DNA from: Blautia coccoides
GTDB lineage: Bacteria; Bacillota; Clostridia; Lachnospirales; Lachnospiraceae
Direction of reading: 5' to 3'
Assembly: GCF_034355335.1 (NCBI RefSeq)
Contig: NZ_CP136422.1
Coordinates: 2,049,001 to 2,113,000 of the forward strand
DNA length: 64,000 nucleotides
Below, in pieces: positions 1 to 64,000 of the stretch. The position numbers and the translations under genes were made by a program. The notes beneath the pieces were generated by a model. It was not told the origin of the DNA, made no database searches, and saw only the letters and a program-made list of their open reading frames with translations. Positions within the stretch are counted from its first letter, which is position 1. Each line of letters opens with the position of its first letter.

Positions 1-896
1 ATAAAATACCGGATGGGAGGATTTTAGGACATGAGATCGTGGGGCGTATTGCACAAATAAAAGAAAAGTATAGCAATGAATTTCCCGTAGGAACCTATGT
101 ATCCATGGCGCCTGCCATAGGATGTGGAAACTGCAGATGTTGTAAACAGGGATTTACCAATATGTGTGATGATCTGAAAACCATAGGTTTTGAATATGAC
201 GGAGGCTTTGCGGAGTATATGTCTGTTCCCGAATGTGCGTTTGAAATGGGGAATGTTTACAGACTGCCGCAGGAAGGAAACCATACAAAGTATGCTCTGA
301 GTGAACCTCTTGCCTGTGTCATGAATGCCCAGTCTTATCTGCACATTGCACCGGGTGACTGTGTTCTTATTATAGGAAGCGGTATTATTGGCTGTATGCA
401 TGCAGAGCTTGCTGTGCATGCAAAAGCGGGAAAGGTAGTGATCGCTGAGACATCACAGGAGAGGATCTGCCAGGCGGAGAAATTATTGGAAGGAGTTTCT
501 TTTATCAACTCTTCAAAGGAAAATCTGGAGGAAAAAATAAAAGAACTTACACAAGGCAATGGGGCAGATGTGGTGGTTACGGCCTGTTCTGTGGGAAAAG
601 TACAGGAACAGGGCATGAAGCTTTTGGCAAAGAGGGGAAGAATATCCCTGTTTGGGGGACTTCCGGGGGAGTCTAAGGGATTTCTCGACAGTAATTTGAT
701 CCACTACAGAGAATTATCAGTTTATGGTGTCCATGCATCCACACCGGAGCAGAATAAAAAGGCAATGGAATATATCCGGGATGGTGTCATAGATGCGGAA
801 AAATATATCAGCGCCTGTTATCCGTTGTCACGCGCAGGCGAGGCATTTGAGGAAGCTGAAAAGGGAGAAGCCATGAAACTGGTGGTTACTATGTAG
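1..896 (+). CDS. Zinc-dependent alcohol/polyol dehydrogenase (5' end outside window)
   Basis: Medium-chain zinc dehydrogenase that should oxidise a secondary alcohol or polyol with NAD(P). The open frame runs in from before base 1: codons from base 3 read K-I-P-D-G-R-I-L-G-H-E, so the GTG at 39 is internal. Visible are the GHE metal-binding motif, a structural-zinc cysteine cluster (CGNCRCCKQGFTNMC) and a Rossmann glycine motif (GSGIIG). About the first 60 residues are missing. It sits 41 bp upstream of a second zinc dehydrogenase and heads a sugar catabolic operon. The exact substrate cannot be read from the sequence. Confidence 0.88.
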   Translation, partial: KIPDGRILGHEIVGRIAQIKEKYSNEFPVGTYVSMAPAIGCGNCRCCKQGFTNMCDDLKTIGFEYDGGFAEYMSVPECAFEMGNVYRLPQEGNHTKYALSEPLACVMNAQSYLHIAPGDCVLIIGSGIIGCMHAELAVHAKAGKVVIAETSQERICQAEKLLEGVSFINSSKENLEEKIKELTQGNGADVVVTACSVGKVQEQGMKLLAKRGRISLFGGLPGESKGFLDSNLIHYRELSVYGVHASTPEQNKKAMEYIRDGVIDAEKYISACYPLSRAGEAFEEAEKGEAMKLVVTM

Positions 897-937
897 AAAG
901 GTGAGTATAAGGTTAAGAAGGAGAGGGAAGACAGCTT

Positions 938-1993
938 ATGAAAGCAGTTAGAATGTATGCACCGGGGGACTTGAGAGTGGAAGAGGTTTCCATTCCGGAA
1001 ATAGAAAAGGACGAGGTATTGGTAAAAGTCATGGCTGTGGGAATCTGTGGTTCAGATATCCCGCGGGCGAATAAATATGGGGCACATGTTTCCCCTATTA
1101 TTCTGGGACATGAGTTTGGTGGTGTTATTGTAAAAAAAGGCGAGGAGGCCGGGAATTTTGAGATAGGGGACCATGTGACCGCTACGCCTTTGATCCCTTG
1201 TTATTCCTGCCACTGGTGCAGAGAAGGACAGTATTCCCTGTGTGATCATTATGACTATTACGGCTCCAGGAGAGATGGTGCCATGGCACAGTATATTGCT
1301 GTGAAGACAAGTAATCTGCTGAAGGTAGACAGAAATGTTCCTTTTGAAGATATCGCCACAGTGGACCCCTGCGCGAATGCACTTCATGCCATGTTTAAAG
1401 CAGGATTTCAGCCGGGAGAAAATGTCTGCATTTTTGGAGCAGGGGCAATTGGTCTCTTTGCTGTGCAGTATGCAAAAATACAGGGAGCGGGAAAGATCAT
1501 CACAGTGGATGTATGGGACAAGAAGCTGGATATGGCAAAGGAAGAGGGGGCAGACTATGTCATCAACTCCCTGCACACAGATGTCATACAGGAAGTAAAA
1601 AATGCCACCGGAGGAATAGGAGCAGACGTGGTGATCGACTTTTCCGGTTCGCCGGCTGCGCAGAAACAGTGTATCCGCTGTGCCAGAAAACAGGGAAAAG
1701 TGGTTCTGCTGGGCATTTCCCATCAGGGGCTTGCCTTATCGGAAGAAGAAGTGGATTACGTGATGAGAAGCGAGATTGAGATTGTAGGGTCCTGGAACTC
1801 TTTTACCAAGCCGTTCCCGGGAAGGGACTGGACGGAATCCATCAAGCTTTATGAAAACGGCATGTCCGCTAAGGGCATCATCAGCCATAGGATCTGTCTG
1901 GATGATGTGCCTGAGGTATTTAAGAAAATTGATGCAGGCGGTTATTTTTTCAGTAAAATCATGATTTTTCCTAACGGACAGGAGGCAGCATGA
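938..1993 (+). CDS. Zinc-dependent dehydrogenase, GatD-like (galactitol-1-phosphate/polyol type)
   Basis: A 351-residue medium-chain dehydrogenase, full length for the family. It shows CGSD and GHEFGG at the catalytic zinc site, a structural cysteine cluster (CYSCHWCREGQYSLC) and the NAD-binding GAGAIG motif. The GSRRDGAMAQYI stretch and the late GSWNSF...PGRDW segment resemble GatD, galactitol-1-phosphate 5-dehydrogenase (family knowledge). Its stop overlaps the deoC start as ATGA, suggesting translational coupling. Substrate is inferred to be a polyol or polyol phosphate. A simple sorbitol or threonine dehydrogenase-like role is the alternative. Confidence 0.85.
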   Translation: MKAVRMYAPGDLRVEEVSIPEIEKDEVLVKVMAVGICGSDIPRANKYGAHVSPIILGHEFGGVIVKKGEEAGNFEIGDHVTATPLIPCYSCHWCREGQYSLCDHYDYYGSRRDGAMAQYIAVKTSNLLKVDRNVPFEDIATVDPCANALHAMFKAGFQPGENVCIFGAGAIGLFAVQYAKIQGAGKIITVDVWDKKLDMAKEEGADYVINSLHTDVIQEVKNATGGIGADVVIDFSGSPAAQKQCIRCARKQGKVVLLGISHQGLALSEEEVDYVMRSEIEIVGSWNSFTKPFPGRDWTESIKLYENGMSAKGIISHRICLDDVPEVFKKIDAGGYFFSKIMIFPNGQEAA

Positions 1994-2652
1994 CAGAAAA
2001 CAGAGAGATTTTAAGACATATTGATCATACCTTTTTAAAGGCCACAGCAGAATGGGAGGAGATTCGGAAGCTGTGTGAAGAGGCAGTTACATATGGAACA
2101 GCTTCTGTCTGTATACCTCCCTGCTATGTGGAAAGAGTCCATAAAAGCTTTGGGAACAGTCTGGATATCTGTACGGTCATCGGATTTCCCCTGGGATACA
2201 GTACCAGGGAAACCAAGGTATTTGAGGCAAAAGACGCGGTGTCAAAAGGCGCACGGGAAGTGGATATGGTCATCAATATCACAGATTTAAAAAATGGAGA
2301 CACAAAGAAGGTGACAGATGAGATCCGTGCCGTAAAGGATGCTGTGGGAAATACGGTTTTGAAAGTTATAATTGAAACCTGCTATCTGACAGAACAGGAA
2401 AAGATCGCCATGTGCAGAGCAGTTACCCAGGCCGGTGCGGATTATATCAAGACCTCCACAGGATTTGGCACAAAAGGAGCGTCTATTGAGGATATTCGTC
2501 TGTTCAAAGAATATATTGGGGAAAATGTAAAAATAAAGGCAGCAGGCGGAATACGGACCCGGGAGGAGCTGGAGGCATTTCTTTCTGAGGGATGTGACAG
2601 GATCGGAACGAGTTCAGCGGTAAAACTTCTTACAGAGTCAACAGATTCATGA
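1990..2652 (+). CDS. deoC: Deoxyribose-phosphate aldolase
   Basis: Class I aldolase of 220 residues, normal DeoC length, which reversibly splits 2-deoxyribose 5-phosphate to acetaldehyde and glyceraldehyde 3-phosphate. The Schiff-base lysine is K154 in YIKTSTGF, and the second conserved lysine is K183 in KAAGGIRT. It overlaps the preceding dehydrogenase by 4 bp. No nucleoside phosphorylase or phosphopentomutase is nearby, so it may serve a deoxy-sugar or related aldol cleavage in this operon rather than nucleoside salvage (inference). Confidence 0.95.
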   Translation: MTENREILRHIDHTFLKATAEWEEIRKLCEEAVTYGTASVCIPPCYVERVHKSFGNSLDICTVIGFPLGYSTRETKVFEAKDAVSKGAREVDMVINITDLKNGDTKKVTDEIRAVKDAVGNTVLKVIIETCYLTEQEKIAMCRAVTQAGADYIKTSTGFGTKGASIEDIRLFKEYIGENVKIKAAGGIRTREELEAFLSEGCDRIGTSSAVKLLTESTDS

Positions 2653-2687
2653 CAGGCGGCAGATAAAGGCCGTAAGGGGGAAAAAGA

Positions 2688-4214
2688 TTGAACAGACAAT
2701 TACTTATGGCGGTGGATTTGGGAACCAGTTTTATTAAGTGCGGTGTGTATGATACAGAGAGTATCTGTGTGGAAGAGGCCATGGAGCCGGTGAAGGATGA
2801 AAGACCCTCACCGGGGGTATTTATCCAGAGAGGCGATGATCTGTTCGCTTCTGTTGTGAACTGTATCAAAGTGGTTTCTGAAAAACTTGGGGAGCGGGCG
2901 CAGGATATTGCTGCCATAGCCTTCACAGGACAGATGTCAGGGTTTATGGGAGTGGGGAAGGACTGGGAGGATATTACCACATGGTCCTGTTCCCTGGATT
3001 CCCGGTATATGCCATATGCAAAAAGGCAGATGGAGGAACTGAAAGACGAGTTTTTGGAAATCAGCGGGACGAATTTTCCGCAGATGGCACCCAAATATGA
3101 ATGGTTTAAGACAGAATATCCGGAGCTTTCAAAGAAAATTGAAAAATACGTAATGATCAGCGGCTATGTGATCGGCAGGCTGGGGGAGCTTAAAATGGAG
3201 GAGGCTGTAATGGACCGCTCCTATGCCTCCTGGACAGGTCTTGCGGATATCAGGAAGGATAAATGGTCAGAAGAGATATGCCAAAGTATTGGGTTGAAAG
3301 AAAAATATTTGCCTAAAATGGTGGAGTCCAATACCATTTGCGGATACTTAAGCGGACGGGCAGCCAGAGAGGTAGGCTTAAAAAGCGGGATACCTCTTGT
3401 CTCCGGAGCAGGGGACAAAGTGGCCGGATGTCTGGGTGCGGCCAATGTAGAGGCCGGAGATATTGTGTTTGAGGCATCTTCATATGGGGAAATAAGCTGC
3501 TGCGTGGAGGAGTACCGTCCGGATATGCAGGAAAAGCGTCTGGATGTTCTGGCAGCAGCAGTACCCGGAAAATATTACGCCACACATTTTATTGCAGGAT
3601 CCGGTATTACCCTGGACTGGTTTGTGAATCATTTTGTCAGAAAAGAGGAGTCATTAAAAGATGCCTTCAGCAGAATTGACAGGGCGGCGAAAGCGGTTCC
3701 CGCAGGCTGTGACGGCATGATGGCTTTAGGACTTCTGGGCGGCAGTTCCATGCCATTGATCGAAGAACTGAAAGGTCTTTTTATGGGGTTTGACTGGAGC
3801 CATGATGCAGGACATTTCTACCGTGCACTTCTGGAGAGTTTTTCTTATGATTTTTCCCTTGCACTGGAACGAGTGGACCATCACTATCCGGAATATCCGT
3901 GGGACAGGGTAAAGATGATCGGAGGAGGGGCGAAGTCTGTCCTTTGGCCGGAAATGGCTGCGGATATTACAGGGAAGACCCACTGCACCATGAATAGAGG
4001 TGACGTATCCATGTGGGGGGCGTGCATTCTTGCGGGAAACGCAGTTGGGATATTTGACAGCTTGGAGGAGACGACTAAGAAATATGTAAAGGTTTCCGGC
4101 ATATATGAGCCAGGTGCGGAGAATTGCAATATATATGAGGGCAGAAAGCGTCTGTATAAGGCATATATGCAGGAATTTCCGGCATTTTACAAAAGACTTG
4201 AGAAATATTCATGA
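2688..4214 (+). CDS. FGGY-family carbohydrate kinase (xylulokinase-like)
   Basis: A 508-residue sugar kinase with the N-terminal ATPase-fold strand MAVDLGTSFIKCGVYD, the FTGQMSG segment typical of xylulokinase-like members, a GAGDKVAGCLG motif and the C-terminal GGGAKS phosphate loop. The start is TTG at 2688, chosen because AAGGGGGA lies 7 bp upstream and no ATG fits as well. It probably phosphorylates a ketose or polyol made by the two upstream dehydrogenases, feeding the aldolase (inference from order). The specific sugar is not determinable by eye. Confidence 0.88.
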   Translation: MNRQLLMAVDLGTSFIKCGVYDTESICVEEAMEPVKDERPSPGVFIQRGDDLFASVVNCIKVVSEKLGERAQDIAAIAFTGQMSGFMGVGKDWEDITTWSCSLDSRYMPYAKRQMEELKDEFLEISGTNFPQMAPKYEWFKTEYPELSKKIEKYVMISGYVIGRLGELKMEEAVMDRSYASWTGLADIRKDKWSEEICQSIGLKEKYLPKMVESNTICGYLSGRAAREVGLKSGIPLVSGAGDKVAGCLGAANVEAGDIVFEASSYGEISCCVEEYRPDMQEKRLDVLAAAVPGKYYATHFIAGSGITLDWFVNHFVRKEESLKDAFSRIDRAAKAVPAGCDGMMALGLLGGSSMPLIEELKGLFMGFDWSHDAGHFYRALLESFSYDFSLALERVDHHYPEYPWDRVKMIGGGAKSVLWPEMAADITGKTHCTMNRGDVSMWGACILAGNAVGIFDSLEETTKKYVKVSGIYEPGAENCNIYEGRKRLYKAYMQEFPAFYKRLEKYS

Positions 4215-4281
4215 GGAGCAGCTCATCAGTATAGATGACTATGATCATAAAAGGACTGAATAGTTGTCTGGAGGATAAAAT

Positions 4282-6792
4282 ATGGAGAAGATAAATCTGA
4301 ATCAGGGATGGAAACTGCATGATTCCCCTCTTTTCTGGGAAAAAGACAAACTGGAAGCAGTAAGATCATTTCAGGAAGGGTGGCTTACCTGTGATGTACC
4401 TGCAGATGTGAGAATGCCTTTGATAAAAGAGGGAATTATCAAAGACCCTGTAGTGGCGGATCATTGTCTGGAATCAGAATGGGTGGAAAAACGTGCATGG
4501 TGGTTTTTTAAAGAGTTTGAAATCTGCGGTCTGTCGGGAAAGACCGCAGAGCTGGTTTTGGAAGCTCTGGATACCAAGAGCGATGTTTTTATCAATGGTC
4601 AGTATGCAGGCAGTCAGAAAAGTGTGCACTATCCATTTGTCTGCTCTGCAGGACATATGCTGAGAGAGGGGAAAAACGAGATTGCAGTCCGGGTATCCAC
4701 AGGACTTGAAGAGGTTACGGACGAACAGCTCTCCCAGATCAACTGGGCAGTATGCCGGGAAGATGACAATGGAGGAAAATGCAGAAGTGATTACCGAAGG
4801 GCCTTTGTGCGCAGGCCTCAGTACACGGTAGGATGGGACTGGGGGCCGCGGGTGGTTACCTGTGGAATCGTGGGGGATGTATATCTTCTTTGCAGTGAAA
4901 AGGCAGTGATCAGGGATGTGGAAATAAAGAACCGGCTTCGGGAAGATAAGGCTTTTTTGGAAGTGACAGCAGAGGTGGAAAGCCTGTCCATGGTTTCTAC
5001 ACAAAATTGTGATATAGAAGTGAAGGTTTTTTACGAAGAGCAGGTTTGTGCAGTATCTGTCCTGAAAGATCAGCTTCTGACTTCCGGCATGAATTATTTT
5101 TGTGTGGATATGGAGATAGAACATCCCAAGCTGTGGTGGCCAAATGGATATGGAGAACAGCCCCTGTACCGTGTCTCAGTGGAAATGACTTTGGATGGCG
5201 GGAGAAAGGAATGCAGGGAGATAACATATGGCATCCGCTCTCTGAGACTGGACACATCACCTATGGAAGGAGACAAGAGAAGATTCCAGTTCTATGTAAA
5301 TGATGTACCTGTGTTCTGCAAAGGCGGAGACTGGATCCCAAATGATTCCATTTATGCAAGGGTGACGGACCAGAAGATAGAGAAGCTTTTGGAGGAGGCA
5401 GTGAATGCCAATTTTAATATGCTGCGCATCTGGGGCGGAGGACTGTATGAGAGAGAGTATTTCTATCAGCTCTGTGACCGGAAAGGAATTCTGGTATGGC
5501 AGGATTTCATGTTTGCCTGTGCCGCTTATCCGGACCATCTGGACTGGTTTTGCGCTGAAGTTGAAAAGGAGCTGGAATACCAGACCAGACGATTGAGAAA
5601 CCATGCCTGTATAGCTTTATTCTGCGGAAGTAATGAGAACCACTGGCTTTTCAATCCTCAGGATAATCCACAGTGGCAGGTGGAATTTACGAGAGAGAAG
5701 CCTTTGGGTTTATATATTACGAATGTAATGGCGAAAAAAATCATACATGCAAATTGTGCGGATATTCCTTATTGGAATAGTTCTCCATATGGAGGGAAAC
5801 TGCCGAATGATGATTCCTGCGGAGATGTTCACCGGTGGCATAACGGTTTTATGAGCATGGATATGGAGGAGAGGATAGAACCCGTACTGTATGATGAAGT
5901 ACATTCCAGATTTGTGAGCGAATATGGTTGTGTAGGTCCGTGCTGTGTGGAATCCGTGAATGAGTATATGGACACAGACCAACCGGAAAGAACCGGTAGA
6001 GCGTGGGAAATGCATTGTAATGTCTTTGAGCGGGACAGCGTTTACGCTGGGATCCGAAAACATTATCTGGACAATCCCGAGAACCTGGATATGGAAGAAT
6101 ACTCACTCTATGGAGGTATGTTTCAGGCCCTGGTCCTGGGATACTCTCTGGAAGCGATACGGGCACAGATGGAATGCTATGGAGCTTTATTCTGGATGTA
6201 TAACGACACCTGGGGAGAAAACGGCTGGACCATTATTGATTATTATCTGAGACGGAAAATATCTTATTATGCAGTGAAGCGGGCACTTGCCCCGGTCAAA
6301 CTGGTCATGCGCTGTGAAAAGGACGAACTGGTCGTATGGGGACTTAACGATACCAATACCTGTACGGAAGCGGTGGGAGAACTGGGATACGTTTCCTTTG
6401 ACGGAACGGTCCGGAAGCTGCGCCCTGCTGCGTTCAAACTTCCTGTGGCCTCCAGACAATGCGTGCTTCGGGAAAAGCTTCCCAAGGAGGATTATAAAAA
6501 AGGCAGTATCATGTTCTTTGCAGCCGATGGTCCGGCAAAGAGTGTATGCCTGAGAATGGGAGATATGCGGAATCTGGAGTTTGAAAAAAGTACCATTGAA
6601 ATAGTACAGACAAAACAGACAGGCTGTTTTACTCATGTGACCGTGACAAGTACAGGCTATGTCCATGGGGCGTATGCAGAAGGAAATTATGTATGTACAG
6701 ATAACTATTTTGACATTCTGCCGGGTGAAAAAAAGGAGATTCAGATAGAGAATCCAAAGGGACAGGAGATTCATTTCAGGCAGGTAAGATAA
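4282..6792 (+). CDS. Beta-mannosidase, glycoside hydrolase family 2
   Basis: An 836-residue cytoplasmic enzyme without a signal peptide. It has the GH2 order of jelly-roll sugar-binding domain (about 1-200), immunoglobulin-like domain (about 205-330) and TIM barrel (about 335-660), then C-terminal beta domains. Catalytic acid/base is E452 in CGSNENHW and nucleophile is E547 in FVSEYGCVG. LRIWGGGLYE and the VGWDWGPR segment are typical of beta-mannosidases. It would release mannose from short beta-mannosides imported into the cell. AGGA lies upstream of the ATG, and the GH42 gene follows 14 bp later. Confidence 0.9.
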   Translation: MEKINLNQGWKLHDSPLFWEKDKLEAVRSFQEGWLTCDVPADVRMPLIKEGIIKDPVVADHCLESEWVEKRAWWFFKEFEICGLSGKTAELVLEALDTKSDVFINGQYAGSQKSVHYPFVCSAGHMLREGKNEIAVRVSTGLEEVTDEQLSQINWAVCREDDNGGKCRSDYRRAFVRRPQYTVGWDWGPRVVTCGIVGDVYLLCSEKAVIRDVEIKNRLREDKAFLEVTAEVESLSMVSTQNCDIEVKVFYEEQVCAVSVLKDQLLTSGMNYFCVDMEIEHPKLWWPNGYGEQPLYRVSVEMTLDGGRKECREITYGIRSLRLDTSPMEGDKRRFQFYVNDVPVFCKGGDWIPNDSIYARVTDQKIEKLLEEAVNANFNMLRIWGGGLYEREYFYQLCDRKGILVWQDFMFACAAYPDHLDWFCAEVEKELEYQTRRLRNHACIALFCGSNENHWLFNPQDNPQWQVEFTREKPLGLYITNVMAKKIIHANCADIPYWNSSPYGGKLPNDDSCGDVHRWHNGFMSMDMEERIEPVLYDEVHSRFVSEYGCVGPCCVESVNEYMDTDQPERTGRAWEMHCNVFERDSVYAGIRKHYLDNPENLDMEEYSLYGGMFQALVLGYSLEAIRAQMECYGALFWMYNDTWGENGWTIIDYYLRRKISYYAVKRALAPVKLVMRCEKDELVVWGLNDTNTCTEAVGELGYVSFDGTVRKLRPAAFKLPVASRQCVLREKLPKEDYKKGSIMFFAADGPAKSVCLRMGDMRNLEFEKSTIEIVQTKQTGCFTHVTVTSTGYVHGAYAEGNYVCTDNYFDILPGEKKEIQIENPKGQEIHFRQVR

Positions 6793-6806
6793 AGGGGGAA
6801 AACTAT

Positions 6807-9002
6807 ATGAATCAGACAGATAAGCTTCAGTCATTGTTTCCTATCGGCACGAAATATTCTGCTTACAGGGACAGAACCAGCAGACACTGGGAATATGATT
6901 TTCAGAATATGAAAGAGTGCGGTATGGATACCGTAAGAGTACATGCTACCTGGGGCACGATTGAGCCGTCAGAAGGGGAATTTGATTTTTCCTATTATGA
7001 TGCGATCCTGGAAACGGCAGTGAAGCATGGACTGCAGGCGATTTTTACTTTGTACCTGGTATGTACTCCTGAGTGGGTATATGAAAAGCATCCGGACAGC
7101 CGCTATGTATCAGCATCCGGAACCGTGTGGACACCGCACCAGCAGGCAGATGCGGCAACAGGCGGATGGCCGGGCTTATGTCTGGACAGCGAGCCGCATA
7201 GGAAAACCATAGAAAACTTTATTCGGGCTTTCACAGAACATTATAAAGGCAACACGAATATCACAGCTTTTGATGTATTCCATGAACCGACAGAGGAACC
7301 GTCCCAGCAGTATTATCAAAATGAATGGAGAGAACTGGTATACTGTTACTGTGAACATTCAAAGGAGAAGTTTAGGTCATGGCTGAAAGAAAAGTACGGT
7401 ACTTTGGAAAATCTGAATGATACCTGGACAAGACAGTATCAGAACTGGGCACAGGTAGAACCGCCTCGTTCTGTGGGAATTTATACGGATTGGCTGGACT
7501 GGAAATATTTCCGATCGGATGCCCAGGCAGATGCCATGAAATTTTTAAGTGATACCGTGAAAAAATATGATGAGAACAGATGCACTGTGGTCCATACTGC
7601 TATATACGAAACAGGGCATCCGGTAGTTACATCCAATGATCATTACAAGCTGGCCGGGACAACAGATATGCTGGGAAGCTCTATGTATGATTTTATCAAC
7701 CCAGAAATCACTGCCTTTGTCTGTGATCTGCTGCGAAGTGCCGGCGGCAATGGGCCTTACTGGATCGGGGAGACGGGTACAGGGGCAGGTCCCATGTATG
7801 TCTTTATAGGGGAAAGATCAGAGGACAGCTTCTGCTTCTCCATCCCTATTACAGGAGCGGAGATCAAGCGCCAGACCTGGGGGCAGATTGCAAGAGGGGC
7901 AAAGGGTATTCTTTTTTGGGGGTGGAGGCCGGAGCTTTCCACTGTGGAGACCATTTCTCTTGGCTTTACGGAGAGAAACGGGGAACCGACCGAGAGATGC
8001 CAGGCGCTGAAAGAGTTTCATCAGGTTTTCGAGCCGTATAAGGAAAAAATCGCCAAGGCCATGGCACCCAAGAGCCAGGCAGCCATTCTCTATAATCTGG
8101 ACAGTATTTTTACGGAGGGACTTATCTCCCTGGGGTTATCAGGAAGCTGTATGATCCGGAAGCAAAACAGATATTATAAGGATTCTCTCTCTTTGATGGG
8201 AGCCTATAAGCTCTGCATGCAGAATCAGATACAGCCGGATTTTGTGAGCAAAGAGCAGGTCCTTAGCGGGGAACTTGATAAATATCAGATTTTGCTGTTG
8301 CCCTATAGTATTAATCTGTCCTCAGACATGGCAAAGGAGATTGAAAAATTTGTAAGCAATGGGGGAAAAGTGATCAGCGACGGCTTGTGCGGATATTTTA
8401 CAGATAAAGCATGGGGTGCAGAGATATGTCCTGCAGGCGGCCTGGACCAGGTGTTTGGTCTGCATGTGAGAAGCGATTACAGGACCATCAATGAGGAGGA
8501 TATTATTCTGGAGGGCAGACGGTATGAGCATACTGCCAAGGTCATAGCAGAAAAACTGGTTCTCCATGAAAACGCAGAGGCAGTGGCCACACTTGCCGAC
8601 GGGCTTCCTATTATGACAAAGAGCGCATACGGAAAAGGGAAGACTGTATATCTGGGAACTCTGTTTTTCGCAAATGCCATGTGGAATTATTCTGCGGATA
8701 CGAACAGGCTTTTTAAGAAAGCGCTTGATATGGTGGGATATCATTCTCAGATACTCATAAAGGGACCGAGAGAGGAACAGAACATAGAAGTTCGTATTTT
8801 GGAGCAGGAAGAGGATAAATTTGTCTTTGTGATCAACCATGAGTCAGAGCATACAGGAGTTAGTCTCAGCCTGGACCTTGAATGGGAGGCAGAGGTGATT
8901 GATATGGTGACAAAAGAGCAGTGGCAGACAGGTGAGAGATTAGAGAAGGTTTGGAACCTGGAGCCGCAGGAGGTAAAGATTCTTTATTGTTCCAAAAAGT
9001 AA
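6807..9002 (+). CDS. GH42 beta-galactosidase-type glycosidase
   Basis: A 731-residue family 42 enzyme with a TIM barrel over roughly 1-390, a trimerisation (flavodoxin-like) domain at about 395-620 and a C-terminal beta domain. Candidate acid/base is E160 in FDVFHEPTEE and candidate nucleophile E322 in YWIGETGTG. No signal peptide is seen, so it acts on imported oligosaccharides. It ends the operon, just before a strong hairpin. Sequence around both catalytic residues differs from the second GH42 enzyme in this window, so substrates may differ (inference). Confidence 0.88.
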   Translation: MNQTDKLQSLFPIGTKYSAYRDRTSRHWEYDFQNMKECGMDTVRVHATWGTIEPSEGEFDFSYYDAILETAVKHGLQAIFTLYLVCTPEWVYEKHPDSRYVSASGTVWTPHQQADAATGGWPGLCLDSEPHRKTIENFIRAFTEHYKGNTNITAFDVFHEPTEEPSQQYYQNEWRELVYCYCEHSKEKFRSWLKEKYGTLENLNDTWTRQYQNWAQVEPPRSVGIYTDWLDWKYFRSDAQADAMKFLSDTVKKYDENRCTVVHTAIYETGHPVVTSNDHYKLAGTTDMLGSSMYDFINPEITAFVCDLLRSAGGNGPYWIGETGTGAGPMYVFIGERSEDSFCFSIPITGAEIKRQTWGQIARGAKGILFWGWRPELSTVETISLGFTERNGEPTERCQALKEFHQVFEPYKEKIAKAMAPKSQAAILYNLDSIFTEGLISLGLSGSCMIRKQNRYYKDSLSLMGAYKLCMQNQIQPDFVSKEQVLSGELDKYQILLLPYSINLSSDMAKEIEKFVSNGGKVISDGLCGYFTDKAWGAEICPAGGLDQVFGLHVRSDYRTINEEDIILEGRRYEHTAKVIAEKLVLHENAEAVATLADGLPIMTKSAYGKGKTVYLGTLFFANAMWNYSADTNRLFKKALDMVGYHSQILIKGPREEQNIEVRILEQEEDKFVFVINHESEHTGVSLSLDLEWEAEVIDMVTKEQWQTGERLEKVWNLEPQEVKILYCSKK

Positions 9003-9007
9003 AATTA

Positions 9008-9054
9008 AAAATACCCGACAGGCACAAAGCGGAGGCAGGCCTGCCGGGTATTTT
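9008..9054. terminator. Bidirectional intrinsic terminator
   Basis: Arms at 9008-9023 and 9039-9054 pair over 16 bp with one mismatch. An A-run opens the left arm and TTTT closes the right arm. It lies between the converging GH42 and arcC genes and can serve both strands. Confidence 0.9.
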
Positions 9055-9070
9055 CATACTTTTTTCTATA

Positions 9071-10018
9071 TTAAAGTTTGTCACAGACAACAGTTCCTGT
9101 CTTGCCCTCAATTCCATCTTTTGCTTTCTGAAGCAGAGTGATGAGAGCCTTTCTTCCTGGTTTTGAGGAAGCGAAATCAATGGCTGCTTCCACTTTCGGA
9201 AGCATGGAGCCGGGTGCGAACTGTCCTTCTTTGGCGTATTTTTTTGCCTCAGAGGTGGATATGGCTGACAGCCAGGTCTCATCCTCTTTGCCGAAATTGA
9301 TGGCAACCTTTTCTACGGCTGTAAGGATGATGAGATAGTCAGCGTCCAGTTCTTTAGCCAGCAGGCAGCTTGCAAAATCTTTGTCAATGACTGCGCTGGC
9401 GCCTTTTAAATGATTTCCTTTCAGCGTCACGGGAATTCCGCCGCCGCCGCAGGCTATGACTACCTCACCGGAGTCCACCAGGGAGCGGATCGCTCTGATC
9501 TCCACGATCTCCTGAGGTTTCGGGGAGGCGACGAAGCGGCGCCAGCCTCTGCCTGCGTCCTCACGCATGATGTGGCCGTATTTTTCAGCGATCTCTTTGG
9601 CCTCTTCCTCGCCCAGAAACTTTCCGATGGGTTTGGAAGGATTGGAAAAGGCCGGGTCATCCTCATTGACGCGAACCTGTGTGACCATAGTGGATACCGG
9701 GATGTTGTCAATCCCCCGGTTCAGCAGCTCCTCACGCAGAGCATTCTGCAGATCATATCCGATATAAGCCTGGCTCATGGCAACACAGACAGAAAGCGGA
9801 GTGTTGGGCTGTGCTGCATCTTCCCTTGAAAGGGCTGCCATGGCGTTGTTGATCATACCCACCTGCGGGCCGTTTCCGTGAGTGACGATAACCTGGTGGC
9901 CTTCTTCGATCAGGTCCACAATGGCTTTCGATGTTACTTTAACGGCTGCCATCTGTTCCGGAAGGGTATTGCCCAGGGCGTTGCCGCCCAGGGCGATGAC
10001 AATTTTTTGTTTCTGCAT
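9071..10018 (-). CDS. arcC: Carbamate kinase (YqeA/ArcC family)
   Basis: A 315-residue amino-acid-kinase-fold enzyme, normal length, starting IVIALGGNALG and carrying THGNGPQVG and ACGGGGIPV. It transfers phosphate from carbamoyl phosphate to ADP, giving ATP, CO2 and ammonia. It is the last gene of the minus-strand arm, 37 bp after the carbamoyltransferase YgeW. That order points to energy recovery from carbamoyl phosphate made during purine or ureide breakdown. No arginine deiminase is present, which argues against the classic arginine pathway. Confidence 0.95.
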   Translation of the reverse strand: MQKQKIVIALGGNALGNTLPEQMAAVKVTSKAIVDLIEEGHQVIVTHGNGPQVGMINNAMAALSREDAAQPNTPLSVCVAMSQAYIGYDLQNALREELLNRGIDNIPVSTMVTQVRVNEDDPAFSNPSKPIGKFLGEEEAKEIAEKYGHIMREDAGRGWRRFVASPKPQEIVEIRAIRSLVDSGEVVIACGGGGIPVTLKGNHLKGASAVIDKDFASCLLAKELDADYLIILTAVEKVAINFGKEDETWLSAISTSEAKKYAKEGQFAPGSMLPKVEAAIDFASSKPGRKALITLLQKAKDGIEGKTGTVVCDKL

Positions 10019-10055
10019 AGTAAAAACCCCCTGTTCTTACATTTGTGACAGCATA

Positions 10056-11249
10056 TTATTTGAATTTACGCGGCTGTTCTCTTTCTTCTAGCTTTTTCAG
10101 GATCTCTGCCGGGTCATCAAATTTGCTGAGCATGATCATGGCAGCAATGATGTATGGCTTGAAGCTGGCCTCCTTGTACAGGGGTGTGCGGTAACGGTCG
10201 AATACGGATGCGTCCACTTCACCGGATTCACAGCTCAGACCAGTGATATCAGCAGGCAAGCAGTGCAGATAGAGTGCTTTGCCGTCTTTTGTTGTCTTCA
10301 TAAGCTCCTCTGTGCAGGCCCAGTCTTTGTGCTGCGCGTTCTGTGCCAGAAGTTCTTTCTCTAATTTATTGATGCCGTCAAAGTCGCCCTTTCCGTATAA
10401 ATCAGTTCTCTCTTCCATAGCTGCAAATGGTGCCCAGCTTTTTGGATATACGATATCAGCGTCTTTGAACGCTTCTTCCATGCTGTTGGTACGTTTGAAG
10501 CTGCCGCCGGTCTTCTCAGCGTTTTTCTTTGCCACTTCCTCAACCTCAGGCATTACCTCATATCCCTCCGGATGTGCCAGAACCACATCCATGCCAAAAC
10601 GCGTCATCAGACCGATCACACCCTGGGGAACGGAGAGTGGTTTGCCGTAAGATGGGGAGTAAGCCCAGGTCATAGCCAGTTTTTTGCCCTTTAAGTTCTC
10701 CACTCCGCCGAATTCGTGGATGATGTGGAGCATATCGGCCATACACTGGGTGGGGTGGTCAATGTCGCACTGCAGGTTCACAAGTGTGGGGCGCTGTTCT
10801 AAAATGCCGTCCTCATAGCCTTCTTTGACAGCGTCGGAAACCTGGTGCATGTAAGCATTTCCTTTTCCGATATACATATCATCACGGATACCGATAACGT
10901 CTGCCATGAAGGAGATCATGTTGGCAGTCTCACGCACGGTTTCCCCGTGGGCGATCTGGGATTTGCCTTCATCCAGATCCTGTACCTCCAGGCCCAGCAG
11001 GTTGCAGGCGGAGGCAAAAGAGAAGCGGGTACGGGTGGAATTGTCACGGAACAGGGAAATGCCCAGGCCGCTCTCAAATACCTTTGTGGAAATATTGTTT
11101 TTGCGCATAAAACGCAGAGCGTCTGCCAGGGTGAATACAGCCTCCAGCTCGTCATCTGTTTTCTCCCAGGTAAGGAAGAAGTCATTTTCGTACATTTCTT
11201 TGAAATTCAGTTTGTTTAATTTATCGATATAATCCTGTAATGTTTTCAT
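10056..11249 (-). CDS. ygeW: Knotted carbamoyltransferase YgeW
   Basis: A 397-residue aspartate/ornithine carbamoyltransferase superfamily member. It shows the carbamoyl-phosphate loop STRTR (residues 71-75), the HPTQ motif and HCLPAD near the C-terminus. Length and the long insert before the STRTR loop match YgeW rather than ordinary OTCase (about 310-340 residues). In E. coli YgeW lies beside ygeX, ygeY, hyuA and yqeA, as here. It is thought to handle a carbamoylated intermediate in anaerobic purine breakdown, but its exact substrate is not settled. Confidence 0.92.
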   Translation of the reverse strand: MKTLQDYIDKLNKLNFKEMYENDFFLTWEKTDDELEAVFTLADALRFMRKNNISTKVFESGLGISLFRDNSTRTRFSFASACNLLGLEVQDLDEGKSQIAHGETVRETANMISFMADVIGIRDDMYIGKGNAYMHQVSDAVKEGYEDGILEQRPTLVNLQCDIDHPTQCMADMLHIIHEFGGVENLKGKKLAMTWAYSPSYGKPLSVPQGVIGLMTRFGMDVVLAHPEGYEVMPEVEEVAKKNAEKTGGSFKRTNSMEEAFKDADIVYPKSWAPFAAMEERTDLYGKGDFDGINKLEKELLAQNAQHKDWACTEELMKTTKDGKALYLHCLPADITGLSCESGEVDASVFDRYRTPLYKEASFKPYIIAAMIMLSKFDDPAEILKKLEEREQPRKFK

Positions 11250-11296
11250 GGTATGGGTATCCTTTCTTTTATAAAAATTTATATGATCCGTGATCC

Positions 11297-12556
11297 TTAT
11301 TTACAGTATTCAGTGGGAAGTGCAGCATACACAGCAGCACATCTTACAAGATCCTCTTTCCAGGTCTTCTCGTTGGGAGCGTGTGCCTGAGCTTCTTTGC
11401 CGGGTCCGAAACCGATGCAGGGAATGCCGAAACGGCCCATAATGGAAACTCCGTTGGTAGAGAAGGTCCATTTGTCAATACGCGGCTCTCCGTACAGCTC
11501 GGTGTAAGCGGCTGCCATAGCCTCTGTCACTTTGTGATCCTCCGGGATCACCCATGTTGGGAAATAACACTCTGTTGGGTAAGTGAGACCGGTCCAGGAC
11601 GGGCGCTCATAATTGTACATGGATACCTTAGCGCCGTATTTTTTTACAGACGGAAGGGCGCGGATCTCATCCAGGCAGCTTTCCCAGGTCTCACCGGCAG
11701 TCATGCGTCGGTCGAGGGAGATCGCACAGGAATCAGCAACTGCACAGCGGCTTGGGGATGTGAAGAAAATCTCGGAGGTGGTCACTGTGCCGCGGCCGAG
11801 GAAACGGGCTTCCTTCCACTCCTTGTTGTATTTCTCATCCAGCATTTTAACCAGGCCTTTGATCTCTGTGGAGTCCTCAGCATCATTTTCATTTAAGTCA
11901 CGTACTTCCTGGAGGATGTCAGCCATTTTATAGATGGCATTGTCACCGCGCTCCGGAGCGGAACCGTGGCAGGAGACACCTGTTACATCCACACGGATCT
12001 CCATACGGCCTCTCTGTCCTCGGTAGATGCCGCCGTCTGTAGGTTCTGTGGAAACGACAAACTCCGGTCTTACTTTATCTTCGTTGACGATGTACTGCCA
12101 GCACAGGCCGTCACAGTCTTCTTCCTGGACTGTTCCAGTTACCAGCACAGTATAGCGGTCATCCAGCAGTCCCTGGTCTTTCATGATCTTGGCGCCGTAG
12201 ACAGCGGAGACAATGCCGCCGAGCTGGTCTGAGGTACCGCGTCCGCCGATTTCTGTGTCCGATTCAAAGCCTTCATACGGATCAAAATCCCAGTTGTCAC
12301 GGTTGCCGATTCCTACGGTGTCAATGTGGGCGTCAAAGCCGATGAGTGTCTTTCCGGTTCCCATATATCCTAAAATATTGCCCATGGGGTCAATGACAAC
12401 CTTATCAAATCCCAGAGCATTCATTTCCTGCTCAATGCGTTTTACATGGCCTTCCTCGCCTACGCTTTCACCGGGAATCCTGACCAAATCCCTTAAAAAC
12501 TTTGTCATAGCCTGCTCATAACCCTGTGCTGCTTCTTTGATTTTACCGTAATCCAT
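11297..12556 (-). CDS. ygeY: YgeY-family selenium-metabolism-linked hydrolase (M20 peptidase fold)
   Basis: An M20-family metallohydrolase of 419 residues, with FDAHIDTVG (metal ligand histidine), [10 protein letters not shown] and STEPTDG motifs. The start at 12556 was preferred because GGGAGG lies 9-14 bp before that ATG. A longer frame to 12577 lacks a ribosome site. The family is named for co-occurrence with selenium-dependent molybdenum hydroxylases. It probably hydrolyses an amide or ureido intermediate between the ammonia-lyase and the carbamoyltransferase (inference). Confidence 0.9.
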
Positions 12557-12692
12557 GATAATATCCTCCCAATACATTTTTTTGATTTATAATTAGGCAG
12601 CTTTTTCATATCGTGATAGCTGCTGTAATTGTTTCCGTTCCCTTATTTTTTAAGGGGATTCATATTCTAACTATGCATGTGAACAGGAACCA

Positions 12693-13901
12693 TTAATCAT
12701 ATTGTTTTCCATCCCATACAATTTCTTTGTAACGCTGAGGGTCTGTATCGCCCTCTGTGGAAAAGAGAAGAACCGTTGAATTTTTATCCAGCTTCAGCAG
12801 CTCCCGCAGATCTCTGTATTCTTCCTGTTCCATGACTGCGCTCAGAAGTCCCATGCCTACAGCGCCGGATTCCCCGCTTGTCACCTGTGGGTCTCCCTTT
12901 ACGGGGGCGGCCAGCAGACGCATGCCTCTGGCGGATACCCAGTCAGGGCAGGAGGTAAATACTGACACGTGGTTTTTCAGAATATCCCATGAGATCGTGT
13001 TTGGTTCTCCGCATGCAAGGCCTGCCATGATGGTAGGCATATCGCCGTCCACGATGCGGATACTGCCGTCAGCAGCCTTGGCGCCTTTGTAGAGGCAGGC
13101 AGCGGAATCAGCTTCCATCACCACAACCACAGGCGGGTTGTCAGGATAGCGGTTGGCGAAATATCCCTGTACGGCTCCGGCAAGGGAACCAACGCCTGCC
13201 TGGATGAAAATGTGTGTTGGCCGGTCACAGCCGTATTCCCTGAGCTGTTCGTCAGCCTCAGAAGCCATGGTTCCGTACCCCTGCATGATCCAGGAGGGGA
13301 TTTCCTCGTAGCCGTCCCATGCGGTATCCTGTACCATGACACCGTTTGGCGTCTGCTCTGCCATTGCGTTTGCCCGGCGGACGCATTCATCATAATTGAC
13401 ATCCGTGATGGTGGCGTCAGCGCCTTCTTTCAGGATATTTTCAAGCCGCGTCTGTGTGGAGCCTTTGGGCATGAGGACTACGGATTTCTGTCCCAGTCTG
13501 TTGGCAGCCCAGGCAACACCGCGTCCGTGATTGCCGTCTGTTGCAGTGAAAAATGTGGCCTGCCCGAATTCTTTTCTAAGCTCTTCAGAAGTGAGGACCG
13601 CGTAGGGAAGCTGGCTTACATCCCTGTGGGTCTGTTTGGCAATGTAGTTTGCCATGGCGAAGGAGCCGCCCAGTACCTTGAAGGCATTCAGGCCGAAGCG
13701 GTAGGATTCGTCTTTTACAAAGAGTCCTCCAAGACCCAGATATTCGGCCATGTGGTCAAGCTTTGAAAGCGGTGTTTTGCTGTACTGCGGAAAGCTTTCG
13801 TGAAATGCCCTGGCCTTTGCTACATTTTCCAGTGACATGATCGGAAGAGAGGTGTCTGCCGTCTTCGGCATACGGTTCTCTGCCCATTGGATTTCTTTCA
13901 T
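12693..13901 (-). CDS. dpaL: Diaminopropionate ammonia-lyase (YgeX)
   Basis: PLP enzyme of 402 residues that splits 2,3-diaminopropionate to pyruvate and two ammonia. The PLP lysine is K75 in FGLNAFKVLGGS, and the phosphate-binding motif is ATDGNHGRGVAW. It overlaps the upstream regulator gene by 4 bp (ATGA), so the two are probably co-translated. In recently described gut bacterial urate degradation clusters this gene is a hallmark, supplying pyruvate from the urate-derived carbon backbone. Confidence 0.95.
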   Translation of the reverse strand: MKEIQWAENRMPKTADTSLPIMSLENVAKARAFHESFPQYSKTPLSKLDHMAEYLGLGGLFVKDESYRFGLNAFKVLGGSFAMANYIAKQTHRDVSQLPYAVLTSEELRKEFGQATFFTATDGNHGRGVAWAANRLGQKSVVLMPKGSTQTRLENILKEGADATITDVNYDECVRRANAMAEQTPNGVMVQDTAWDGYEEIPSWIMQGYGTMASEADEQLREYGCDRPTHIFIQAGVGSLAGAVQGYFANRYPDNPPVVVVMEADSAACLYKGAKAADGSIRIVDGDMPTIMAGLACGEPNTISWDILKNHVSVFTSCPDWVSARGMRLLAAPVKGDPQVTSGESGAVGMGLLSAVMEQEEYRDLRELLKLDKNSTVLLFSTEGDTDPQRYKEIVWDGKQYD

Positions 13902-14554
13902 TTTTTTTGTTCCCCCTTTTCTTTATTCACATCGGTATAGCTGTATAAAGTATATTTGGAAATGCCAAAATAAGTTGCCACCTTATCGCCGGATTTGGTG
14001 ATGAGGAAAGCGCCGGAGTCATTTAGGAACTGGATGGCTTTTACCTTGTCTTCCTTGGTCATCAGTGCAACCGGTTTGCCTACCAGATTCACGGATTCTT
14101 CGATGAGGTGGTCCAAGAGGTCATTCACATTGTGGGTGATCTCAGGAGCGGCCTCTTTTTCTTTTTCCTCGTCTGTGTCAGTCAGATTGTGGATGGCGGC
14201 TTCTAAGGTGAGAAGCTTGGTAATATCATAATTAATACCCAGAATATAGTGAAGCTCCTCAGCTTCATCTTTTATGTAGAAAGTGGAAGACTTCAGGACC
14301 CTTCCGTCTGCTGTCCGGGTCAGATAACCGGTTCTGTCCGTCAGATTTTCCGGGTGTGTTTCCTTCAATGCTTTCAGCACCACATTTGACGGGCCGTCTC
14401 CCAGTTGTCTGCCGGAGACATGACCGTTTTCCAGATAGACGATAGAGTGTTCCAGGTCTTTGGTCTTTAAGTCGTGTATTACGATTTCGCAGTCCGGCCC
14501 GAACTGTCTGACAAGGCCGTCTGCCACCTGTTTCAGTAATTTCAATCTGCCCAT
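13898..14554 (-). CDS. YheO/DauR-like PAS-HTH transcriptional regulator
   Basis: A 218-residue regulator. An N-terminal YheO-like PAS sensor fills about residues 8-125 (QFGPDCEIVIHDL near the start), and a C-terminal DauR-type helix-turn-helix fills about 155-212 (DSGAFLITKSGDKVATYFGISKYTLYSY). It is first in the minus arm of the purine locus and divergent from the xanthine dehydrogenase arm. It is well placed to sense a pathway metabolite and control both arms. The ligand is unknown. The start ATG has AGGAG upstream (GAAAGGAGCTTTCTC on the minus strand). Confidence 0.85.
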   Translation of the reverse strand: MGRLKLLKQVADGLVRQFGPDCEIVIHDLKTKDLEHSIVYLENGHVSGRQLGDGPSNVVLKALKETHPENLTDRTGYLTRTADGRVLKSSTFYIKDEAEELHYILGINYDITKLLTLEAAIHNLTDTDEEKEKEAAPEITHNVNDLLDHLIEESVNLVGKPVALMTKEDKVKAIQFLNDSGAFLITKSGDKVATYFGISKYTLYSYTDVNKEKGEQKK

Positions 14555-14599
14555 GAGAAAGCTCCTTTCTGACAGGTTTTCCTTTTTCTTGTTAATTCC

Positions 14600-14627
14600 A
14601 TCATAGCATACTTTTTTGAGATTGCAA
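14600..14627 (-). promoter_or_regulatory. Sigma-A promoter of the regulator-dpaL-ygeYW-arcC arm
   Basis: Minus-strand TTGCAA (14622-14627) and TATGAT (14600-14605) are separated by 16 bp, about 45 bp before the regulator start. Confidence 0.65.
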
Positions 14628-14688
14628 GAGATTTTTACAAAAATTTTTAGGTTATCTAAAATATTTTTTAAAAAGTGCTCCGAATCCC

Positions 14689-14717
14689 TTGTAATAAGGG
14701 TCTGCAGGTGTTATAGT
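14689..14717 (+). promoter_or_regulatory. Sigma-A promoter of the selenium hydroxylase arm
   Basis: TTGTAA (14689-14694) and TATAGT (14712-14717) with a 17-bp spacer, about 80 bp before the DUF3343 start. An A/T-rich tract (14635-14674) separates it from the divergent promoter. Confidence 0.6.
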
Positions 14718-14798
14718 TAGGATATCAAAGCCACATTTACAGCGAAAAGAAGAGCAGTAAGATCCATTTGTTTGGACTGCTGCAAGGGAGACAGAGAC

Positions 14799-15035
14799 AT
14801 GAGAGAGAGAACATTAAAGCTGGTGGTTACGTTCGGAACCACCACCAGGGCCATGGCAATGGAAAAGATGTGCAGGGAACAGGGGCTTCCCGGGAGACTG
14901 ATCCCTCTTCCGAGAGCAGTTTCTGCCGGATGCGGCCTGTCCTGGTGTACAGAGGTTCAGGAAAAAGAGAGAACGGAGAAAATGATGCAGGAGCGGGAAA
15001 TCCTGTATGAGGGTATTTACGAAGTATTGGTGTAG
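14799..15035 (+). CDS. DUF3343 small protein (putative Se/S carrier-like)
   Basis: A 78-residue protein. The ATG at 14799 was chosen because AAGGGAG lies at 14784-14790. An in-frame TTG further upstream has no ribosome site. The fold signature is a short beta-alpha-beta protein with PLPRAVSAGCGLSWC, the conserved proline-arginine and CG(L/A) motif of DUF3343. This family is often encoded next to selenium or sulfur relay genes. It leads the operon containing selenium-dependent xanthine dehydrogenase, so a role in delivering selenium or sulfur to the cofactor is plausible but unproven. Confidence 0.78.
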   Translation: MRERTLKLVVTFGTTTRAMAMEKMCREQGLPGRLIPLPRAVSAGCGLSWCTEVQEKERTEKMMQEREILYEGIYEVLV

Positions 15036-15081
15036 GAAAAGGGAAAGGAACCATATAGGAGGTTCCGGATGGGAGGTTTTT

Positions 15082-17652
15082 ATGTATACGTTCTATGTAA
15101 ACGGAAAAGAGTGTAGAAGTGAAAAGGAAGGCAGGCTTCTGGACTATCTCAGGGATGAACTGGGGCTGACAGCAGCCAAGGAGGGATGCAGCGAGGGCGC
15201 CTGCGGAACCTGTACCGTGCTGGTTGATGGGAAAAAGATGAAGGCCTGTGTAGTCAAGCTGTCAAAAGCGGACGGCAGGCATATAACAACCGTGGAGGGA
15301 ATTCCGGAAGAGGAGATGAAGGTATATGTTCACTGCTTTGCGGAAGCCGGTGCGGTACAGTGCGGTTTCTGCATCCCCGGAATGATCATTTCCGCAAAAT
15401 CCCTGCTGGATGTAAACTTAAACCCTGACAGACAGGATGTGAAGAAGGCGATCCACGGCAATATCTGCCGCTGTACAGGATATAAGAAGATAGAGGACGC
15501 TATTCTCATGGCAGCGGATTTTTTCAGAGAAAAACGTGAAGTACCACAGGAAGAGGAAGAAGGCGGTATAACCCGCAGGTTCAAACGTGTGGACGCGGAG
15601 GAGAAGGTTCGGGGAACCGGCAAATATGTGGATGACATTGTCCTGCCGGATATGGCCTATGCAAAGGCTCTCCGCTCTCCGTATCCCAGATGCCGGATCA
15701 ACCGCATAGATATAGGAAAAGCACTGGCTCACCCGGACTGTGTGGCTGTCTATACGGCAAAAGACGTGCCGGAGAATATTTGCGGACATATTAAGAAGGA
15801 TTGGGATGTCATGATCCCTGAAGGCGGGATCACAAGATATGTAGGGGATGCGCTGGCCCTTGCTGTGGTGAACCACAGGGAAAGCTTAGATGAAGTGCTG
15901 GGTCTCATAGAACTGGATGCGGAGGAACTGCAGCCTGTGACAGACCCCAGAAAGGCACTTGAGGAAGATGCGCCGAAAGTACACGAGGAGGGCAATCTGC
16001 TGGCTAAGAAACAGTGTATCCGGGGAGATGCGGATACGGCTGTGAAGAATTCAAAATATGTCGTCACACGCCATTACAGTCTTCCTTTTACAGACCATGC
16101 ATTTATGGAACCGGAATGTGCCATTGCCTTTCCCGAAGGGGAGGATGGCGTACATCTGTATACTTCGGGCCAGTCTGTCTACGATGAACAGAGGGAGATA
16201 TCAGGGATCCTTCAGATTCCCCCGGAGAAGGTGATCGTGGAATCCATGCTGGTAGGCGGCGGTTTCGGCGGCAAGGAGGATATGAGTGTGCAGCATCACG
16301 CGGCCCTCTGCGCCTGGCTTCTGAAACGGCCGGTCAAGGTCCGCTTTTCAAGGGCAGAGAGCCTGATGTGCCATGTGAAGCGTCATGCCATGGAGATGGA
16401 CTTCACCACAGCCTGCGATGAAAACGGATATCTGACAGGAATGAAGGCTGTGCTCTATGCGGATACAGGGGCTTACGCATCCCTGGGAAGCCCGGTTTTG
16501 GAGCGAGCTTGTACCCATGCGGCAGGACCTTATAATTATCAGAATGTGGAGATCATCGGATATGGTGTATATACCAATAATATTCCGGCAGGTGCATACA
16601 GAGGATTTGGTGTGACCCAGAGCTGCTTTGCCACGGAATTCAATCTGGATCTGCTGGCAGAGCAGGTGGGCATCACTCCGTGGGAAATCCGCTACAGAAA
16701 TGCTATCCGCCCCGGTCAGACACTGCCAAACGGCCAGATCGCCACACCGGACTGTGCCCTGGCACAGACACTGGAGGCAGTAAAGGAAGTATATGATTCC
16801 CATCCCTATGCAGGGATTGCCTCCTGTATGAAGAACAGCGGGATCGGTGTTGGAAATCCGGACATAGGCCGCTGCAGCCTGAGGATTCGGGACGGAAAAG
16901 TCCAGGTGCTCACCTCCGCGGCCTGCATGGGACAGGGAGTAGGCACGGTGGCCATTCAGATCGTCTGCGAAACCACAGGGCTTAGGGCTGATCAGGTGAC
17001 CCATAAGAAGGCAAATACCATAGACACACCGGATTCCGGGACCAGTACGGCATCCCGCCAAACGCTTTTTACTGGGGAGGCCACACGAAAGGCAGCGCTT
17101 AAATTAAAGGATGCCCTGCAGGATAAGAAATCCCTGGATGAACTGGAGGGACAGGAATTTTATGCGGAGTATACAGGAGTGACCGATGCCATGGGTTCAG
17201 AGAAAGAACATCCTGTGAGCCATATCGCATATGGATATGCAACCCAGGTGGTGATCCTGGACGAGAGCGGGAAAGTCACAGAGGTGGTGGCAGCACACGA
17301 TGTAGGTACGGTGATCAATGTACAGTCCTGTGAGGGACAGGTGGAAGGCGGCGTAGTTATGGGGCTTGGTTATGCATTTACAGAGGACTTCCCTATGGTG
17401 GACGGAAGGCCGGTGCTGAGTTACGGAAAGCTGGGACTTTTCAGGGCAACCGCTGCGCCGGATATCAAATCTATTCTGGTCACTTCCCCGGAAGTGCTGA
17501 CCGAGGCTTATGGGGCAAAGGGTGTGGGAGAGATTTCCACAGTGCCCACAGCACCTGCATGCGCACATGCCTACTACAGACTGGACGGAGTGGAGCGGAG
17601 AAAACTGCCCCTTGAAAATACATTTTACAGGAAAGAAAAGAAGAAAGGATGA
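15082..17652 (+). CDS. Selenium-dependent xanthine dehydrogenase, fused FeS and molybdenum subunits
   Basis: An 856-residue molybdenum hydroxylase that oxidises xanthine or related purines. The N-terminal [2Fe-2S] domain has C36/C41/C44/C56, and the second cluster domain has C94/C97 and C129/C131. The molybdopterin domain begins near residue 180, with GGGFGGKED, AYRGFG and the catalytic glutamate E817 in GAKGVGE. The FAD subunit is absent. This fused form matches the selenium-dependent XDH family, which carries a labile selenium ligand rather than selenocysteine. No in-frame TGA was needed. Start chosen at 15082 behind GGGAGG. YqeB, YqeC and YedF follow in the operon. Confidence 0.93.
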   Translation: MYTFYVNGKECRSEKEGRLLDYLRDELGLTAAKEGCSEGACGTCTVLVDGKKMKACVVKLSKADGRHITTVEGIPEEEMKVYVHCFAEAGAVQCGFCIPGMIISAKSLLDVNLNPDRQDVKKAIHGNICRCTGYKKIEDAILMAADFFREKREVPQEEEEGGITRRFKRVDAEEKVRGTGKYVDDIVLPDMAYAKALRSPYPRCRINRIDIGKALAHPDCVAVYTAKDVPENICGHIKKDWDVMIPEGGITRYVGDALALAVVNHRESLDEVLGLIELDAEELQPVTDPRKALEEDAPKVHEEGNLLAKKQCIRGDADTAVKNSKYVVTRHYSLPFTDHAFMEPECAIAFPEGEDGVHLYTSGQSVYDEQREISGILQIPPEKVIVESMLVGGGFGGKEDMSVQHHAALCAWLLKRPVKVRFSRAESLMCHVKRHAMEMDFTTACDENGYLTGMKAVLYADTGAYASLGSPVLERACTHAAGPYNYQNVEIIGYGVYTNNIPAGAYRGFGVTQSCFATEFNLDLLAEQVGITPWEIRYRNAIRPGQTLPNGQIATPDCALAQTLEAVKEVYDSHPYAGIASCMKNSGIGVGNPDIGRCSLRIRDGKVQVLTSAACMGQGVGTVAIQIVCETTGLRADQVTHKKANTIDTPDSGTSTASRQTLFTGEATRKAALKLKDALQDKKSLDELEGQEFYAEYTGVTDAMGSEKEHPVSHIAYGYATQVVILDESGKVTEVVAAHDVGTVINVQSCEGQVEGGVVMGLGYAFTEDFPMVDGRPVLSYGKLGLFRATAAPDIKSILVTSPEVLTEAYGAKGVGEISTVPTAPACAHAYYRLDGVERRKLPLENTFYRKEKKKG

Positions 17653-17658
17653 GGCCAT

Positions 17659-19038
17659 ATGAAGCTGCTTTTGCAGAACGGAACAGTTGTGAACGGACAG
17701 GAAAGCGGAAGAAAGGATATTCTCATTGACGGGGAGACCATATGCAGAGTGGGGAAGGATATACCGTCTGGGGAGGCTGATGAGACGGTGGACCTGGAAG
17801 GGAAACTGGTATTCCCGGGATTCATCGACGCACATACCCATTTTGATCTGGAGGTATCAGGAACCGTAACGGCAGACGACTTTGCCAGCGGGACCATTGC
17901 TGCCATAGCCGGAGGGACAACGACGGTGGTTGACTTTGCAACACAGAATAAAGGGGAGACCCTGCAAGAAGCCCTTGAAAACTGGCACAGGAAGGCGGAT
18001 GGAAAATCTTCCTGTGATTACGGTTTCCACATGGCCATTTCCGACTGGAACGAAGAGACTGCTGCCCAGATCGAGGATATGATAAAGGCAGGGGTGACAA
18101 CCTTTAAGCTGTATATGACATATCCTGCAATGAAGCTTAATGACGGTGAGATATACGAGGTTCTGAAACGTCTGCAGGACATGGGCGGGATCGCGGGAGT
18201 ACACTGTGAGAATGCTGATATTATCGACGCCCTGGTCCGTGAGGCAAAAAAAGAGGGCAGGCTGGATTCCGATACACATCCCAAAGTACGCCCTGCCCGG
18301 CTTGAGGCTGAGGCTGTGCACCGACTGCTGGTGACTGCGCGGACTGCGGGTACTCCTATTATTGTTGTGCACCTGACCTGTGAGGAGGCATACCGGGAAA
18401 TTGAGAAGGCCAGGGCAGAGGGGCAGGAGGTATACACGGAGACGTGTCCCCAGTATCTGCTCATGGATGACAGTCTTTATGAACAGGGTGGTGCTGAGGC
18501 GGCAAAATATGTGATATCTCCGCCTCTTCGGAAGAAAAAAGACCAGGAATGCCTTTGGAAGGCGCTGAAAGAGGAACGGATCCAGACAGTTTCCACAGAC
18601 CACTGCAGCTTTACCACAGAGCAGAAGGCCATGGGAAAAGAGGATTTTACAAAAATACCCAACGGTATGCCGGGTGTGGAGACAAGGGGAACACTTCTCT
18701 ATACCTATGGGGTGAGGGAAGGTAAAATCTCTCTGGAGCAGATGTGCCGCCTTCTGTCTGAGAATCCGGCAAAGCTGTATGGAATGTACCCGGAGAAGGG
18801 CTGCATCGCCCCGGGAAGTACAGCGGATCTGGTCGTTATGGACCCGGAAAAAGAGGCAGTGATCTCTGTTGAAAGTCAGCACTATGCCATGGATTATGCT
18901 CCCTTTGAGGGAAGAAAAATAAAAGGATGTATTGACAAAGTCTATTTGCATGGTACTCTTGTAGTAGACAAAGGTGCAGTACAGATTGAAAAGGCGGGCA
19001 GATATGTGCCCAGAAAAAAATATACGGCACCTCAGTAA
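17659..19038 (+). CDS. hyuA: Dihydropyrimidinase/D-hydantoinase (HyuA/YgeZ-like)
   Basis: A 459-residue cyclic amidohydrolase. Binuclear metal ligands are H59 and H61 (DAHTHFD), carboxylated K150 (FKLYMTYP) and H182 (GVHCENAD). It hydrolyses cyclic ureides such as dihydropyrimidines or hydantoins. Here it should open a ring formed during purine breakdown, as suggested by its E. coli counterpart beside ygeW-ygeX-ygeY. It starts 6 bp after the dehydrogenase stop, so it is almost certainly co-transcribed. Confidence 0.92.
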   Translation: MKLLLQNGTVVNGQESGRKDILIDGETICRVGKDIPSGEADETVDLEGKLVFPGFIDAHTHFDLEVSGTVTADDFASGTIAAIAGGTTTVVDFATQNKGETLQEALENWHRKADGKSSCDYGFHMAISDWNEETAAQIEDMIKAGVTTFKLYMTYPAMKLNDGEIYEVLKRLQDMGGIAGVHCENADIIDALVREAKKEGRLDSDTHPKVRPARLEAEAVHRLLVTARTAGTPIIVVHLTCEEAYREIEKARAEGQEVYTETCPQYLLMDDSLYEQGGAEAAKYVISPPLRKKKDQECLWKALKEERIQTVSTDHCSFTTEQKAMGKEDFTKIPNGMPGVETRGTLLYTYGVREGKISLEQMCRLLSENPAKLYGMYPEKGCIAPGSTADLVVMDPEKEAVISVESQHYAMDYAPFEGRKIKGCIDKVYLHGTLVVDKGAVQIEKAGRYVPRKKYTAPQ

Positions 19039-19059
19039 GAAAAGAGGAAAAGGTGACAT

Positions 19060-19674
19060 ATGGAGCAGAGAATTGATGCAAAAGGGCTGGCCTGCCCAAA
19101 ACCAGTGATCCTGGCAAAAAAGGCGATAGATACATGTAACCGGGGTGATGTTGTCCTCATCACAGTGGATAATGTGATGGCTGTGGAAAATCTGCGCAAG
19201 CTGGCTGCGTCACAGAGTGCAGAGTATGCCTCTGAAAAGCTGGGAGAAAAGGAATACAGTATAAGGATCACAGTGACCAGTGAAAGAGAAGAACGGACAG
19301 AGCAGGAGATCCCTGTAAACTGTGCGGTTCCCGCCGGGGACAATACTGTAGTGGTGATTTCCTCAAAAGAGATGGGAAACGGAGACGCGGTATTGGGGAA
19401 AATCCTAATGAAAGGATTTATCTATGCCCTGACACAGCTTCCCGTACTTCCCAAAACAGTGCTTTTATATAATGGAGGCGCACATCTGTCCTGTGAGGAT
19501 TCAGAGTCCCTGGAGGATCTGAAGCTGCTGGACAGGGAAGGTGTGGAGATTCTCACCTGCGGGACCTGTCTGAATCATTACGGGATCGGGGAAAAACTGG
19601 CTGTGGGCAGAGCGACCAATATGTATGAAATTGTGGAAAAACAGGCAGACGCAGATAAGATCATACGTCCATAG
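19060..19674 (+). CDS. yedF: Selenium metabolism protein YedF (TusA-like plus C-terminal DsrE-like domain)
   Basis: A 204-residue protein with an N-terminal TusA-like domain carrying the CPKP motif (C12) and a C-terminal DsrE-like domain ending in the LTCGTCLNHYG cysteine motif. The two-domain form is the selenium-associated YedF family (family knowledge). It probably relays selenium or sulfur towards the hydroxylase cofactor. It lies 21 bp after hyuA. The genes for selenophosphate synthesis (selD) are not in this window. Confidence 0.9.
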   Translation: MEQRIDAKGLACPKPVILAKKAIDTCNRGDVVLITVDNVMAVENLRKLAASQSAEYASEKLGEKEYSIRITVTSEREERTEQEIPVNCAVPAGDNTVVVISSKEMGNGDAVLGKILMKGFIYALTQLPVLPKTVLLYNGGAHLSCEDSESLEDLKLLDREGVEILTCGTCLNHYGIGEKLAVGRATNMYEIVEKQADADKIIRP

Positions 19675-19690
19675 GACAATGACAAAAGCA

Positions 19691-19736
19691 GGTTAGGAGT
19701 AACCGTTCAGTTTGTCTGAGCGGTTACGGTTAGGAG
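19691..19736 (+). repeat. Hairpin flanked by direct repeats in the yedF-yqeB gap
   Basis: GTAACCGTTCAG (19699-19710) pairs with 19716-19727 over 12 bp with one mismatch and a 5-nt loop. GGTTAGGAG occurs at 19691-19699 and again at 19728-19736, where it acts as the yqeB ribosome site. No T-run follows, so this is not a standard terminator. It may tune RNA stability or translation. Confidence 0.6.
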
Positions 19737-19746
19737 AGAACGGATC

Positions 19747-20562
19747 ATGAGACCAATTGTAGTAAGAGGCGGCGGCGACTTGGCAACAGGAACCATCCAC
19801 CGCCTTGGCAGAAGCGGATACCCTGTTGTCATACTGGAGACTGACAGACCTTCCGCAATCCGAAGGCTCGTGGCTTTTTCCCAGGCAGTTTATGATGGGG
19901 AGACAGAAGTGGAGGGCATGGTGTGCAAAAGGGCGGAGAGTGCCGAGGAGGCGCTCGCTGCTGCGGCTCCTATGTCCCCGGTGCTTTTGGTGGACCCTGC
20001 GTGTAGTTCCCTTGCTATTCTGCAACCGGAGATCCTGATTGATGGGATTCTGGCAAAGCGGAATCTAGGCACCAGAAGGGATATGGCAGAACTGACCATT
20101 GCCCTTGGGCCTGGATTTGAAGCAGGACGTGATGTGGACTATGTGGTGGAGACAAAGAGGGGGCACTATCTGGGCAGAATACTTAAGACAGGCTGTGCCA
20201 TAGCGAATACAGGGGTGCCTGGTATGATAGGCGGCTATGGAAAAGAGAGAGTGATCCATTCTGACCGGGCCGGCATCTTCCGGGTGAATGCCTCTATCGG
20301 CGACTGGGTGGAGGCGGGAACTCCGGTGGGATATGTGGAAACCCCGGACGGGCAGCGTTATCCCCAGAAAACGGTGATTTCCGGTGTGCTCAGGGGGATC
20401 CTGCCGGACGGCTACCGGGTGACAGCGCATTTTAAATCAGCAGATGTGGACCCCAGAGAGGAATCCAGAGCACACTGTACATTGATTTCAGATAAAGCCA
20501 GATGTATTGCCGGCAGTGTACTGGAGCTGGTAAGTGCCTTTGAAAAGGGTGTACTGAGATGA
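19747..20562 (+). CDS. yqeB: Selenium-dependent molybdenum hydroxylase maturation protein YqeB
   Basis: A 271-residue protein of the YqeB (EF2563) family. It has an N-terminal nucleotide-binding loop (VVRGGGDLATGTIHRL) and a repeated glycine-rich segment (ETKRGHYLGRI). The family always travels with selenium-dependent molybdenum hydroxylases and is needed for their maturation (family knowledge). The exact step, possibly Se insertion into the cofactor, is unproven. It follows a 72-bp gap with a hairpin and overlaps yqeC-mocA by 4 bp. Confidence 0.9.
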   Translation: MRPIVVRGGGDLATGTIHRLGRSGYPVVILETDRPSAIRRLVAFSQAVYDGETEVEGMVCKRAESAEEALAAAAPMSPVLLVDPACSSLAILQPEILIDGILAKRNLGTRRDMAELTIALGPGFEAGRDVDYVVETKRGHYLGRILKTGCAIANTGVPGMIGGYGKERVIHSDRAGIFRVNASIGDWVEAGTPVGYVETPDGQRYPQKTVISGVLRGILPDGYRVTAHFKSADVDPREESRAHCTLISDKARCIAGSVLELVSAFEKGVLR

Positions 20563-21914
20563 ATAAAAGTTTATTGGAAATGTTGAAAAGTACAGGGAAA
20601 TGGCCGGAAAAGCCGGTGATCTCCCTTGTGGGCGCAGGGGGGAAGACCACCTGCGCTTATCTGTTGGCCGAGGAATTGGCAGGGCAGGGCAAAAAGGTGC
20701 TGGTGACCACTACCACCCATATGGAACATCCCGGTTTTCTGGGAAGAAACGGAGTTATAGATAAGTGCCCGGAAGAGATAGGGGCTGCCCTTGAAAAATC
20801 CCTGATCGTGACTGCCGGGACATCCGGCCCCGGGGGAATGAAAATGAAAGCTCTGCCCAAGGCGGTGTTTTCCGCAGTGCTGCCTTTTTTTGATGCGGTC
20901 ATAATAGAGGCGGATGGCTCTAAGCGGCATCCGTTTAAAGTTCCGGCTGCCCATGAACCGGTGATCGTTAATGAGACTACACATATTATGATACTGGCCG
21001 GCATGCCGGCAGTTGGCAGACCTCTCAGGGATATCTGCTTCAGGATAGAGGAGGCGGAAAAACTGCTTTTGGAAAAAGGGACAGTGGGAGACATGCTGTG
21101 TCCGGATCTGGTGCTGACACCGGGACTTGCAGGAATTCTGCTGGAATCCGGATACGTTAAGCCGCTTAAAAAGAAGTTTCCGGGGGCAGCACAGATGATC
21201 CTGCTGAACCAGACCGGGGACAGGAAAGCGGTGGAAGAAATGCAGGAACATACCAGTGTACCGGTATACGCAAGACCCTCTGACCCTACAACGGCCAATG
21301 GGAAAATACACTTGATCTTACTGGCCGCAGGCTTTTCCAGACGTTTCGGGGAGAATAAACTGCTCTATGAACTGGACGGCAGGCCTATGTATGAGTATCC
21401 CATGGAGGTTCTCAGAGTGCTGAATGAGTGCAGAAGAGACATAGTCTCTGTCTGTGTGGTGAGCCAGTATGGGCTGATCCTGGAAGCAGCCGCAAAATAC
21501 GGTTTTTGCCCTGTGGAGAATAGAGAGAGTGCTCTGGGCATTTCCTCCTCCTTGAAGCTGGGGATCAGAGAGAGCAGGAAAGCGGGCGGCTCTGAAAAGA
21601 CAGAGGAACATTTTTACTGCTTTTTTGTGGCTGACCAGCCCCATCTGAGGGCGGATACAGTGAATCGTTTTCTGGACGGATTTTTGAAAAGCGGTAAAAA
21701 AATCGGCTGTCTGGCAAAAGGAGATACCACAGGCAATCCGGTAATCTTTCATGAAAACTATATTCCGGAGCTGATGGGGCTTGAAGGGGATACAGGAGGA
21801 AAGAAGGTTTTGAAAAGACATCCGGAGGATGTGTTTCTCTGTGATGTGGGAGAGGTGCTGCAGCTTCACGACTATGACAGCAGGGAGTCTCTGCGTGACA
21901 GAAAGATAGAATGA
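20559..21914 (+). CDS. YqeC-MocA fusion: hydroxylase accessory protein plus molybdenum cofactor cytidylyltransferase
   Basis: A 451-residue two-domain protein. Residues 1 to about 240 match YqeC, with a P-loop-like GAGGKTT in VISLVGAGGKTTCAYLL. Residues about 250-451 form a MobA-like nucleotidyltransferase (LILLAAGFSRRFGENKLL, VADQPHL), as in MocA, which makes molybdopterin cytosine dinucleotide. In E. coli yqeC and mocA are separate neighbours. The fusion supports a shared function in finishing the XDH cofactor. It ends the plus arm at a terminator. Confidence 0.9.
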   Translation: MNKSLLEMLKSTGKWPEKPVISLVGAGGKTTCAYLLAEELAGQGKKVLVTTTTHMEHPGFLGRNGVIDKCPEEIGAALEKSLIVTAGTSGPGGMKMKALPKAVFSAVLPFFDAVIIEADGSKRHPFKVPAAHEPVIVNETTHIMILAGMPAVGRPLRDICFRIEEAEKLLLEKGTVGDMLCPDLVLTPGLAGILLESGYVKPLKKKFPGAAQMILLNQTGDRKAVEEMQEHTSVPVYARPSDPTTANGKIHLILLAAGFSRRFGENKLLYELDGRPMYEYPMEVLRVLNECRRDIVSVCVVSQYGLILEAAAKYGFCPVENRESALGISSSLKLGIRESRKAGGSEKTEEHFYCFFVADQPHLRADTVNRFLDGFLKSGKKIGCLAKGDTTGNPVIFHENYIPELMGLEGDTGGKKVLKRHPEDVFLCDVGEVLQLHDYDSRESLRDRKIE

Positions 21915-21920
21915 GTAAAT

Positions 21921-21960
21921 GAGCAGAAGGTGTGCAAAGCGCATACTTTCTGCTCATTTT
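21921..21960. terminator. Bidirectional terminator between yqeC-mocA and XRE regulator
   Basis: Arms at 21921-21935 and 21941-21955 pair at 13 of 15 positions and are followed by ATTTTTC. The right arm overlaps the stop codon of the converging XRE gene. Confidence 0.85.
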
Positions 21961-22265
21961 TCTGCGAGAAGTTTCGCCAGATCAAGAAGTGCCCGGGCCT
22001 GTTCCTCATTTAACTGGCGGTAGAGACGGATCAGCTCTGCCTCATGAGGTGACGGATAAAGTATATTGGATTCCTCGTTGAAAAATTCTGAGAGATGCAT
22101 TCCAAGGGGGGACAACAGCGCGGTAAGGATCTCTATGCTGGGAATGCTCTCACCCTTCTCCACTCTTCTGATATAGTTGATGGAAACGTCACTTAATTGA
22201 GAGAGTTTATAGACACTTATCTGTTTATCTCTACGGAGTTTCGCAAGGTTTTCACCGATGTTCAT
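21954..22265 (-). CDS. XRE-family helix-turn-helix regulator
   Basis: A 103-residue DNA-binding protein. The helix-turn-helix spans about residues 4-58 (IGENLAKLRRDKQISVYKLSQ, then LSDVSINYIRRVEKGESIPS), followed by a helical tail. The start at 22265 has GGAAGGGAA upstream. A longer frame to 22367 reads through the promoter region and is rejected. A palindrome at 22323-22336 lies at its predicted transcription start, suggesting autorepression. Target genes other than itself cannot be read. Confidence 0.88.
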   Translation of the reverse strand: MNIGENLAKLRRDKQISVYKLSQLSDVSINYIRRVEKGESIPSIEILTALLSPLGMHLSEFFNEESNILYPSPHEAELIRLYRQLNEEQARALLDLAKLLAEK

Positions 22266-22322
22266 AAGAAATTTCCCTTCCAAATATGAGATATATCCGA
22301 CATTGCATAAAACATGACAAAT

Positions 22323-22336
22323 ATGGCAGATGCCAT
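22323..22336. promoter_or_regulatory. Palindromic operator candidate for the XRE regulator
   Basis: ATGGCA-GA-TGCCAT is a perfect 6-bp inverted repeat. It lies just downstream of the minus-strand -10 element at 22339-22344, where a repressor would block transcription start. Confidence 0.55.
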
Positions 22337-22338
22337 TT

Positions 22339-22367
22339 TTTATATTGTGCGGATTCGCCCTGTACAA
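22339..22367 (-). promoter_or_regulatory. Sigma-A promoter of the XRE regulator
   Basis: Minus-strand TTGTAC (22362-22367) and TATAAA (22339-22344) with a 17-bp spacer. Confidence 0.6.
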
Positions 22368-22423
22368 GTATATGCACTATATTATGCCCTAATAGGGATA
22401 AAATTATAAGCCAACAATTATGG

Positions 22424-22452
22424 TTTACAATAGTGTTATATTGTTGTAATAT
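22424..22452 (+). promoter_or_regulatory. Putative promoter of the diguanylate cyclase gene
   Basis: TTTACA (22424-22429) and TAATAT (22447-22452) with a 17-bp spacer. This would give a leader of about 160 nt containing three hairpins. The 22266-22618 gap thus holds two divergent promoters, an operator and the structured leader. Confidence 0.45.
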
Positions 22453-22467
22453 AGTAATTATTCAGTA

Positions 22468-22587
22468 GGTCTGCGCATTTACTGCGCTGACCGTAAGAAA
22501 ACATTCAGCAGCCGGGCAAAAATCCCATCGCCAAAGGCGATTTGCATGGATTTTTGCTCGTAACTGTAAGGGTACTGAACAGTTACG
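22468..22587 (+). ncRNA. Triple-hairpin 5' leader or interspersed RNA element
   Basis: Three successive hairpins are visible. The first is GGTC-T-GCGC (22468-22476) with GCGC-T-GACC (22484-22492). The second is a long stem 22514-22525 with 22548-22559, enclosing ATCGCC-AAA-GGCGAT. The third is CGTAACTGT (22559-22567) with ACAGTTACG (22579-22587). It does not match the c-di-GMP-I or -II riboswitch consensus that I know. It may be a leader of the cyclase gene or a dispersed repeat. Confidence 0.5.
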
Positions 22588-22618
22588 TAATATAATAGAT
22601 ATTCGGTAATTTTGAAGG

Positions 22619-23503
22619 GTGGTGGCAGGATTGGTCTATACCGTAATTTTTGAGGTGGATATTAAGAACAACCAGATATTATTTTTTCACACAGGTTCTC
22701 TGTCGGTCAATCTAAAGGCGGGAATCCTGTACGATTATGAGAAATTCCTGGAACAGTTTATCTTAGACAATGTCTATGAAGAAGAGAAGATAGACCTCTA
22801 TGAGAAGTTTAATATAGAGGCGCTGAGAAGCGCATCCCTGAATAAGAGAGAGAATATTACATGTGATTTCCGGCTCCGGCCGGAGGGTAACCGGGAATAC
22901 CGCTGGTTTACCATGAGCCTGATGCTTCCTCACGGAGCAGGCGGGGCTGTGGGAGCGATTCTGGATATCCATGATAAGAAAATTTATGAGCTGGAGATGC
23001 AGCATCAGGCGTCCCATGATGCCATGACAAACCTGCTGAACCGCCAGGCATTTGAGCGGGCAGTATTTTCCTATATCATGCAGGGCGGAAGGGTCGGAGC
23101 ATACTGCCTGATGGATGTGGATAATTTTAAACTGGTCAATGATACAAGAGGACATGCCTATGGGGATATTGCGCTGATGAAAATCGCGAAGATACTGACA
23201 GAGCTTGCCCCTGAGGGAACCATCACCGCTAGGTATGGAGGCGATGAATTCTGTATGTTTTTGCCCGGGATCGACAGGGAAGAGCAGTTGGAGCCTGTCT
23301 TAAAGAATATTCTGGAGCATGTAAAAAAAGAAGAGTTCGGAGGACTGCAGTTGTCCTTGTCTGTGGGGGTTGCCTTCTATCCGAGGCACTGTCCGGAAGA
23401 AAAACATTCCATAGGAAAATATGCGGATGTAGCGCTTTACAAGGCAAAAGAGTCCGGCAAGGACAGTTATTGCTTTTACAGCGAAGAGATGGGAGAATTT
23501 TAA
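22619..23503 (+). CDS. Diguanylate cyclase (PAS-like sensor plus GGDEF)
   Basis: About 294 residues. An N-terminal PAS-like sensor (about 1-115, ending in the DIHDKKIYELEMQHQ linker) is followed by a GGDEF domain (about 125-290). The active-site motif RYGGDEF is at residues 205-211, and MDVDNFKLVNDTRGHAYGD provides the metal aspartate. It should make cyclic di-GMP. No RxxD inhibitory site stands before GGDEF. The start is uncertain: GTG at 22619 sits too close to GAAGG, and TTG at 22631 has better spacing. No membrane segment is seen, so it is cytoplasmic. Confidence 0.9.
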   Translation: MVAGLVYTVIFEVDIKNNQILFFHTGSLSVNLKAGILYDYEKFLEQFILDNVYEEEKIDLYEKFNIEALRSASLNKRENITCDFRLRPEGNREYRWFTMSLMLPHGAGGAVGAILDIHDKKIYELEMQHQASHDAMTNLLNRQAFERAVFSYIMQGGRVGAYCLMDVDNFKLVNDTRGHAYGDIALMKIAKILTELAPEGTITARYGGDEFCMFLPGIDREEQLEPVLKNILEHVKKEEFGGLQLSLSVGVAFYPRHCPEEKHSIGKYADVALYKAKESGKDSYCFYSEEMGEF

Positions 23504-23508
23504 AAGGG

Positions 23509-23534
23509 GAGTCCGGCGAGCCGGACTCTTATTT
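23509..23534. terminator. Terminator between diguanylate cyclase and luxS
   Basis: GAGTCCGGC (23509-23517) pairs perfectly with 23520-23528 and is followed by TTATTT. It serves converging genes. Confidence 0.8.
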
Positions 23535-24012
23535 AGTTGGGATATATAAGACGGTCCGGGCCGATATGGTTCAGCACCTCGTCCAGATATTTTTTTGCCA
23601 GATAGTTTGCCATACCCAGATTCATATCCAGATAATTGCCGCAGTCTTTTGGAGAAGCACCCGGCACCTCATCTTTAAAATCACGGATAAATACAAACAT
23701 ATCTTTTAAAAGTTCCACGATATCGGAAGATTCATAATCCCCTGCCAGCAGCAGATAAAAACCTGTGCGGCATCCCATGGGGCCAAAGTAGATGATCCTG
23801 CTGCCGAATTCTTTGTGATTCCGCAGGAAAGTGGCTGCCAGATGCTCAATGGTGTGAACCTCCGCTGTGTTCATAACAGGCTCTTCATTGGGGGAAGTCA
23901 TTCGGATATCAAAAGTGGTGATCACTTCGTTCCCCACATGATCTTTCCGGGATACGTAGATGCCCGGCTGCAGTTTTATATGGTCAATGGTAAAGCTTGC
24001 GATTTTCTCCAT
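23533..24012 (-). CDS. luxS: S-ribosylhomocysteine lyase LuxS
   Basis: A 159-residue metalloenzyme of standard length that cleaves S-ribosylhomocysteine to homocysteine and the AI-2 precursor DPD. Metal ligands are H53 and H57 (HTIEH) and C124. The catalytic cysteine is C81 in GPMGCRTGF. A clear AAGGAGG lies 8 bp before the ATG. It lies 124 bp downstream of the histidine kinase on the same strand. No Pfs nucleosidase is adjacent. Confidence 0.97.
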   Translation of the reverse strand: MEKIASFTIDHIKLQPGIYVSRKDHVGNEVITTFDIRMTSPNEEPVMNTAEVHTIEHLAATFLRNHKEFGSRIIYFGPMGCRTGFYLLLAGDYESSDIVELLKDMFVFIRDFKDEVPGASPKDCGNYLDMNLGMANYLAKKYLDEVLNHIGPDRLIYPN

Positions 24013-24136
24013 TCTAGTCCTCCTTTTTATGGGTATCTTATTTTATTATTGTGGGTGTGCGGTTGTACCTCATGGCAGCCGCACAGTCTGCCGACAAAAT
24101 AATTATAATCCGTATGATAGCAGGATGCAAGCAGAA

Positions 24137-25471
24137 TCAGGCCGGGGCTGTCCTTAATATTATGGTAAAGGTAGCCCCTCCGCCCGGTGTGTCGGACAGG
24201 ACAAGCCGCCCTCTGTGTATCCTTACGATCTCCCGGGCAATGCTGAGTCCAAGTCCGAAGTGGTCTTTGCTGGTATGGGCCTTATCCTGGCGGAAAAAAC
24301 GCTGGAACACCTGTTTTTTGGAGGAATCTGGTATACCTGGGCCGTTATCGGCAACGGACAGGGAAACGTGGCCGGAAGTAAAAGACAGGGAAAGTGTAAT
24401 GCTGCCGGGGGCAGGCGTGTAGCTCAGGGCATTGTCCATAAGGATAGAGAGTACCTGCGCGATCCGCTCCTCATCACACAGCACAGGAGGGCATTCCTCC
24501 TCGGGAAGGCGGATATGAAGGGTCAGCCCTTTTTCCCTGGCCAGGTATTCGTATTTTTCATAGGTTTCCAGCAATAAGGTATCCGGGGGAACCGGAGCGG
24601 GCATGAGATCCCAGGAACAGGCATCTGCGCCTGCAAGCTGCAGCATGTCATCGATCAGGCGTGACATGCGCTTTCCTTCCGTCTGGATGGTTTCTGTAAA
24701 GCGGGCGGCTTCCTCGGGCTCTGCTTTCTGGGCAGCAGTCAGGCAGGAGAGCATGACCGCCAGGGGGGAGCGGAGTTCATGGGAGGCGGAGGCGATAAAC
24801 TGGGCCTGCTGTCTGCGGTTTTCCTCCAGGGGTGCCAGGGTTTTTCCCATGAAGATCCAGAAAAAGACGGCAAGCAGGAGCAGCGCCGCGGTATCCGCAC
24901 CCAGAAAGACAAGGCGCTGTCTGTTGATCTGATTTTTCTGGGCATCCAGAGACTGAAGGATAACAGCGCTTAAATGACCGTTTGTCTTGGGCAGCAGTAC
25001 CACGGAGGCGTGATATTCTTTCCTGTCATTGGTCTTAAATTGGAATTCCACGTGTTTTGACAGAAGGGAGGAGGCGTCTGCCGCGTCCAGATCCAGCCCG
25101 TATCTGGAAGATGCCGTCTCCTTTGCCAGGGTTATGGCATCCTTTTCCTTCTGCGTTCTGCGCAGCTCCTGATAGAAAAGAGGTCTGCCATTGTCATACA
25201 GCGAGAGGATGGTAGTATGGTTTTGCTCTATGCCTGCGATCCACTGGAGTGTGATGGTATTTTGGCTTTCCAGATGTGTGAGAATGGAATTTAAACTGTT
25301 GGTAAAGGAAGTGCTTCCGTTCTTTGCGATCCCGGATTCGGAAAAGTAGAGACACAGGCAGGTGGCAGCAGCCAGAATGAGTCCTGTGACAGCTAGGCAG
25401 AGCAAAGTGAGCCGGATACGCATTTTACGGACCAAGGGTGGGTGTGGCGGTCTCCCTTCTTTTCTAATCAT
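24137..25471 (-). CDS. Sensor histidine kinase, two membrane segments
   Basis: A 444-residue kinase. TM1 spans about residues 20-43, an extracellular sensor about 44-187, TM2 about 188-209, then the phospho-acceptor helix with H231 (SASHELRSPL). ATP-binding motifs are MDNALSYTP (N box), DNGPGIPD (G1) and FGLGLSIA (G2). It overlaps the upstream response regulator by 8 bp. The pair faces the divergent solute-binding protein operon and probably controls it in response to an extracellular ligand (inference). The sensor region has no recognised domain. Confidence 0.92.
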   Translation of the reverse strand: MIRKEGRPPHPPLVRKMRIRLTLLCLAVTGLILAAATCLCLYFSESGIAKNGSTSFTNSLNSILTHLESQNTITLQWIAGIEQNHTTILSLYDNGRPLFYQELRRTQKEKDAITLAKETASSRYGLDLDAADASSLLSKHVEFQFKTNDRKEYHASVVLLPKTNGHLSAVILQSLDAQKNQINRQRLVFLGADTAALLLLAVFFWIFMGKTLAPLEENRRQQAQFIASASHELRSPLAVMLSCLTAAQKAEPEEAARFTETIQTEGKRMSRLIDDMLQLAGADACSWDLMPAPVPPDTLLLETYEKYEYLAREKGLTLHIRLPEEECPPVLCDEERIAQVLSILMDNALSYTPAPGSITLSLSFTSGHVSLSVADNGPGIPDSSKKQVFQRFFRQDKAHTSKDHFGLGLSIAREIVRIHRGRLVLSDTPGGGATFTIILRTAPA

Positions 25472-26144
25472 GGCTCACCTCCAGACAGTAGCCGATCCCC
25501 CGGACTGTGCGCAGTGTAAGGGCGCTTCCCACGGTCCTGAGACGTCGGCGGATAAAGTGGATATAGTTGTCTAGATTACCTTCCTCCACCTCCGCGTTGG
25601 GTCCCCACACGCGGGACAGGATCATGAGACGTGGAAGGGTCTGGCCCGGGTTTCTGAGAAGAAACTCCAGAAGCGCGCCTTCTCGTTTTGATAAAACCAG
25701 TGTCTTGGAACCGCAGAGAAGCTGTTTTTGTGCGGGGTGGTAAGTGACATCTCCAAAAGTGATATCTCCGGACATCTCCAGATTACCCGGGCGCCGGGTG
25801 ATACAGCGGATACGTGCCAGAAGCTCCTGAAAATCATAGGGCTTGACCAGATAATCGTCGGCTCCTTGGTTAAGTCCTGTGATCTTATCTGAAAGCTCTC
25901 CCAGTGCTGTGACTAAAATGACAGGTGTGGAAATGCCCTCCCAGCGCATTTTCTCCAGGACGGTAAGTCCATCCATGGAGGGAAGCATGCGGTCCAAAAG
26001 AATCAGATCATGGGTGCGCTGCCGGATATAATCCAGCCCGTCCTCTCCGTCATAACATAAATCCGTGAGAATCCCCTCCTTTTCTAGCTGGAATTTCAGG
26101 GAATCGCAGAGTTTGCGGTCATCTTCTATTATTAAAATCCTCAT
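25464..26144 (-). CDS. OmpR/PhoB-family response regulator
   Basis: A 226-residue regulator. The receiver domain (about 1-115) has acidic pocket EDD at 7-9, phospho-acceptor D51 (LLDRMLPSMDG), switch threonine in VILVTALG and lysine in LVKPYDF. A winged-helix DNA-binding domain covers about 125-223 (LSKREGALLEFLL, VWGPNAEVEEGNLDNYIHFIRRR). It is transcribed first, with its kinase. Phased TTAGAGA repeats upstream are its likely binding sites. Confidence 0.94.
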   Translation of the reverse strand: MRILIIEDDRKLCDSLKFQLEKEGILTDLCYDGEDGLDYIRQRTHDLILLDRMLPSMDGLTVLEKMRWEGISTPVILVTALGELSDKITGLNQGADDYLVKPYDFQELLARIRCITRRPGNLEMSGDITFGDVTYHPAQKQLLCGSKTLVLSKREGALLEFLLRNPGQTLPRLMILSRVWGPNAEVEEGNLDNYIHFIRRRLRTVGSALTLRTVRGIGYCLEVSHD

Positions 26145-26193
26145 AAGAAATAAATCCTCCGGTTTTTTATTTATTTGAAGTATAACACAGGAA

Positions 26194-26255
26194 TCTTTAA
26201 GTTATCTCTAAAAATGTAAGAAAAATTAGAGATGATCTTAGAGAATGTTTAGAGA
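26194..26255. promoter_or_regulatory. Phased direct repeats, likely response-regulator operator
   Basis: TTAGAGA occurs on the plus strand at 26226, 26238 and 26249 (12- and 11-bp steps). On the minus strand TTAGAGA (26205-26211) and TTAAAGA (26194-26200) are also 11 bp apart. One-turn spacing suits OmpR-family dimers. The sites cover both halves of the divergent promoter region 26145-26299. Confidence 0.65.
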
Positions 26256-26299
26256 ATGGAATGATAAGATAAACGCAAATGAGAGACAGGAGGAGAAAC

Positions 26300-28582
26300 A
26301 TGAACCGATACATAAAAAAAGCAGTATGCCTGACAGCGGCTCTCGCCATTGCTGTGGCAGGCCTTGCAGGATGCGGGAAACAAAGTGAGGATAAGAGCAC
26401 GGAAGGTGCTAAGGGACGTTATCTGGAGGAGGATATAGCCCTCCCCGGGAACACAGGTAAGATCCTGGCCATGGAGAGACTGGATGACAACAGCCTGTCA
26501 CTTTTTACGGAGGATAAGGACACAGGAGAACGCTGTCTGTGGAAGTCAGAGGATTCAGGAAAAAGCTGGGAGGAGGATATCCTGCCGGAAGGACTCAGGC
26601 TTTCCGAGTGTGCCTACATAGATTGGGCCTGTATCAGCGGGAGTGGAGACATTGCTGTTTCTGCCATGCAGGAGGCGGCAGAGGTAGTCGTATCCCAGAA
26701 CTTTTCCCTCTTATATGCAAAAAAGGGGGGAGAACTGCAGAATCTGACACTTGACGTGGAGGAAACAGACAATATGAAAATGATCACCGGGCTGAGATTT
26801 TCTGAAGGTAAGAAGCTCATCGCCACATATACCTATGGAACGGTGTGTGTGATCGACCCGGACACCGGGCATGTAGAACAGACAATGGAATTGAGTGATA
26901 ATGTTCAGCAGACAGCGGACATGGGGAATACCCTTTTGCTTCTCACTGACAAGGGACTGAAAGCCTATGATATGAATACCGGGGAGTCCGCCGAAGCGGA
27001 CAAAACGCTTTCTGACCAGCTATTAAGTGAGCTTGAGAGTGAGCAGAAGAAGTTAAGAAACAGTGTGGTCTTTGGCTATGGAAAAGAGGAGGATATGCTG
27101 TTTTACTGTGCAGAGAGCGGCATTTACAGACATGTTTTCGGCGGTACCGTGGTGGAACAGGCAGTCAATGGAAGTCTTGCTTCCATAGGAAATCCCAAAG
27201 CTATGCTCATATCTCTGGCAGTTATGGAGGATGACAGCTTTCTTGTGGCGTGCTCTATAGACGCAGAGTACAAGATTTACCGCTATACTTACTCCGCAGA
27301 TACATCCTCCGTGCCGGAGAAGGAGATCAAGGTATATTCTCTGGAGGACTGCCCTGTGCTGAGACAGGCGATTTCCGTATACCAGAGTCAGAATCCAAAC
27401 GTCTATGTGAATCTGGAAATTGGTATGAGCGGTGAAGATTCAGTTACAGTCTCCGATGCACTCCGCACTTTGAATACAGACATTATGGCGGGCAAGGGAC
27501 CGGATATTTTGATTCTGGACGGAATGCCTGTGGAGAATTATATCCAAAAGGGACTTTTGGAGGATATAACGGATACGGTGGAGTCAGCAGATCAGGAAGA
27601 CGGATTGTTTGAGAACATTATGAAGACCTATGAGAGGGATGACAAAATTTATGCAGTTCCCCTGGGCTTTTTGATCCCGGCTGTCCAGGGAGAGGAGTCT
27701 CTTGTAAATGCAGCGGAAAGTCTGAAAACATTGGCTGAGGAGATTGGCAGCATTAGAGAGGAAAACCCGGATTTAGGGCGTGTCATAATACCCACGGATT
27801 CCGAAATGCTTCTGGAAATTTTCTATCGTCTGGAGAGTACAGACCTGAAAAAAGAGGACGGAACTCTGGATGAAGAGGCGCTGAGAACTTTCCTGGAAAA
27901 CATGAAAACTATTTATGGGGAACCGGTTACCCAGGATGAGCAGGAAAATTCCATCGGGTATTTCAGTGCTGCAAACGGTGTGGTATCCGACATTGACGGA
28001 CTGCGCCTGCAGGCCATGGCACTGCTGAGCCAGACATCGAAAGCAGGTGCAGGCTGGATCGGCTCAGTGGGGCAGCTTGTAGAGATTCTGGGTGTGAACC
28101 AGGCCTTTGATCTGGACTATGCAGAAATGAAAGCCCAGGGAAAAAGTGTATATCTTCCCTATCGAAATGTGGGGATCAGCAGCAAAAGCAGCGAGAAAGA
28201 GCTTGCAGCGGACTTTTTGAAGGCACTGCTGGGAGAGGAAGTACAGAGCACATTAAGTACAGCCTTCCCCATTAATCAGAAGGGCTATGAGAAGACGCTG
28301 GAGCTTGGAAAACAAACATACGGAGGAGACGGGGGAGGTGCTTCCATTACCATGTCAGACGCTTCAGGAAATATGTCATCCTTGAATATGAGCTGGCCAA
28401 AGGAGGAAGAACTGGATAAGCTGAAATCACTTTTGGAAAAAGCTGAGATTCCGGCCTCCACAGATGACACCATCTGGAATGCAGTAAAGGAGCAGGGAGA
28501 TAAATACCTGAATGAGGGCCTGAGCCTGGATGAGACCTGCAGTAATATCATACAGAAGGTGAATCTCTATCTGGCAGAGTAA
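26300..28582 (+). CDS. Solute-binding lipoprotein with N-terminal propeller-like domain
   Basis: A 760-residue lipoprotein. The start at 26300 has AGGAGGAG upstream, and a Met 21 bp earlier lacks one. A signal peptide ends in the lipobox LAGC (Cys near residue 25). Residues about 35-330 look like a beta-propeller, with an Asp-box (SEDSGKSWEED) and repeated short strands. Residues about 335-760 resemble an ABC-type family 1 solute-binding protein (VYQSQNPNVYVNLEI, GKGPDILILDGMP, YAVPLGF). Two MalF/MalG-like permeases follow directly. The bound ligand is unknown. The double architecture is unusual. Confidence 0.85.
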   Translation: MNRYIKKAVCLTAALAIAVAGLAGCGKQSEDKSTEGAKGRYLEEDIALPGNTGKILAMERLDDNSLSLFTEDKDTGERCLWKSEDSGKSWEEDILPEGLRLSECAYIDWACISGSGDIAVSAMQEAAEVVVSQNFSLLYAKKGGELQNLTLDVEETDNMKMITGLRFSEGKKLIATYTYGTVCVIDPDTGHVEQTMELSDNVQQTADMGNTLLLLTDKGLKAYDMNTGESAEADKTLSDQLLSELESEQKKLRNSVVFGYGKEEDMLFYCAESGIYRHVFGGTVVEQAVNGSLASIGNPKAMLISLAVMEDDSFLVACSIDAEYKIYRYTYSADTSSVPEKEIKVYSLEDCPVLRQAISVYQSQNPNVYVNLEIGMSGEDSVTVSDALRTLNTDIMAGKGPDILILDGMPVENYIQKGLLEDITDTVESADQEDGLFENIMKTYERDDKIYAVPLGFLIPAVQGEESLVNAAESLKTLAEEIGSIREENPDLGRVIIPTDSEMLLEIFYRLESTDLKKEDGTLDEEALRTFLENMKTIYGEPVTQDEQENSIGYFSAANGVVSDIDGLRLQAMALLSQTSKAGAGWIGSVGQLVEILGVNQAFDLDYAEMKAQGKSVYLPYRNVGISSKSSEKELAADFLKALLGEEVQSTLSTAFPINQKGYEKTLELGKQTYGGDGGGASITMSDASGNMSSLNMSWPKEEELDKLKSLLEKAEIPASTDDTIWNAVKEQGDKYLNEGLSLDETCSNIIQKVNLYLAE

Positions 28583-28595
28583 AGGGGAGCGGGCT

Positions 28596-29465
28596 ATGAG
28601 GCGTCACAACAGAATGAAAACGGGAAGAAACAGACAAAACAGGGCGGCGGCAGCATTTTTGCTGCCAAGCCTTGGAGGAGTAGCGCTGTTTGTCCTGATA
28701 CCCTTTGCGGATGTGATCAGGCGTTCCTTTCTGGATGCCATGGGGATAGAGTTCAAAGGAGTCGGAAATTATCTGGAATTGTTTCATAATTCTGCCTTTT
28801 TGCTGGCAGTGAAGAACACTATGCGGTTTGCTTTTATCTGTATTCCCCTTCTGTTACTACTTTCACTGGGAGTTGCAGTTCTGCTTTCGGGAGTTGGGAA
28901 AAAAGGGAGGATACTGAAAAATTTTTATCTGATCCCCATGGCCATTCCGGTGGCATCCATTGTGCTTTTGTGGAAGTTTTTATTTCACAGCCAGGGGTTT
29001 TTGAGTGCCTTCTTAAGCAGGGTACACTTATCGACACAGGACTGGATGAACAGCAGTGCTGCGTTCTGGGTGCTGGTCGTCAGCTATCTGTGGAAAAATA
29101 TGGGGTATGATATCATTTTGTGGAGCGCGGGTCTGGCCGCCATACCGGAAAATCTGTATGAAGCCGCCAAAGTGGACGGCGCCGGCAGCCTGGACTGCTT
29201 TTTCAGGATCACACTGCCCAATCTGATGCCTGTTTTTTATACCATCACAGTCCTCTCCTTTCTGAACTCTTTTAAAGTGTTCCGTGAGGCGTACCTGGTG
29301 GCAGGAGATTATCCCCATGACAGTATGTATCTGCTACAGCATGTATTTAATAACTGGTTTCGGGAGCTTTCGCTTGACAAGATGGCAGCAGGGGCAGTGA
29401 TAACATTTCTGGCAGTTATGATACTGATCCTGCTTCTGCAGAGGGCCTGGGGCAGAGAGGAATGA
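28596..29465 (+). CDS. MalF-type ABC transporter permease
   Basis: A 289-residue inner-membrane permease with about six hydrophobic segments, starting near residue 17 (AAAFLLPSLGGVALFVLIPFA). The EAA loop is EAAKVDGAGSLDCFFRITLPNL, matching the sugar-permease consensus. It starts 13 bp after the lipoprotein gene and overlaps the partner permease by 4 bp. With the partner it should form the channel of an importer of the carbohydrate class. No ATPase gene is in the operon, so a shared ATPase must serve it, or the role differs. Confidence 0.9.
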   Translation: MRRHNRMKTGRNRQNRAAAAFLLPSLGGVALFVLIPFADVIRRSFLDAMGIEFKGVGNYLELFHNSAFLLAVKNTMRFAFICIPLLLLLSLGVAVLLSGVGKKGRILKNFYLIPMAIPVASIVLLWKFLFHSQGFLSAFLSRVHLSTQDWMNSSAAFWVLVVSYLWKNMGYDIILWSAGLAAIPENLYEAAKVDGAGSLDCFFRITLPNLMPVFYTITVLSFLNSFKVFREAYLVAGDYPHDSMYLLQHVFNNWFRELSLDKMAAGAVITFLAVMILILLLQRAWGREE

Positions 29466-30307
29466 CTGGAATGAAAAAGGTTATTTTTGTGGTTTTAGGG
29501 ATTTTTGCACTGGCAGCAGCGTATCCGGTACTTTTTCTACTGGCGGGTTCCCTGATGGGAAAACAGGAACTGGCGGGGTATCTGTCACCGGTTCTGGCAA
29601 AGGGGGACGGATATGCGGCGTTTCGTCTGTTTCCCATGTACCCCACACTGCGGGCGTATGTTGAGCTGCTGCTGGATTCCCCGGGATATTTTGTAATGTT
29701 TTGGAATTCCATACGCATTACAGCGGGAATCCTTCTGGGACAGCTCCTGGTGGGAGTGCCTGCGGCGTGGGCATTTGCCAGATATGATTTTCCTCTGAAG
29801 AAGCCGGCGTTCACAGTATATATCACACTGATGATGATGCCCTTTCAGGTGACCATGCTTTCAAATTACCTGGTGCTTGACCGGCTGAGCCTTATGGATA
29901 CACTCTGGGCGGTGATACTTCCGGGGGCATTTTCTACATTTCCGGTATTTATCATGTACCGTTTTTTTACCGGCATACCGGAGGCTGTGGTGGAATCCGC
30001 CAGGATAGACGGGACAGGCGAAGGGAAGATATTCCTGTATATGGGGCTTCCTCTGGGGTCCGGGGGTATTTGCTCTGCGCTGGTTCTGGGATTTCTGGAA
30101 TGCTGGAATCTCATTGAACAGCCCCTCACATTTTTGAAAAATAAAGAGCTGTGGCCCCTTTCCCTGTATCTGCCGGATATCGGGCTTTTGGAAGCACCCG
30201 GGGCATTTGCGGCCTCTGTGGTGGTGCTTCTGCCGGCCCTTTTTATTTTCCTGGGCGGACAGGATTATCTGGAGCAGGGGATCGTGGCAGCAGCGGTGAA
30301 GGAATAG
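29462..30307 (+). CDS. MalG-type ABC transporter permease
   Basis: A 281-residue permease with about six membrane segments. The EAA loop reads ESARIDGTGEGKIFLYMGLPL. It overlaps the MalF-type gene (ATGA) and is followed 10 bp later by the HlyD-like gene. It forms the second half of the translocation channel. The substrate is unknown. Confidence 0.9.
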   Translation: MTGMKKVIFVVLGIFALAAAYPVLFLLAGSLMGKQELAGYLSPVLAKGDGYAAFRLFPMYPTLRAYVELLLDSPGYFVMFWNSIRITAGILLGQLLVGVPAAWAFARYDFPLKKPAFTVYITLMMMPFQVTMLSNYLVLDRLSLMDTLWAVILPGAFSTFPVFIMYRFFTGIPEAVVESARIDGTGEGKIFLYMGLPLGSGGICSALVLGFLECWNLIEQPLTFLKNKELWPLSLYLPDIGLLEAPGAFAASVVVLLPALFIFLGGQDYLEQGIVAAAVKE

Positions 30308-30317
30308 AGGTGGAGAG

Positions 30318-32000
30318 ATGATAGGAGCAAAAGGGATGAAAAGCCTGAGACAGAGAGCATTTTTTATGCTGACTATATTCCTGGTAATGATGATGGCGTT
30401 TACTGTCATATCCAGAGCTGCCGACAGTGTGACGGTAGCGCAGGTGGATGTGGAAAAGATCTCCGCCAAGGTCATCGAACATACCGTGGAGGGAGACGGG
30501 ACGGTGAAGGAGAATCTGGAGAGGGCCATCAGCACGGAACCGGGTATTATGGTGGAGACTCTGTTTGCCGTACAGGGCAGGCAGGTGGAAGAAGGGGAAC
30601 TCCTCATGCAGCTCAGGATGGAAGACATTGAGGAACAGATTGAAAACCTGACTGCGGAGATAAAAAAGCTGGAATTTAACAATCAGGATCTGGACAGTAA
30701 AAAGAAAGCAGAGCAACAGAAAAAATCGGTACAGGCCCAAAGAGCCATGGAGGATTATGAAAGGGCAGAGACCGAAGGGGGAAAACGGGTGGCGCAAGCG
30801 CAGGCAGCACTTGCAGAGGCGGAGGAAAAGCTGGAGGAATTCTATCAGACGCAGCAGGAAGAAAGCGGCGGCGAAGATGGGGATGTCTCAACACTGCAGC
30901 AGCTTTGCAGAGAGCGGGAGGAAGAACTCTCCGAAATGCAGAGCCGGATAGATGCCCTGCTTAAGAAGACGGAGGAAGAGATCTCAGAGGAAATCCGTCT
31001 GGCGGAGGAAGAAAAAGGTCCTTTGACAGAGGCTGAGAAGGGGGAGATCAGGACACGTGTGGAGCAGGAGAATGCCCGGGAGCTTACTGACGCACAACAG
31101 GGGTTTCAGGAGGCATCCCAGGCCCTTTTAGAGGCGCAGAATGCTCTTTCGGAGGCGGAAAACAGTATAAAGGCGGCAGGGGAACAGAGTGCCAAAGAGC
31201 AGGAAGCACAGCTTCTGGCTGATATAGAAGCAAAAAGACAGGCCTTAGAGGAAGCTGTGAAGGCCAAAGAGGACGGGGAGATACAGGCCGGCAGAGCGCT
31301 GGAGGATGCGGGGGCTGCTGAAGGCACTGACAGCACGGAAAAGATAAATAACCTGGATCTGGATGCGAAGAAGAAAAGTCTTGAAAAGCTGGAAAAACTG
31401 AAGGAGGATCAGGGGCAGATTCTGTCTCCGGTGAAGGGTGTGGTGACGGAATTGAAGGTTTCAGCAGGTGATAATACACCGGATACGGCGATCATGACAC
31501 TGGCAGATTTAAGCTCAGGGTGCAGATTTGTCATGCAGATAGACAAGAGCCTGGAAAAATATATAGCCAGAAAAGACCCGGTCAGGCTGTCCCCTGCGGA
31601 CGGCCAAAAGGACATTGAAAATCTGGAAGTGGAGAGCATTACACCGGATGGAGAGGATAAGACAAAACTTAATGTGACGGTCCTGCTTCCCGCTGATACC
31701 CTGGAGATCGGGGCTGCGGCAAAAATGACCAGTATGCGTAAGGAAAAGGTACAGGACACCTGTATTCCTGTGGAAGCCCTGCATATGGAAAACTCTAAAT
31801 ATTATGTACTGGTCGCGGAGGAAAAGGAGACGGTTCTGGGCACAGAACTGACAGCCGCCAGAAAAGACGTGGTCGTGAAGGATAAAAACAGTACCTATGC
31901 AGCGCTGGAGGGCAACAGCCTTCTGCCGGATGACCGGATAATCACAGGATCTGACAGGAACATTGGTGCGGGCAGCAGAATACGCCTGCGGGAAACATGA
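30318..32000 (+). CDS. HlyD-like membrane-fusion/adaptor protein
   Basis: A 560-residue protein with one N-terminal membrane anchor (about residues 12-33). A lipoyl-like half follows (EPGIMVETLFAVQGRQVEEGELLMQL), then a very long, glutamate- and alanine-rich coiled-coil hairpin (about 105-365). The second lipoyl half is SPVKGVVTELKVSAGDNTPD, and beta-barrel segments run to the end. This is the order of HlyD/MacA-type adaptors. In Firmicutes such adaptors usually pair with MacB-like exporters. Here it lies between importer-type permeases and a MacB-like fragment. It overlaps the next gene by 4 bp. Confidence 0.85.
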   Translation: MIGAKGMKSLRQRAFFMLTIFLVMMMAFTVISRAADSVTVAQVDVEKISAKVIEHTVEGDGTVKENLERAISTEPGIMVETLFAVQGRQVEEGELLMQLRMEDIEEQIENLTAEIKKLEFNNQDLDSKKKAEQQKKSVQAQRAMEDYERAETEGGKRVAQAQAALAEAEEKLEEFYQTQQEESGGEDGDVSTLQQLCREREEELSEMQSRIDALLKKTEEEISEEIRLAEEEKGPLTEAEKGEIRTRVEQENARELTDAQQGFQEASQALLEAQNALSEAENSIKAAGEQSAKEQEAQLLADIEAKRQALEEAVKAKEDGEIQAGRALEDAGAAEGTDSTEKINNLDLDAKKKSLEKLEKLKEDQGQILSPVKGVVTELKVSAGDNTPDTAIMTLADLSSGCRFVMQIDKSLEKYIARKDPVRLSPADGQKDIENLEVESITPDGEDKTKLNVTVLLPADTLEIGAAAKMTSMRKEKVQDTCIPVEALHMENSKYYVLVAEEKETVLGTELTAARKDVVVKDKNSTYAALEGNSLLPDDRIITGSDRNIGAGSRIRLRET

Positions 32001-33202
32001 GCGGCGGGAAAGGTGCTGTCTTTCGGTTTGTAGTTTTAGGTTTGCTGCTTCTCTGCTGGTTTTTGGCAGAGGCCGCTGCCATGGGTACAGAGAAATACAG
32101 TGAAGGGGTTTCCGTAAAAAAGACGAAGGGTACCTGGACCTATGAGGAGGCAGAGTTTATCCGGCAGGAGGAGCAAAAACAGGAATTTCCTGCATCCTGC
32201 ACCTTTTGGGGGGAGAGGGAGGAAGAGTATCTGGAAAGCAGGAAACTGGAAAGAGTGGAGACAGCCTTTGTCCTTGAGGTGCTGGGGGAGACCCGGGGAT
32301 TACTGCCGGCATCGGCGCCTCTGTACGGGGAGGACGAGGAGAGTTGTCTTCTGTCTGAGGATATGGCTTACAAATTGTTCGGAAGCAAAGATGTGATGGG
32401 GGAGGAGATTCTTTACCGGGGAAGAATTCTGACTGTCCGGGGGATTTTAAGGGGGATGGAGGGAACCGCAGCCGTACAGGCCGTCAGGGAGGGAGACAGT
32501 GTCCTTGACACCATAGCATATGAGGCGAATACGGAAGTTCAATCTTCGGAAAATCCGGTTCAAGCATTTCTTCTACGCCACGCAATACAGGGAAAGGTAC
32601 TGGAGCGAAAGTATTTTGCAGCCTGCGCAAAGCTGCTGATATTCTGTCTTCCAATGGTGATCTTTCTCAGAATGGCAGGGCAGATCACAGGAATTATGAG
32701 GGCGCAGAGGGGCAGACGGATACAGACAGCAGCCTTGTGGGCAGTGATGATACTGATGACAGTCCTATTTTTCATGCTTTTTTGGAAATCTCCCGGCCTG
32801 ACCAGGGGTGTGGTGCCAACAAAATGGTCAGACTTTACATTCTGGAAACACATGACGCAGCAGATACAGGATAATTTCAAACTGCTTCTTCAAATGAAAA
32901 AGACGAGCCTGGAGCTTCTTGTGCTCCGCCCCTTCTTTTCCTGTTTAATATACGGTGTTTTGACCTGGGGGTTATACGCTGTCAGGTGCAGGACACAGAA
33001 AAAGGCAGGGGCAGGGGAGACGGCGGCAGGGATACTATTTTCCTGGATCTTGCTGCTGGTCACCATCTGTTTTGCAGGAGAAAACGCCCTTTTGCTTGCG
33101 GGACAGAAAAGTGTCTGGTTTGGACCTTGTTTTTGGCTGATCGGAGAATATGCGATGGAAAGAATGCAGGTGTCCTATAAAAATAAGATAAATTCATACT
33201 AA
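31997..33202 (+). CDS. MacB-like periplasmic-core membrane protein, atypical
   Basis: A 401-residue membrane protein. An N-terminal hydrophobic segment (about 10-30) is followed by an extracytoplasmic domain (about 31-205). Its SCLLSEDMAYKLFGSKDVMGEEILYRGRILTVRGIL stretch (residues about 115-150) resembles the MacB_PCD/FtsX extracellular core. About four C-terminal membrane segments follow (near 212-230, 243-262, 305-325 and 345-380). No ATPase domain and no gene for one are present. It would plausibly dock with the HlyD-like adaptor. Family assignment is tentative. Confidence 0.6.
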   Translation: MSGGKGAVFRFVVLGLLLLCWFLAEAAAMGTEKYSEGVSVKKTKGTWTYEEAEFIRQEEQKQEFPASCTFWGEREEEYLESRKLERVETAFVLEVLGETRGLLPASAPLYGEDEESCLLSEDMAYKLFGSKDVMGEEILYRGRILTVRGILRGMEGTAAVQAVREGDSVLDTIAYEANTEVQSSENPVQAFLLRHAIQGKVLERKYFAACAKLLIFCLPMVIFLRMAGQITGIMRAQRGRRIQTAALWAVMILMTVLFFMLFWKSPGLTRGVVPTKWSDFTFWKHMTQQIQDNFKLLLQMKKTSLELLVLRPFFSCLIYGVLTWGLYAVRCRTQKKAGAGETAAGILFSWILLLVTICFAGENALLLAGQKSVWFGPCFWLIGEYAMERMQVSYKNKINSY

Positions 33203-33216
33203 CATATTTGATATAA

Positions 33217-33290
33217 GGATGTATGCCGGCAGGCGCGGTTAACGCCAGGAAAACCTGGTGCAGCGCTGTATTACCGCCAGGCTGCATCCT
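33217..33290. repeat. Long imperfect hairpin between converging genes
   Basis: GGATG..GCC near 33217-33240 pairs imperfectly with ACCGCCAGGCTGCATCC (33273-33289). An inner GCCAGG-aaaa-CCTGG hairpin (33244-33258) is also present. The right arm overlaps the GNAT stop codon. It may act as a weak bidirectional terminator, though the T-run is short. Confidence 0.5.
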
Positions 33291-33699
33291 TTAGCATTAT
33301 CATTTCCTGGGGCTGTTCAAAGGAAGTATTGTCCAAAAACAGACTTCCTCTATCTTTGTACCCAAGTTTTCTGTAAAAATGCTGGGCGCCTTCATCGACT
33401 TGTGTTGATGTCATAATGGTTTTATAGCCAAACCTCCACATCTCCCGCTCCCAGAAAAGCATGGCCTGCCTGCCAAAACCTTTGCCCCGGTAAGGTTCAT
33501 CCAGATAAAGTAAGGTCAAAAACGGTATGATATCCAAAAACAGATTATAACGCAGAACGCCTATGGGTTTATCCTCATCACAGATGATATATCCCCGTTT
33601 GTCCCGGAATTTTAATAAAAGTTCAAGTTCACTTATATGTGTATCGTAAGTAAGCCATAGAGATTTGTCAGATTCTATTGCATATCGGATTTTAAACAA
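33271..33699 (-). CDS. GNAT-family N-acetyltransferase
   Basis: A 142-residue acetyltransferase of the GNAT fold. The acetyl-CoA loop is the RGKGFGRQAMLFWE segment (consensus Q/RxxGxG/A), and the C-terminal strand is YRKLGYKDRGSLFL. The start is TTG at 33699, with GAGGTG 5 bp before it. It converges on the preceding operon. The acceptor substrate is unknown. Confidence 0.88.
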   Translation of the reverse strand: MFKIRYAIESDKSLWLTYDTHISELELLLKFRDKRGYIICDEDKPIGVLRYNLFLDIIPFLTLLYLDEPYRGKGFGRQAMLFWEREMWRFGYKTIMTSTQVDEGAQHFYRKLGYKDRGSLFLDNTSFEQPQEMIMLKDAAWR

Positions 33700-33905
33700 T
33701 GTAACACCTCTTATCTTTTTTTGAAGGATGGATTACTATGGAGATAAGGTTATAATCCACATTATTTGTCGTTATTTCATTTTTGTCAAGCAAAATCACC
33801 ATTTCTTAGTTGTTATGGAAGTGGCTGCCATGACGCCTCTTATAACCATTCAGGTTCTGGGATTGACGATGAGGGGAAAGCAGTATCCTAACCCAGGAGG
33901 AGTAT

Positions 33906-33971
33906 ATGGAGCAGGCGGAGAGAAAATATGAACTGGTGGTTGCAGTGAAGGACCATTTTATAGGGATTTGA
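33906..33971 (+). CDS. Possible 21-residue peptide or gene remnant upstream of trpS
   Basis: ATG at 33906 follows AGGAGG with 6-nt spacing and opens a 21-codon frame (MEQAERKYELVVAVKDHFIGI) ending 10 bp before the trpS -35 box. It has no tryptophan codons, so it is not an attenuation peptide. It may be the decayed start of a lost gene. The rest of the 33700-34041 gap holds the trpS promoter and nothing else I can support. Confidence 0.3.
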   Translation: MEQAERKYELVVAVKDHFIGI

Positions 33972-33981
33972 CTATAAAGAT

Positions 33982-34010
33982 TTGACTTTGTTCGAGCGGA
34001 ATGATACAAT
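33982..34010 (+). promoter_or_regulatory. Sigma-A promoter of trpS
   Basis: TTGACT (33982-33987) and TACAAT (34005-34010) with a 17-bp spacer. Transcription would start about 25 bp before trpS, leaving no room for a T-box leader. Confidence 0.8.
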
Positions 34011-34041
34011 TTAACGTAGTAAATTTCTGGAGGACATTAAG

Positions 34042-35046
34042 ATGATCAACGATAAAAAAGTATTATTCAGCGGAATGCAGGCAACCGGAAACCTGACACT
34101 TGGAAACTACCTGGGAGCGCTGAAAAACTGGGTGACATTGAGTGATGAATATGAGTGCTTTTACAGCGTTGTGGACATGCACTCCATAACTGTGCGTCAG
34201 GACCCGGCTACTCTTCGCAAAAGAGCCCGTGCACTTCTGACATTATATATTGCGGCAGGACTGGATCCAAAGAAAAACTGCATTTACTACCAGTCCCATG
34301 TATCAGGACATGCGGAGCTGGCTTGGATCTTAAACTGTTTTACTTATATGGGTGAGCTGAGCCGTATGACACAGTTTAAAGACAAATCTGCAAAACATGC
34401 GGACAATATCAATGCAGGGCTTTTCACTTACCCGGTATTGATGGCTGCTGACATTCTGCTCTATCAGGCAGATGTGGTTCCGGTGGGTATTGACCAGATG
34501 CAGCATCTAGAGCTGACACGTGATATTGCCACCCGTTTTAACAATATTTACGGAGATGTGTTCACGATTCCCGAAGCTTATATCGGCAAAGTGGGCGCAA
34601 AGATTATGAGTCTGCAGGAGCCTTCCAAAAAGATGTCCAAGTCAGATGAAAATCCCAATGGCAGTATCTATCTCATGGATGACCCGGATACGATCATGCG
34701 TAAATGCAAACGTGCCGTGACAGACTCCGAGGCTTGTATCGCATACAGAGAGGAACAGCCGGGACTTAAAAACCTGCTGGATATTTACTGTGCATGTACC
34801 GGTAAGACAACTGATGAAGCGCTGCGCGATTTTGAGGGCAGAGGATATGGGGATTTGAAGATGGCTGTGGGTGAGGCTGTCGTAAGTGTTCTGAAACCTT
34901 TACAGGATGAGGTTGCGAGACTGGAAAAGGATAAGGCATATATTGATTCCATCATCAAGGAGAATGCCGAAAAAGCCAGCTATTTTGCCAACAAAACGCT
35001 GCGTAAGGTACAGCGGAAAGTGGGATTTCCAGATAGGATCCGTTAA
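34042..35046 (+). CDS. trpS: Tryptophanyl-tRNA synthetase
   Basis: A 334-residue class I synthetase of normal bacterial length that charges tRNA-Trp. The HIGH-region equivalent is TGNLTLGNYLGAL and the KMSKS loop is exact (SKKMSKSDENPNG). GIDQMQHLELTRDIA is the tRNA/adenylate-site signature. It has a ribosome site (TGGAGG) before ATG 34042 and a short leader. It stands alone, with a GC-rich hairpin following. Confidence 0.97.
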   Translation: MINDKKVLFSGMQATGNLTLGNYLGALKNWVTLSDEYECFYSVVDMHSITVRQDPATLRKRARALLTLYIAAGLDPKKNCIYYQSHVSGHAELAWILNCFTYMGELSRMTQFKDKSAKHADNINAGLFTYPVLMAADILLYQADVVPVGIDQMQHLELTRDIATRFNNIYGDVFTIPEAYIGKVGAKIMSLQEPSKKMSKSDENPNGSIYLMDDPDTIMRKCKRAVTDSEACIAYREEQPGLKNLLDIYCACTGKTTDEALRDFEGRGYGDLKMAVGEAVVSVLKPLQDEVARLEKDKAYIDSIIKENAEKASYFANKTLRKVQRKVGFPDRIR

Positions 35047-35051
35047 GCTGC

Positions 35052-35078
35052 GCCGCGGGCCAGCCGCGGCATATATTT
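35052..35078 (+). terminator. Probable trpS terminator
   Basis: GCCGCGG (35052-35058) pairs with CCGCGGC (35064-35070) around a 5-nt loop, followed by ATATATTT. The U-tract is interrupted, so strength is uncertain. Confidence 0.55.
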
Positions 35079-35138
35079 GAATTACCGTAACAGGGAAGAT
35101 ACGGAACTGTTACAAATCTTGTACAGGAGGGAATGTAT

Positions 35139-35633
35139 ATGACAATGGATGAAGTGATCACCGTACTCAGTATGCAGGAGGAGATACTCCAGTTTTCGCA
35201 TTTTACAAACGAGGATGCATGGGAATTGGGAATGATGCTTGTGGCGGAGAGCAGACGAAGGGGTTTGGACTGTGCTGTATCCATCCGCAGGAATAATGGC
35301 TACACAGTATTTAAATACGCGGGGAATACAACCAATCTGAACAATGACCGCTGGATGGACAGGACATTCAATACAGTCCGTACGCTGGAAAAGAGCAGCC
35401 TTCTGGTATACAGTGAGCTGCAGAAGAATGAGGAGACCATGGTGGATATCGCCCTGGATCCGAAAGAGTTTTCCTGCATGGGAGGCGGTTTCCCTGTGCG
35501 TGTGGAGGAAGTAGGCGTGGTAGGCGCCATTATGGTGACTAATCAGAATCACTATATCAACCATGATATTATTGTAAAGACACTGGGAAGATACCTTCAT
35601 ATTGATGAGGTGCCCAGGATCAGAATGCTGTAA
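35139..35633 (+). CDS. UPF0303/GlcG-HbpS-like heme-degrading-domain protein
   Basis: A 164-residue protein of the UPF0303 family, with IRRNNGYTVFKYAGNTTNLNNDRWMDRTFNTV in the core and FPVRVEEVGVVGAIMVT near the end, the GlcG/HbpS-like signature. The start at 35139 gives 7-nt spacing from AGGAGGG. The ATG at 35133 is too close. Some homologues are annotated as heme-degrading, but no function is established for this one. It is probably a single-gene unit ending at a strong hairpin. Confidence 0.75.
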   Translation: MTMDEVITVLSMQEEILQFSHFTNEDAWELGMMLVAESRRRGLDCAVSIRRNNGYTVFKYAGNTTNLNNDRWMDRTFNTVRTLEKSSLLVYSELQKNEETMVDIALDPKEFSCMGGGFPVRVEEVGVVGAIMVTNQNHYINHDIIVKTLGRYLHIDEVPRIRML

Positions 35634-35662
35634 GAGGCAGGGGTTCATATTTTTAGCATGTG

Positions 35663-35698
35663 AAAGCCGGGCGGAGGTTTATGCTCCGCCCGGCTTTT
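35663..35698. terminator. Strong bidirectional terminator
   Basis: AAAGCCGGGCGGAG (35663-35676) pairs perfectly with 35684-35697, with A- and T-rich flanks. It lies between converging genes. Confidence 0.9.
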
Positions 35699-35752
35699 GC
35701 ATGCTTGGCACAGAGAGAGGAACCCCCCTTTCCTGATTCTGAAGCCGGAAAT

Positions 35753-36085
35753 TTATTCTGCGTCCAGGAATGTGATAGATGCATCTGCCTTCAGCGCCAG
35801 ATTGGCCTCGGCCTCAATGCATTTAGTGATCCCTGCGATGACAGGACATCCTGCATGTACGGGGAAGCTTTTGCCGGCATACTCGAAGAAGGGTCCTGCA
35901 CCCGGCTTGACGAGACAGACCTCGTAGGCATCAAAGGTGTTTCCAAGTTCTTCCATCATCTTTTTGACGCTGGGACAGCCGCTGGCAACTTTTATGGTGA
36001 CTTCGGTCTCTTCATCTTCTGATGCGGTGGCAGTGACGAGAGTGGAAAATTTACAGATACCCGGTTCAATCTTAACTTTAGTCAT
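35753..36085 (-). CDS. Small conserved cysteine-containing protein, unknown function
   Basis: A 110-residue protein that I do not assign to a family with confidence. It begins MTKVKIEPGICKF and has four cysteines (GIC, SGCPSV, VCLV, AGCPV) plus one at TKC, suggestive of metal or cluster binding. The start at 36085 follows GGGAGG. A longer frame to 36169 has no ribosome site. It is a single-gene unit on the minus strand. The cysteine spacing is not that of a ferredoxin. Confidence 0.7.
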   Translation of the reverse strand: MTKVKIEPGICKFSTLVTATASEDEETEVTIKVASGCPSVKKMMEELGNTFDAYEVCLVKPGAGPFFEYAGKSFPVHAGCPVIAGITKCIEAEANLALKADASITFLDAE

Positions 36086-36185
36086 TTGAATTCCTCCCTT
36101 GATCAATATTGGCAGGACTGTCCGGGGTTTTACAGTAGGACAGCCTTCCAATATAATGTATAAATACATATATAGTTTATAATTT

Positions 36186-36232
36186 GTTGCGATTCACAGA
36201 ACTGCGCTTTTTGCAGAGCTATGCATCGTAAC
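36186..36232. repeat. Intergenic hairpin with GTTGCGAT/ATCGTAAC arms
   Basis: Arms at 36186-36193 and 36225-36232 pair with one mismatch around an inner CTGC/GCAG stem (36202-36216). It lies in the 246-bp gap upstream of the small cysteine protein. The end sequences resemble the GTAAC-ended hairpins at 19699, 22559 and 35087. Confidence 0.45.
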
Positions 36233-36331
36233 TATAATTTTCATTATAGCACTTCTGTAAAAGAATGAAATAGAAAAATGGTATGTTAATTTATTCCCAA
36301 TTTCCTAGGAACCCTATACGCTGGGTTTACG

Positions 36332-37231
36332 TTATATCCGCCGGGGCTGTCTGGCCTTTTCCATATCCTCAGGCAGCGGTACATGGAACCGCATGGGTTT
36401 TCCGGTTATGGGATGGATGAATTCCAGGGCGGAGGAGTGCAGGGCAACTCTGGAGATCCTGGTGAAATTCGGGTGATAGAGATAATCCCCCATAAGGGGG
36501 GCGCCCAGGTACTGCATATGCACCCGGATCTGATGGGTGCGCCCTGTCTCCAGACGCAGTTCAGCCAGTGTGACTTGACTGCATGTCTCCAATACTCGGT
36601 AGTGGGTGACCGCTCGTTCTCCATTTTCAAAGTCTACGCACCGCTCAATGGCAGAACCTTCTCTTCTGGCAATGGGGGCGTCTATGGTTCCCTGGGAGGA
36701 GGGGAGGGTTCCGTCACAGAGAGCCAGATAGGTCCTGTGGATCTGCCGTTCCTTCATCTGTGCAGACAATATGGAGGCACTCAGGGCGTTTTTAGCCACG
36801 ATCAGCAGGCCGGTGGTATCCCGGTCCAGACGATTGATGCAGCGAAAGACAAATGGCTCTTTGTCAGATTGGTAATAGTACGCAACGGCATTTGCCAGAG
36901 TGTTGTCATAATTGTTGATGGAGGGATGCACGGGCATATCAGCGGGCTTATCAACCACCAGAATATCCTCATCTTCGTACACGACAGAGAGCGGGAGAGG
37001 TACCGGAAGAATGCGTTCTGATGACTGGGGTTCTTCCAAGAATATCATCAGCTCATCTCCGGTGTGGAGCATGGTCTTTATATAGGCCCACCTGCCGTTT
37101 GCTTTTATGCTGTCGCTGTTTTTCTTTAATTGTATGATGATCTGCCGGGAGTATCCCCTGGCTTTTAAAAAGGATTCCACCGTGCAGGGGGAATCCTTTT
37201 CGCTTATTCTGTAAATCAGTATCCGATTCAT
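36332..37231 (-). CDS. RluA-family pseudouridine synthase
   Basis: A 299-residue rRNA pseudouridine synthase. An N-terminal S4-like segment is followed by the catalytic motif INRLDRDTTGLLIV, whose second aspartate is the nucleophile. LETGRTHQIRVHM and GDYLY are further RluA signatures. The start at 37231 follows AGGAG. The open frame extends back into the polyamine gene, but that extension is rejected. It lies 34 bp downstream of potCD on the same strand and may be read through from it. The target uridine is unknown. Confidence 0.92.
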   Translation of the reverse strand: MNRILIYRISEKDSPCTVESFLKARGYSRQIIIQLKKNSDSIKANGRWAYIKTMLHTGDELMIFLEEPQSSERILPVPLPLSVVYEDEDILVVDKPADMPVHPSINNYDNTLANAVAYYYQSDKEPFVFRCINRLDRDTTGLLIVAKNALSASILSAQMKERQIHRTYLALCDGTLPSSQGTIDAPIARREGSAIERCVDFENGERAVTHYRVLETCSQVTLAELRLETGRTHQIRVHMQYLGAPLMGDYLYHPNFTRISRVALHSSALEFIHPITGKPMRFHVPLPEDMEKARQPRRI

Positions 37232-37265
37232 AAAAACTCCTATATCTATTGCAGGCAGCAGCTTC

Positions 37266-39131
37266 TTATTTGGATTTAACTTTGTTCCAAAGTTCATTAT
37301 AATAGGAATCTGCCTCATCGCCAAGGAACTGGAAGGTTTCACTTCCCTGCAGATCCTCTGCTTCCGGGAAGAGTACCCTGCTGTTTCGGATGCTCTCATC
37401 TTCGATCAGTTCTCTGGCTGCCTTGTTAGGTGTCGCGTAGGTGATGTATTCAAAGTTCATCAGAGCAATATCGGGACGGCAGAGGAAATTGATGAATTTC
37501 TCCGCGTTTTCCTTGTTCTGCGCATTGGAGGGAATAACCCAGGAATCGATCCATACATTGGTCCCCTCCTTGGGAATGACATATTCCAAGTCGGGATTTT
37601 CCCTCTGGGTATAGAGGGCTTCACCGGAATAGATCACACCCAATGCAGCCTCATTTCCAATCATTTTGTCTCTTACTTGGTCTACTACATAGGCCTGGAC
37701 CAGCGGTTTTTGAGCGATCAGATCATCAGTAGCCTGGATCAGTTCATCCACGACCAGGGAGTTCAGAGAATAACCTCTGCGCTTTAAAGCCACCGCGAAG
37801 GCATCCCGTACAGAATCCTGCATGAGAATGCTGTCTTTATATTTCTCATCCCACAGTATATTCCAACTGTCCACCTGTTCTTTGACCATGGTTTTGTTAT
37901 AGAGGATACCTACAGTGCCCACACAGTAAGGCACCGAGTATTTGTTTTCCGGGTCAAAGCTTTGAGACTGTTCCATATAAGTCGGATCAATATTTTTGAT
38001 GTTGGGCACATTGTCCCAGTTGATCTCAGCCAGCAGATCGTTTTCACGCATACGCTGGATCATATAATCAGAGGGGCAGACCACATCGTAGGCAATGGCC
38101 TTTGACATGATCTTGGGATACATGATTTCGTTGGTTTCATACTCCTCATAGGTAACCGTTATACCGGTCTCCTCCTGGAAGATATCTATGACTTCAGGGT
38201 CCAGATATTCCCCCCAGTTGTAGACAATGAGCTTTTCATCCGACACACTTCCCTTGTTTCCCAGATGGAAGAAGAATCCGGCCCCAGCCACAAAGATAAC
38301 AAGGGCTGCCGGGATTACCTGACGGAGAGGAAGCTTCTTTTTATCAAGGTCTGAGGAGCGCTTTTTATCCGGTTCTTTAGGCGCTGAATTTACCAGTATC
38401 ATGATGACCATGACAGATAAAAAGAGCAGGGTGGAGAGCGCATACATCTCAGGCCTTATACCCTTTCGCACCTCGGAATATATTTTGGTTGACAGGGTAT
38501 CCACCCCCGGTCCCTTGGTGAAATGGGTGATGATAAAATCATCCAGGGACATGGTAAATGCCATGAGAAATCCTGACAGCACACCGGGCAGTATATCCGG
38601 GAATACCACTTTCATAAACGCCTGGAAAGGGCCTGCGCCCAAGTCCCTGGCAGCCTCATAGGTACTCTTGTTGGTCTGCTTCAGCTTAGGCATAACGCTC
38701 AGGATCACATAGGGAATGTTGAACGTTATATGCGCCATTAAGATCGTAGAAAAACCAAGGGTAAACCGGCATGCAATGAACAAAAGCATGAGGGAAATAC
38801 CTGTCACAATATCGGAATTCAGTATAGGGATATTAGTCACACCCATGAAAACTGTGCGCCACCTGCTCTTCATGGAATTGATGCCGATAGAGGCGCAGGT
38901 TCCGATCAAAGTTGCCAGTATTGCAGATAAAAACGCAATGACCAGCGTATTGTAGAGGGCACTCATGATGGCGTCATCCCGGAACAGGGAGCCATACCAT
39001 TTCAAGGTGAATCCGCCCCATTTGGAGCGGGATTTGGAGGCGTTGAAGGAGAGGATCATGAGTGTCACAATAGGCGCGTACATGAGGATCAGAATAAGCG
39101 CCAAATAGATATTTCTGGCTGTCTTCTTCAT
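37266..39131 (-). CDS. potCD: Polyamine ABC transporter permease-substrate-binding fusion (PotC-PotD)
   Basis: A 621-residue fusion. Residues 1 to about 260 are a PotC-type permease with about six membrane segments and the EAA loop YEAARDLGAGPFQAFMKVVFPDI. A linker with a further membrane segment (about 275-295) tethers a PotD-type binding domain (about 300-621, starting KLIVYNWGEYLDPEVIDIF). The binding domain would sit outside, fixed to the channel. The ATG overlaps the potB stop. The fusion replaces a separate lipoprotein. Confidence 0.93.
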   Translation of the reverse strand: MKKTARNIYLALILILMYAPIVTLMILSFNASKSRSKWGGFTLKWYGSLFRDDAIMSALYNTLVIAFLSAILATLIGTCASIGINSMKSRWRTVFMGVTNIPILNSDIVTGISLMLLFIACRFTLGFSTILMAHITFNIPYVILSVMPKLKQTNKSTYEAARDLGAGPFQAFMKVVFPDILPGVLSGFLMAFTMSLDDFIITHFTKGPGVDTLSTKIYSEVRKGIRPEMYALSTLLFLSVMVIMILVNSAPKEPDKKRSSDLDKKKLPLRQVIPAALVIFVAGAGFFFHLGNKGSVSDEKLIVYNWGEYLDPEVIDIFQEETGITVTYEEYETNEIMYPKIMSKAIAYDVVCPSDYMIQRMRENDLLAEINWDNVPNIKNIDPTYMEQSQSFDPENKYSVPYCVGTVGILYNKTMVKEQVDSWNILWDEKYKDSILMQDSVRDAFAVALKRRGYSLNSLVVDELIQATDDLIAQKPLVQAYVVDQVRDKMIGNEAALGVIYSGEALYTQRENPDLEYVIPKEGTNVWIDSWVIPSNAQNKENAEKFINFLCRPDIALMNFEYITYATPNKAARELIEDESIRNSRVLFPEAEDLQGSETFQFLGDEADSYYNELWNKVKSK

Positions 39132-39946
39132 CAGAACATACCTCCTTGCCCGTCTTTGTCATACTTTGTGGTAACCACCATGCTGATCAGGATAAAGACC
39201 ATCAATACCAGGGAGAGTCCGCTTCCCACATGCCAGTTGCTGCCCTGCTTGAATTTCTGTTCGATGACATTTCCGATGAGCAGGATCTTGCTGCCGCCCA
39301 ACAGATCGGAGATAACAAAGGTTGTGAGAGCAGGTACAAATACCATGATGACGCCGCTTACAACACCGGGCAGACTGAGAGGAAAGATGATCTTCCTGAA
39401 GGTGTACAGCTCCGTGGCACCCAAATCTCTGGCTGCAGATATAACGTCTTTGTCAATCTTGGACAGAACATTGTACAGCGGCAGCACCATAAAGGGCAGG
39501 AAGTTGTACACCATGCCCAGTATAATGGCGTAAGGCGTATTGATGAGCTGGATGGAGGGCAGGTGAAGAAAATTTAAAAACTGATTGATCACGCCGTTTT
39601 TCTCCAGCAAAGTCTGCCACGCCATAGTGCGCAGCAGAAAGTTCATCCACATGGGAAGGATGAAGATCAACACGATAAAACTGGTCTGATTCACCTTCAT
39701 GCCGGATAAAATCATGGCAAGGGGGTAGGCTAACAACAGACAGATGACTGTGCTGACAATAGAGAGCAGCAAAGAGAGGCACAGGGCCTTGAAATTCTCC
39801 ACAGTTCCGATCGCCAGAAGATTTTCATAAGTCAGATGCCCGTCCACATCTGTCAGACCATAATATAAGACCATGGCAAGGGGAATCAGAATAAATGCCA
39901 CGGCCCAGAAAAAATAAGGTCCGGTCAGTAATTTTTTTCTATTCAT
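39131..39946 (-). CDS. potB: Spermidine/putrescine ABC transporter permease PotB
   Basis: A 271-residue permease with six membrane segments and the EAA loop [21 protein letters not shown]. It pairs with the PotC half of the fusion to form the channel. It overlaps potA by 8 bp and potCD by 3 bp of stop/start codon, so the three are translationally coupled. Confidence 0.93.
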
Positions 39947-41012
39947 TCACTCCTATGGCCTCCTCGTCTTCCGATACCGGCTTGTGCATGATCTGGATGT
40001 CAAAGGGGTCAACATGGATGCCGACTTTCTGGCCCACAGGGAACATGTCAGTGCTGTGTACCAGCCATTCAAATCCGTTTGCCTGGACCTCCATCTCATA
40101 GTGGACACCTTTGAAGATCAGGTGGGAGACTACGCCCTGGATCGTGCCCTCCTCGGGCTTTACCAGGTCCACATCCTCAGGCCGGATGACAACATCCACG
40201 GGTCTGTTGCGGCCGAAGCCTTCGTCCACACAGGGGAACTTGGCACCCAAGATCTTCACCAGCCTGTCCTCAAGCATAGTACCTTCTATAATATTACTCT
40301 CACCGATAAAGTCGGCTACAAATGCGTTCTGCGGCTCATTGTAGATATCCTCAGGGGAACCCATCTGCTGGATATACCCTTGGTTCATGACCACAATGGT
40401 ATCTGACATGGTAAGGGCTTCTTCCTGGTCATGGGTCACGTAGATAAAGGTGATGCCCAGTTCGTTTTTCAGGCGGATTAGCTCATACTGCATGTCCTGG
40501 CGCAGCTTCAGATCCAGGGCGCCCAAAGGTTCGTCCAGAAGCAGAAGACGCGGCTCATTTACGATCGCACGGGCAATGGCCACACGCTGCTGCTGTCCGC
40601 CGCTCAGGGAATCAGGCAGGCGGTTTTCAAAGCCTTCAAGATTTACCAGCTTCAGTGCGTATTTGATCTTGTCTTTGATATAAGCGTTGCTCTTTCCGGC
40701 AATTTTTAAACCAAAAGCAATGTTTTCTTCTATATTCATATGGGAGAACAGCGCGTATTTCTGGAATACGGTGTTCAGATTTCGCTTGTTGGGCGGAAGA
40801 TTGGTAATATCCTCTCCGTCAAAAATAACCTGTCCGAAATCCGGCGTCTCGAAACCGCCCAGGATACGGAGAGTAGTTGTCTTACCACAGCCGCTGGGGC
40901 CTAAAAGGGTAAGAAATTCATTTTCCCGGATGGACAGATTCAGCTTGTCCAGAACAATCTGATCGCCAAATCCTTTGGAAATGTCAATTAAATCCACCAG
41001 TGTATGATTCAT
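39939..41012 (-). CDS. potA: Spermidine/putrescine ABC transporter ATPase PotA
   Basis: A 357-residue ATPase: Walker [10 protein letters not shown], signature [14 protein letters not shown], Walker [14 protein letters not shown], and a C-terminal TOBE-type domain (about 240-357). It energises polyamine import by the PotB and PotC/D proteins. It is first in the operon, behind a near-consensus promoter with a leader of about 75 nt. Confidence 0.95.
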
Positions 41013-41094
41013 TCGCGTTCTCCTTTACGTGATATGAAATAATGCTAAATTTGTCCTTCCAAACCGGCTCTTCCGTGGAAAGACTCTGAATTTC

Positions 41095-41122
41095 ATTATA
41101 CTAAACCCACAAACCTTGTCAA
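41095..41122 (-). promoter_or_regulatory. Near-consensus sigma-A promoter of the pot operon
   Basis: Minus-strand TTGACA (41117-41122) and TATAAT (41095-41100), 16-bp spacer. Both hexamers are exact consensus. AACAT-aa-ATGTT (41121-41132) forms an inverted repeat touching the -35 box and may be an operator. Confidence 0.85.
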
Positions 41123-41153
41123 CATAAATGTTGCGAATTTGGCGGGAATTGCA

Positions 41154-41182
41154 TTGTATAAAGAAAAAGTTTGTGGTAGAAT
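41154..41182 (+). promoter_or_regulatory. Promoter of the lactonase gene
   Basis: TTGTAT (41154-41159) and TAGAAT (41177-41182) with a 17-bp spacer, divergent from the pot promoter. Confidence 0.6.
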
Positions 41183-41260
41183 GTCGGTAGACCACGGATA
41201 GCGGCAGGAAATCATTGCCAAACGGGGAAAATCAGAATAAAACAGGAGGGTATTGCATAA

Positions 41261-42319
41261 ATGAAAGAGAAGTATGTTGCATATGTTGGAACGTATACCC
41301 ATGGAAGCAGTATCGGAATCCATTTATATGATGTAAATGTAGAAGAGGGGACACTTACAGAGAGAAAAGTCATTCCTGTAAATAATTCCTCCCACCTGGC
41401 CATATCATTAAATGGGAAATATCTCTATTCCATTGCCGACGAAGGAGTTGCCGTATTTTCGATTGATTCGGACGGAGATCTTACCTTTATTAATAAAGTA
41501 GACATTGACGGAATGAGAGGCTGCCACCTGTCCACGGACAAGGAAGGGAAATATCTCTATGTGGCAGGTTATCACGACGGTAAAGTTACCGTGGTACATA
41601 CCCACAGGGACGGACGTCTGGGAAGTGTCATGGACGGGGTATTCCACAGAGGATTGGGAAGTGTTGCGGAGAGAAATTTCCGTCCCCATGTAAGCTGTGT
41701 GCGTCCTACACCGGATGGAAAGTATCTCTGTGCTGTGGACAACGGGATTGACCAGATGAAAATTTACCGTGTCAATGCCAGGACCAGCAAGTTAGAGCTT
41801 GTGGATGTGCTGCGCTGTGTAAGAGAATCCGGGCCGAGACTGATCAAATTCAGTCCCAACGGCAAGTTTGCATTCCTGAATTTTGAGCTGAGCAATGAAG
41901 TACAGGTGTATCGTTATGACGGAAGCGGCAAGAACCCCGTTTTCGAGCTGATCCAGACAGAGAGCACGCTGGCGTCCCATGATGATGAGACCCATGATGC
42001 CACATCCGGCATGTGCCTGTCACCGGACGGTGAGTATCTGTTCTGCTCCACAGCAGGGGAAGATACGGCATCCATGTATAAAGTGGATGAGGAGACCGGC
42101 AGTCTGGAAAAACAGTTTATACTGCCCATCAGCGGTGAGTATCCCAAAGACCTGGAGGTATTCCCCGACGGAAAACATCTGGCAGTTGTGAACCATGAAT
42201 CCAACTCTATCACCACGTTTACCATTGATTATGAGAATAAACTGCTGGTTATGAAAGGGAAACCTTTGAAGGTAGAGACACCAAATAGTATAATCTTCCA
42301 TAAATGTGAGGAAGAATAA
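41261..42319 (+). CDS. Lactonase family protein, 6-phosphogluconolactonase-like beta-propeller
   Basis: A 352-residue seven-bladed propeller protein of the YkgB/Pgl type. Repeats are visible as VAYVGTYTHGSSIGIHLYDV at the start and as recurring PDGKYL, SPNGKFAF, SPDGEYLF and PDGKHLAV blade ends. Family members hydrolyse 6-phosphogluconolactone, but many are uncharacterised. It has AGGAGG 13 bp before the ATG and stands alone. Confidence 0.88.
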   Translation: MKEKYVAYVGTYTHGSSIGIHLYDVNVEEGTLTERKVIPVNNSSHLAISLNGKYLYSIADEGVAVFSIDSDGDLTFINKVDIDGMRGCHLSTDKEGKYLYVAGYHDGKVTVVHTHRDGRLGSVMDGVFHRGLGSVAERNFRPHVSCVRPTPDGKYLCAVDNGIDQMKIYRVNARTSKLELVDVLRCVRESGPRLIKFSPNGKFAFLNFELSNEVQVYRYDGSGKNPVFELIQTESTLASHDDETHDATSGMCLSPDGEYLFCSTAGEDTASMYKVDEETGSLEKQFILPISGEYPKDLEVFPDGKHLAVVNHESNSITTFTIDYENKLLVMKGKPLKVETPNSIIFHKCEEE

Positions 42320-42396
42320 GAGAAAGGAAGTGTTATCATGGAAGGTGGGCCTTGTCCCGGGAAATCGAATCAAGACAATAAAATAAAGAGTAGAAA

Positions 42397-42440
42397 CCCC
42401 ATAGGCAGGCACATCTGAATCTTTGTGCCCGTTTATGGGG
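42397..42440 (+). repeat. Inverted repeat just upstream of corA
   Basis: CCCCATA (42397-42403) pairs with TATGGGG (42434-42440), and inside it GGCACA (42408-42413) pairs with TGTGCC (42424-42429). It ends 4 nt before the corA ribosome site. No T-run follows, so it is not a plain terminator and could affect corA translation. Confidence 0.55.
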
Positions 42441-42456
42441 CATGAAGGGAGATAAC

Positions 42457-43398
42457 ATGATCAGAATTTTTAAAACAATAGATGGAAAAATACATCAGGT
42501 GGAAGAAGCCACAGAGGGATGCTGGATTGCTCTCACAGATCCCACAGCCACAGAAATTTTTGAAGTTTCCAACAAGTACCAGATAGAGGTTGACGATCTG
42601 CGAGCACCTCTGGATGAGGAAGAGCGCTCCCGTATAGAAGTGGAGGACAATTACACGCTCATCCTGGTAGACACCCCCATCATTGAGGAGAGGGGTGACA
42701 AGGACTGGTACGGAACTATCCCTCTGTCGATCATCGTGACAAATGAGATGATCATCACTGTGTGTCTGGAGGATACCTCTGTACTTGGCAAATTCATGGA
42801 CGGCCGTGTGCGGAACTTCTATACCTATATGAAGACCAGATTTATCCTGCAGATCCTTTATAACAATGCCAGTATGTTCCTGCATTATCTGCGCATCATA
42901 GATAAAAAGAGTGAGGAAGTGGAGGAGAAGCTTCACGCATCCACCAGGAATCAGGAGCTGATCGAGCTTCTGGAACTGGAAAAGTCCCTGGTGTACTTTA
43001 CCACATCCCTGCGTTCCAATGAGGTGGTGCTGGAGAAGCTTTTGAAAGTGGAACGGATCAAACAGTATCCCGATGACACAGACCTTCTGGAGGATGTCAT
43101 TGTGGAGAACAAGCAGGCCATAGAGATGGCCAATATTTACAGTGGTATTCTGAGTGGAATGATGGATGCCTTTGCATCGGTTATTTCAAACAATCTGAAT
43201 ATTGTCATGAAGTTTCTGGCAACCGTAACCATCGTTATGTCCATTCCGACAATGATCTTCAGTGCGTACGGCATGAATGTAAACACATCCGGGATGCCCT
43301 TTGCGGGGAGTCCCTACGGGTTTGTCATTGTGATCGTACTGTCTCTGGTACTGAGCTTACTGGTTGCATTGATCTTCTCCAAGAAGAACCTGTTTTAA
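42457..43398 (+). CDS. corA: CorA-family divalent cation transporter
   Basis: A 313-residue Mg2+/Co2+ channel. A large N-terminal cytoplasmic domain with long helices (about 1-250) is followed by two membrane segments. The signature YGMNV (GMN) closes the first. The short acidic-to-basic tail ends IFSKKNLF. The start at 42457 has AAGGGAG 5-11 bp upstream. An upstream ATG at 42442 lies inside the hairpin context and lacks one. Confidence 0.93.
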   Translation: MIRIFKTIDGKIHQVEEATEGCWIALTDPTATEIFEVSNKYQIEVDDLRAPLDEEERSRIEVEDNYTLILVDTPIIEERGDKDWYGTIPLSIIVTNEMIITVCLEDTSVLGKFMDGRVRNFYTYMKTRFILQILYNNASMFLHYLRIIDKKSEEVEEKLHASTRNQELIELLELEKSLVYFTTSLRSNEVVLEKLLKVERIKQYPDDTDLLEDVIVENKQAIEMANIYSGILSGMMDAFASVISNNLNIVMKFLATVTIVMSIPTMIFSAYGMNVNTSGMPFAGSPYGFVIVIVLSLVLSLLVALIFSKKNLF

Positions 43399-43419
43399 GA
43401 TAATAAAACGGTATATCTT

Positions 43420-43443
43420 CGGTATTGCGGCAGTGCAGTACCG
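43420..43443 (+). terminator. Weak hairpin downstream of corA
   Basis: CGGTATTGC (43420-43428) pairs with GCAGTACCG (43435-43443) with one wobble, followed by ATTTCCC. It may be an inefficient terminator. Confidence 0.4.
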
Positions 43444-43488
43444 ATTTCCCTGAGGGGGGAAAGATAAGATTAGAAACGAGGAGAATAT

Positions 43489-44334
43489 ATGAATTTTTTG
43501 AACAAAATGGAAAGGAAATGCGGGCGTTTCGCTATCAGGAATCTGACAAAGTACATCATCCTGCTTTATGTGATCGGATATGTGCTTTATTTTCTGGGCA
43601 ACGTTACAGGAATTCCTTTCAGCGCTTACCTGATGCTGAGTCCTGCCCACATTCTGCACGGACAGATATGGAGACTTGTGAGCTGGCTTTTGATCCCGCC
43701 TTCCAGTCTTAATATTTTTACGATCATTATGCTTGCATTGTATTATTCCCTGGGAACTTCTCTTGAGAAGACATGGGGAGATTTCAGATATAATGTCTAT
43801 ATCTTAGGAGGTATTTTAAGTACGATCATCGGTGCTTTTCTGCTCTATTTTATTCAGGGACCAATGAACTCCCTGTACGGAATGGCTGCCATCTCCACAT
43901 ATTATATCAACCTGTCCATCTTCCTGGCTTTTGCGGCCAGTTATCCGGATATGCAGCTTATGCTGTATTTTGTGATCCCGGTGAAGATCAAGTGGCTGGC
44001 TTATCTGGATGTGGCATACCTGGCCTATAACTTTATAAAAACACCTATATGGTCCATCAGAATGATGATCATCGCATCTCTGCTGAACTTCATCGTGTTC
44101 TTTTTTGCCACCAGGAATTACAGCCATATCAATCCAAAAGAAGTGCACAGGCGGCAGCAGTTTCAAAAAGCAGTTCATCCGAAGATGGCACCTGGTGTAA
44201 CGAAGCATAAATGTGCCGTGTGCGGCAGAACAGAAAAGGACGGAGACAATCTGGAGTTCCGTTTCTGCTCCAAATGCAACGGCAATTATGAATACTGCCA
44301 GGATCATCTTTTTACTCATGAACATATAAAGTGA
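43489..44334 (+). CDS. Rhomboid-like membrane protein with C-terminal zinc ribbon
   Basis: A 281-residue protein with about six membrane segments (roughly residues 20-200), then a cytoplasmic tail with a CxxC...CxxC zinc-binding pattern (CAVCGRTEKDGDNLEFRFCSKC). The membrane part has rhomboid features (HGQIWRLVSWLLIP, and LEKTWGDFRYNVYILGG), but I see no clear GxSG catalytic serine motif. It may therefore be a non-catalytic relative. AGGAG lies near the ATG, and pyruvate kinase follows 21 bp later. Confidence 0.75.
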   Translation: MNFLNKMERKCGRFAIRNLTKYIILLYVIGYVLYFLGNVTGIPFSAYLMLSPAHILHGQIWRLVSWLLIPPSSLNIFTIIMLALYYSLGTSLEKTWGDFRYNVYILGGILSTIIGAFLLYFIQGPMNSLYGMAAISTYYINLSIFLAFAASYPDMQLMLYFVIPVKIKWLAYLDVAYLAYNFIKTPIWSIRMMIIASLLNFIVFFFATRNYSHINPKEVHRRQQFQKAVHPKMAPGVTKHKCAVCGRTEKDGDNLEFRFCSKCNGNYEYCQDHLFTHEHIK

Positions 44335-44355
44335 CGATATCATTAGGAGGAAATT

Positions 44356-45792
44356 ATGCGCAAGACGAAAATTGTATGTACCATGGGTCCGAATACGGAC
44401 AAAAAAGCTACTATGAAAGCTCTGGTGAGACACGGCATGGATGTGGCCCGCTTCAACTTTTCACACGGGGATTACGAGGAGCAGAGAAACCGTATGAACC
44501 TGCTGAAAAATGTCAGAGAAGAGCTGGATAAGCCGGTAGCTATACTGCTTGACACCAAAGGACCGGAGATCCGCACCGGAGTTCTGGAGGATGGAAAGAA
44601 AGTAATTTTGACAGAGGGCGCAGATTTTACTCTCTATATGGAAGAAATGGTGGGTAACGAAAAGGGATGTTCCATCACCTATCCCGGACTGGCAAGAGAA
44701 GTTAAACCGGGCAACAAGATTTTGATCGATGACGGCCTTATTGAACTGGACGTCAAAGTGGTGAAAAAAGACCATATTGTCTGTACAGTTGCCAACGGCG
44801 GCGAGCTGGGTGAGAAAAAAGGCGTCAATGTGCCGAATGTAAGAGTGAAGCTTCCGGCTATCACAGAAAAAGATAAAGCGGACATTATCTTTGGCATTCA
44901 GCAGGATATTGATTTCATCGCCGCTTCTTTTATCAGGAATGCAGCAGGGATCAAAGAGATCCGCAAGATCCTGAAGGAGCATCACGCAGAGCAGATCAGC
45001 ATTATCGCCAAGATCGAGAACGCAGAGGGCGTTGAGAATATTGATGAGATCATTGCAGCAGCAGACGGCATCATGGTAGCCAGGGGTGATCTGGGTGTGG
45101 AGATACCTGCCCAGGAAGTGCCATATATCCAGAAGCTGATCATCAAGAAATGCAATGAAAATTACATTCCGGTCATCACTGCCACACAGATGCTGGACTC
45201 TATGATTCGCAATCCCCGTCCCACCCGAGCAGAGGTTGCGGACGTGGCAAATGCCATCTATGACGGAACCGATGCAGTTATGCTCTCCGGAGAGACCGCA
45301 GCAGGAAAATATCCGGTGGAAGCTCTGACAATGATGGGTGAGATCGCTGAGGATACAGAAAAGCATGTGGATTATGACAAATACATTCAGCACAGGACCA
45401 TGTACAAACAGACATTGGTTTCCAGTGCCATTGGTATTTCCTCTGTCCGCACAGCCAGAAATATTGACGCGGACTGCATTATCACTCCAACCATGTCCGG
45501 CAAGACGGCAAGACTGGTATCCAGTTTCCGCCCCACCATGCCGATTTACGCCATCACACCCAACGAATTTGTACAGCATAAGATGCAGCTCTATTGGGGT
45601 GTAAAGCCTCTGAAAGGAAATACAAAAGACACCACAGAAAACATTCTGACAAGTGCTATGGAAACCGTAAAACGCAAACGCCTTGTGAAAAAAGGCCAGC
45701 TTGCAGTGTTCACCGCAGGTGACCCGGCTACCAACAGCCGCAAAGATGAGCAGAATGTTACCAATATGCTGCATGTGATCGAAGTAAAATAA
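44356..45792 (+). CDS. pyk: Pyruvate kinase
   Basis: A 478-residue glycolytic kinase making pyruvate and ATP from phosphoenolpyruvate and ADP. Signatures are RFNFSHGDYEEQ, LDTKGPEIRTG, AKIENAEGVENIDEI and the MVARGDLGVEI/ATQMLDSM block. The length corresponds to the core enzyme without the extra C-terminal PEP-utiliser domain seen in Bacillus. GGAGG lies before ATG 44356. It ends at a strong terminator. Confidence 0.97.
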   Translation: MRKTKIVCTMGPNTDKKATMKALVRHGMDVARFNFSHGDYEEQRNRMNLLKNVREELDKPVAILLDTKGPEIRTGVLEDGKKVILTEGADFTLYMEEMVGNEKGCSITYPGLAREVKPGNKILIDDGLIELDVKVVKKDHIVCTVANGGELGEKKGVNVPNVRVKLPAITEKDKADIIFGIQQDIDFIAASFIRNAAGIKEIRKILKEHHAEQISIIAKIENAEGVENIDEIIAAADGIMVARGDLGVEIPAQEVPYIQKLIIKKCNENYIPVITATQMLDSMIRNPRPTRAEVADVANAIYDGTDAVMLSGETAAGKYPVEALTMMGEIAEDTEKHVDYDKYIQHRTMYKQTLVSSAIGISSVRTARNIDADCIITPTMSGKTARLVSSFRPTMPIYAITPNEFVQHKMQLYWGVKPLKGNTKDTTENILTSAMETVKRKRLVKKGQLAVFTAGDPATNSRKDEQNVTNMLHVIEVK

Positions 45793-45860
45793 AGGTATGG
45801 TTTTTACTTTTGACTGTGAGGCTGCCCAACGGCTGCCAATAAATAATAGAATGGGATTTG

Positions 45861-45896
45861 GAAAAGCCGCAGAATTATAAGGTCTGCGGCTTTTCT
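45861..45896 (+). terminator. Terminator of pyk
   Basis: GAAAAGCCGCAGA (45861-45873) pairs perfectly with 45883-45895. Confidence 0.88.
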
Positions 45897-45909
45897 GTGA
45901 GCTTTTTTG

Positions 45910-45938
45910 TTGCAAAATAGGCGAAAAACAGTTATGAT
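45910..45938 (+). promoter_or_regulatory. Promoter of the HAD hydrolase-lysA unit
   Basis: TTGCAA (45910-45915) and TATGAT (45933-45938) with a 17-bp spacer, about 28 bp before the start codon. Confidence 0.65.
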
Positions 45939-45966
45939 AGTATCCGTATAAAAAAGGAGCAGAAAT

Positions 45967-46695
45967 ATGGAGAAAAGAGAAATCCACGGTGTCGTCTTCG
46001 ATATGGACGGCCTTATGTTTGACAGTGAGAGGATTGTAAAGTATTCCTGGGACGTGGCGGGAGAACGGATGGGATACGGGAAGCTGGGGGATAATATTTT
46101 TCATACCCTTGGCTTTAATGTAGATAAGAGAAAACGCCATTTTAAGGATACGTACGGGGAGGATTTCCCATTTGAGCTGTTCCGGGACGAATACAGGAAG
46201 GCGTTTTGGGAATACGAGGAGAAGAACGGCCTGCCTGCAAAGAAAGGTCTGCATGAACTGCTGGATGTACTGGCCCAGAGAAATATCCCTATGGCAGTGG
46301 CAACCTCTTCCAGTCATGCCTATGCGGAGAATAATCTTAAGCGGGAAGGTATCCAGGCGTATTTTTCTGCTGTGATAACAGGGAGTATGGTCACAGAGGC
46401 AAAGCCGTCCCCTGAGATCTACAGGAAAGCCTGTGAAGCTCTGAAGGTCAGTCCGGCCTGTGCCCTAGCGCTGGAGGACTCCTACAACGGGATACGCTCT
46501 GCCCATGGAGCGGGAATGATCACAGTTATGATACCGGACCTGCTCACAGATTCCTCACCGGTGGACGAACTGCTGGACGGCAAAATGGATTCCCTGCTTG
46601 CTGTTGCCAGATGGATTGAAACAATATACCAATTTACAAAAGGAGAAAACTTTAATGGAGAAAAAGACATTTGTCACCAAAGAACAACTGGATGA
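45967..46695 (+). CDS. HAD-IA family hydrolase (phosphoglucomutase/phosphatase-like)
   Basis: A 242-residue haloacid-dehalogenase-type phosphatase. Motif I is VVFDMDGLMFDSE (nucleophile D12, acid D14), motif II is VATSSSHAYAENN, and motifs III/IV are AKPSPEIYRKA and ALEDSYNGIRSA. The cap domain type resembles beta-phosphoglucomutase. AAGGAGC precedes the ATG. Its last 41 bp overlap the start of lysA, so the two are likely coupled. The substrate is unknown. Confidence 0.9.
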   Translation: MEKREIHGVVFDMDGLMFDSERIVKYSWDVAGERMGYGKLGDNIFHTLGFNVDKRKRHFKDTYGEDFPFELFRDEYRKAFWEYEEKNGLPAKKGLHELLDVLAQRNIPMAVATSSSHAYAENNLKREGIQAYFSAVITGSMVTEAKPSPEIYRKACEALKVSPACALALEDSYNGIRSAHGAGMITVMIPDLLTDSSPVDELLDGKMDSLLAVARWIETIYQFTKGENFNGEKDICHQRTTG

Positions 46696-47926
46696 AATTA
46701 TAAAAAAATATCCGACCCCTTTTCATTTATATGATGAAAAAGGAATCCGGGAAAATGTAAAGGCAGTGAACGAAGCTTTTTCCTGGAACAAAGGATTCAA
46801 AGAATATTTTGCAGTAAAAGCCAATCCTAATCCGTTTCTGATCAACATTTTAAGGGAATATGGCTGCGGTTGTGACTGTTCCTCCTACACAGAGCTGATG
46901 CTCTCCGAGGCTATGGGATGCAGGGGTAATGAGATTATGTTCTCCTCCAACGATACGCCGGCCGAAGACTATGTGTACGCTGAAAAATTGGGGGCTGTGA
47001 TCAACCTGGATGATTTCACACATATTGATTTCCTTGAAAAGACCATAGGCTATATCCCGAAACGCATCAGTTGCCGTTATAATCCCGGCGGTGTGTTTGA
47101 GATGGGCAACGGCATTATGGACAATCCGGGGGATGCAAAATACGGAATGACCACAGAGCAGATGTTTGAGGCTTTCCGTATCCTGAAGGAAAAAGGGGCG
47201 CAGAAGTTCGGCATCCATGCATTTCTTGCAAGTAATACCGTGACAAATGACTATTATCCCGTTTTGGCAAAAGAACTCTTTGAGCTGGCAGTAAAGCTGG
47301 AAAAAGAGACTGGGGCTGATATTGAATTCATCAACCTGTCAGGCGGTGTGGGTATTCCCTATACTCCGGATATGGAGCCAAATGATATTCGGGCGATCGG
47401 GGCCGGGGTAAAGAAGGTCTATGAGGAAGTGCTGGTTCCCGCAGGCATGGGAGATGTGGCGATCTATTCCGAAATGGGGCGTTTTATGATGGGACCATAC
47501 GGCTGCCTGGTGACAAAAGCCATTCATGAGAAACACACCCACAAAGAGTATATCGGCGTAGATGCCTGCGCAGTAGATTTGATGCGCCCTGCCATGTACG
47601 GCGCATACCACCACATAACCGTTATGGGAAAAGAGGACAGCCCCAGTGATCACAAATATGATATCGCAGGCTCTCTTTGTGAGAACAATGATAAATTCGC
47701 CGTTGACCGTATGCTCCCGGAAATTGAAAAGGGAGATCTGCTGGTCATCCACGACACCGGTGCGCACGGTTATGCCATGGGATACAACTACAATGGAAAA
47801 TTAAAATCCGCTGAGATCCTTCTGAGAGAGGACGGCAGTACAGAGCTGATCCGCCGGGCGGAGACACCAAAGGACTATTTTGCTACACTGGACTGCTTTG
47901 ATATTTATGATAAGATAATCCATTGA
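46655..47926 (+). CDS. lysA: Diaminopimelate decarboxylase
   Basis: A 423-residue fold-III PLP decarboxylase that makes L-lysine from meso-diaminopimelate. PLP lysine is K55 (YFAVKANPNP). LSGGVGIPY is the glycine loop, and VDACAVDLMRPAMYGAYHH closes the active site. The start at 46655 follows AAGGAG and lies inside the end of the HAD gene. An alternative amino acid decarboxylase of the same fold cannot be fully excluded. Confidence 0.9.
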   Translation: MEKKTFVTKEQLDEIIKKYPTPFHLYDEKGIRENVKAVNEAFSWNKGFKEYFAVKANPNPFLINILREYGCGCDCSSYTELMLSEAMGCRGNEIMFSSNDTPAEDYVYAEKLGAVINLDDFTHIDFLEKTIGYIPKRISCRYNPGGVFEMGNGIMDNPGDAKYGMTTEQMFEAFRILKEKGAQKFGIHAFLASNTVTNDYYPVLAKELFELAVKLEKETGADIEFINLSGGVGIPYTPDMEPNDIRAIGAGVKKVYEEVLVPAGMGDVAIYSEMGRFMMGPYGCLVTKAIHEKHTHKEYIGVDACAVDLMRPAMYGAYHHITVMGKEDSPSDHKYDIAGSLCENNDKFAVDRMLPEIEKGDLLVIHDTGAHGYAMGYNYNGKLKSAEILLREDGSTELIRRAETPKDYFATLDCFDIYDKIIH

Positions 47927-47957
47927 TTCAGATGAAATAGTATAAAGAAATGTGAAC

Positions 47958-48000
47958 AGCGCTCCGGCCCGAATAGGAATCAGGCTGGGAGCGCTTTTTT
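47958..48000 (+). terminator. Terminator of lysA
   Basis: AGCGCTCC (47958-47965) pairs with GGAGCGCT (47988-47995), followed by T6. The rest of the 47927-48287 gap holds no gene I can support. TTGACA occurs at 48056, without a convincing -10. Confidence 0.85.
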
Positions 48001-48287
48001 CGCTGCCTGGTAGAGGGGAAAAATCCGCCGTATTGATGGAAATATACGTCCCGTATTGACAGCATACATGTTTTGTAAATTGTCAGCAGCTTGTACCCTT
48101 TCTGCGGTTATTATGGGGAAGATCTCCTCTGTGAACAGAAAAATGCCCCATTTAAGTTGACGAATCCGGAAAAAGATGATAAGTATAAGATATCAGAACG
48201 CGGCTTGCGAAAAAGCTTCATAAGGGGATTAAAAAGCCGGGGAAAAGGTACAGGGATTATCAACCAGAAAGGACAGCAGAAGAATAT

Positions 48288-50303
48288 ATGGAAGAATTAC
48301 TCTATGGGGTGGCATATTACGATGAATATATGCCTTCTGACAGACTGGAAAAAGACGTGGAGATGATGAAAAAGGCAGGGATCAACCTGGTGAGGATTGC
48401 AGAATCCACCTGGAGCACCCTGGAACCCCAGGACGGTGTGTTTGACTTTTATCACATTGACAGGGTGCTGGATGCCATGGAGGAGGCCGGCATTCATGTG
48501 ATCGTGGGAACGCCGACCTATGCCATTCCGGCGTGGATGGAGAAAAAACATCCGGATGTAATGGCAGTGACCAAACAGGGCAGGGGCATCTACGGAGCCA
48601 GACAGATCATGGACATTACGAACCGCCATTATCGGTTTTACAGTGAACGTGTCATAAGAAAGCTGATGGAGCATGTGAAGGACAGAAAATGTATCATAGG
48701 CTATCAGATCGACAATGAGACAAAACACTACGGTACCTCCGGAGAGCGGGTACAGGAAGGGTTTATTGCATACTTAAAGGAAAAATTCGGGGGTGATGTG
48801 GAGGCCATGAACCGGGAGTTCGGCATGAATTACTGGAGCAATGCCCTTCATTCCTGGGAGGATTTTCCGGATGTGAGAGGGACCATCAATGGCAGTCTGG
48901 GCTGTGAGTTTGAGAAATTCCAGCGCGGCCTTGTGACGGAATTTTTGTCCTGGCAGGCAGATATTGTGCGGGAATATAAAAGGGAAGACCAGTTTATCAC
49001 CCAGAATTTTGACTTTGAGTGGAGAAATTATTCTTTTGGCGTACAGCCGGATGTGGACCATTTTAGGGCTTCAAAATGTCTGGATATTGCGGGCTGTGAC
49101 ATTTACCACCCCACCCAGTCAAAGCTGACGGGAAAGGAGATTGCCTTTGGCGGGGATATGACCCGTTCCCTGAAACAGGACAATTATTATGTGCTGGAGA
49201 CTGAAGCCCAGGGATTTGCCCAGTGGGTGCCCTATGACGGACAGCTCAGGCTACAGGCATTTTCCCATTTGGCAGGCGGGGCGGATTGTGTGGAATACTG
49301 GCACTGGCACTCCATCCATAATTCCTTTGAGACATATTGGCGCGGGCTGTTAAGCCATGATTTCGCGGAGAATAAGACATATAAAGAAGCTGTTGTCATC
49401 GGCAGTGAGATGAAGCGTCTGGGAAGTCATCTCATCCATCTGAAAAAGCAGAACAAGGCTGCCATTATGGTGAGTAATGAGGCGCTGACAGGGCTGAAAT
49501 GGTTCCCTATCGGAGGAGGTACAGAGATGTCCTACAACGATGTGGTACGCTGGATCTATGACGCGCTGTATGAGATGAATGTGGAGTGTGATTTCGTGTC
49601 ACCGGATGCGGAAAATCTGGAGGATTATAAGATGCTGATCCTTCCGGCGCTCTACTGTGTGCCGGAAGAGACACTGCTCAGGATCCGGTCCTTTACGGAA
49701 AAGGGCGGCTGTCTTTTGGGTACCTTTAAGACGGGATATACCAACGAAAATGTAAAGGTATACCATGATTCACAGCCTCACATTCTGTCAGAGTGTTTTG
49801 GCATTATGTATAACCAGTTCACATACCCGGAGGAGACAGAGGAGACATTTCTGGAAGGAAGGCTCTGCGGCAGAGAAGATAAAGAGAAAGCCAAGGTATT
49901 CCTGGAATGCATTCAGGCAAGGGGAGCAGAGACGCTTCTTAGGTACGTGCATGATAACTGGGGGCAGTATGTGGCAGTGACAGAGAATACATTCGGCAGA
50001 GGAAAAGCCGTGTATTTAGGATGTATGTTCAGCGCAGAACTGCTGAAAAAACTTTTGGGTGAGCTGCTGGAGGAATGTGAGATCAGGCCGAACCCCGGTT
50101 CCTGCGGATTCCCTGTGATCGTCCGTGGGGGTAGAAACCAGATGGGAAAACAAATCTATTATTTCCTGAATTATTCCGGTAAAGTACAGGAGGCTGTGTG
50201 TCCGGAAGGGACATGGACTGAACTGTTTTCCGGGGAGACAAAGAAGGCCGGCGATGCCTTGACATTACAGAAATGGAATCTTCTGATTCTGGAAGAACAG
50301 TAA
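48288..50303 (+). CDS. GH42 beta-galactosidase
   Basis: A 671-residue family 42 enzyme in the classic bacterial form. Candidate acid/base is E144 in IGYQIDNETKHY and candidate nucleophile E304 in YVLETEAQGFAQW. The barrel spans about 1-380, the trimerisation domain about 385-590, and a C-terminal beta domain ends the protein. There is no signal peptide, so it acts in the cytoplasm on imported beta-galactosides. It is monocistronic, closed by a strong hairpin, and far closer to canonical GH42 than the enzyme at 6807. Confidence 0.93.
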   Translation: MEELLYGVAYYDEYMPSDRLEKDVEMMKKAGINLVRIAESTWSTLEPQDGVFDFYHIDRVLDAMEEAGIHVIVGTPTYAIPAWMEKKHPDVMAVTKQGRGIYGARQIMDITNRHYRFYSERVIRKLMEHVKDRKCIIGYQIDNETKHYGTSGERVQEGFIAYLKEKFGGDVEAMNREFGMNYWSNALHSWEDFPDVRGTINGSLGCEFEKFQRGLVTEFLSWQADIVREYKREDQFITQNFDFEWRNYSFGVQPDVDHFRASKCLDIAGCDIYHPTQSKLTGKEIAFGGDMTRSLKQDNYYVLETEAQGFAQWVPYDGQLRLQAFSHLAGGADCVEYWHWHSIHNSFETYWRGLLSHDFAENKTYKEAVVIGSEMKRLGSHLIHLKKQNKAAIMVSNEALTGLKWFPIGGGTEMSYNDVVRWIYDALYEMNVECDFVSPDAENLEDYKMLILPALYCVPEETLLRIRSFTEKGGCLLGTFKTGYTNENVKVYHDSQPHILSECFGIMYNQFTYPEETEETFLEGRLCGREDKEKAKVFLECIQARGAETLLRYVHDNWGQYVAVTENTFGRGKAVYLGCMFSAELLKKLLGELLEECEIRPNPGSCGFPVIVRGGRNQMGKQIYYFLNYSGKVQEAVCPEGTWTELFSGETKKAGDALTLQKWNLLILEEQ

Positions 50304-50350
50304 AAAATCTGCCTGACTGCAATTCTTTTTGCAGCCGGGCAGATTTTTTT
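50303..50350. terminator. Bidirectional terminator after the GH42 gene
   Basis: AAAATCTGCC-type arm from 50303 pairs with GGGCAGATTTTTTT ending at 50350, with an inner CTGC/GCAG stem. It also serves the converging ABC permease gene. Confidence 0.88.
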
Positions 50351-50366
50351 ATGCAGGTAGGTCTGT

Positions 50367-51521
50367 TTATTTTCCCACTTGGCAGCGGCAGTATTTTCTC
50401 CATCCCAGCAGACAGCAAAAGGCTAGAAGGCATGCGGAGAATACATATCCAAACAGGCGGCAGGCAAAGGGAATGGATGTGAGTTCACGCATGGGCAGGA
50501 AAAACGGCAGACAATTTATAACACTTTTGAGTATCATCAAAGCTCTTGTGACTTTCATGGATACAAGAAAAACAGTGTAAATGACAGCAGGAAACAGATA
50601 AGCGGCAGCGGACCAAAGCAGGGCAGAGAAAGAACTTTTCTTTATTGAGGATATCAACAGTGTGACAGCGGCAGTTACAAGTATGGATAAAAGTCCTGTG
50701 AGCAGATAAGCAAGCAGTACGGCGCCGGTGGTCTTCCGGGTATCTCCATCCCCATTCCAGAAAATGTTTCCGGTAATTAAGTCGGGAAAAGAAAGGCCTG
50801 CGCTGACAGAGAGTCCGCCACTGCCGTATACAAGCAGAAAGGCTCCCACAAGGAGGAGTGTAAACAGAAGATACACTCCGCCTGCCCATGTAAACGCTGC
50901 CAGTATTTTGGCGGCGGCTGTCTTCCCTTTTCCGTTCTGCGTGGTCAGCAGGATGGGGGCAGTTTGTTGGGCATATTCCTCAGAGAAAACAGGGGCACAG
51001 GCTATGATCACCAGAGCAGAGACGATCCAGAGGAGCATCATATGCATTTCGCTAAAGGTGTTGTCCCATCCGCCGATGTAACCATATTCATATTTGCCGC
51101 TCATTATCTCCGCAGCGTACTTGTCATCGGAACCGGCGAGAGCTGTGGGCGGTTCGCCGCCCCGGATTCTGGAATCGGAAAGATTGACAGTCACAAAACG
51201 GCTGGTGGAATTGTCATAATAACCCGGTAAAGTGTCGCCTGTATCAGAGGTTTCCAGGTCATTTTCATTGATATGCCATCCGAATTCCTTTACTATGGCC
51301 TCTGCTTTTTCCTGGGTCATAGACCCAGCGTATCGGCGGGCAATTTCCCTGTTGTATTGTATGGCATCGGTTCTCCTTAAACAGGTGCCATTGTCATAGG
51401 CATATTCTGAACCAAGCGCGGACATCTGAAAGTAGGCGGCCAAAAAGAGCAAGCCAAGCAGTGCGCCCATGAAAAGAATTTTTCTTGAACAAATTTTATA
51501 TAACTCATTTCTGAAAAGCAT
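50367..51521 (-). CDS. ABC-2-type transporter permease
   Basis: A 384-residue membrane protein. One segment near residues 14-33 is followed by a large extracytoplasmic domain (about 35-180), then about six C-terminal segments. This is the ABC-2 exporter permease layout. The start at 51521 has GGAGGTG 8 bp upstream, and the ATG is 1 bp past the ATPase stop. It forms the export channel with the adjacent ATPase. Substrate unknown, possibly an antimicrobial peptide (inference from the sigma-ABC layout). Confidence 0.85.
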   Translation of the reverse strand: MLFRNELYKICSRKILFMGALLGLLFLAAYFQMSALGSEYAYDNGTCLRRTDAIQYNREIARRYAGSMTQEKAEAIVKEFGWHINENDLETSDTGDTLPGYYDNSTSRFVTVNLSDSRIRGGEPPTALAGSDDKYAAEIMSGKYEYGYIGGWDNTFSEMHMMLLWIVSALVIIACAPVFSEEYAQQTAPILLTTQNGKGKTAAAKILAAFTWAGGVYLLFTLLLVGAFLLVYGSGGLSVSAGLSFPDLITGNIFWNGDGDTRKTTGAVLLAYLLTGLLSILVTAAVTLLISSIKKSSFSALLWSAAAYLFPAVIYTVFLVSMKVTRALMILKSVINCLPFFLPMRELTSIPFACRLFGYVFSACLLAFCCLLGWRKYCRCQVGK

Positions 51522-51522
51522 A

Positions 51523-52398
51523 TCAGAGCACCTCCCTGTTTTCTGTGGCGTAGAGATAAGCATCCTCCAGGTCAGGAACGGCCCGGGAGGCGTCAGGGAA
51601 GGGGCATTTTTCAGAGAGGACACGCATCCGTAGGTCGGTTCCTTCTGTTCTTACATTGCAGACAGTAAATTGTTTCCGGCAGATATCCGCTTCCGGGGGA
51701 GATATGACAAATTCCCATACGTGGCCGTCTGCCGCCCGGATCAGGGCATCCGGTTCCTTATTTTCAATGATCTTTCCACAGCGCATGATCAGTATCTTCT
51801 CAGCGGCATTTGCCACGTCGGAGACTATATGAGTGGAAAGGAGCACGATCCTGTCGTGTCCCAGAGTGCTGATGATATTGCGGAAACGGATGCGCTCCTT
51901 GGGATCAAGGCCTGCGGTAGGCTCATCCAACAGAAGGATTTTCGGATCATTGAGCAGGGCCTGGGCAATGCCCAGTCTCCGTATCATACCGCCGGAGAGA
52001 TGTTTGATCTTTTGCTTTTCTTCCCCGGCAAGTCCGGTCAGTCCCAGCATTTGCCTGTATTTTCTAAGCGCTTCATCCCTGGGAACTGCCTTTAAGGAGG
52101 CGAGATAAAGGAGGTACCGCTTTACGGTAAAGTCGGGATAATAGCCGAAATCCTGGGGCAGATAGCCAAGCAAAGCCCGGTATCCGGCACCCATGTTCTG
52201 AATAGGTATGCCGTCCAGTGTCACTTCTCCCCGGTCAGGCGCAAGGATGCCGCAGAGTATGCGCAGCAGTGTGGTCTTGCCCGCGCCATTTTCCCCTAGA
52301 AGTCCGTACACACCGTTTTTCAGTGTAAAGGTGATATCGTCGGCGGCTGTTTTTTCTTTGTAACGTTTTGTTATGTTCTGCGTTTTTAATTCCAGCAA
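51523..52398 (-). CDS. ABC transporter ATP-binding protein
   Basis: A 291-residue ATPase: Walker A LGENGAGKTT, signature LSGGMIRRLGIA, Walker B ILLLDEPTAGLD, and the H-loop in VLLSTHIVSD. It powers the ABC-2 permease encoded next. It overlaps the upstream membrane protein gene by 13 bp. Confidence 0.93.
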   Translation of the reverse strand: MLELKTQNITKRYKEKTAADDITFTLKNGVYGLLGENGAGKTTLLRILCGILAPDRGEVTLDGIPIQNMGAGYRALLGYLPQDFGYYPDFTVKRYLLYLASLKAVPRDEALRKYRQMLGLTGLAGEEKQKIKHLSGGMIRRLGIAQALLNDPKILLLDEPTAGLDPKERIRFRNIISTLGHDRIVLLSTHIVSDVANAAEKILIMRCGKIIENKEPDALIRAADGHVWEFVISPPEADICRKQFTVCNVRTEGTDLRMRVLSEKCPFPDASRAVPDLEDAYLYATENREVL

Positions 52399-53138
52399 AA
52401 TTCTTTACCTCCTGTGGTTAAACTGTGGAACAGTCTGTGAAGCTCTATGACCAGAATCAGGATTCCGGCTGCCAGTACCATTGCCCATACCGGCAGATAG
52501 ACACCCAGATAAGCCTTGGGAAAGGCTGATGGAAACAGGAAAAACAGGCAGAGCAGAAGAAGGGTTCCCGACAATATAGCTTTCTGAGAGGAGGATCTTC
52601 TCGTAGACAGCAGGAAAAAATAGCAGACATTGGATAAGATAAAAGGTACAAACAGGTACATGCAGAGTGCAAAGATCCCATATCCTGTATGCTGTTTTAC
52701 ACCAAGAAGCAGCAGTGTCAGGACGCACAGGTTCAGTCCTGCTGAAAAAAACAGTTTCACGGCCCATATCTGTCCCAGGTTAAAGCAGCAGCTCTGTTCC
52801 AGTTCTGCCATATGCCAGGAGCGGCTTTTTGAAAATTCCAGAACGGCAGCCAGTCCCAGACCGGAGGAGACAGCGCAGGCAGAGGGGAGTATACTCTCAC
52901 TGCCCTGCATCAGCGATTGGAAACAGGTCAGGAAAAGTACAGCCGCTGCCAGAAAGAGTGCCTGTATGATCCAATATTCCATGGAAATATAATGGACCTG
53001 GTCCAGCATCAGCGCCGGGACAGAGATATGTGCCGACAGGTCTTTTTTTGATACTTCCCTGCGGACTGCTTCCAGGGAATCTCTTTTTTTACCCTCATCT
53101 ATAGGCGGAGAGGGTATCCGTATCTTGTTGTCATCCAT
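52386..53138 (-). CDS. Six-segment membrane protein between ECF sigma factor and ABC ATPase
   Basis: A 250-residue protein with a charged N-terminal tail (about 1-50) and about six hydrophobic segments. It lacks the HxxxCxxC zinc motif of classic anti-sigma factors. It overlaps the sigma gene by 8 bp and the ATPase gene by 13 bp. Its position fits either a membrane anti-sigma factor or an accessory permease subunit. I do not recognise a family. Confidence 0.75.
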   Translation of the reverse strand: MDDNKIRIPSPPIDEGKKRDSLEAVRREVSKKDLSAHISVPALMLDQVHYISMEYWIIQALFLAAAVLFLTCFQSLMQGSESILPSACAVSSGLGLAAVLEFSKSRSWHMAELEQSCCFNLGQIWAVKLFFSAGLNLCVLTLLLLGVKQHTGYGIFALCMYLFVPFILSNVCYFFLLSTRRSSSQKAILSGTLLLLCLFFLFPSAFPKAYLGVYLPVWAMVLAAGILILVIELHRLFHSLTTGGKEFCWN

Positions 53139-53712
53139 AAAAATCCTCCTTTCTCAATGTATGCTTCAGCTTGTCCATGCCCTGTTTCATCCGGGATTTC
53201 ACTGTGGATGAATTGGTGCCTGTGATCCTGGCAATCTCTCTGTGCTTCAGACCGTAGAGGCTGTGAAGCACAATGACCTCTCTCTGGATCTTGGGCAGCT
53301 TCATAAGAGCCTGGACAAGCAGCCTGGAATTCTCCTCCCGGATAACATTCACCAGCAGATCGCTCTGCATGGGCAAATGTCCCGGGGATTCAGCGGCAGG
53401 CTCCTCTTCGCGGGCTTCGTCCAGGGGGGAATAGGAGAGGTGCCGGTGAGCCGCGGTCTCTTTGCTGAAAAAATCGAAGCAGACATTTCTGGCTATGGTC
53501 AGCAGGTAGCCTTTCAGGTTTTTATACCGGTAGTGGTCCACATAGCGAATAAAACGAAGAAAGGTTTCCTGGGCCAGATCATATGCGGTATCGGGATCTC
53601 CGGTCTGGTAACAACAGAAACGGTAGATGTCGTCATAATATTTTTCCGCCAGCAAATTTAAGTATTCTTTATTGCCGTTTTGTATTTCCCTTATGGCTTT
53701 TCTGTCATCCAT
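53131..53712 (-). CDS. ECF-type RNA polymerase sigma factor
   Basis: A 193-residue sigma factor. Region 2 spans about 10-85 (YDLAQETFLRFIRYVDHYRYKN, GYLLTIARNVCFDFF). Region 4 spans about 130-185 (LPKIQREVIVLHSLYGLKHREIARITG). It should direct polymerase to the operon and perhaps other genes. AAAGGGGGC lies upstream of the ATG. A specific ECF promoter could not be recognised upstream. A TATAAT occurs on the minus strand at 53736-53741. Confidence 0.92.
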   Translation of the reverse strand: MDDRKAIREIQNGNKEYLNLLAEKYYDDIYRFCCYQTGDPDTAYDLAQETFLRFIRYVDHYRYKNLKGYLLTIARNVCFDFFSKETAAHRHLSYSPLDEAREEEPAAESPGHLPMQSDLLVNVIREENSRLLVQALMKLPKIQREVIVLHSLYGLKHREIARITGTNSSTVKSRMKQGMDKLKHTLRKEDFYG

Positions 53713-53807
53713 AGGCGCCCCCTTTCCTGTCTTCCATTATATATAACCGGAGGAGGAAGAAAAAGGTTTTATTTTTGTTGAAAAATGTGAGGATTTTAAA
53801 TCATTAC

Positions 53808-54566
53808 TTATTTTTTAATGCTTTTCGGGAAAACATACCGGGACAGGCCCTTGGTATGCTGGCCGTATTCAATGGCCTCAACGGGACAGCGGCAGATACA
53901 GGCCATACAGTGTGTGCAGCGGCTGCCCCACACCGGCTTTCCTTTCTCCAGATGGACATTTTTCAGGGGACAGACCTTTTCACATTTGCCGCAGGATATG
54001 CAGGCATTGGTGGCATAAAATTTTCTGGCATGTACAAATGCGGGATAAAATATATTGTTTACAATACCGCTGTTTAACCTGTCTTTGGAAGTGAGGGAAG
54101 GCTGCGGGAGCATTTCATTATTTGTGATGAAATGTGATATTTGGTCCATGGTATCCTCAGCCCTGCGTATGATCTCCAGTGATTCTTCCTCCTGGGGAGC
54201 GCGGAACAGTGCAATGTAATTCTCTGGCATGAGGACAGGAGCACACCCTTTAAAATTCAGGTTTTTGGAGGTGCACAATTTTTTTATATAGGCACCTGCA
54301 TTTCCGATATTCCCTCCGCATGTCAGAATAAAATAAATGTCTTTATTTCCTGTCAGCTTTGTTTTGGTAAGCCAATCCTGAAGAATACGTGGAATCCGCC
54401 ATGCGTAAGTTGGTGATACGATGACCCATGGTTTATCTGAACAAATCTGGGTGTGATCGCTGTCACGGATTTTTTGAAACAGATCAAGTGTGTCATCTTG
54501 AATGTTTTCTGCGATTTTTTGTGCGGTGTAGGCGCTGTTGCCTGTTCCGGAAAAATATAATATCAT
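53808..54566 (-). CDS. EFR1-family flavodoxin-ferredoxin protein
   Basis: A 252-residue redox protein. An N-terminal flavodoxin-like domain (about 1-150) has the FMN loop YFSGTGNSAYTA. A C-terminal double [4Fe-4S] ferredoxin domain has CISCGKCEKVCP and CTHCMACICRCP. It should carry electrons for an unknown partner, plausibly the nitroreductase encoded upstream in the same operon. It lies 6 bp after the ArsR gene. Confidence 0.9.
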   Translation of the reverse strand: MILYFSGTGNSAYTAQKIAENIQDDTLDLFQKIRDSDHTQICSDKPWVIVSPTYAWRIPRILQDWLTKTKLTGNKDIYFILTCGGNIGNAGAYIKKLCTSKNLNFKGCAPVLMPENYIALFRAPQEEESLEIIRRAEDTMDQISHFITNNEMLPQPSLTSKDRLNSGIVNNIFYPAFVHARKFYATNACISCGKCEKVCPLKNVHLEKGKPVWGSRCTHCMACICRCPVEAIEYGQHTKGLSRYVFPKSIKK

Positions 54567-54572
54567 AGTCTT

Positions 54573-54932
54573 TTACTCCTTATCATGTATTTCATGAGTT
54601 TGCCGAATGCTCTCATAGATGAGATTGATTAGATCGGTCATATTCTTCCATTGGGATTCATCCAAACTCACATAATAATAATTTTTAGTTCCTTCTTTTC
54701 TCATATTGACAATACCCGCGTCTTTTAGGATACGCAGATGGTGGGACACAGAAGGTCTTGTCAGATGGGTTTTCTCTGCGATCTCACCGACCCTTATGCC
54801 TGACAGATCATTTTCTAAAAGCACCAGCAGGATCAACTGTCTTGTCTCATCGCCGATTGCAGTAAACGCATTTTGGCAGTCCCGAAAACCACGGACGATT
54901 TTTTGTAAACGCTCTTCACATTCATTTTCCAT
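54573..54932 (-). CDS. ArsR-family transcriptional regulator
   Basis: A 119-residue winged-helix repressor (DETRQLILLVLLENDLSGIRVGEIAE, then KTHLTRPSVSHHLRILKDAGIV). It has no CxC metal motif of ArsR/SmtB (the sole cysteines are near residues 5 and 19), so it may sense something else. It lies between the nitroreductase and EFR1 genes. Palindromes at the operon promoter are its likely sites. Confidence 0.9.
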   Translation of the reverse strand: MENECEERLQKIVRGFRDCQNAFTAIGDETRQLILLVLLENDLSGIRVGEIAEKTHLTRPSVSHHLRILKDAGIVNMRKEGTKNYYYVSLDESQWKNMTDLINLIYESIRQTHEIHDKE

Positions 54933-54961
54933 TTTTTAGTCCTCTGTATATTTTTAGTTCT

Positions 54962-55735
54962 CTACATATATCTGACATCCGGTTTTTCTCTCGGGGCGGA
55001 GCGGAGAAATTTTACACCGGGATAACCTAATACCAGGGTGGCAGCCACTTTTTTCCCTTTGGGAACGTTCAGCGCCTTTTTGATCTTCGGTGATATGTTG
55101 GCGGAAGATGTGAAAAATCCGCTGAACAGCACACCCAGCCCGTTGGCCTCTGCCACAAACTCCATATTTTGTGCTGCGAGTATGCCGTTGGTTTTGTCTT
55201 TTGCCAGGATAACAATGACAGTAGGTGCCTGGAAGAAGAAAAAATGTGGGTGTATTTTATTAAGTCTGGCAATAGGACTGAACAAATCCGCAAAGGGCTT
55301 TAGTTTTTTAAAGAGGCGGACAGCCATCTGTTCCACAGCGTCTTTTTCTTTCTCAAGGACCACAAAGGAGACATCCTGCATATTTTTGGCTGTATGTGTG
55401 AGACTGCCTGCTTCCAGGATCTGTTCCAGCACAGCATGAGGAATCTCTTTCTTTTGAAACTGCCGTATGGTGCGTCTGAAGCGGATGACATCCAGGACTT
55501 CATGGGGATTCAGGTGTACAGTGCCATTTTGGGTGATCGGTTTTGTATCATAGCCGCTGATGGTGACTGCCTCCTTTGGACAGACTGCAGAGCACTGACC
55601 ACACAGGATACAGTCATCTAATATGGTTTCTGCCTTTTTATTTTTCAGTACGATATTGTGCGCAGCACATGTCTTTGCGCATAAACCACAGCCGATGCAT
55701 AATGAGGTATGAATTTTTACTGCATGTTTTGCCAT
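54962..55735 (-). CDS. Ferredoxin-nitroreductase fusion protein
   Basis: A 257-residue protein. The N-terminal double [4Fe-4S] domain has C13/C16/C19/C23 and C42/C45/C48/C52. A nitroreductase fold (about 75-257) follows, with RFRRTIRQFQKKEIP at its start. It probably reduces nitro or related compounds using FMN, fed by its own clusters. It is first in an operon with ArsR and EFR1 genes. Confidence 0.92.
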   Translation of the reverse strand: MAKHAVKIHTSLCIGCGLCAKTCAAHNIVLKNKKAETILDDCILCGQCSAVCPKEAVTISGYDTKPITQNGTVHLNPHEVLDVIRFRRTIRQFQKKEIPHAVLEQILEAGSLTHTAKNMQDVSFVVLEKEKDAVEQMAVRLFKKLKPFADLFSPIARLNKIHPHFFFFQAPTVIVILAKDKTNGILAAQNMEFVAEANGLGVLFSGFFTSSANISPKIKKALNVPKGKKVAATLVLGYPGVKFLRSAPREKPDVRYM

Positions 55736-55750
55736 GAGTGGACTCCTTTC

Positions 55751-55766
55751 GTTAACATTTGTTAAC
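55751..55766. promoter_or_regulatory. Operator-like palindrome at the nitroreductase start site
   Basis: GTTAAC-ATTT-GTTAAC is symmetric in its six-base arms. It lies just downstream of the minus-strand -10 at 55768-55773, over the predicted +1, as expected for an ArsR-type repressor. Confidence 0.6.
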
Positions 55767-55767
55767 C

Positions 55768-55795
55768 ATTATATCAAAAGAGGAGGAGAATACAA
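55768..55795 (-). promoter_or_regulatory. Promoter of the nitroreductase-arsR-EFR1 operon
   Basis: Minus-strand TTGTAT (55790-55795) and TATAAT (55768-55773) with a 16-bp spacer. Confidence 0.7.
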
Positions 55796-55796
55796 C

Positions 55797-55821
55797 ATTG
55801 GTAAAGAAACACGTTACCAAT
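55797..55821. promoter_or_regulatory. Second inverted repeat upstream of the operon promoter
   Basis: ATTGGTAA (55797-55804) and TTACCAAT (55814-55821) are perfect 8-bp arms around 9 bp, abutting the -35 box. The IS element begins only 7 bp further on. Confidence 0.5.
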
Positions 55822-55858
55822 AAAAAAGGGGCTGTCGGGAAATAGATAGCCTAAAACA

Positions 55859-55946
55859 GGGGAGGATTTGACCATCATCGGTCACATCCTCCCCTTGAAC
55901 TATATCCTAAAACAGAAAAAAAGATGGCTAACGACAACCATCTTTT
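55859..55946 (+). terminator. Two hairpins at the left end of the IS
   Basis: GGGGAGGAT (55859-55867) pairs with 55886-55894. AAAAGATGG (55919-55927) pairs with CCATCTTTT (55938-55946). The second resembles a terminator. They would block read-through into the transposase. Confidence 0.6.
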
Positions 55947-55972
55947 CCTCCGTTCCATGTTATAATAGAACT

Positions 55973-57727
55973 ATGCTTAAACAAGATTATTATAACGAAT
56001 TTTTTGATTTAGGGCAACAGAAAATTAACTTCAGTTTCTTCGAATTGCATTTACCCGATGACGATCCAGTTTATACCCTAAAAAAAGTGATGGAGGAATT
56101 AGATTTTTCAGGCCTGCTTGCCTGTTGTTCAGATAAGGGAAGAACCGGGTACAATCCAATCATGATGTATGCTGTCGTTACCTACGCAAACATGCGCGGA
56201 GTGCGTTCTGTTGACCGTATTGTTGAATTATGCGAAAGGGACCTTGCTTTTATCTGGCTGACCAAAGGGCAGAAACCGAAGCGGGATGCTTTCTATGAAT
56301 TCAAGAATAAAAAACTGACGGGTGATCTTCTGGATGAGCTGAATTACCAATTCATGCGCCAATTGAAAAAAGAGGGCCTGATCACGCTCAAAGAACTCTT
56401 TATTGATGGTACGAAGCTGGAAGCCAATGCAAACCGCTATACTTTTGTCTGGAGAGGGAGCATCAATTACCATCTTGCAGGTCTTTTGGATAAGATAGAT
56501 GCACTTTATGAAAAGTACAATACACTTCTGCATGAAAATGGGTATGCAGCGAAATACGACCTTGGGGATGCAAAGATGTTCATCATCGAAGGCATGGAAA
56601 AAGTCAGGCGTGTGATTGATGAAAACCGGAAACGAAAACTGACAAAGCATAAGAAGCTCTCAAACAATACAATCATCGAAATAGATAACTGCTCCCCTCT
56701 TGAGATTTTGAAGCTTCAGAAGAATCTGATGCAGATCACAGAAGGTGAGGGGATATCATTCGTCCACAGTAAGGGAAAAACGAAGTCCGAGCTTCAAAAA
56801 CTGTATGAGGAACTGGAGGAATGCGGAAACCGCCTGATGGGATATAAAGAATGCTTTGAAATCATGGGGAAAGACCGCAACAGTTATTCCAAAACGGATC
56901 TGGAAGCAACGTTTATGCGGATGAAGGAAGACCACATGCTCAACGGTCAGTTAAAACCAGCTTACAACGTTCAGATCGCGGTGGAGAACTATTTCATCGT
57001 TCACGGATACGTGAGCAATGACCGTACAGATTATAACACCCTGATCCCGGTTTTGGAGAAGCATCAGAAAGCCTTTGGTAAAGTATTGGATGAAGTGACA
57101 GCAGACAGCGGATACTGCAGCGAGAAAAACCTCTTGTATCTGAAACACAATGGGATTGCCAGTTATATCAAACTCCAGGATCACGAAAAACGGAAAACCC
57201 GTGCCTATAAAGAAGATATCAGCAAATATTACAACATGACAACCCATATCTTTGAAGATGAGCGCTACTATATCTGTCATGACGGAAGAGAGCTTCGTCA
57301 TATCCGGACAGAAAGTAAGGAGCAGGACGGGTATAGCCAGACATGGGAAGTCTATGGATGTGCAGATTGCAGCGGCTGTGAACATAAATCCCGTTGTCTG
57401 TATAAGTACAATGCGGAAAAAAACAGTGACCGAAATAAAGTCATGAAGATCAATGAGCAGTGGGAGGAACTGAAAGAAGCATCCAATGCCAACATCCAGA
57501 GTGAGAAGGGGATCCTGAAGCGCCAGATCCGTTCCATCCAGACCGAAGGGCACTTCGGGGACATCAAGGAAAACGAAAACTTCCGTCGGTTCAATTACCG
57601 CAATTCAGAAAAAGTGTATAAAGAATTCATGCTGTATGCAATTGGCCGGAATATAAATAAATATCATCGGTTTCTTTACCATGAGATCGAGAAATACGCA
57701 GGAAAATCTGATCAAAAGACAGCTTAG
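55973..57727 (+). CDS. IS1182-family DDE transposase
   Basis: A 584-residue transposase, intact. The N-terminal domain has FFELHLPDDDPVYTLKKVME and NPIMMYAVVTYANMRG. The catalytic region has FIDGTKLEANANRYTFVW, VTADSGYCSEKN and the C-terminal RSIQTEGHFGDIKEN (DDE positions by family knowledge). The ATG at 55973 lies only 7 bp after a TATAAT (55961-55966), so the message may be nearly leaderless. An upstream in-frame ATG at 55868 lies inside the hairpins and is not favoured. Confidence 0.88.
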   Translation: MLKQDYYNEFFDLGQQKINFSFFELHLPDDDPVYTLKKVMEELDFSGLLACCSDKGRTGYNPIMMYAVVTYANMRGVRSVDRIVELCERDLAFIWLTKGQKPKRDAFYEFKNKKLTGDLLDELNYQFMRQLKKEGLITLKELFIDGTKLEANANRYTFVWRGSINYHLAGLLDKIDALYEKYNTLLHENGYAAKYDLGDAKMFIIEGMEKVRRVIDENRKRKLTKHKKLSNNTIIEIDNCSPLEILKLQKNLMQITEGEGISFVHSKGKTKSELQKLYEELEECGNRLMGYKECFEIMGKDRNSYSKTDLEATFMRMKEDHMLNGQLKPAYNVQIAVENYFIVHGYVSNDRTDYNTLIPVLEKHQKAFGKVLDEVTADSGYCSEKNLLYLKHNGIASYIKLQDHEKRKTRAYKEDISKYYNMTTHIFEDERYYICHDGRELRHIRTESKEQDGYSQTWEVYGCADCSGCEHKSRCLYKYNAEKNSDRNKVMKINEQWEELKEASNANIQSEKGILKRQIRSIQTEGHFGDIKENENFRRFNYRNSEKVYKEFMLYAIGRNINKYHRFLYHEIEKYAGKSDQKTA

Positions 57728-57793
57728 CTGCCAGAGCGGAGCTGCAAATATGTAAAAAGGGGATTTTGCGCCCTAAAATAGGAGAAGTAAAGA

Positions 57794-57861
57794 AAAACAA
57801 GCATATCCCGCAGAACGTCCTTTGCTGAAAAGCAAGGAAATCTGCGGGATATGCTTGTTTT
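57794..57861 (+). terminator. Transposase terminator
   Basis: Perfect 21-bp arms at 57794-57814 and 57841-57861 (ends AAAACAAGCAT / ATGCTTGTTTT). It also shields the element from outside transcription from the right. Confidence 0.9.
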
Positions 57862-57928
57862 GGTGTAGGGGCTTTAAAAATCAGTATTAACCGACAGTCC
57901 CCCCGGTTTATCTTGCCGTATTCTGTTT

Positions 57929-58144
57929 TTACTTTGTCATAACCCTGCAGCCATTTACAGGCAGCTTGGGCAGGTATTCAAAATACCAGTTCTGCCGTTC
58001 ACCGGAATATTTCAGTATGGCAGGTATCCACGCATTGGAGACCTGCACATATACATATTGTTCCGGATGAACGGGTATCTTTTTGCTGCCGCCGTTCTCC
58101 TTGAGAACACAGGTGCGGCCATTATTCATTAAAGTTCCTATCAT
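57929..58144 (-). CDS. DUF5348-type small protein
   Basis: A 71-residue protein beginning MIGTLMNNGRTCVLKENGG, with AWIPAILKYSGERQNWYFEYLP near the end. The pattern suggests DUF5348, a small family of unknown function. AAAGGAGG lies upstream of the ATG at 58144. It is a single gene between the IS and the tRNA pair. Confidence 0.65.
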   Translation of the reverse strand: MIGTLMNNGRTCVLKENGGSKKIPVHPEQYVYVQVSNAWIPAILKYSGERQNWYFEYLPKLPVNGCRVMTK

Positions 58145-58260
58145 GTGTTAAGCCTCCTTTACTCTTTTTATAATAAGAGTATACATGGTAATTATGACCA
58201 TTTCTTGGAAAAAATGTGAAGGGTTGGTGATATTTGTATGAATATACTAAAGTTTTTATG

Positions 58261-58284
58261 AAAAGCAGCATAATACTGCCTTTT
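58261..58284 (-). terminator. Probable terminator of the tRNA pair
   Basis: On the minus strand AAAAGGCAG pairs with CTGCTTTT around a 7-nt loop with one bulge, about 25 bp after tRNA-Ala. Confidence 0.5.
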
Positions 58285-58308
58285 ATGGGATGTGAGAAAG
58301 AAAATTCA

Positions 58309-58381
58309 TGGAGATAGCGGGATTCGAACCCGTGACCTATACGTTGCGAACGTATCGCTCTCCCAGCTGAGCTATATCCCC
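58309..58381 (-). tRNA. tRNA-Ala (CGC)
   Basis: A complete 73-nt cloverleaf. The acceptor stem GGGGATA/TATCTCC contains the alanine identity pair G3-U70. The anticodon loop TTCGCAA gives CGC, reading GCG. CCA is not encoded. Confidence 0.93.
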
Positions 58382-58391
58382 AAAAAAATAA

Positions 58392-58465
58392 TGGAAGCAA
58401 GGAGGCTCGAACTCCTGACCTTTCGCGTGTGAGGCGAACGCTCATCCCGGCTGAGCTATGCTTCC
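58392..58465 (-). tRNA. tRNA-Val (CAC)
   Basis: A complete 74-nt cloverleaf. The acceptor stem is GGAAGCA/TGCTTCC, and the anticodon loop CTCACAC gives CAC, reading GTG. It lies 10 bp upstream of tRNA-Ala in the same transcript. CCA is not encoded. Confidence 0.93.
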
Positions 58466-58474
58466 ATATAAAAT

Positions 58475-58502
58475 ATTATAGCACTTTGTTTGAGAAATGC
58501 AA
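58475..58502 (-). promoter_or_regulatory. Promoter of the tRNA-Val/Ala transcript
   Basis: Minus-strand TTGCAT (58497-58502) and TATAAT (58475-58480) with a 16-bp spacer, 10 bp before the tRNA. Confidence 0.8.
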
Positions 58503-58524
58503 GAGTATTTCCGGGGTGATTTAT

Positions 58525-58553
58525 TTGTAGGATACAAGTTTTTATAGTATAAT
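58525..58553 (+). promoter_or_regulatory. Promoter of the second two-component system
   Basis: TTGTAG (58525-58530) and TATAAT (58548-58553) with a 17-bp spacer, leaving a leader of about 120 nt before the response regulator. Confidence 0.7.
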
Positions 58554-58680
58554 TCCAGTTATAGGATCTTGTGACAGGGAGCTGCAGCGGTAAATCCCGG
58601 CTTTTTTCATTTGTCAGAAAATCTGCCGCACTCTTTTGTTTTGAAAATAATTCGTCTATAGGGCATGGAAGGGAAGATAT

Positions 58681-59352
58681 ATGTATAAATTGTTGTTTGT
58701 TGATGATGATAAAGCCCTGCTCAAAATGCTGGAAAATTATTTCCGTTTAAGGGGATACAGCATTTTGCTTGCAGATGACGGCTTAACGGCCCTGGAGAAA
58801 ATAGAGGATAACCCGGATTTGATCTTGCTGGATATTAATATGCCGCGTATGGACGGAATAGAACTGTGTATGAAGATCAGGGAATTCGTTTCATGTCCCA
58901 TATTGTTCCTGACAGCCAGAGTTGAGGAGCAGGACAGGATAAACGGCCTGCTTTCCGGGGGAGATGACTATATTGTCAAGCCGTTCAGCCTGAAGGAACT
59001 GGAGGCGAGGATCACGGCACATATAAAAAGAGAGGAACGAGGCAGGAAAAAGCCAAATCTCAGATACAGGGAGGGGCTGCTGCTGGACTATAGTGCCAGG
59101 AAAGCCCTGTATGATGACCGGGAGCTGGAGCTTACAAAACTGGAGTACGATATTGTGGAATTCCTCTCCAAAAATCCGGGTCAGGTGTTTGACAAGGAGC
59201 GGATCTATGAAAGGGTCTGCGGCTATGATGCGGAGGGCGACAGCAGGGTGATCACGGAACTCATAAGAAGAATACGGAGAAAAATAGGAGAATATACCGG
59301 CACGGAGTATATTGAGACTGTATGGGGAAGTGGGTACCGATGGAAAAAATAA
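58681..59352 (+). CDS. OmpR/PhoB-family response regulator
   Basis: A 223-residue regulator with receiver aspartates at 8-10, phospho-acceptor D51 (LLDINMPRMDG), TAR and KPFS switch motifs, and a winged-helix DNA-binding domain over about 125-223 (LTKLEYDIVEFLSKNPGQ, ETVWGSGYRWKK). AAGGGAAG precedes the ATG. It overlaps its kinase gene by 13 bp. Likely targets are the aldo/keto reductase or ABC genes downstream (inference). Confidence 0.93.
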   Translation: MYKLLFVDDDKALLKMLENYFRLRGYSILLADDGLTALEKIEDNPDLILLDINMPRMDGIELCMKIREFVSCPILFLTARVEEQDRINGLLSGGDDYIVKPFSLKELEARITAHIKREERGRKKPNLRYREGLLLDYSARKALYDDRELELTKLEYDIVEFLSKNPGQVFDKERIYERVCGYDAEGDSRVITELIRRIRRKIGEYTGTEYIETVWGSGYRWKK

Positions 59353-60512
59353 GGAATCTTTCGCTTAGGAAAACAATTGTACTTTACATGACTGCGGCGA
59401 TCATTATCACCTTTTTCCTCTCAGCCGTGGTTATCAAAATGGCGGAGGGGACTCAGAGACAAATCTGGGCGGAATATACAGACTGGGATAAACATCTGGA
59501 CTTTGAGGAGGAGACAGGAAATATCACGGAGATCACAAGGCCCGCACAGAAGGATATGCTTCACAGAGATTATGTCATGACCCAGATCTGCGACGCGGTG
59601 GAAACATGGTCTATGCTTATACTGCCTATGATCGGCAGTGTGATCGCGGTTTTTTGCTTTTACCGTGATAAGATCAGGGAGCCGCTTCAGATACTGACAG
59701 AAGGTTCCAGAAAAATACAGGAAAACCATCTGGACTTTCCTGTAGATTACAGGAAAAAGGATGAAATGGGAAGTCTGTGCCGGGAATTTGACCGTATGCG
59801 CTCCCAGCTTCAAGAAAACAACCGACAGCTCTGGAGCATGGTGGAACAGGAGAGAACGCTGAAGGCGGTCATTGCCCATGATATCCGTTCCCCCCTTGCA
59901 GTGCTGCGGGGATACCAGGAAACGCTTATGGAGTTTCTGCCTGCGGGGCAGTTAAGCCAGCAGGACATGGAGGAAATGCTGTCCTCGGGAATGCAGCAGA
60001 TTGACAGGCTGAATGCCTTTGTGGAACAGATGAGGCGGCTTTCCGGCATCGAAGAGAGAACGGTTCATATGGATAAGATAGAGACCTCTGCATTGCTCAG
60101 ATACATGGAACAGACGGCAAAGGCTCTGGCCAACAAGGAATCCTGCCGAACCGTCATAAGATCGGAGGGAATGCCAAATGGCTTTTTTGGTGATTTTTCC
60201 TTGATATGTGAGGTGTATGAGAATCTTCTGGGAAATGCAGTGCGGTATGCCCGGCATATGATCCTCATTACTATGGAGGTGACAGACGGAATGCTTTTTA
60301 TTTCCATGGGGGATGACGGGGAGGGATTTCATGGAGAGGAAGAAGAGATCACGAAACCCTTCTACCATGATAACCTTGCAGATGACCTGAAGCATTTTGG
60401 CCTCGGAATGTATCTGAGTAAACTGTACTGCGAGATGCATGGAGGTAAACTGCTGTTGGGCAGTGCTGATTTGGGAGGGGCTTATGTGAAGGCGGGATTT
60501 CACATAGAATAG
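59340..60512 (+). CDS. Sensor histidine kinase
   Basis: A 390-residue kinase. TM1 spans about residues 13-35, a short extracellular sensor about 36-85, TM2 about 86-108, then a HAMP-like segment. The phospho-acceptor is H180 in VIAHDIRSPLAVLRG. Other motifs are ENLLGNAVRYA, GDDGEGF and FGLGMYLSKLYCEMHGG. The start at 59340 was preferred to 59322. It partners the overlapping response regulator. The short sensor loop is typical of kinases that detect membrane stress or peptides. Confidence 0.92.
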   Translation: MEKIRNLSLRKTIVLYMTAAIIITFFLSAVVIKMAEGTQRQIWAEYTDWDKHLDFEEETGNITEITRPAQKDMLHRDYVMTQICDAVETWSMLILPMIGSVIAVFCFYRDKIREPLQILTEGSRKIQENHLDFPVDYRKKDEMGSLCREFDRMRSQLQENNRQLWSMVEQERTLKAVIAHDIRSPLAVLRGYQETLMEFLPAGQLSQQDMEEMLSSGMQQIDRLNAFVEQMRRLSGIEERTVHMDKIETSALLRYMEQTAKALANKESCRTVIRSEGMPNGFFGDFSLICEVYENLLGNAVRYARHMILITMEVTDGMLFISMGDDGEGFHGEEEEITKPFYHDNLADDLKHFGLGMYLSKLYCEMHGGKLLLGSADLGGAYVKAGFHIE

Positions 60513-60570
60513 CCGCATCCCGACGGGACACTATAGCTGCGGGTTATGGAAATCCATATTTTATAAGTAT

Positions 60571-60599
60571 TTGTGCTATGCATGAGAATGATTTAAAAT
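60571..60599 (+). promoter_or_regulatory. Possible promoter of the aldo/keto reductase gene
   Basis: TTGTGC (60571-60576) and TAAAAT (60594-60599), 17-bp spacer, 33 bp before the start codon. Confidence 0.45.
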
Positions 60600-60632
60600 A
60601 GTAATGATCAGTATAAGAAGGGAGCGGACAAA

Positions 60633-61766
60633 ATGATCTATAAGAATTTTCAGGACATGAAATTATCTGCGCTGGGAATGGGAGCTATGCGTCTTCCGGT
60701 CATAAACGGAGAAGATTCCAGGATTGATGAGAAGGCAGCCGCAGAGATGGTGGCATACGCCATGGAACATGGAATAAATTATTACGACACAGCCTGGGGG
60801 TACCATGAGGGGAATTCAGAAACCGTTATGGGCAGGATCTTGGATCAATACCCCCGCAGTACCTATTATCTTGCAACTAAATTTCCGGGGTATGATCTCT
60901 CCAATATGGATAAAGTGGAAGAAATTTTTGAAAAACAGTTGGAGAAATGCAAAGTGGAGTATTTTGATTTCTATCTGTTCCACAATGTATGTGAGATGAA
61001 CATTGACGCGTACCTGGATGAGAAATATGGCATTTTTGACTATCTGATGAAACAGAAGGAAAAGGGAAGGATCCATCATCTGGGCTTTTCCGCTCATGGA
61101 AGTTATGATGTGATGAAACGTTTTTTAGAGGCTTACGGAGAGCAGATGGAATTCTGCCAGATTCAGTTAAACTATCTTGACTGGTCCTTCCAGAATGCAA
61201 AAGAAAAAGTGGACCTGCTGAGCGAATACCACATTCCCGTATGGGTAATGGAGCCGCTCAGAGGAGGACGCCTTGCCTCTCTGTCCGAGGAAAACAGTGA
61301 AAAATTAAAGACATTTCGTCCGGACGAGGGCATTCCGGCATGGGCTTTTCGTTTCCTTCAGGGAATCCCGGAAGTGAAGATGATCCTGTCAGGCATGTCT
61401 GATTTTGCACAGATGCAGGATAATATACATACTTTTGAGACGGATAAGCCTCTGAATGAGCAGGAGAAAACAGCTCTGCTGGAGATTGCTGACAACATGG
61501 TAAAGCACATTGCCCTGCCTTGTACAGCATGCCGTTACTGCACGAGCCACTGCCCTCAGGAACTGGATATTCCCATGCTTCTGGAGCTGTATAATGAGCA
61601 TTGCTTTACAGGCGGCGGATTTATTGCGCCTATGGCTCTGCAGGCCGTCCCGGAGGAGAAACAGCCCGGTGCATGTATCGGATGCCAAAGCTGTGAGGCA
61701 GTCTGTCCGCAGCAAATTAAAATATCAGAAGCCATGGCTGATTTTGCGCACAAGCTGAATGGCTGA
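60633..61766 (+). CDS. Aldo/keto reductase with C-terminal 4Fe-4S clusters
   Basis: A 377-residue protein. The aldo/keto reductase barrel (about 1-280) shows catalytic D52 and Y57 (YYDTAWGYHEG), K83 (ATKFPG) and H117 (FDFYLFHN). A ferredoxin-like tail has CTACRYCTSHCP and CIGCQSCEAVCP. This fusion type is common in anaerobes and probably exchanges electrons with ferredoxin rather than using only NADPH (inference). AAGGGAG precedes the ATG. The substrate is unknown. Confidence 0.92.
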   Translation: MIYKNFQDMKLSALGMGAMRLPVINGEDSRIDEKAAAEMVAYAMEHGINYYDTAWGYHEGNSETVMGRILDQYPRSTYYLATKFPGYDLSNMDKVEEIFEKQLEKCKVEYFDFYLFHNVCEMNIDAYLDEKYGIFDYLMKQKEKGRIHHLGFSAHGSYDVMKRFLEAYGEQMEFCQIQLNYLDWSFQNAKEKVDLLSEYHIPVWVMEPLRGGRLASLSEENSEKLKTFRPDEGIPAWAFRFLQGIPEVKMILSGMSDFAQMQDNIHTFETDKPLNEQEKTALLEIADNMVKHIALPCTACRYCTSHCPQELDIPMLLELYNEHCFTGGGFIAPMALQAVPEEKQPGACIGCQSCEAVCPQQIKISEAMADFAHKLNG

Positions 61767-61932
61767 GTATTGGAGGCAGAATAAAAGAGCTGTCGGAAGA
61801 TCAATATCAATAAATGGAAATACGAGCTGTAGTTTTCTGTTTATTGGTATGGATCAACTGACAGTTCTTTTTTTGTTGTCTTTTTGTTGTGATTTCTCAT
61901 TTACAATAGTATCAGAACAGGAGGAATGCAAT

Positions 61933-63009
61933 ATGAAGGTTATCATCAAAAGAGAATTGAAAAGCTATTTCAAAAACCCCATCTATTATGTGGGTATTCT
62001 GCTGATATTTTTTGAAGTCTTTCAGATACTTCAGCCTTATCTGAAGCTGCATTACTGGGAAAATGATGCACAGGTTGAGGCGGCCAAACTGAAACATATC
62101 AACGATGCGGATGTGATGAATGGGTATCTGCCTTCGACAGAGAAGGAACGGATCGAAATTGCCCTGCCGGAAATCTGCAGAGATATGAATGAGGCATTAG
62201 GAGTCAGCAAAGAGGAAACGGATAAGATGGCAGAACTTTTTCAGAAAGACGGATACAGCGAAAAAGAAATCATGAATTATCTGATGAAGCATTACGACTA
62301 TATTAAGGTGGATTACTATTTCCAGGAGGCAGAACTCAGACAGGGAACTGCAGAAGAGGTGAATGCATATATAGACAAAAAATTCACCAGTATGCGGTAT
62401 TCGGAATATGTGGGCAGAAAATTTGCTGATTTTGCAGGACTGTTTTTTGTCTTTTTCTCCTCAGTTTTGATGGCATTTTTATTTCTTCAGGATACAAGGA
62501 AGAATATGTATGAACTGCTTCACACAAAGCCGGTATCGGCCTGGAAATATGTGACAGGGAAAATCGTGGGAGGTTTTACAGCACTTTTACTGCCGCTTGC
62601 TGCTATGACCGCTGTTTTTACATTTTTATGTATGAAAAACGGAATAGAACAGGGATTTCCCGTAGCTGTGTGGGATTTATTTGCAGCGGATGTACTTTAT
62701 ATCCTGCCAAACCTGCTTATGGTGATCTGCGTATATGCCCTGACCGCCCTTCTTTTTAAAAATCCCCTGCCGGCTGCCCCGCTGCTCATCCTTTATATGG
62801 TTTATTCTAATATGGGCAGTATCGGACCGGACGGAACATATGGTTATTACGGAAGGCCTCTTGCTATCATGGTACGTTTTCCGGGGCTGTTTCTGGATAC
62901 TGCACCGCCGCCGCTTGCCCTCATGAACCAGACCGTGCTTCTTTTTGTGTCGGCGGGAATCATATGGATATGTGTGAAATTATGGAAAAAAAGGAGGGTT
63001 TACGGGTGA
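61933..63009 (+). CDS. ABC-2-like transporter permease
   Basis: A 358-residue protein with one N-terminal segment (about 15-33), an extracytoplasmic domain (about 35-160) and about six C-terminal membrane segments. The ATG at 61933 has AGGAGG 8 bp upstream. The frame extends 174 bp further, but without a ribosome site. The TGA stop overlaps the next GTG start. With the downstream ATPase it forms an exporter. Confidence 0.83.
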   Translation: MKVIIKRELKSYFKNPIYYVGILLIFFEVFQILQPYLKLHYWENDAQVEAAKLKHINDADVMNGYLPSTEKERIEIALPEICRDMNEALGVSKEETDKMAELFQKDGYSEKEIMNYLMKHYDYIKVDYYFQEAELRQGTAEEVNAYIDKKFTSMRYSEYVGRKFADFAGLFFVFFSSVLMAFLFLQDTRKNMYELLHTKPVSAWKYVTGKIVGGFTALLLPLAAMTAVFTFLCMKNGIEQGFPVAVWDLFAADVLYILPNLLMVICVYALTALLFKNPLPAAPLLILYMVYSNMGSIGPDGTYGYYGRPLAIMVRFPGLFLDTAPPPLALMNQTVLLFVSAGIIWICVKLWKKRRVYG

Positions 63010-63674
63010 AAGAGATTAAAATAAGCCTGCCATTGTATAAAATCCTCTGCGCCTTTTTCTTTGTCCTGATCCTGGCAATAGTAAGGGGCGTCACGGATGT
63101 AAATGAGATCGGGCCGACGATCGACACTTATATAGCGATTCTTGCCCTTGTCCTGTGCGCAGATACCTGTTACCAGGAGGTACCGGGGGGAGGTTGGGAG
63201 ATTCTTGCAATAAAGCCTAAAAAGCAGCAGAGGAAGACCATCCTCAGACGCTTTGCTGTCCAGTATTTATTTATAATATGCGTGGCAGCGGCAGGGTATG
63301 GATTGTTTTACATTATACAGCAGCCATATATAAGAGAAAAAGGGTTTTATTATTTTGCGGCCGCTATGGGGGCATCAGCAGCCAGTATTGTTTTATTCGG
63401 AGCTGTTTCGGCGCTTCTCTCCAAAATGACCGGCAGCCTTTGGGGAGCAATCGGGGCATCAGCGGCGCTTTGGTTTTTTCTTATATCAAGCTGGGCTGAA
63501 AAGCTGCCCCCTTTCTTCCAGATATTCGCATTTGGCAGCAGGAATATGGAGGAAGGGGAGCTGTGGTGGATAACCGGAAAGGTAACGGCACTGATTCTTG
63601 GAGGTGTCTGTATGGGGGCATTGGGAAATTTTGGCGGATATGCGGGAAAAGCAGGGAAGAAAGGAAAAAGGTGA
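63006..63674 (+). CDS. Six-segment membrane protein, ABC exporter accessory
   Basis: A 222-residue protein with about six hydrophobic segments and charged ends (tail GKAGKKGKR). The start is GTG at 63006, preceded by AAGGAGGG. Earlier in-frame ATGs lie inside the permease gene without a ribosome site. The neighbours resemble the sigma-linked ABC operon at 50367-53138, which also pairs an extra membrane protein with permease and ATPase. Family not recognised. Confidence 0.78.
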   Translation: MKEIKISLPLYKILCAFFFVLILAIVRGVTDVNEIGPTIDTYIAILALVLCADTCYQEVPGGGWEILAIKPKKQQRKTILRRFAVQYLFIICVAAAGYGLFYIIQQPYIREKGFYYFAAAMGASAASIVLFGAVSALLSKMTGSLWGAIGASAALWFFLISSWAEKLPPFFQIFAFGSRNMEEGELWWITGKVTALILGGVCMGALGNFGGYAGKAGKKGKR

Positions 63675-63678
63675 AGAT

Positions 63679-64000
63679 ATGTCAGTTAAGATAGATAATG
63701 TTACAGTCAGATTTCAAAAGGATGTAAAGGTATTGGATGATATTTCATTTACTATTCCATCCGGCGTATATGGTCTTTTAGGAGAGAACGGGGCAGGAAA
63801 GACAACACTTATGCGGGTACTGGCAACGTTGTTAAAGCCATCGGCGGGGGATGTTATGATAAATAATATGGTGTATCGGGAGAGCAATTATCCTTTCATA
63901 CAGAAAAAGATCGGATATCTGCCACAGGAGCTTTCCCTGTACCCCAATCTGACAGTCCGGGAATGCCTGGAGTATCTGGGGGAACTGTCCGGTATACCGA
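63679..64000 (+). CDS. ABC transporter ATP-binding protein (3' end outside window)
   Basis: The first 107 residues are visible, starting MSVKIDNVTVRFQKDVKVLD. Walker A is GENGAGKTT (about residues 38-46), and IGYLPQELSLYPNLTVRECLEYL is the Q-loop region. The frame is open to base 64000. It starts 5 bp after the preceding stop and powers the permease encoded upstream. Confidence 0.92.
   Translation, partial: MSVKIDNVTVRFQKDVKVLDDISFTIPSGVYGLLGENGAGKTTLMRVLATLLKPSAGDVMINNMVYRESNYPFIQKKIGYLPQELSLYPNLTVRECLEYLGELSGIP

Follow-up and report, generated by a model that had tools for sequence, protein, structure and literature searches.

CUT1 importers (MalEFGK, AraNPQ-MsmX) and adaptor-linked systems of the MacAB, YknWXYZ and Spr0693-0695 kind are the closest described relatives of an operon that we analyzed in Blautia coccoides (Lachnospiraceae). 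With the former, the operon shares a lipoprotein solute-binding protein (SBP) and MalF- and MalG-type permeases with EAA loops; unlike them, its SBP has an additional N-terminal strand-rich domain, and the operon is linked to a HlyD-type adaptor, a MacB-like protein, and an OmpR-type two-component system. An ATPase gene located elsewhere is a feature of importers served by MsmX or Clo1313_2554 (PMC7658222, PMC9601137). With the MacAB-type systems, the operon has in common an adaptor of the HlyD family and a protein that combines transmembrane helices with a MacB-type extracellular core; in contrast to them, it has neither a LolD-type ATPase nor an FtsX domain and is linked to an importer. YtrBCDEF of Bacillus subtilis likewise joins a MacB-like protein to other ABC permeases, to our knowledge with no HlyD adaptor. 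YtrF carries an FtsX-like domain, and the Ytr system brings two ATPases of its own (excerpts of PMC8060467). The CbpC operon of Clostridium thermocellum (Cthe_2125-2128) has two permeases (excerpts of PMC8303734), as does the operon studied here, and CbpC lacks the N-terminal domain of our SBP. The fourth gene of the CbpC operon, Cthe_2127, may encode an ATPase, acra, or something else; an "acra" gene is named among sugar ABC clusters (excerpts of PMC9601137). The reading that we prefer, at slightly better than even chances, is that the Blautia operon encodes a dedicated envelope machine that its two-component system induces and that joins the core of a type I (CUT1) ABC importer to a HlyD-type adaptor and to a MacB-like dock lacking an ATPase.

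Operon layout

The five genes, in the order SBP-MalF-MalG-HlyD-MacB-like, form a single tight operon within the 64-kb stretch of DNA that was analyzed (the window). Gaps of 13 bp and 10 bp separate SBP from MalF and MalG from HlyD, and the other two junctions (MalF-MalG and HlyD-MacB-like) are 4-bp overlaps (Table 1). Gene coordinates, spacings, and Pfam matches agree with an earlier sequence-only reading in this compact + strand arrangement with a divergent kinase and regulator. Because promoter-like sites between positions 21000 and 35500 are at chance level (21 versus 17.6 by chance; SD, 4.8), a single transcript is likely, despite terminator-like sites above chance (30 versus 12.6; SD, 3.1), some of them within the operon. 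Gene calls of the window place no ATPase gene inside the operon; the window's ABC_tran matches are found near positions 40.5, 51.9, and 63.7 kb, the third of them at the window end.

Table 1. Features of the operon and its divergent regulatory genes (window coordinates)
Feature	Position	Strand	Evidence or remark
Sensor histidine kinase	24137..25471	-	HisKA + HATPase_c (Pfam)
OmpR-type response regulator	25464..26144	-	Response_reg + Trans_reg_C (Pfam)
Operator-like direct repeat facing the regulator-kinase genes	26195..26211	-	One mismatch to TTAGAG-N5-TTAGAG
Three TTAGAG repeats	26226..26254	+	At 26226, 26238, 26249 (spacings 12, 11)
TGATAAGAT, extended -10-like element	26262..26270	+	Predicted from sequence
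Lipoprotein (SBP): strand-rich (propeller-like) domain, then CUT1-type solute-binding domain	26279..28582	+	Likely start 26300
MalF/UgpA-type permease	28596..29465	+	BPD_transp_1 1e-15; EAA loop intact
MalG/UgpE-type permease	29462..30307	+	BPD_transp_1 4.1e-10; EAA-type loop (ESA in window)
HlyD/membrane-fusion-type adaptor	30318..32000	+	Hairpin insert of ~270 residues
ATPase-less MacB-like membrane protein	31997..33202	+	TM1, MacB-type extracellular core, further helices, P-x-x-W-S-D-F loop

Conservation in the Lachnospiraceae

Of 250 genomes sampled from the family, 32 had a strong match to the MacB-like protein. All five genes were present in 32 of the 34 family neighborhoods fetched. The gene order is shared by many genera, which disposes of the possibility that the adaptor and MacB-like genes adjoin MalFG in this strain only. 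In a MalG-centered sample, the HlyD gene accompanied 54/54 loci and the MacB-like gene 52/54, and neither gene lay beside any of five unrelated MalG-type permeases in the same stretches. The named-genome scan used the MalG alignment because the MacB-like alignment was too diverse. Three copies of the module occur in the Blautia genome itself, and some Lachnospiraceae genomes have two or three. The MacB-like gene is absent from three Eisenbergiella loci, which counts against the preferred reading.

Two-component system and putative operator repeats

A kinase of the same kind lies near the operon in 44, and a response regulator in 47, of 54 MalG-centered loci with enough flanking sequence. The three TTAGAG repeats upstream of the SBP gene are likely to form the regulator's binding site. 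Such direct repeats of the divergent promoter are conserved in relatives: exact TTAGAG-N5-TTAGAG occurs in 26 of 58 divergent regions, against 2 of 481 other intergenic regions and 0 of 1160 shuffles. Matches to a -10-like element downstream of the repeats also recur, most commonly at offset 10 (offset 8 in the window). A triple-repeat pattern failed to match the window because one spacing is 12, not 11. With up to one mismatch allowed, the Blautia genome has 7 matches, compared with 40 for a reversed-pattern control, so that this count shows the rarity and place of the motif and not its enrichment. The third exact site in the genome falls where a coding frame ends and was taken as chance.

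Receptor lipoprotein

The SBP more likely starts at ATG 26300 than at 26279, because AGGAGG is found at positions 26288 to 26293. From that start, residues 38 to 347 make up the strand-rich domain (24 strands in the predicted model). The protein holds one Asp box (SEDSGKSW), and the corresponding S-x-D-x-G-x-x-W pattern is present in 41 of 59 relatives. A whole-sequence PDB profile gave weak matches to NHL and WD40 proteins. An Asp-box propeller fused to a solute-binding domain had been proposed; the binding domain is borne out by SBP_bac_8 (Pfam, 4.5e-10) and by fold, and the propeller is plausible for the N-terminal domain but not proven by Foldseek, with no propeller fold among the 50 matches listed. 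By fold (Foldseek), the receptor matches CbpC best, and CbpC also heads the matches of its 12-row profile; the window SBP by itself matched CbpC at 0.0024 only, ranked behind YesO. The SBP of one related locus (L247) had no PDB match at 1e-10. Searches with CbpC fragments as queries gave 0/398 and one weak match across 22 genomes, which is uninformative.

Permeases and probable ATPase supply

Both permeases match BPD_transp_1 and have EAA-type loops, as expected of the MalF and MalG first read from the sequence, and the combination of an extracellular SBP with two such permeases is that of a CUT1 importer. The loops were scored by alignment column counts (an initial expression was too strict). 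Across relatives, MalF has E in 48/49, G in 49/49, and P in 49/49 sequences; MalG has E in 46/51, D in 5/51, G in 51/51, and P in 51/51.

A MalK-type ATPase gene is contiguous with the operon in eight related loci (L030, L032, L083, L084, L164, L246, L247, and L248), and OB_MalK and TOBE were confirmed in three of the eight. The description of the system as having no ATPase is correct for the window operon but not for the family as a whole. The Blautia genome holds a lone MsmX-like ATPase, with 7x0q and MsmX as its best PDB matches. It keeps the MsmX contact residues D, R, and K and has Q in place of E110; five dedicated ATPases keep all four, so these residues cannot separate shared from dedicated ATPases. 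Given the intact EAA loops, the MalK-type genes in eight related operons, and the lone MsmX-like ATPase, the importer half is probably energized in trans, and the same evidence fits the earlier suggestion of an importer borrowing a shared ATPase. Counting against the preferred reading, the MalG tree shows four or more changes in the presence of a cognate ATPase gene.

Adaptor and MacB-like protein

The window adaptor matches HlyD_3 at 0.001, below the curated cutoff, and RND_mfp at 2.3e-14, also below its cutoff; family profiles bear out its place in the membrane-fusion family. RND-type adaptors lead its PDB matches (6vej, 1.1e-23; ZneB, 2e-15; MexJ, 7.7e-15), ahead of MacA (4dk0, 2.2e-13; 5nik, 6e-10), a ranking that counts against the preferred reading. 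The adaptor YknX directly binds the extracellular domain of YknZ (excerpts of PMC4887032).

MacB_PCD matches the window MacB-like protein at 0.0062, below the curated cutoff, and 35 of 46 family members; family and fold bear out the assignment. An FtsX domain was found in 0/46 members at 0.01, with a positive control matching (a sequence pattern for the FtsX coupling helix was set aside because it missed its own positive control). The true MacB of the same genome matches MacB_PCD at 7.8e-35 and FtsX at 1.3e-23. The predicted model (pLDDT, 93.1) has a type VII (MacB/LolE) fold, and its top Foldseek matches are LolCDE, MacB, a heme exporter, Spr0695, and YknZ. Whole-length TM-scores against MacB/LolE are ~0.3, with an rmsd of ≥13 Å, which counts against the preferred reading; taken by itself, the extracellular domain scores up to 0.6 when normalized to target length. 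These results, together with the absence of an ATPase from the operon, uphold a MacB-core-like membrane protein without ATPase. A tblastn search with the protein against plasmids gave no match.

Proposed machine and alternatives

The five proteins would act as one complex that senses or moves a ligand. In this scheme, the signal to the kinase would be the ligand or some envelope state related to it; the regulator would bind the TTAGAG repeats and activate both the operon and the regulator's own genes. The lipoprotein, with its predicted propeller-like and CUT1-type binding domains, would capture the ligand at the outer face, and MalF-MalG with a MalK/MsmX-type ATPase from elsewhere would carry it inwards. 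The adaptor may dock on the MacB-type core and traverse the wall as a tube or scaffold made of its hairpins; the MacB-like protein would then be a docking platform and not a motor. Should the complex exist, the chances that it moves a bulky or wall-restricted ligand inwards are about even. Mce transporters with the shared MceG also combine permeases, extracellular tube proteins, and a shared ATPase from elsewhere; the protein families are unrelated, and the likeness is a functional analogy only. We recognized no description of such a system in open-licence papers.

Of the alternatives, the strongest, still unlikely, is a sensing or mechanotransmission device that reads wall-active compounds or wall state, with the MalFG/ATPase cycle acting on extracellular parts or on the kinase, as proposed for certain MacB-type systems. 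The operon's own two-component system with a shared operator motif speaks for it, as do a D-Ala-D-Ala carboxypeptidase gene near two distant loci and neighborhoods in which no constant enzyme gene was seen beside the operon, most neighbors there being unclassified. Furthermore, MacB-type proteins take part in antibiotic sensing (excerpts of PMC5985334), overexpression of the ytr operon, with its MacB-like protein, accompanies a thicker wall (excerpts of PMC8060467), and in one study none of the sugars tried was bound by CbpC (PMC9601137), a result that also counts against the preferred reading. However, the presence of a solute-binding domain and of intact EAA loops speaks for translocation, and a BceAB-like pair (labeled by size and motif) lies near only two of the loci viewed (L020 and L023).

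Clearly less probable is a plain CUT1 importer beside a separately acting adaptor/MacB-like pair, which might, for example, export peptides with the help of a borrowed LolD-type ATPase. Exporters are the usual partners of HlyD adaptors and the only machines from which we know them, and a true HlyD-LolD-MacB set exists elsewhere in the Blautia genome. Of 132 loci, 8 have a true MacB upstream of the module; a LolD-type ATPase can be seen at 5 of these 8 and may be borrowed there. All eight, however, retain the MacB-like gene; LolD-type genes occur in the fetched stretch of 7/132 loci and never within the module. The contiguous ATPase genes are instead of the MalK type, the FtsX domain is missing from the MacB-like family, and HlyD linkage is complete in the MalG-centered sample. 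Such adaptors, the Gram-positive Spr0693 among them, assemble into nanotubes on efflux pumps (excerpts of PMC5768738), which lends some support to the idea of a MalFG-type core working in the export direction and pushing substrate through the adaptor tube. The outer-membrane factor PF02321 of MacAB-TolC has no match in the Blautia genome (control genomes match), which goes against such an exporter. We know CUT1 permeases that have a lipoprotein SBP only as importers, and we regard the exporter as very improbable.

Implications

The gene set suggests an undescribed kind of cell-envelope complex. More tentatively, and at less than even chances, it may define a new class of ABC machine, in which an importer core and a HlyD-type tube on a MacB-type dock cross the wall, with a shared MalK-type ATPase and their own two-component system, the ligand being taken in or read by repurposed efflux parts. 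The module's parts would otherwise be read separately, as a sugar importer and an efflux adaptor; through the conserved operator and the lone ATPase, the idea can be tested directly. If the five proteins do assemble into a single complex, a class of transporters presumed to import sugars would be misassigned, HlyD-type adaptors would not be confined to exporters, and the ATPase-less MacB-like protein would have a structural role.

Conservation of the five-gene operon

Gene calls bore out the layout given by the sequence-only reading: genes for the lipoprotein receptor (SBP), the MalF and MalG permeases, a HlyD-like adaptor, and a MacB-like membrane protein follow one another on the plus strand, separated by 13 and 10 bp at two junctions and overlapping by 4 bp at the other two; histidine kinase (HK) and response regulator (RR) genes are divergent. 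The receptor start is better placed at position 26300. Because of the gene spacing, the operon is likely read as a single transcript; promoter-like sites in this region were at chance level, and terminator-like sites, some of them inside the operon, exceeded it. HK, RR, SBP, and both permeases scored above the Pfam cutoffs, and the window's adaptor and MacB-like protein, taken alone, scored under them (HlyD_3, 0.001; MacB_PCD, 0.0062). luxS follows the kinase gene directly and in the same orientation. Elsewhere in the window, a 621-aa ORF joins a permease-like N terminus to a solute-binding-like C terminus (by eye, PotC-PotD-like); it shares its strand with an ABC ATPase gene.

The MacB-like protein was matched in 14 of 20 same-genus genomes, and the identity of its relatives to the window protein drops to about 20%. 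A family search with a 16-row MacB-like profile (250 genomes; threshold, 0.001) matched 83 genomes, many of the weak matches spanning the core domain only. These weak matches appear to be true MacBs, of which one was checked. At an E value of 1e-15 or better, the profile matched 32 of 250 genomes and 31 of 249 genera, with the next best match at 1e-11. The conserved SBP-MalF-MalG-HlyD-MacB-like neighborhood was recovered complete in 32 of the 34 loci fetched from this search (two strong genomes, G129 and G165, were left out), counting one with a short, 194-aa MacB-like ORF (L076); no MalF ORF was picked in L071, and neither a MalF nor an SBP ORF in L068. All five genes were likewise present in 15 of 18 fetched same-genus loci, the exceptions being a remnant (L022), a locus cut at a contig end (L028), and a locus in which the MacB-like ORF was not picked (L034) despite a MacB-like match in a separate same-genus search. 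The remnant (genome G008) has a C-terminal MacB-like piece beside a kinase fragment.

Both locus sets were selected via the MacB-like protein, and a sample started from MalG (named loci; the best 80 of 560 confirmed matches) provided an independent test. A MalG ORF was picked in 75 of these best 80 loci; the other five carry HlyD and MacB-like genes, and the absence of MalG there is taken for an ORF-picker artifact. Among the 54 loci of the best 80 with enough flanking sequence, SBP, HlyD, MacB-like, and MalF genes were present in 54, 54, 52, and 52, respectively, divergent RR and HK genes in 47 and 44, and a MalK-type ATPase gene in 1. In a pooled count that mixes loci chosen by the MacB-like protein with the MalG-centered sample (best 80 of 560), 123 of 124 subfamily MalG genes had a same-strand HlyD gene no more than 4.5 kb away, and 116 had a MacB-like gene so placed. 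The same stretches contain five further MalG-type permeases, and none of these had either neighbor. The exceptions at three Eisenbergiella loci (L236, L238, and L241), with HlyD and no MacB-like gene, are real.

Class and phylum samples gave matches at 1e-5 in 79 of 391 and 74 of 398 genomes, mostly short and confined to the core domain, with strong matches outside the family from only three genomes (G562, G430, and G545). Related genes of low similarity occur at five distant loci (L164, L245, L246, L247, and L248); L245 has no MalK-type ATPase gene beside its transporter genes. In two of these distant genomes, a D-Ala-D-Ala carboxypeptidase gene (Peptidase_S11) lies between the two-component and transporter genes, a hint of a connection to the cell wall.

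Coordinates of features in the window and related loci
Feature	Locus and position	Remark
TTAGAG copies	window:26226, 26238, 26249	
-10-like TGATAAGAT	window:26262	
MacB-like conserved sites	window:31997-33202, residues 117 and 274-282	invariant cysteine; P-x-x-W-S-D-F loop nearly invariant
luxS	window:23533-24012	
621-aa ORF	window:37266-39131	
ABC ATPase gene	window:39939-41012	
Lone ATPase gene	window's genome (G000), 5552036-5553136	
HlyD-LolD-MacB set	L103:6177-10621 (G000, about 3.92 Mb)	positive control
Receptor gene reading as two overlapping ORFs	L020:3382-5738 (G000)	
Small protein between receptor and HlyD	L030:10025-10558, L083:2484-2999, L084:12187-12822	own-ATPase subtype
Peptidase_S11 gene	L246:11415-12485, L247:5238-6215	
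True MacB upstream	L166, L169, L173, L180, L188, L192, L210, L240	

The MacB-like protein and the adaptor

MacB_PCD was matched by 35 of 46 MacB-like members (best, 6.9e-12) and FtsX, at 0.01, by none of the 46. As a positive control, a true MacB of the window's genome, its gene adjacent to those for a LolD-type ATPase and a HlyD protein, matched both domains. Against the PDB, the family profile had one good chain match, to the extracellular domain of YknZ (1.9e-7). The window protein was modeled with a pLDDT of 93.1 and a pTM of 0.89 as a first helix leading into a MacB-type core, followed by further helices. In the Foldseek search, LolCDE, MacB, a heme exporter, Spr0695, and YknZ stood high among 29 matches at 0.001 or better, with TM-scores of about 0.3 over the whole length and 0.6 for the extracellular domain by target length. 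The turn between the two post-core helices, where MacB is reported to have its coupling helix (PMC5985334), comprises four residues in the model and so would leave little space for such a helix; this is a hint only, since some relatives have more residues there. A P-x-x-W-[ST]-[DE] motif occurs in 41 of 46 members, and one cysteine of the extracellular core in all 46.

A profile of 47 adaptors matched membrane fusion proteins in the PDB, led by 6vej (1.1e-23), ZneB, and MexJ. Because these outrank MacA, the adaptor is assigned by profile similarity to the HlyD/membrane-fusion family and not specially to MacA. Its hairpin insert spans 270 residues in the window (median, 243; range, 155 to 514).

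Of 132 loci that have a MacB-like gene, 8 also have a true MacB upstream within the fetched stretch. A LolD-type ATPase is in view in five of these eight, and all eight keep the MacB-like gene; in one lineage, this arrangement may be a working link of the module to a full MacAB-type set. At two further loci, L020 (a paralogous operon of the window's genome) and L023, a nearby LolD-type ATPase belongs to a BceAB-like pair.

The importer half and a candidate ATPase

Both permeases have intact EAA loops, which dock the ATPase. By similarity, L030, L032, L083, L084, L164, L246, L247, and L248 each have a MalK-type ATPase gene contiguous with the other transporter genes, with OB_MalK and TOBE domains confirmed for L164, L246, and L248. 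The gene order in L030, L032, L083, and L084 is SBP, a 177-aa-type protein, HlyD, MacB-like, MalF, MalG, and ATPase; the small protein of L030 weakly matches DUF5666, below the cutoff. The own-ATPase label switches at least four times on a 91-row MalG tree, its nine labeled rows including a doubtful one (L073) with a noncontiguous ATPase gene. In the window's genome, the L030 ATPase is matched best by a lone gene (51% identity) with OB_MalK and TOBE domains, flanked by genes for a PucR-type regulator and for a kinase. Among solved structures, 7x0q and MsmX are nearest to it; 7x0q is probably Clo1313_2554 of Clostridium thermocellum, and Clo1313_2554 is reported to be a standalone gene on which a sugar transporter lacking its own ATPase depends (PMC9601137). 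MsmX-like multitask ATPases are reported to be exchangeable between species (PMC7658222). The lone ATPase keeps three of four MsmX contact residues, which dedicated ATPases keep as well. It is a candidate motor for the operon.

In the receptor model (pLDDT, 86.9), a domain rich in strands at the N terminus precedes a CUT1-type binding domain. Its best fold match was CbpC of C. thermocellum (E value, 2.8e-18; TM-score, 0.69 by target length), with YesO and others behind. CbpC also topped the SBP profile search (4.4e-23); with the window sequence alone, it ranked only fifth (0.0024). In one study, CbpC bound no sugar and had a blocked pocket, and the transporter C mutant grew normally on three substrates (PMC9601137); earlier binding data conflict with the no-binding result (PMC9601137, PMC11212667). 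The CbpC operon is described as having four genes, with cbpC and two permease genes named (PMC8303734), and a gene acra is named among sugar clusters in a Fig. 1 legend (PMC9601137); the fourth gene may be acra, an ATPase gene, or another. In L020, the receptor gene reads as two ORFs that overlap (324 and 461 aa) and correspond roughly to one domain each, perhaps through a frameshift or a true split; that of L023 is a single 793-aa ORF.

A shared putative operator in the divergent promoter region

From 74 divergent RR/SBP regions, 58 were retained after length limits and removal of near copies. In these, 238 cases of a 5-mer recurring 11 bp away were counted, versus 25 in shuffles. The exact pair TTAGAG-N5-TTAGAG occurred in 26 of 58 divergent regions, 2 of 481 intergenic regions elsewhere in these loci, and 0 of 1,160 shuffles (41, 6, and 23, respectively, with up to one mismatch per half). 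The whole genome contains the exact pair three times: at the window operon, ahead of its paralogue L020, and where a coding frame ends. The site at a third paralogue, L082, is weaker. Because the pair is so rare and so placed, the regulator looks local and dedicated.

Proposed mechanism and novelty

We propose that the two-component system would switch on an envelope machine in which the importer core would be powered in trans and the ATPase-less MacB-like dock would hold a HlyD-type tube or scaffold. Docking of the adaptor on the MacB-like protein is supported, since YknX is reported to bind the YknZ extracellular domain (PMC4887032) and the Gram-positive Spr0693 nanotube to measure, in a model, about 154 Å from membrane to tip (PMC5768738). 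No description of an importer combined with a HlyD adaptor and a MacB-like protein was recognized in the portions of the literature returned by our search. The importer half and the adaptor/MacB half are each of already known kinds; what is new is their fixed combination in a module that lacks both FtsX and a LolD ATPase and has a shared putative operator, possibly amounting to a new kind of system.
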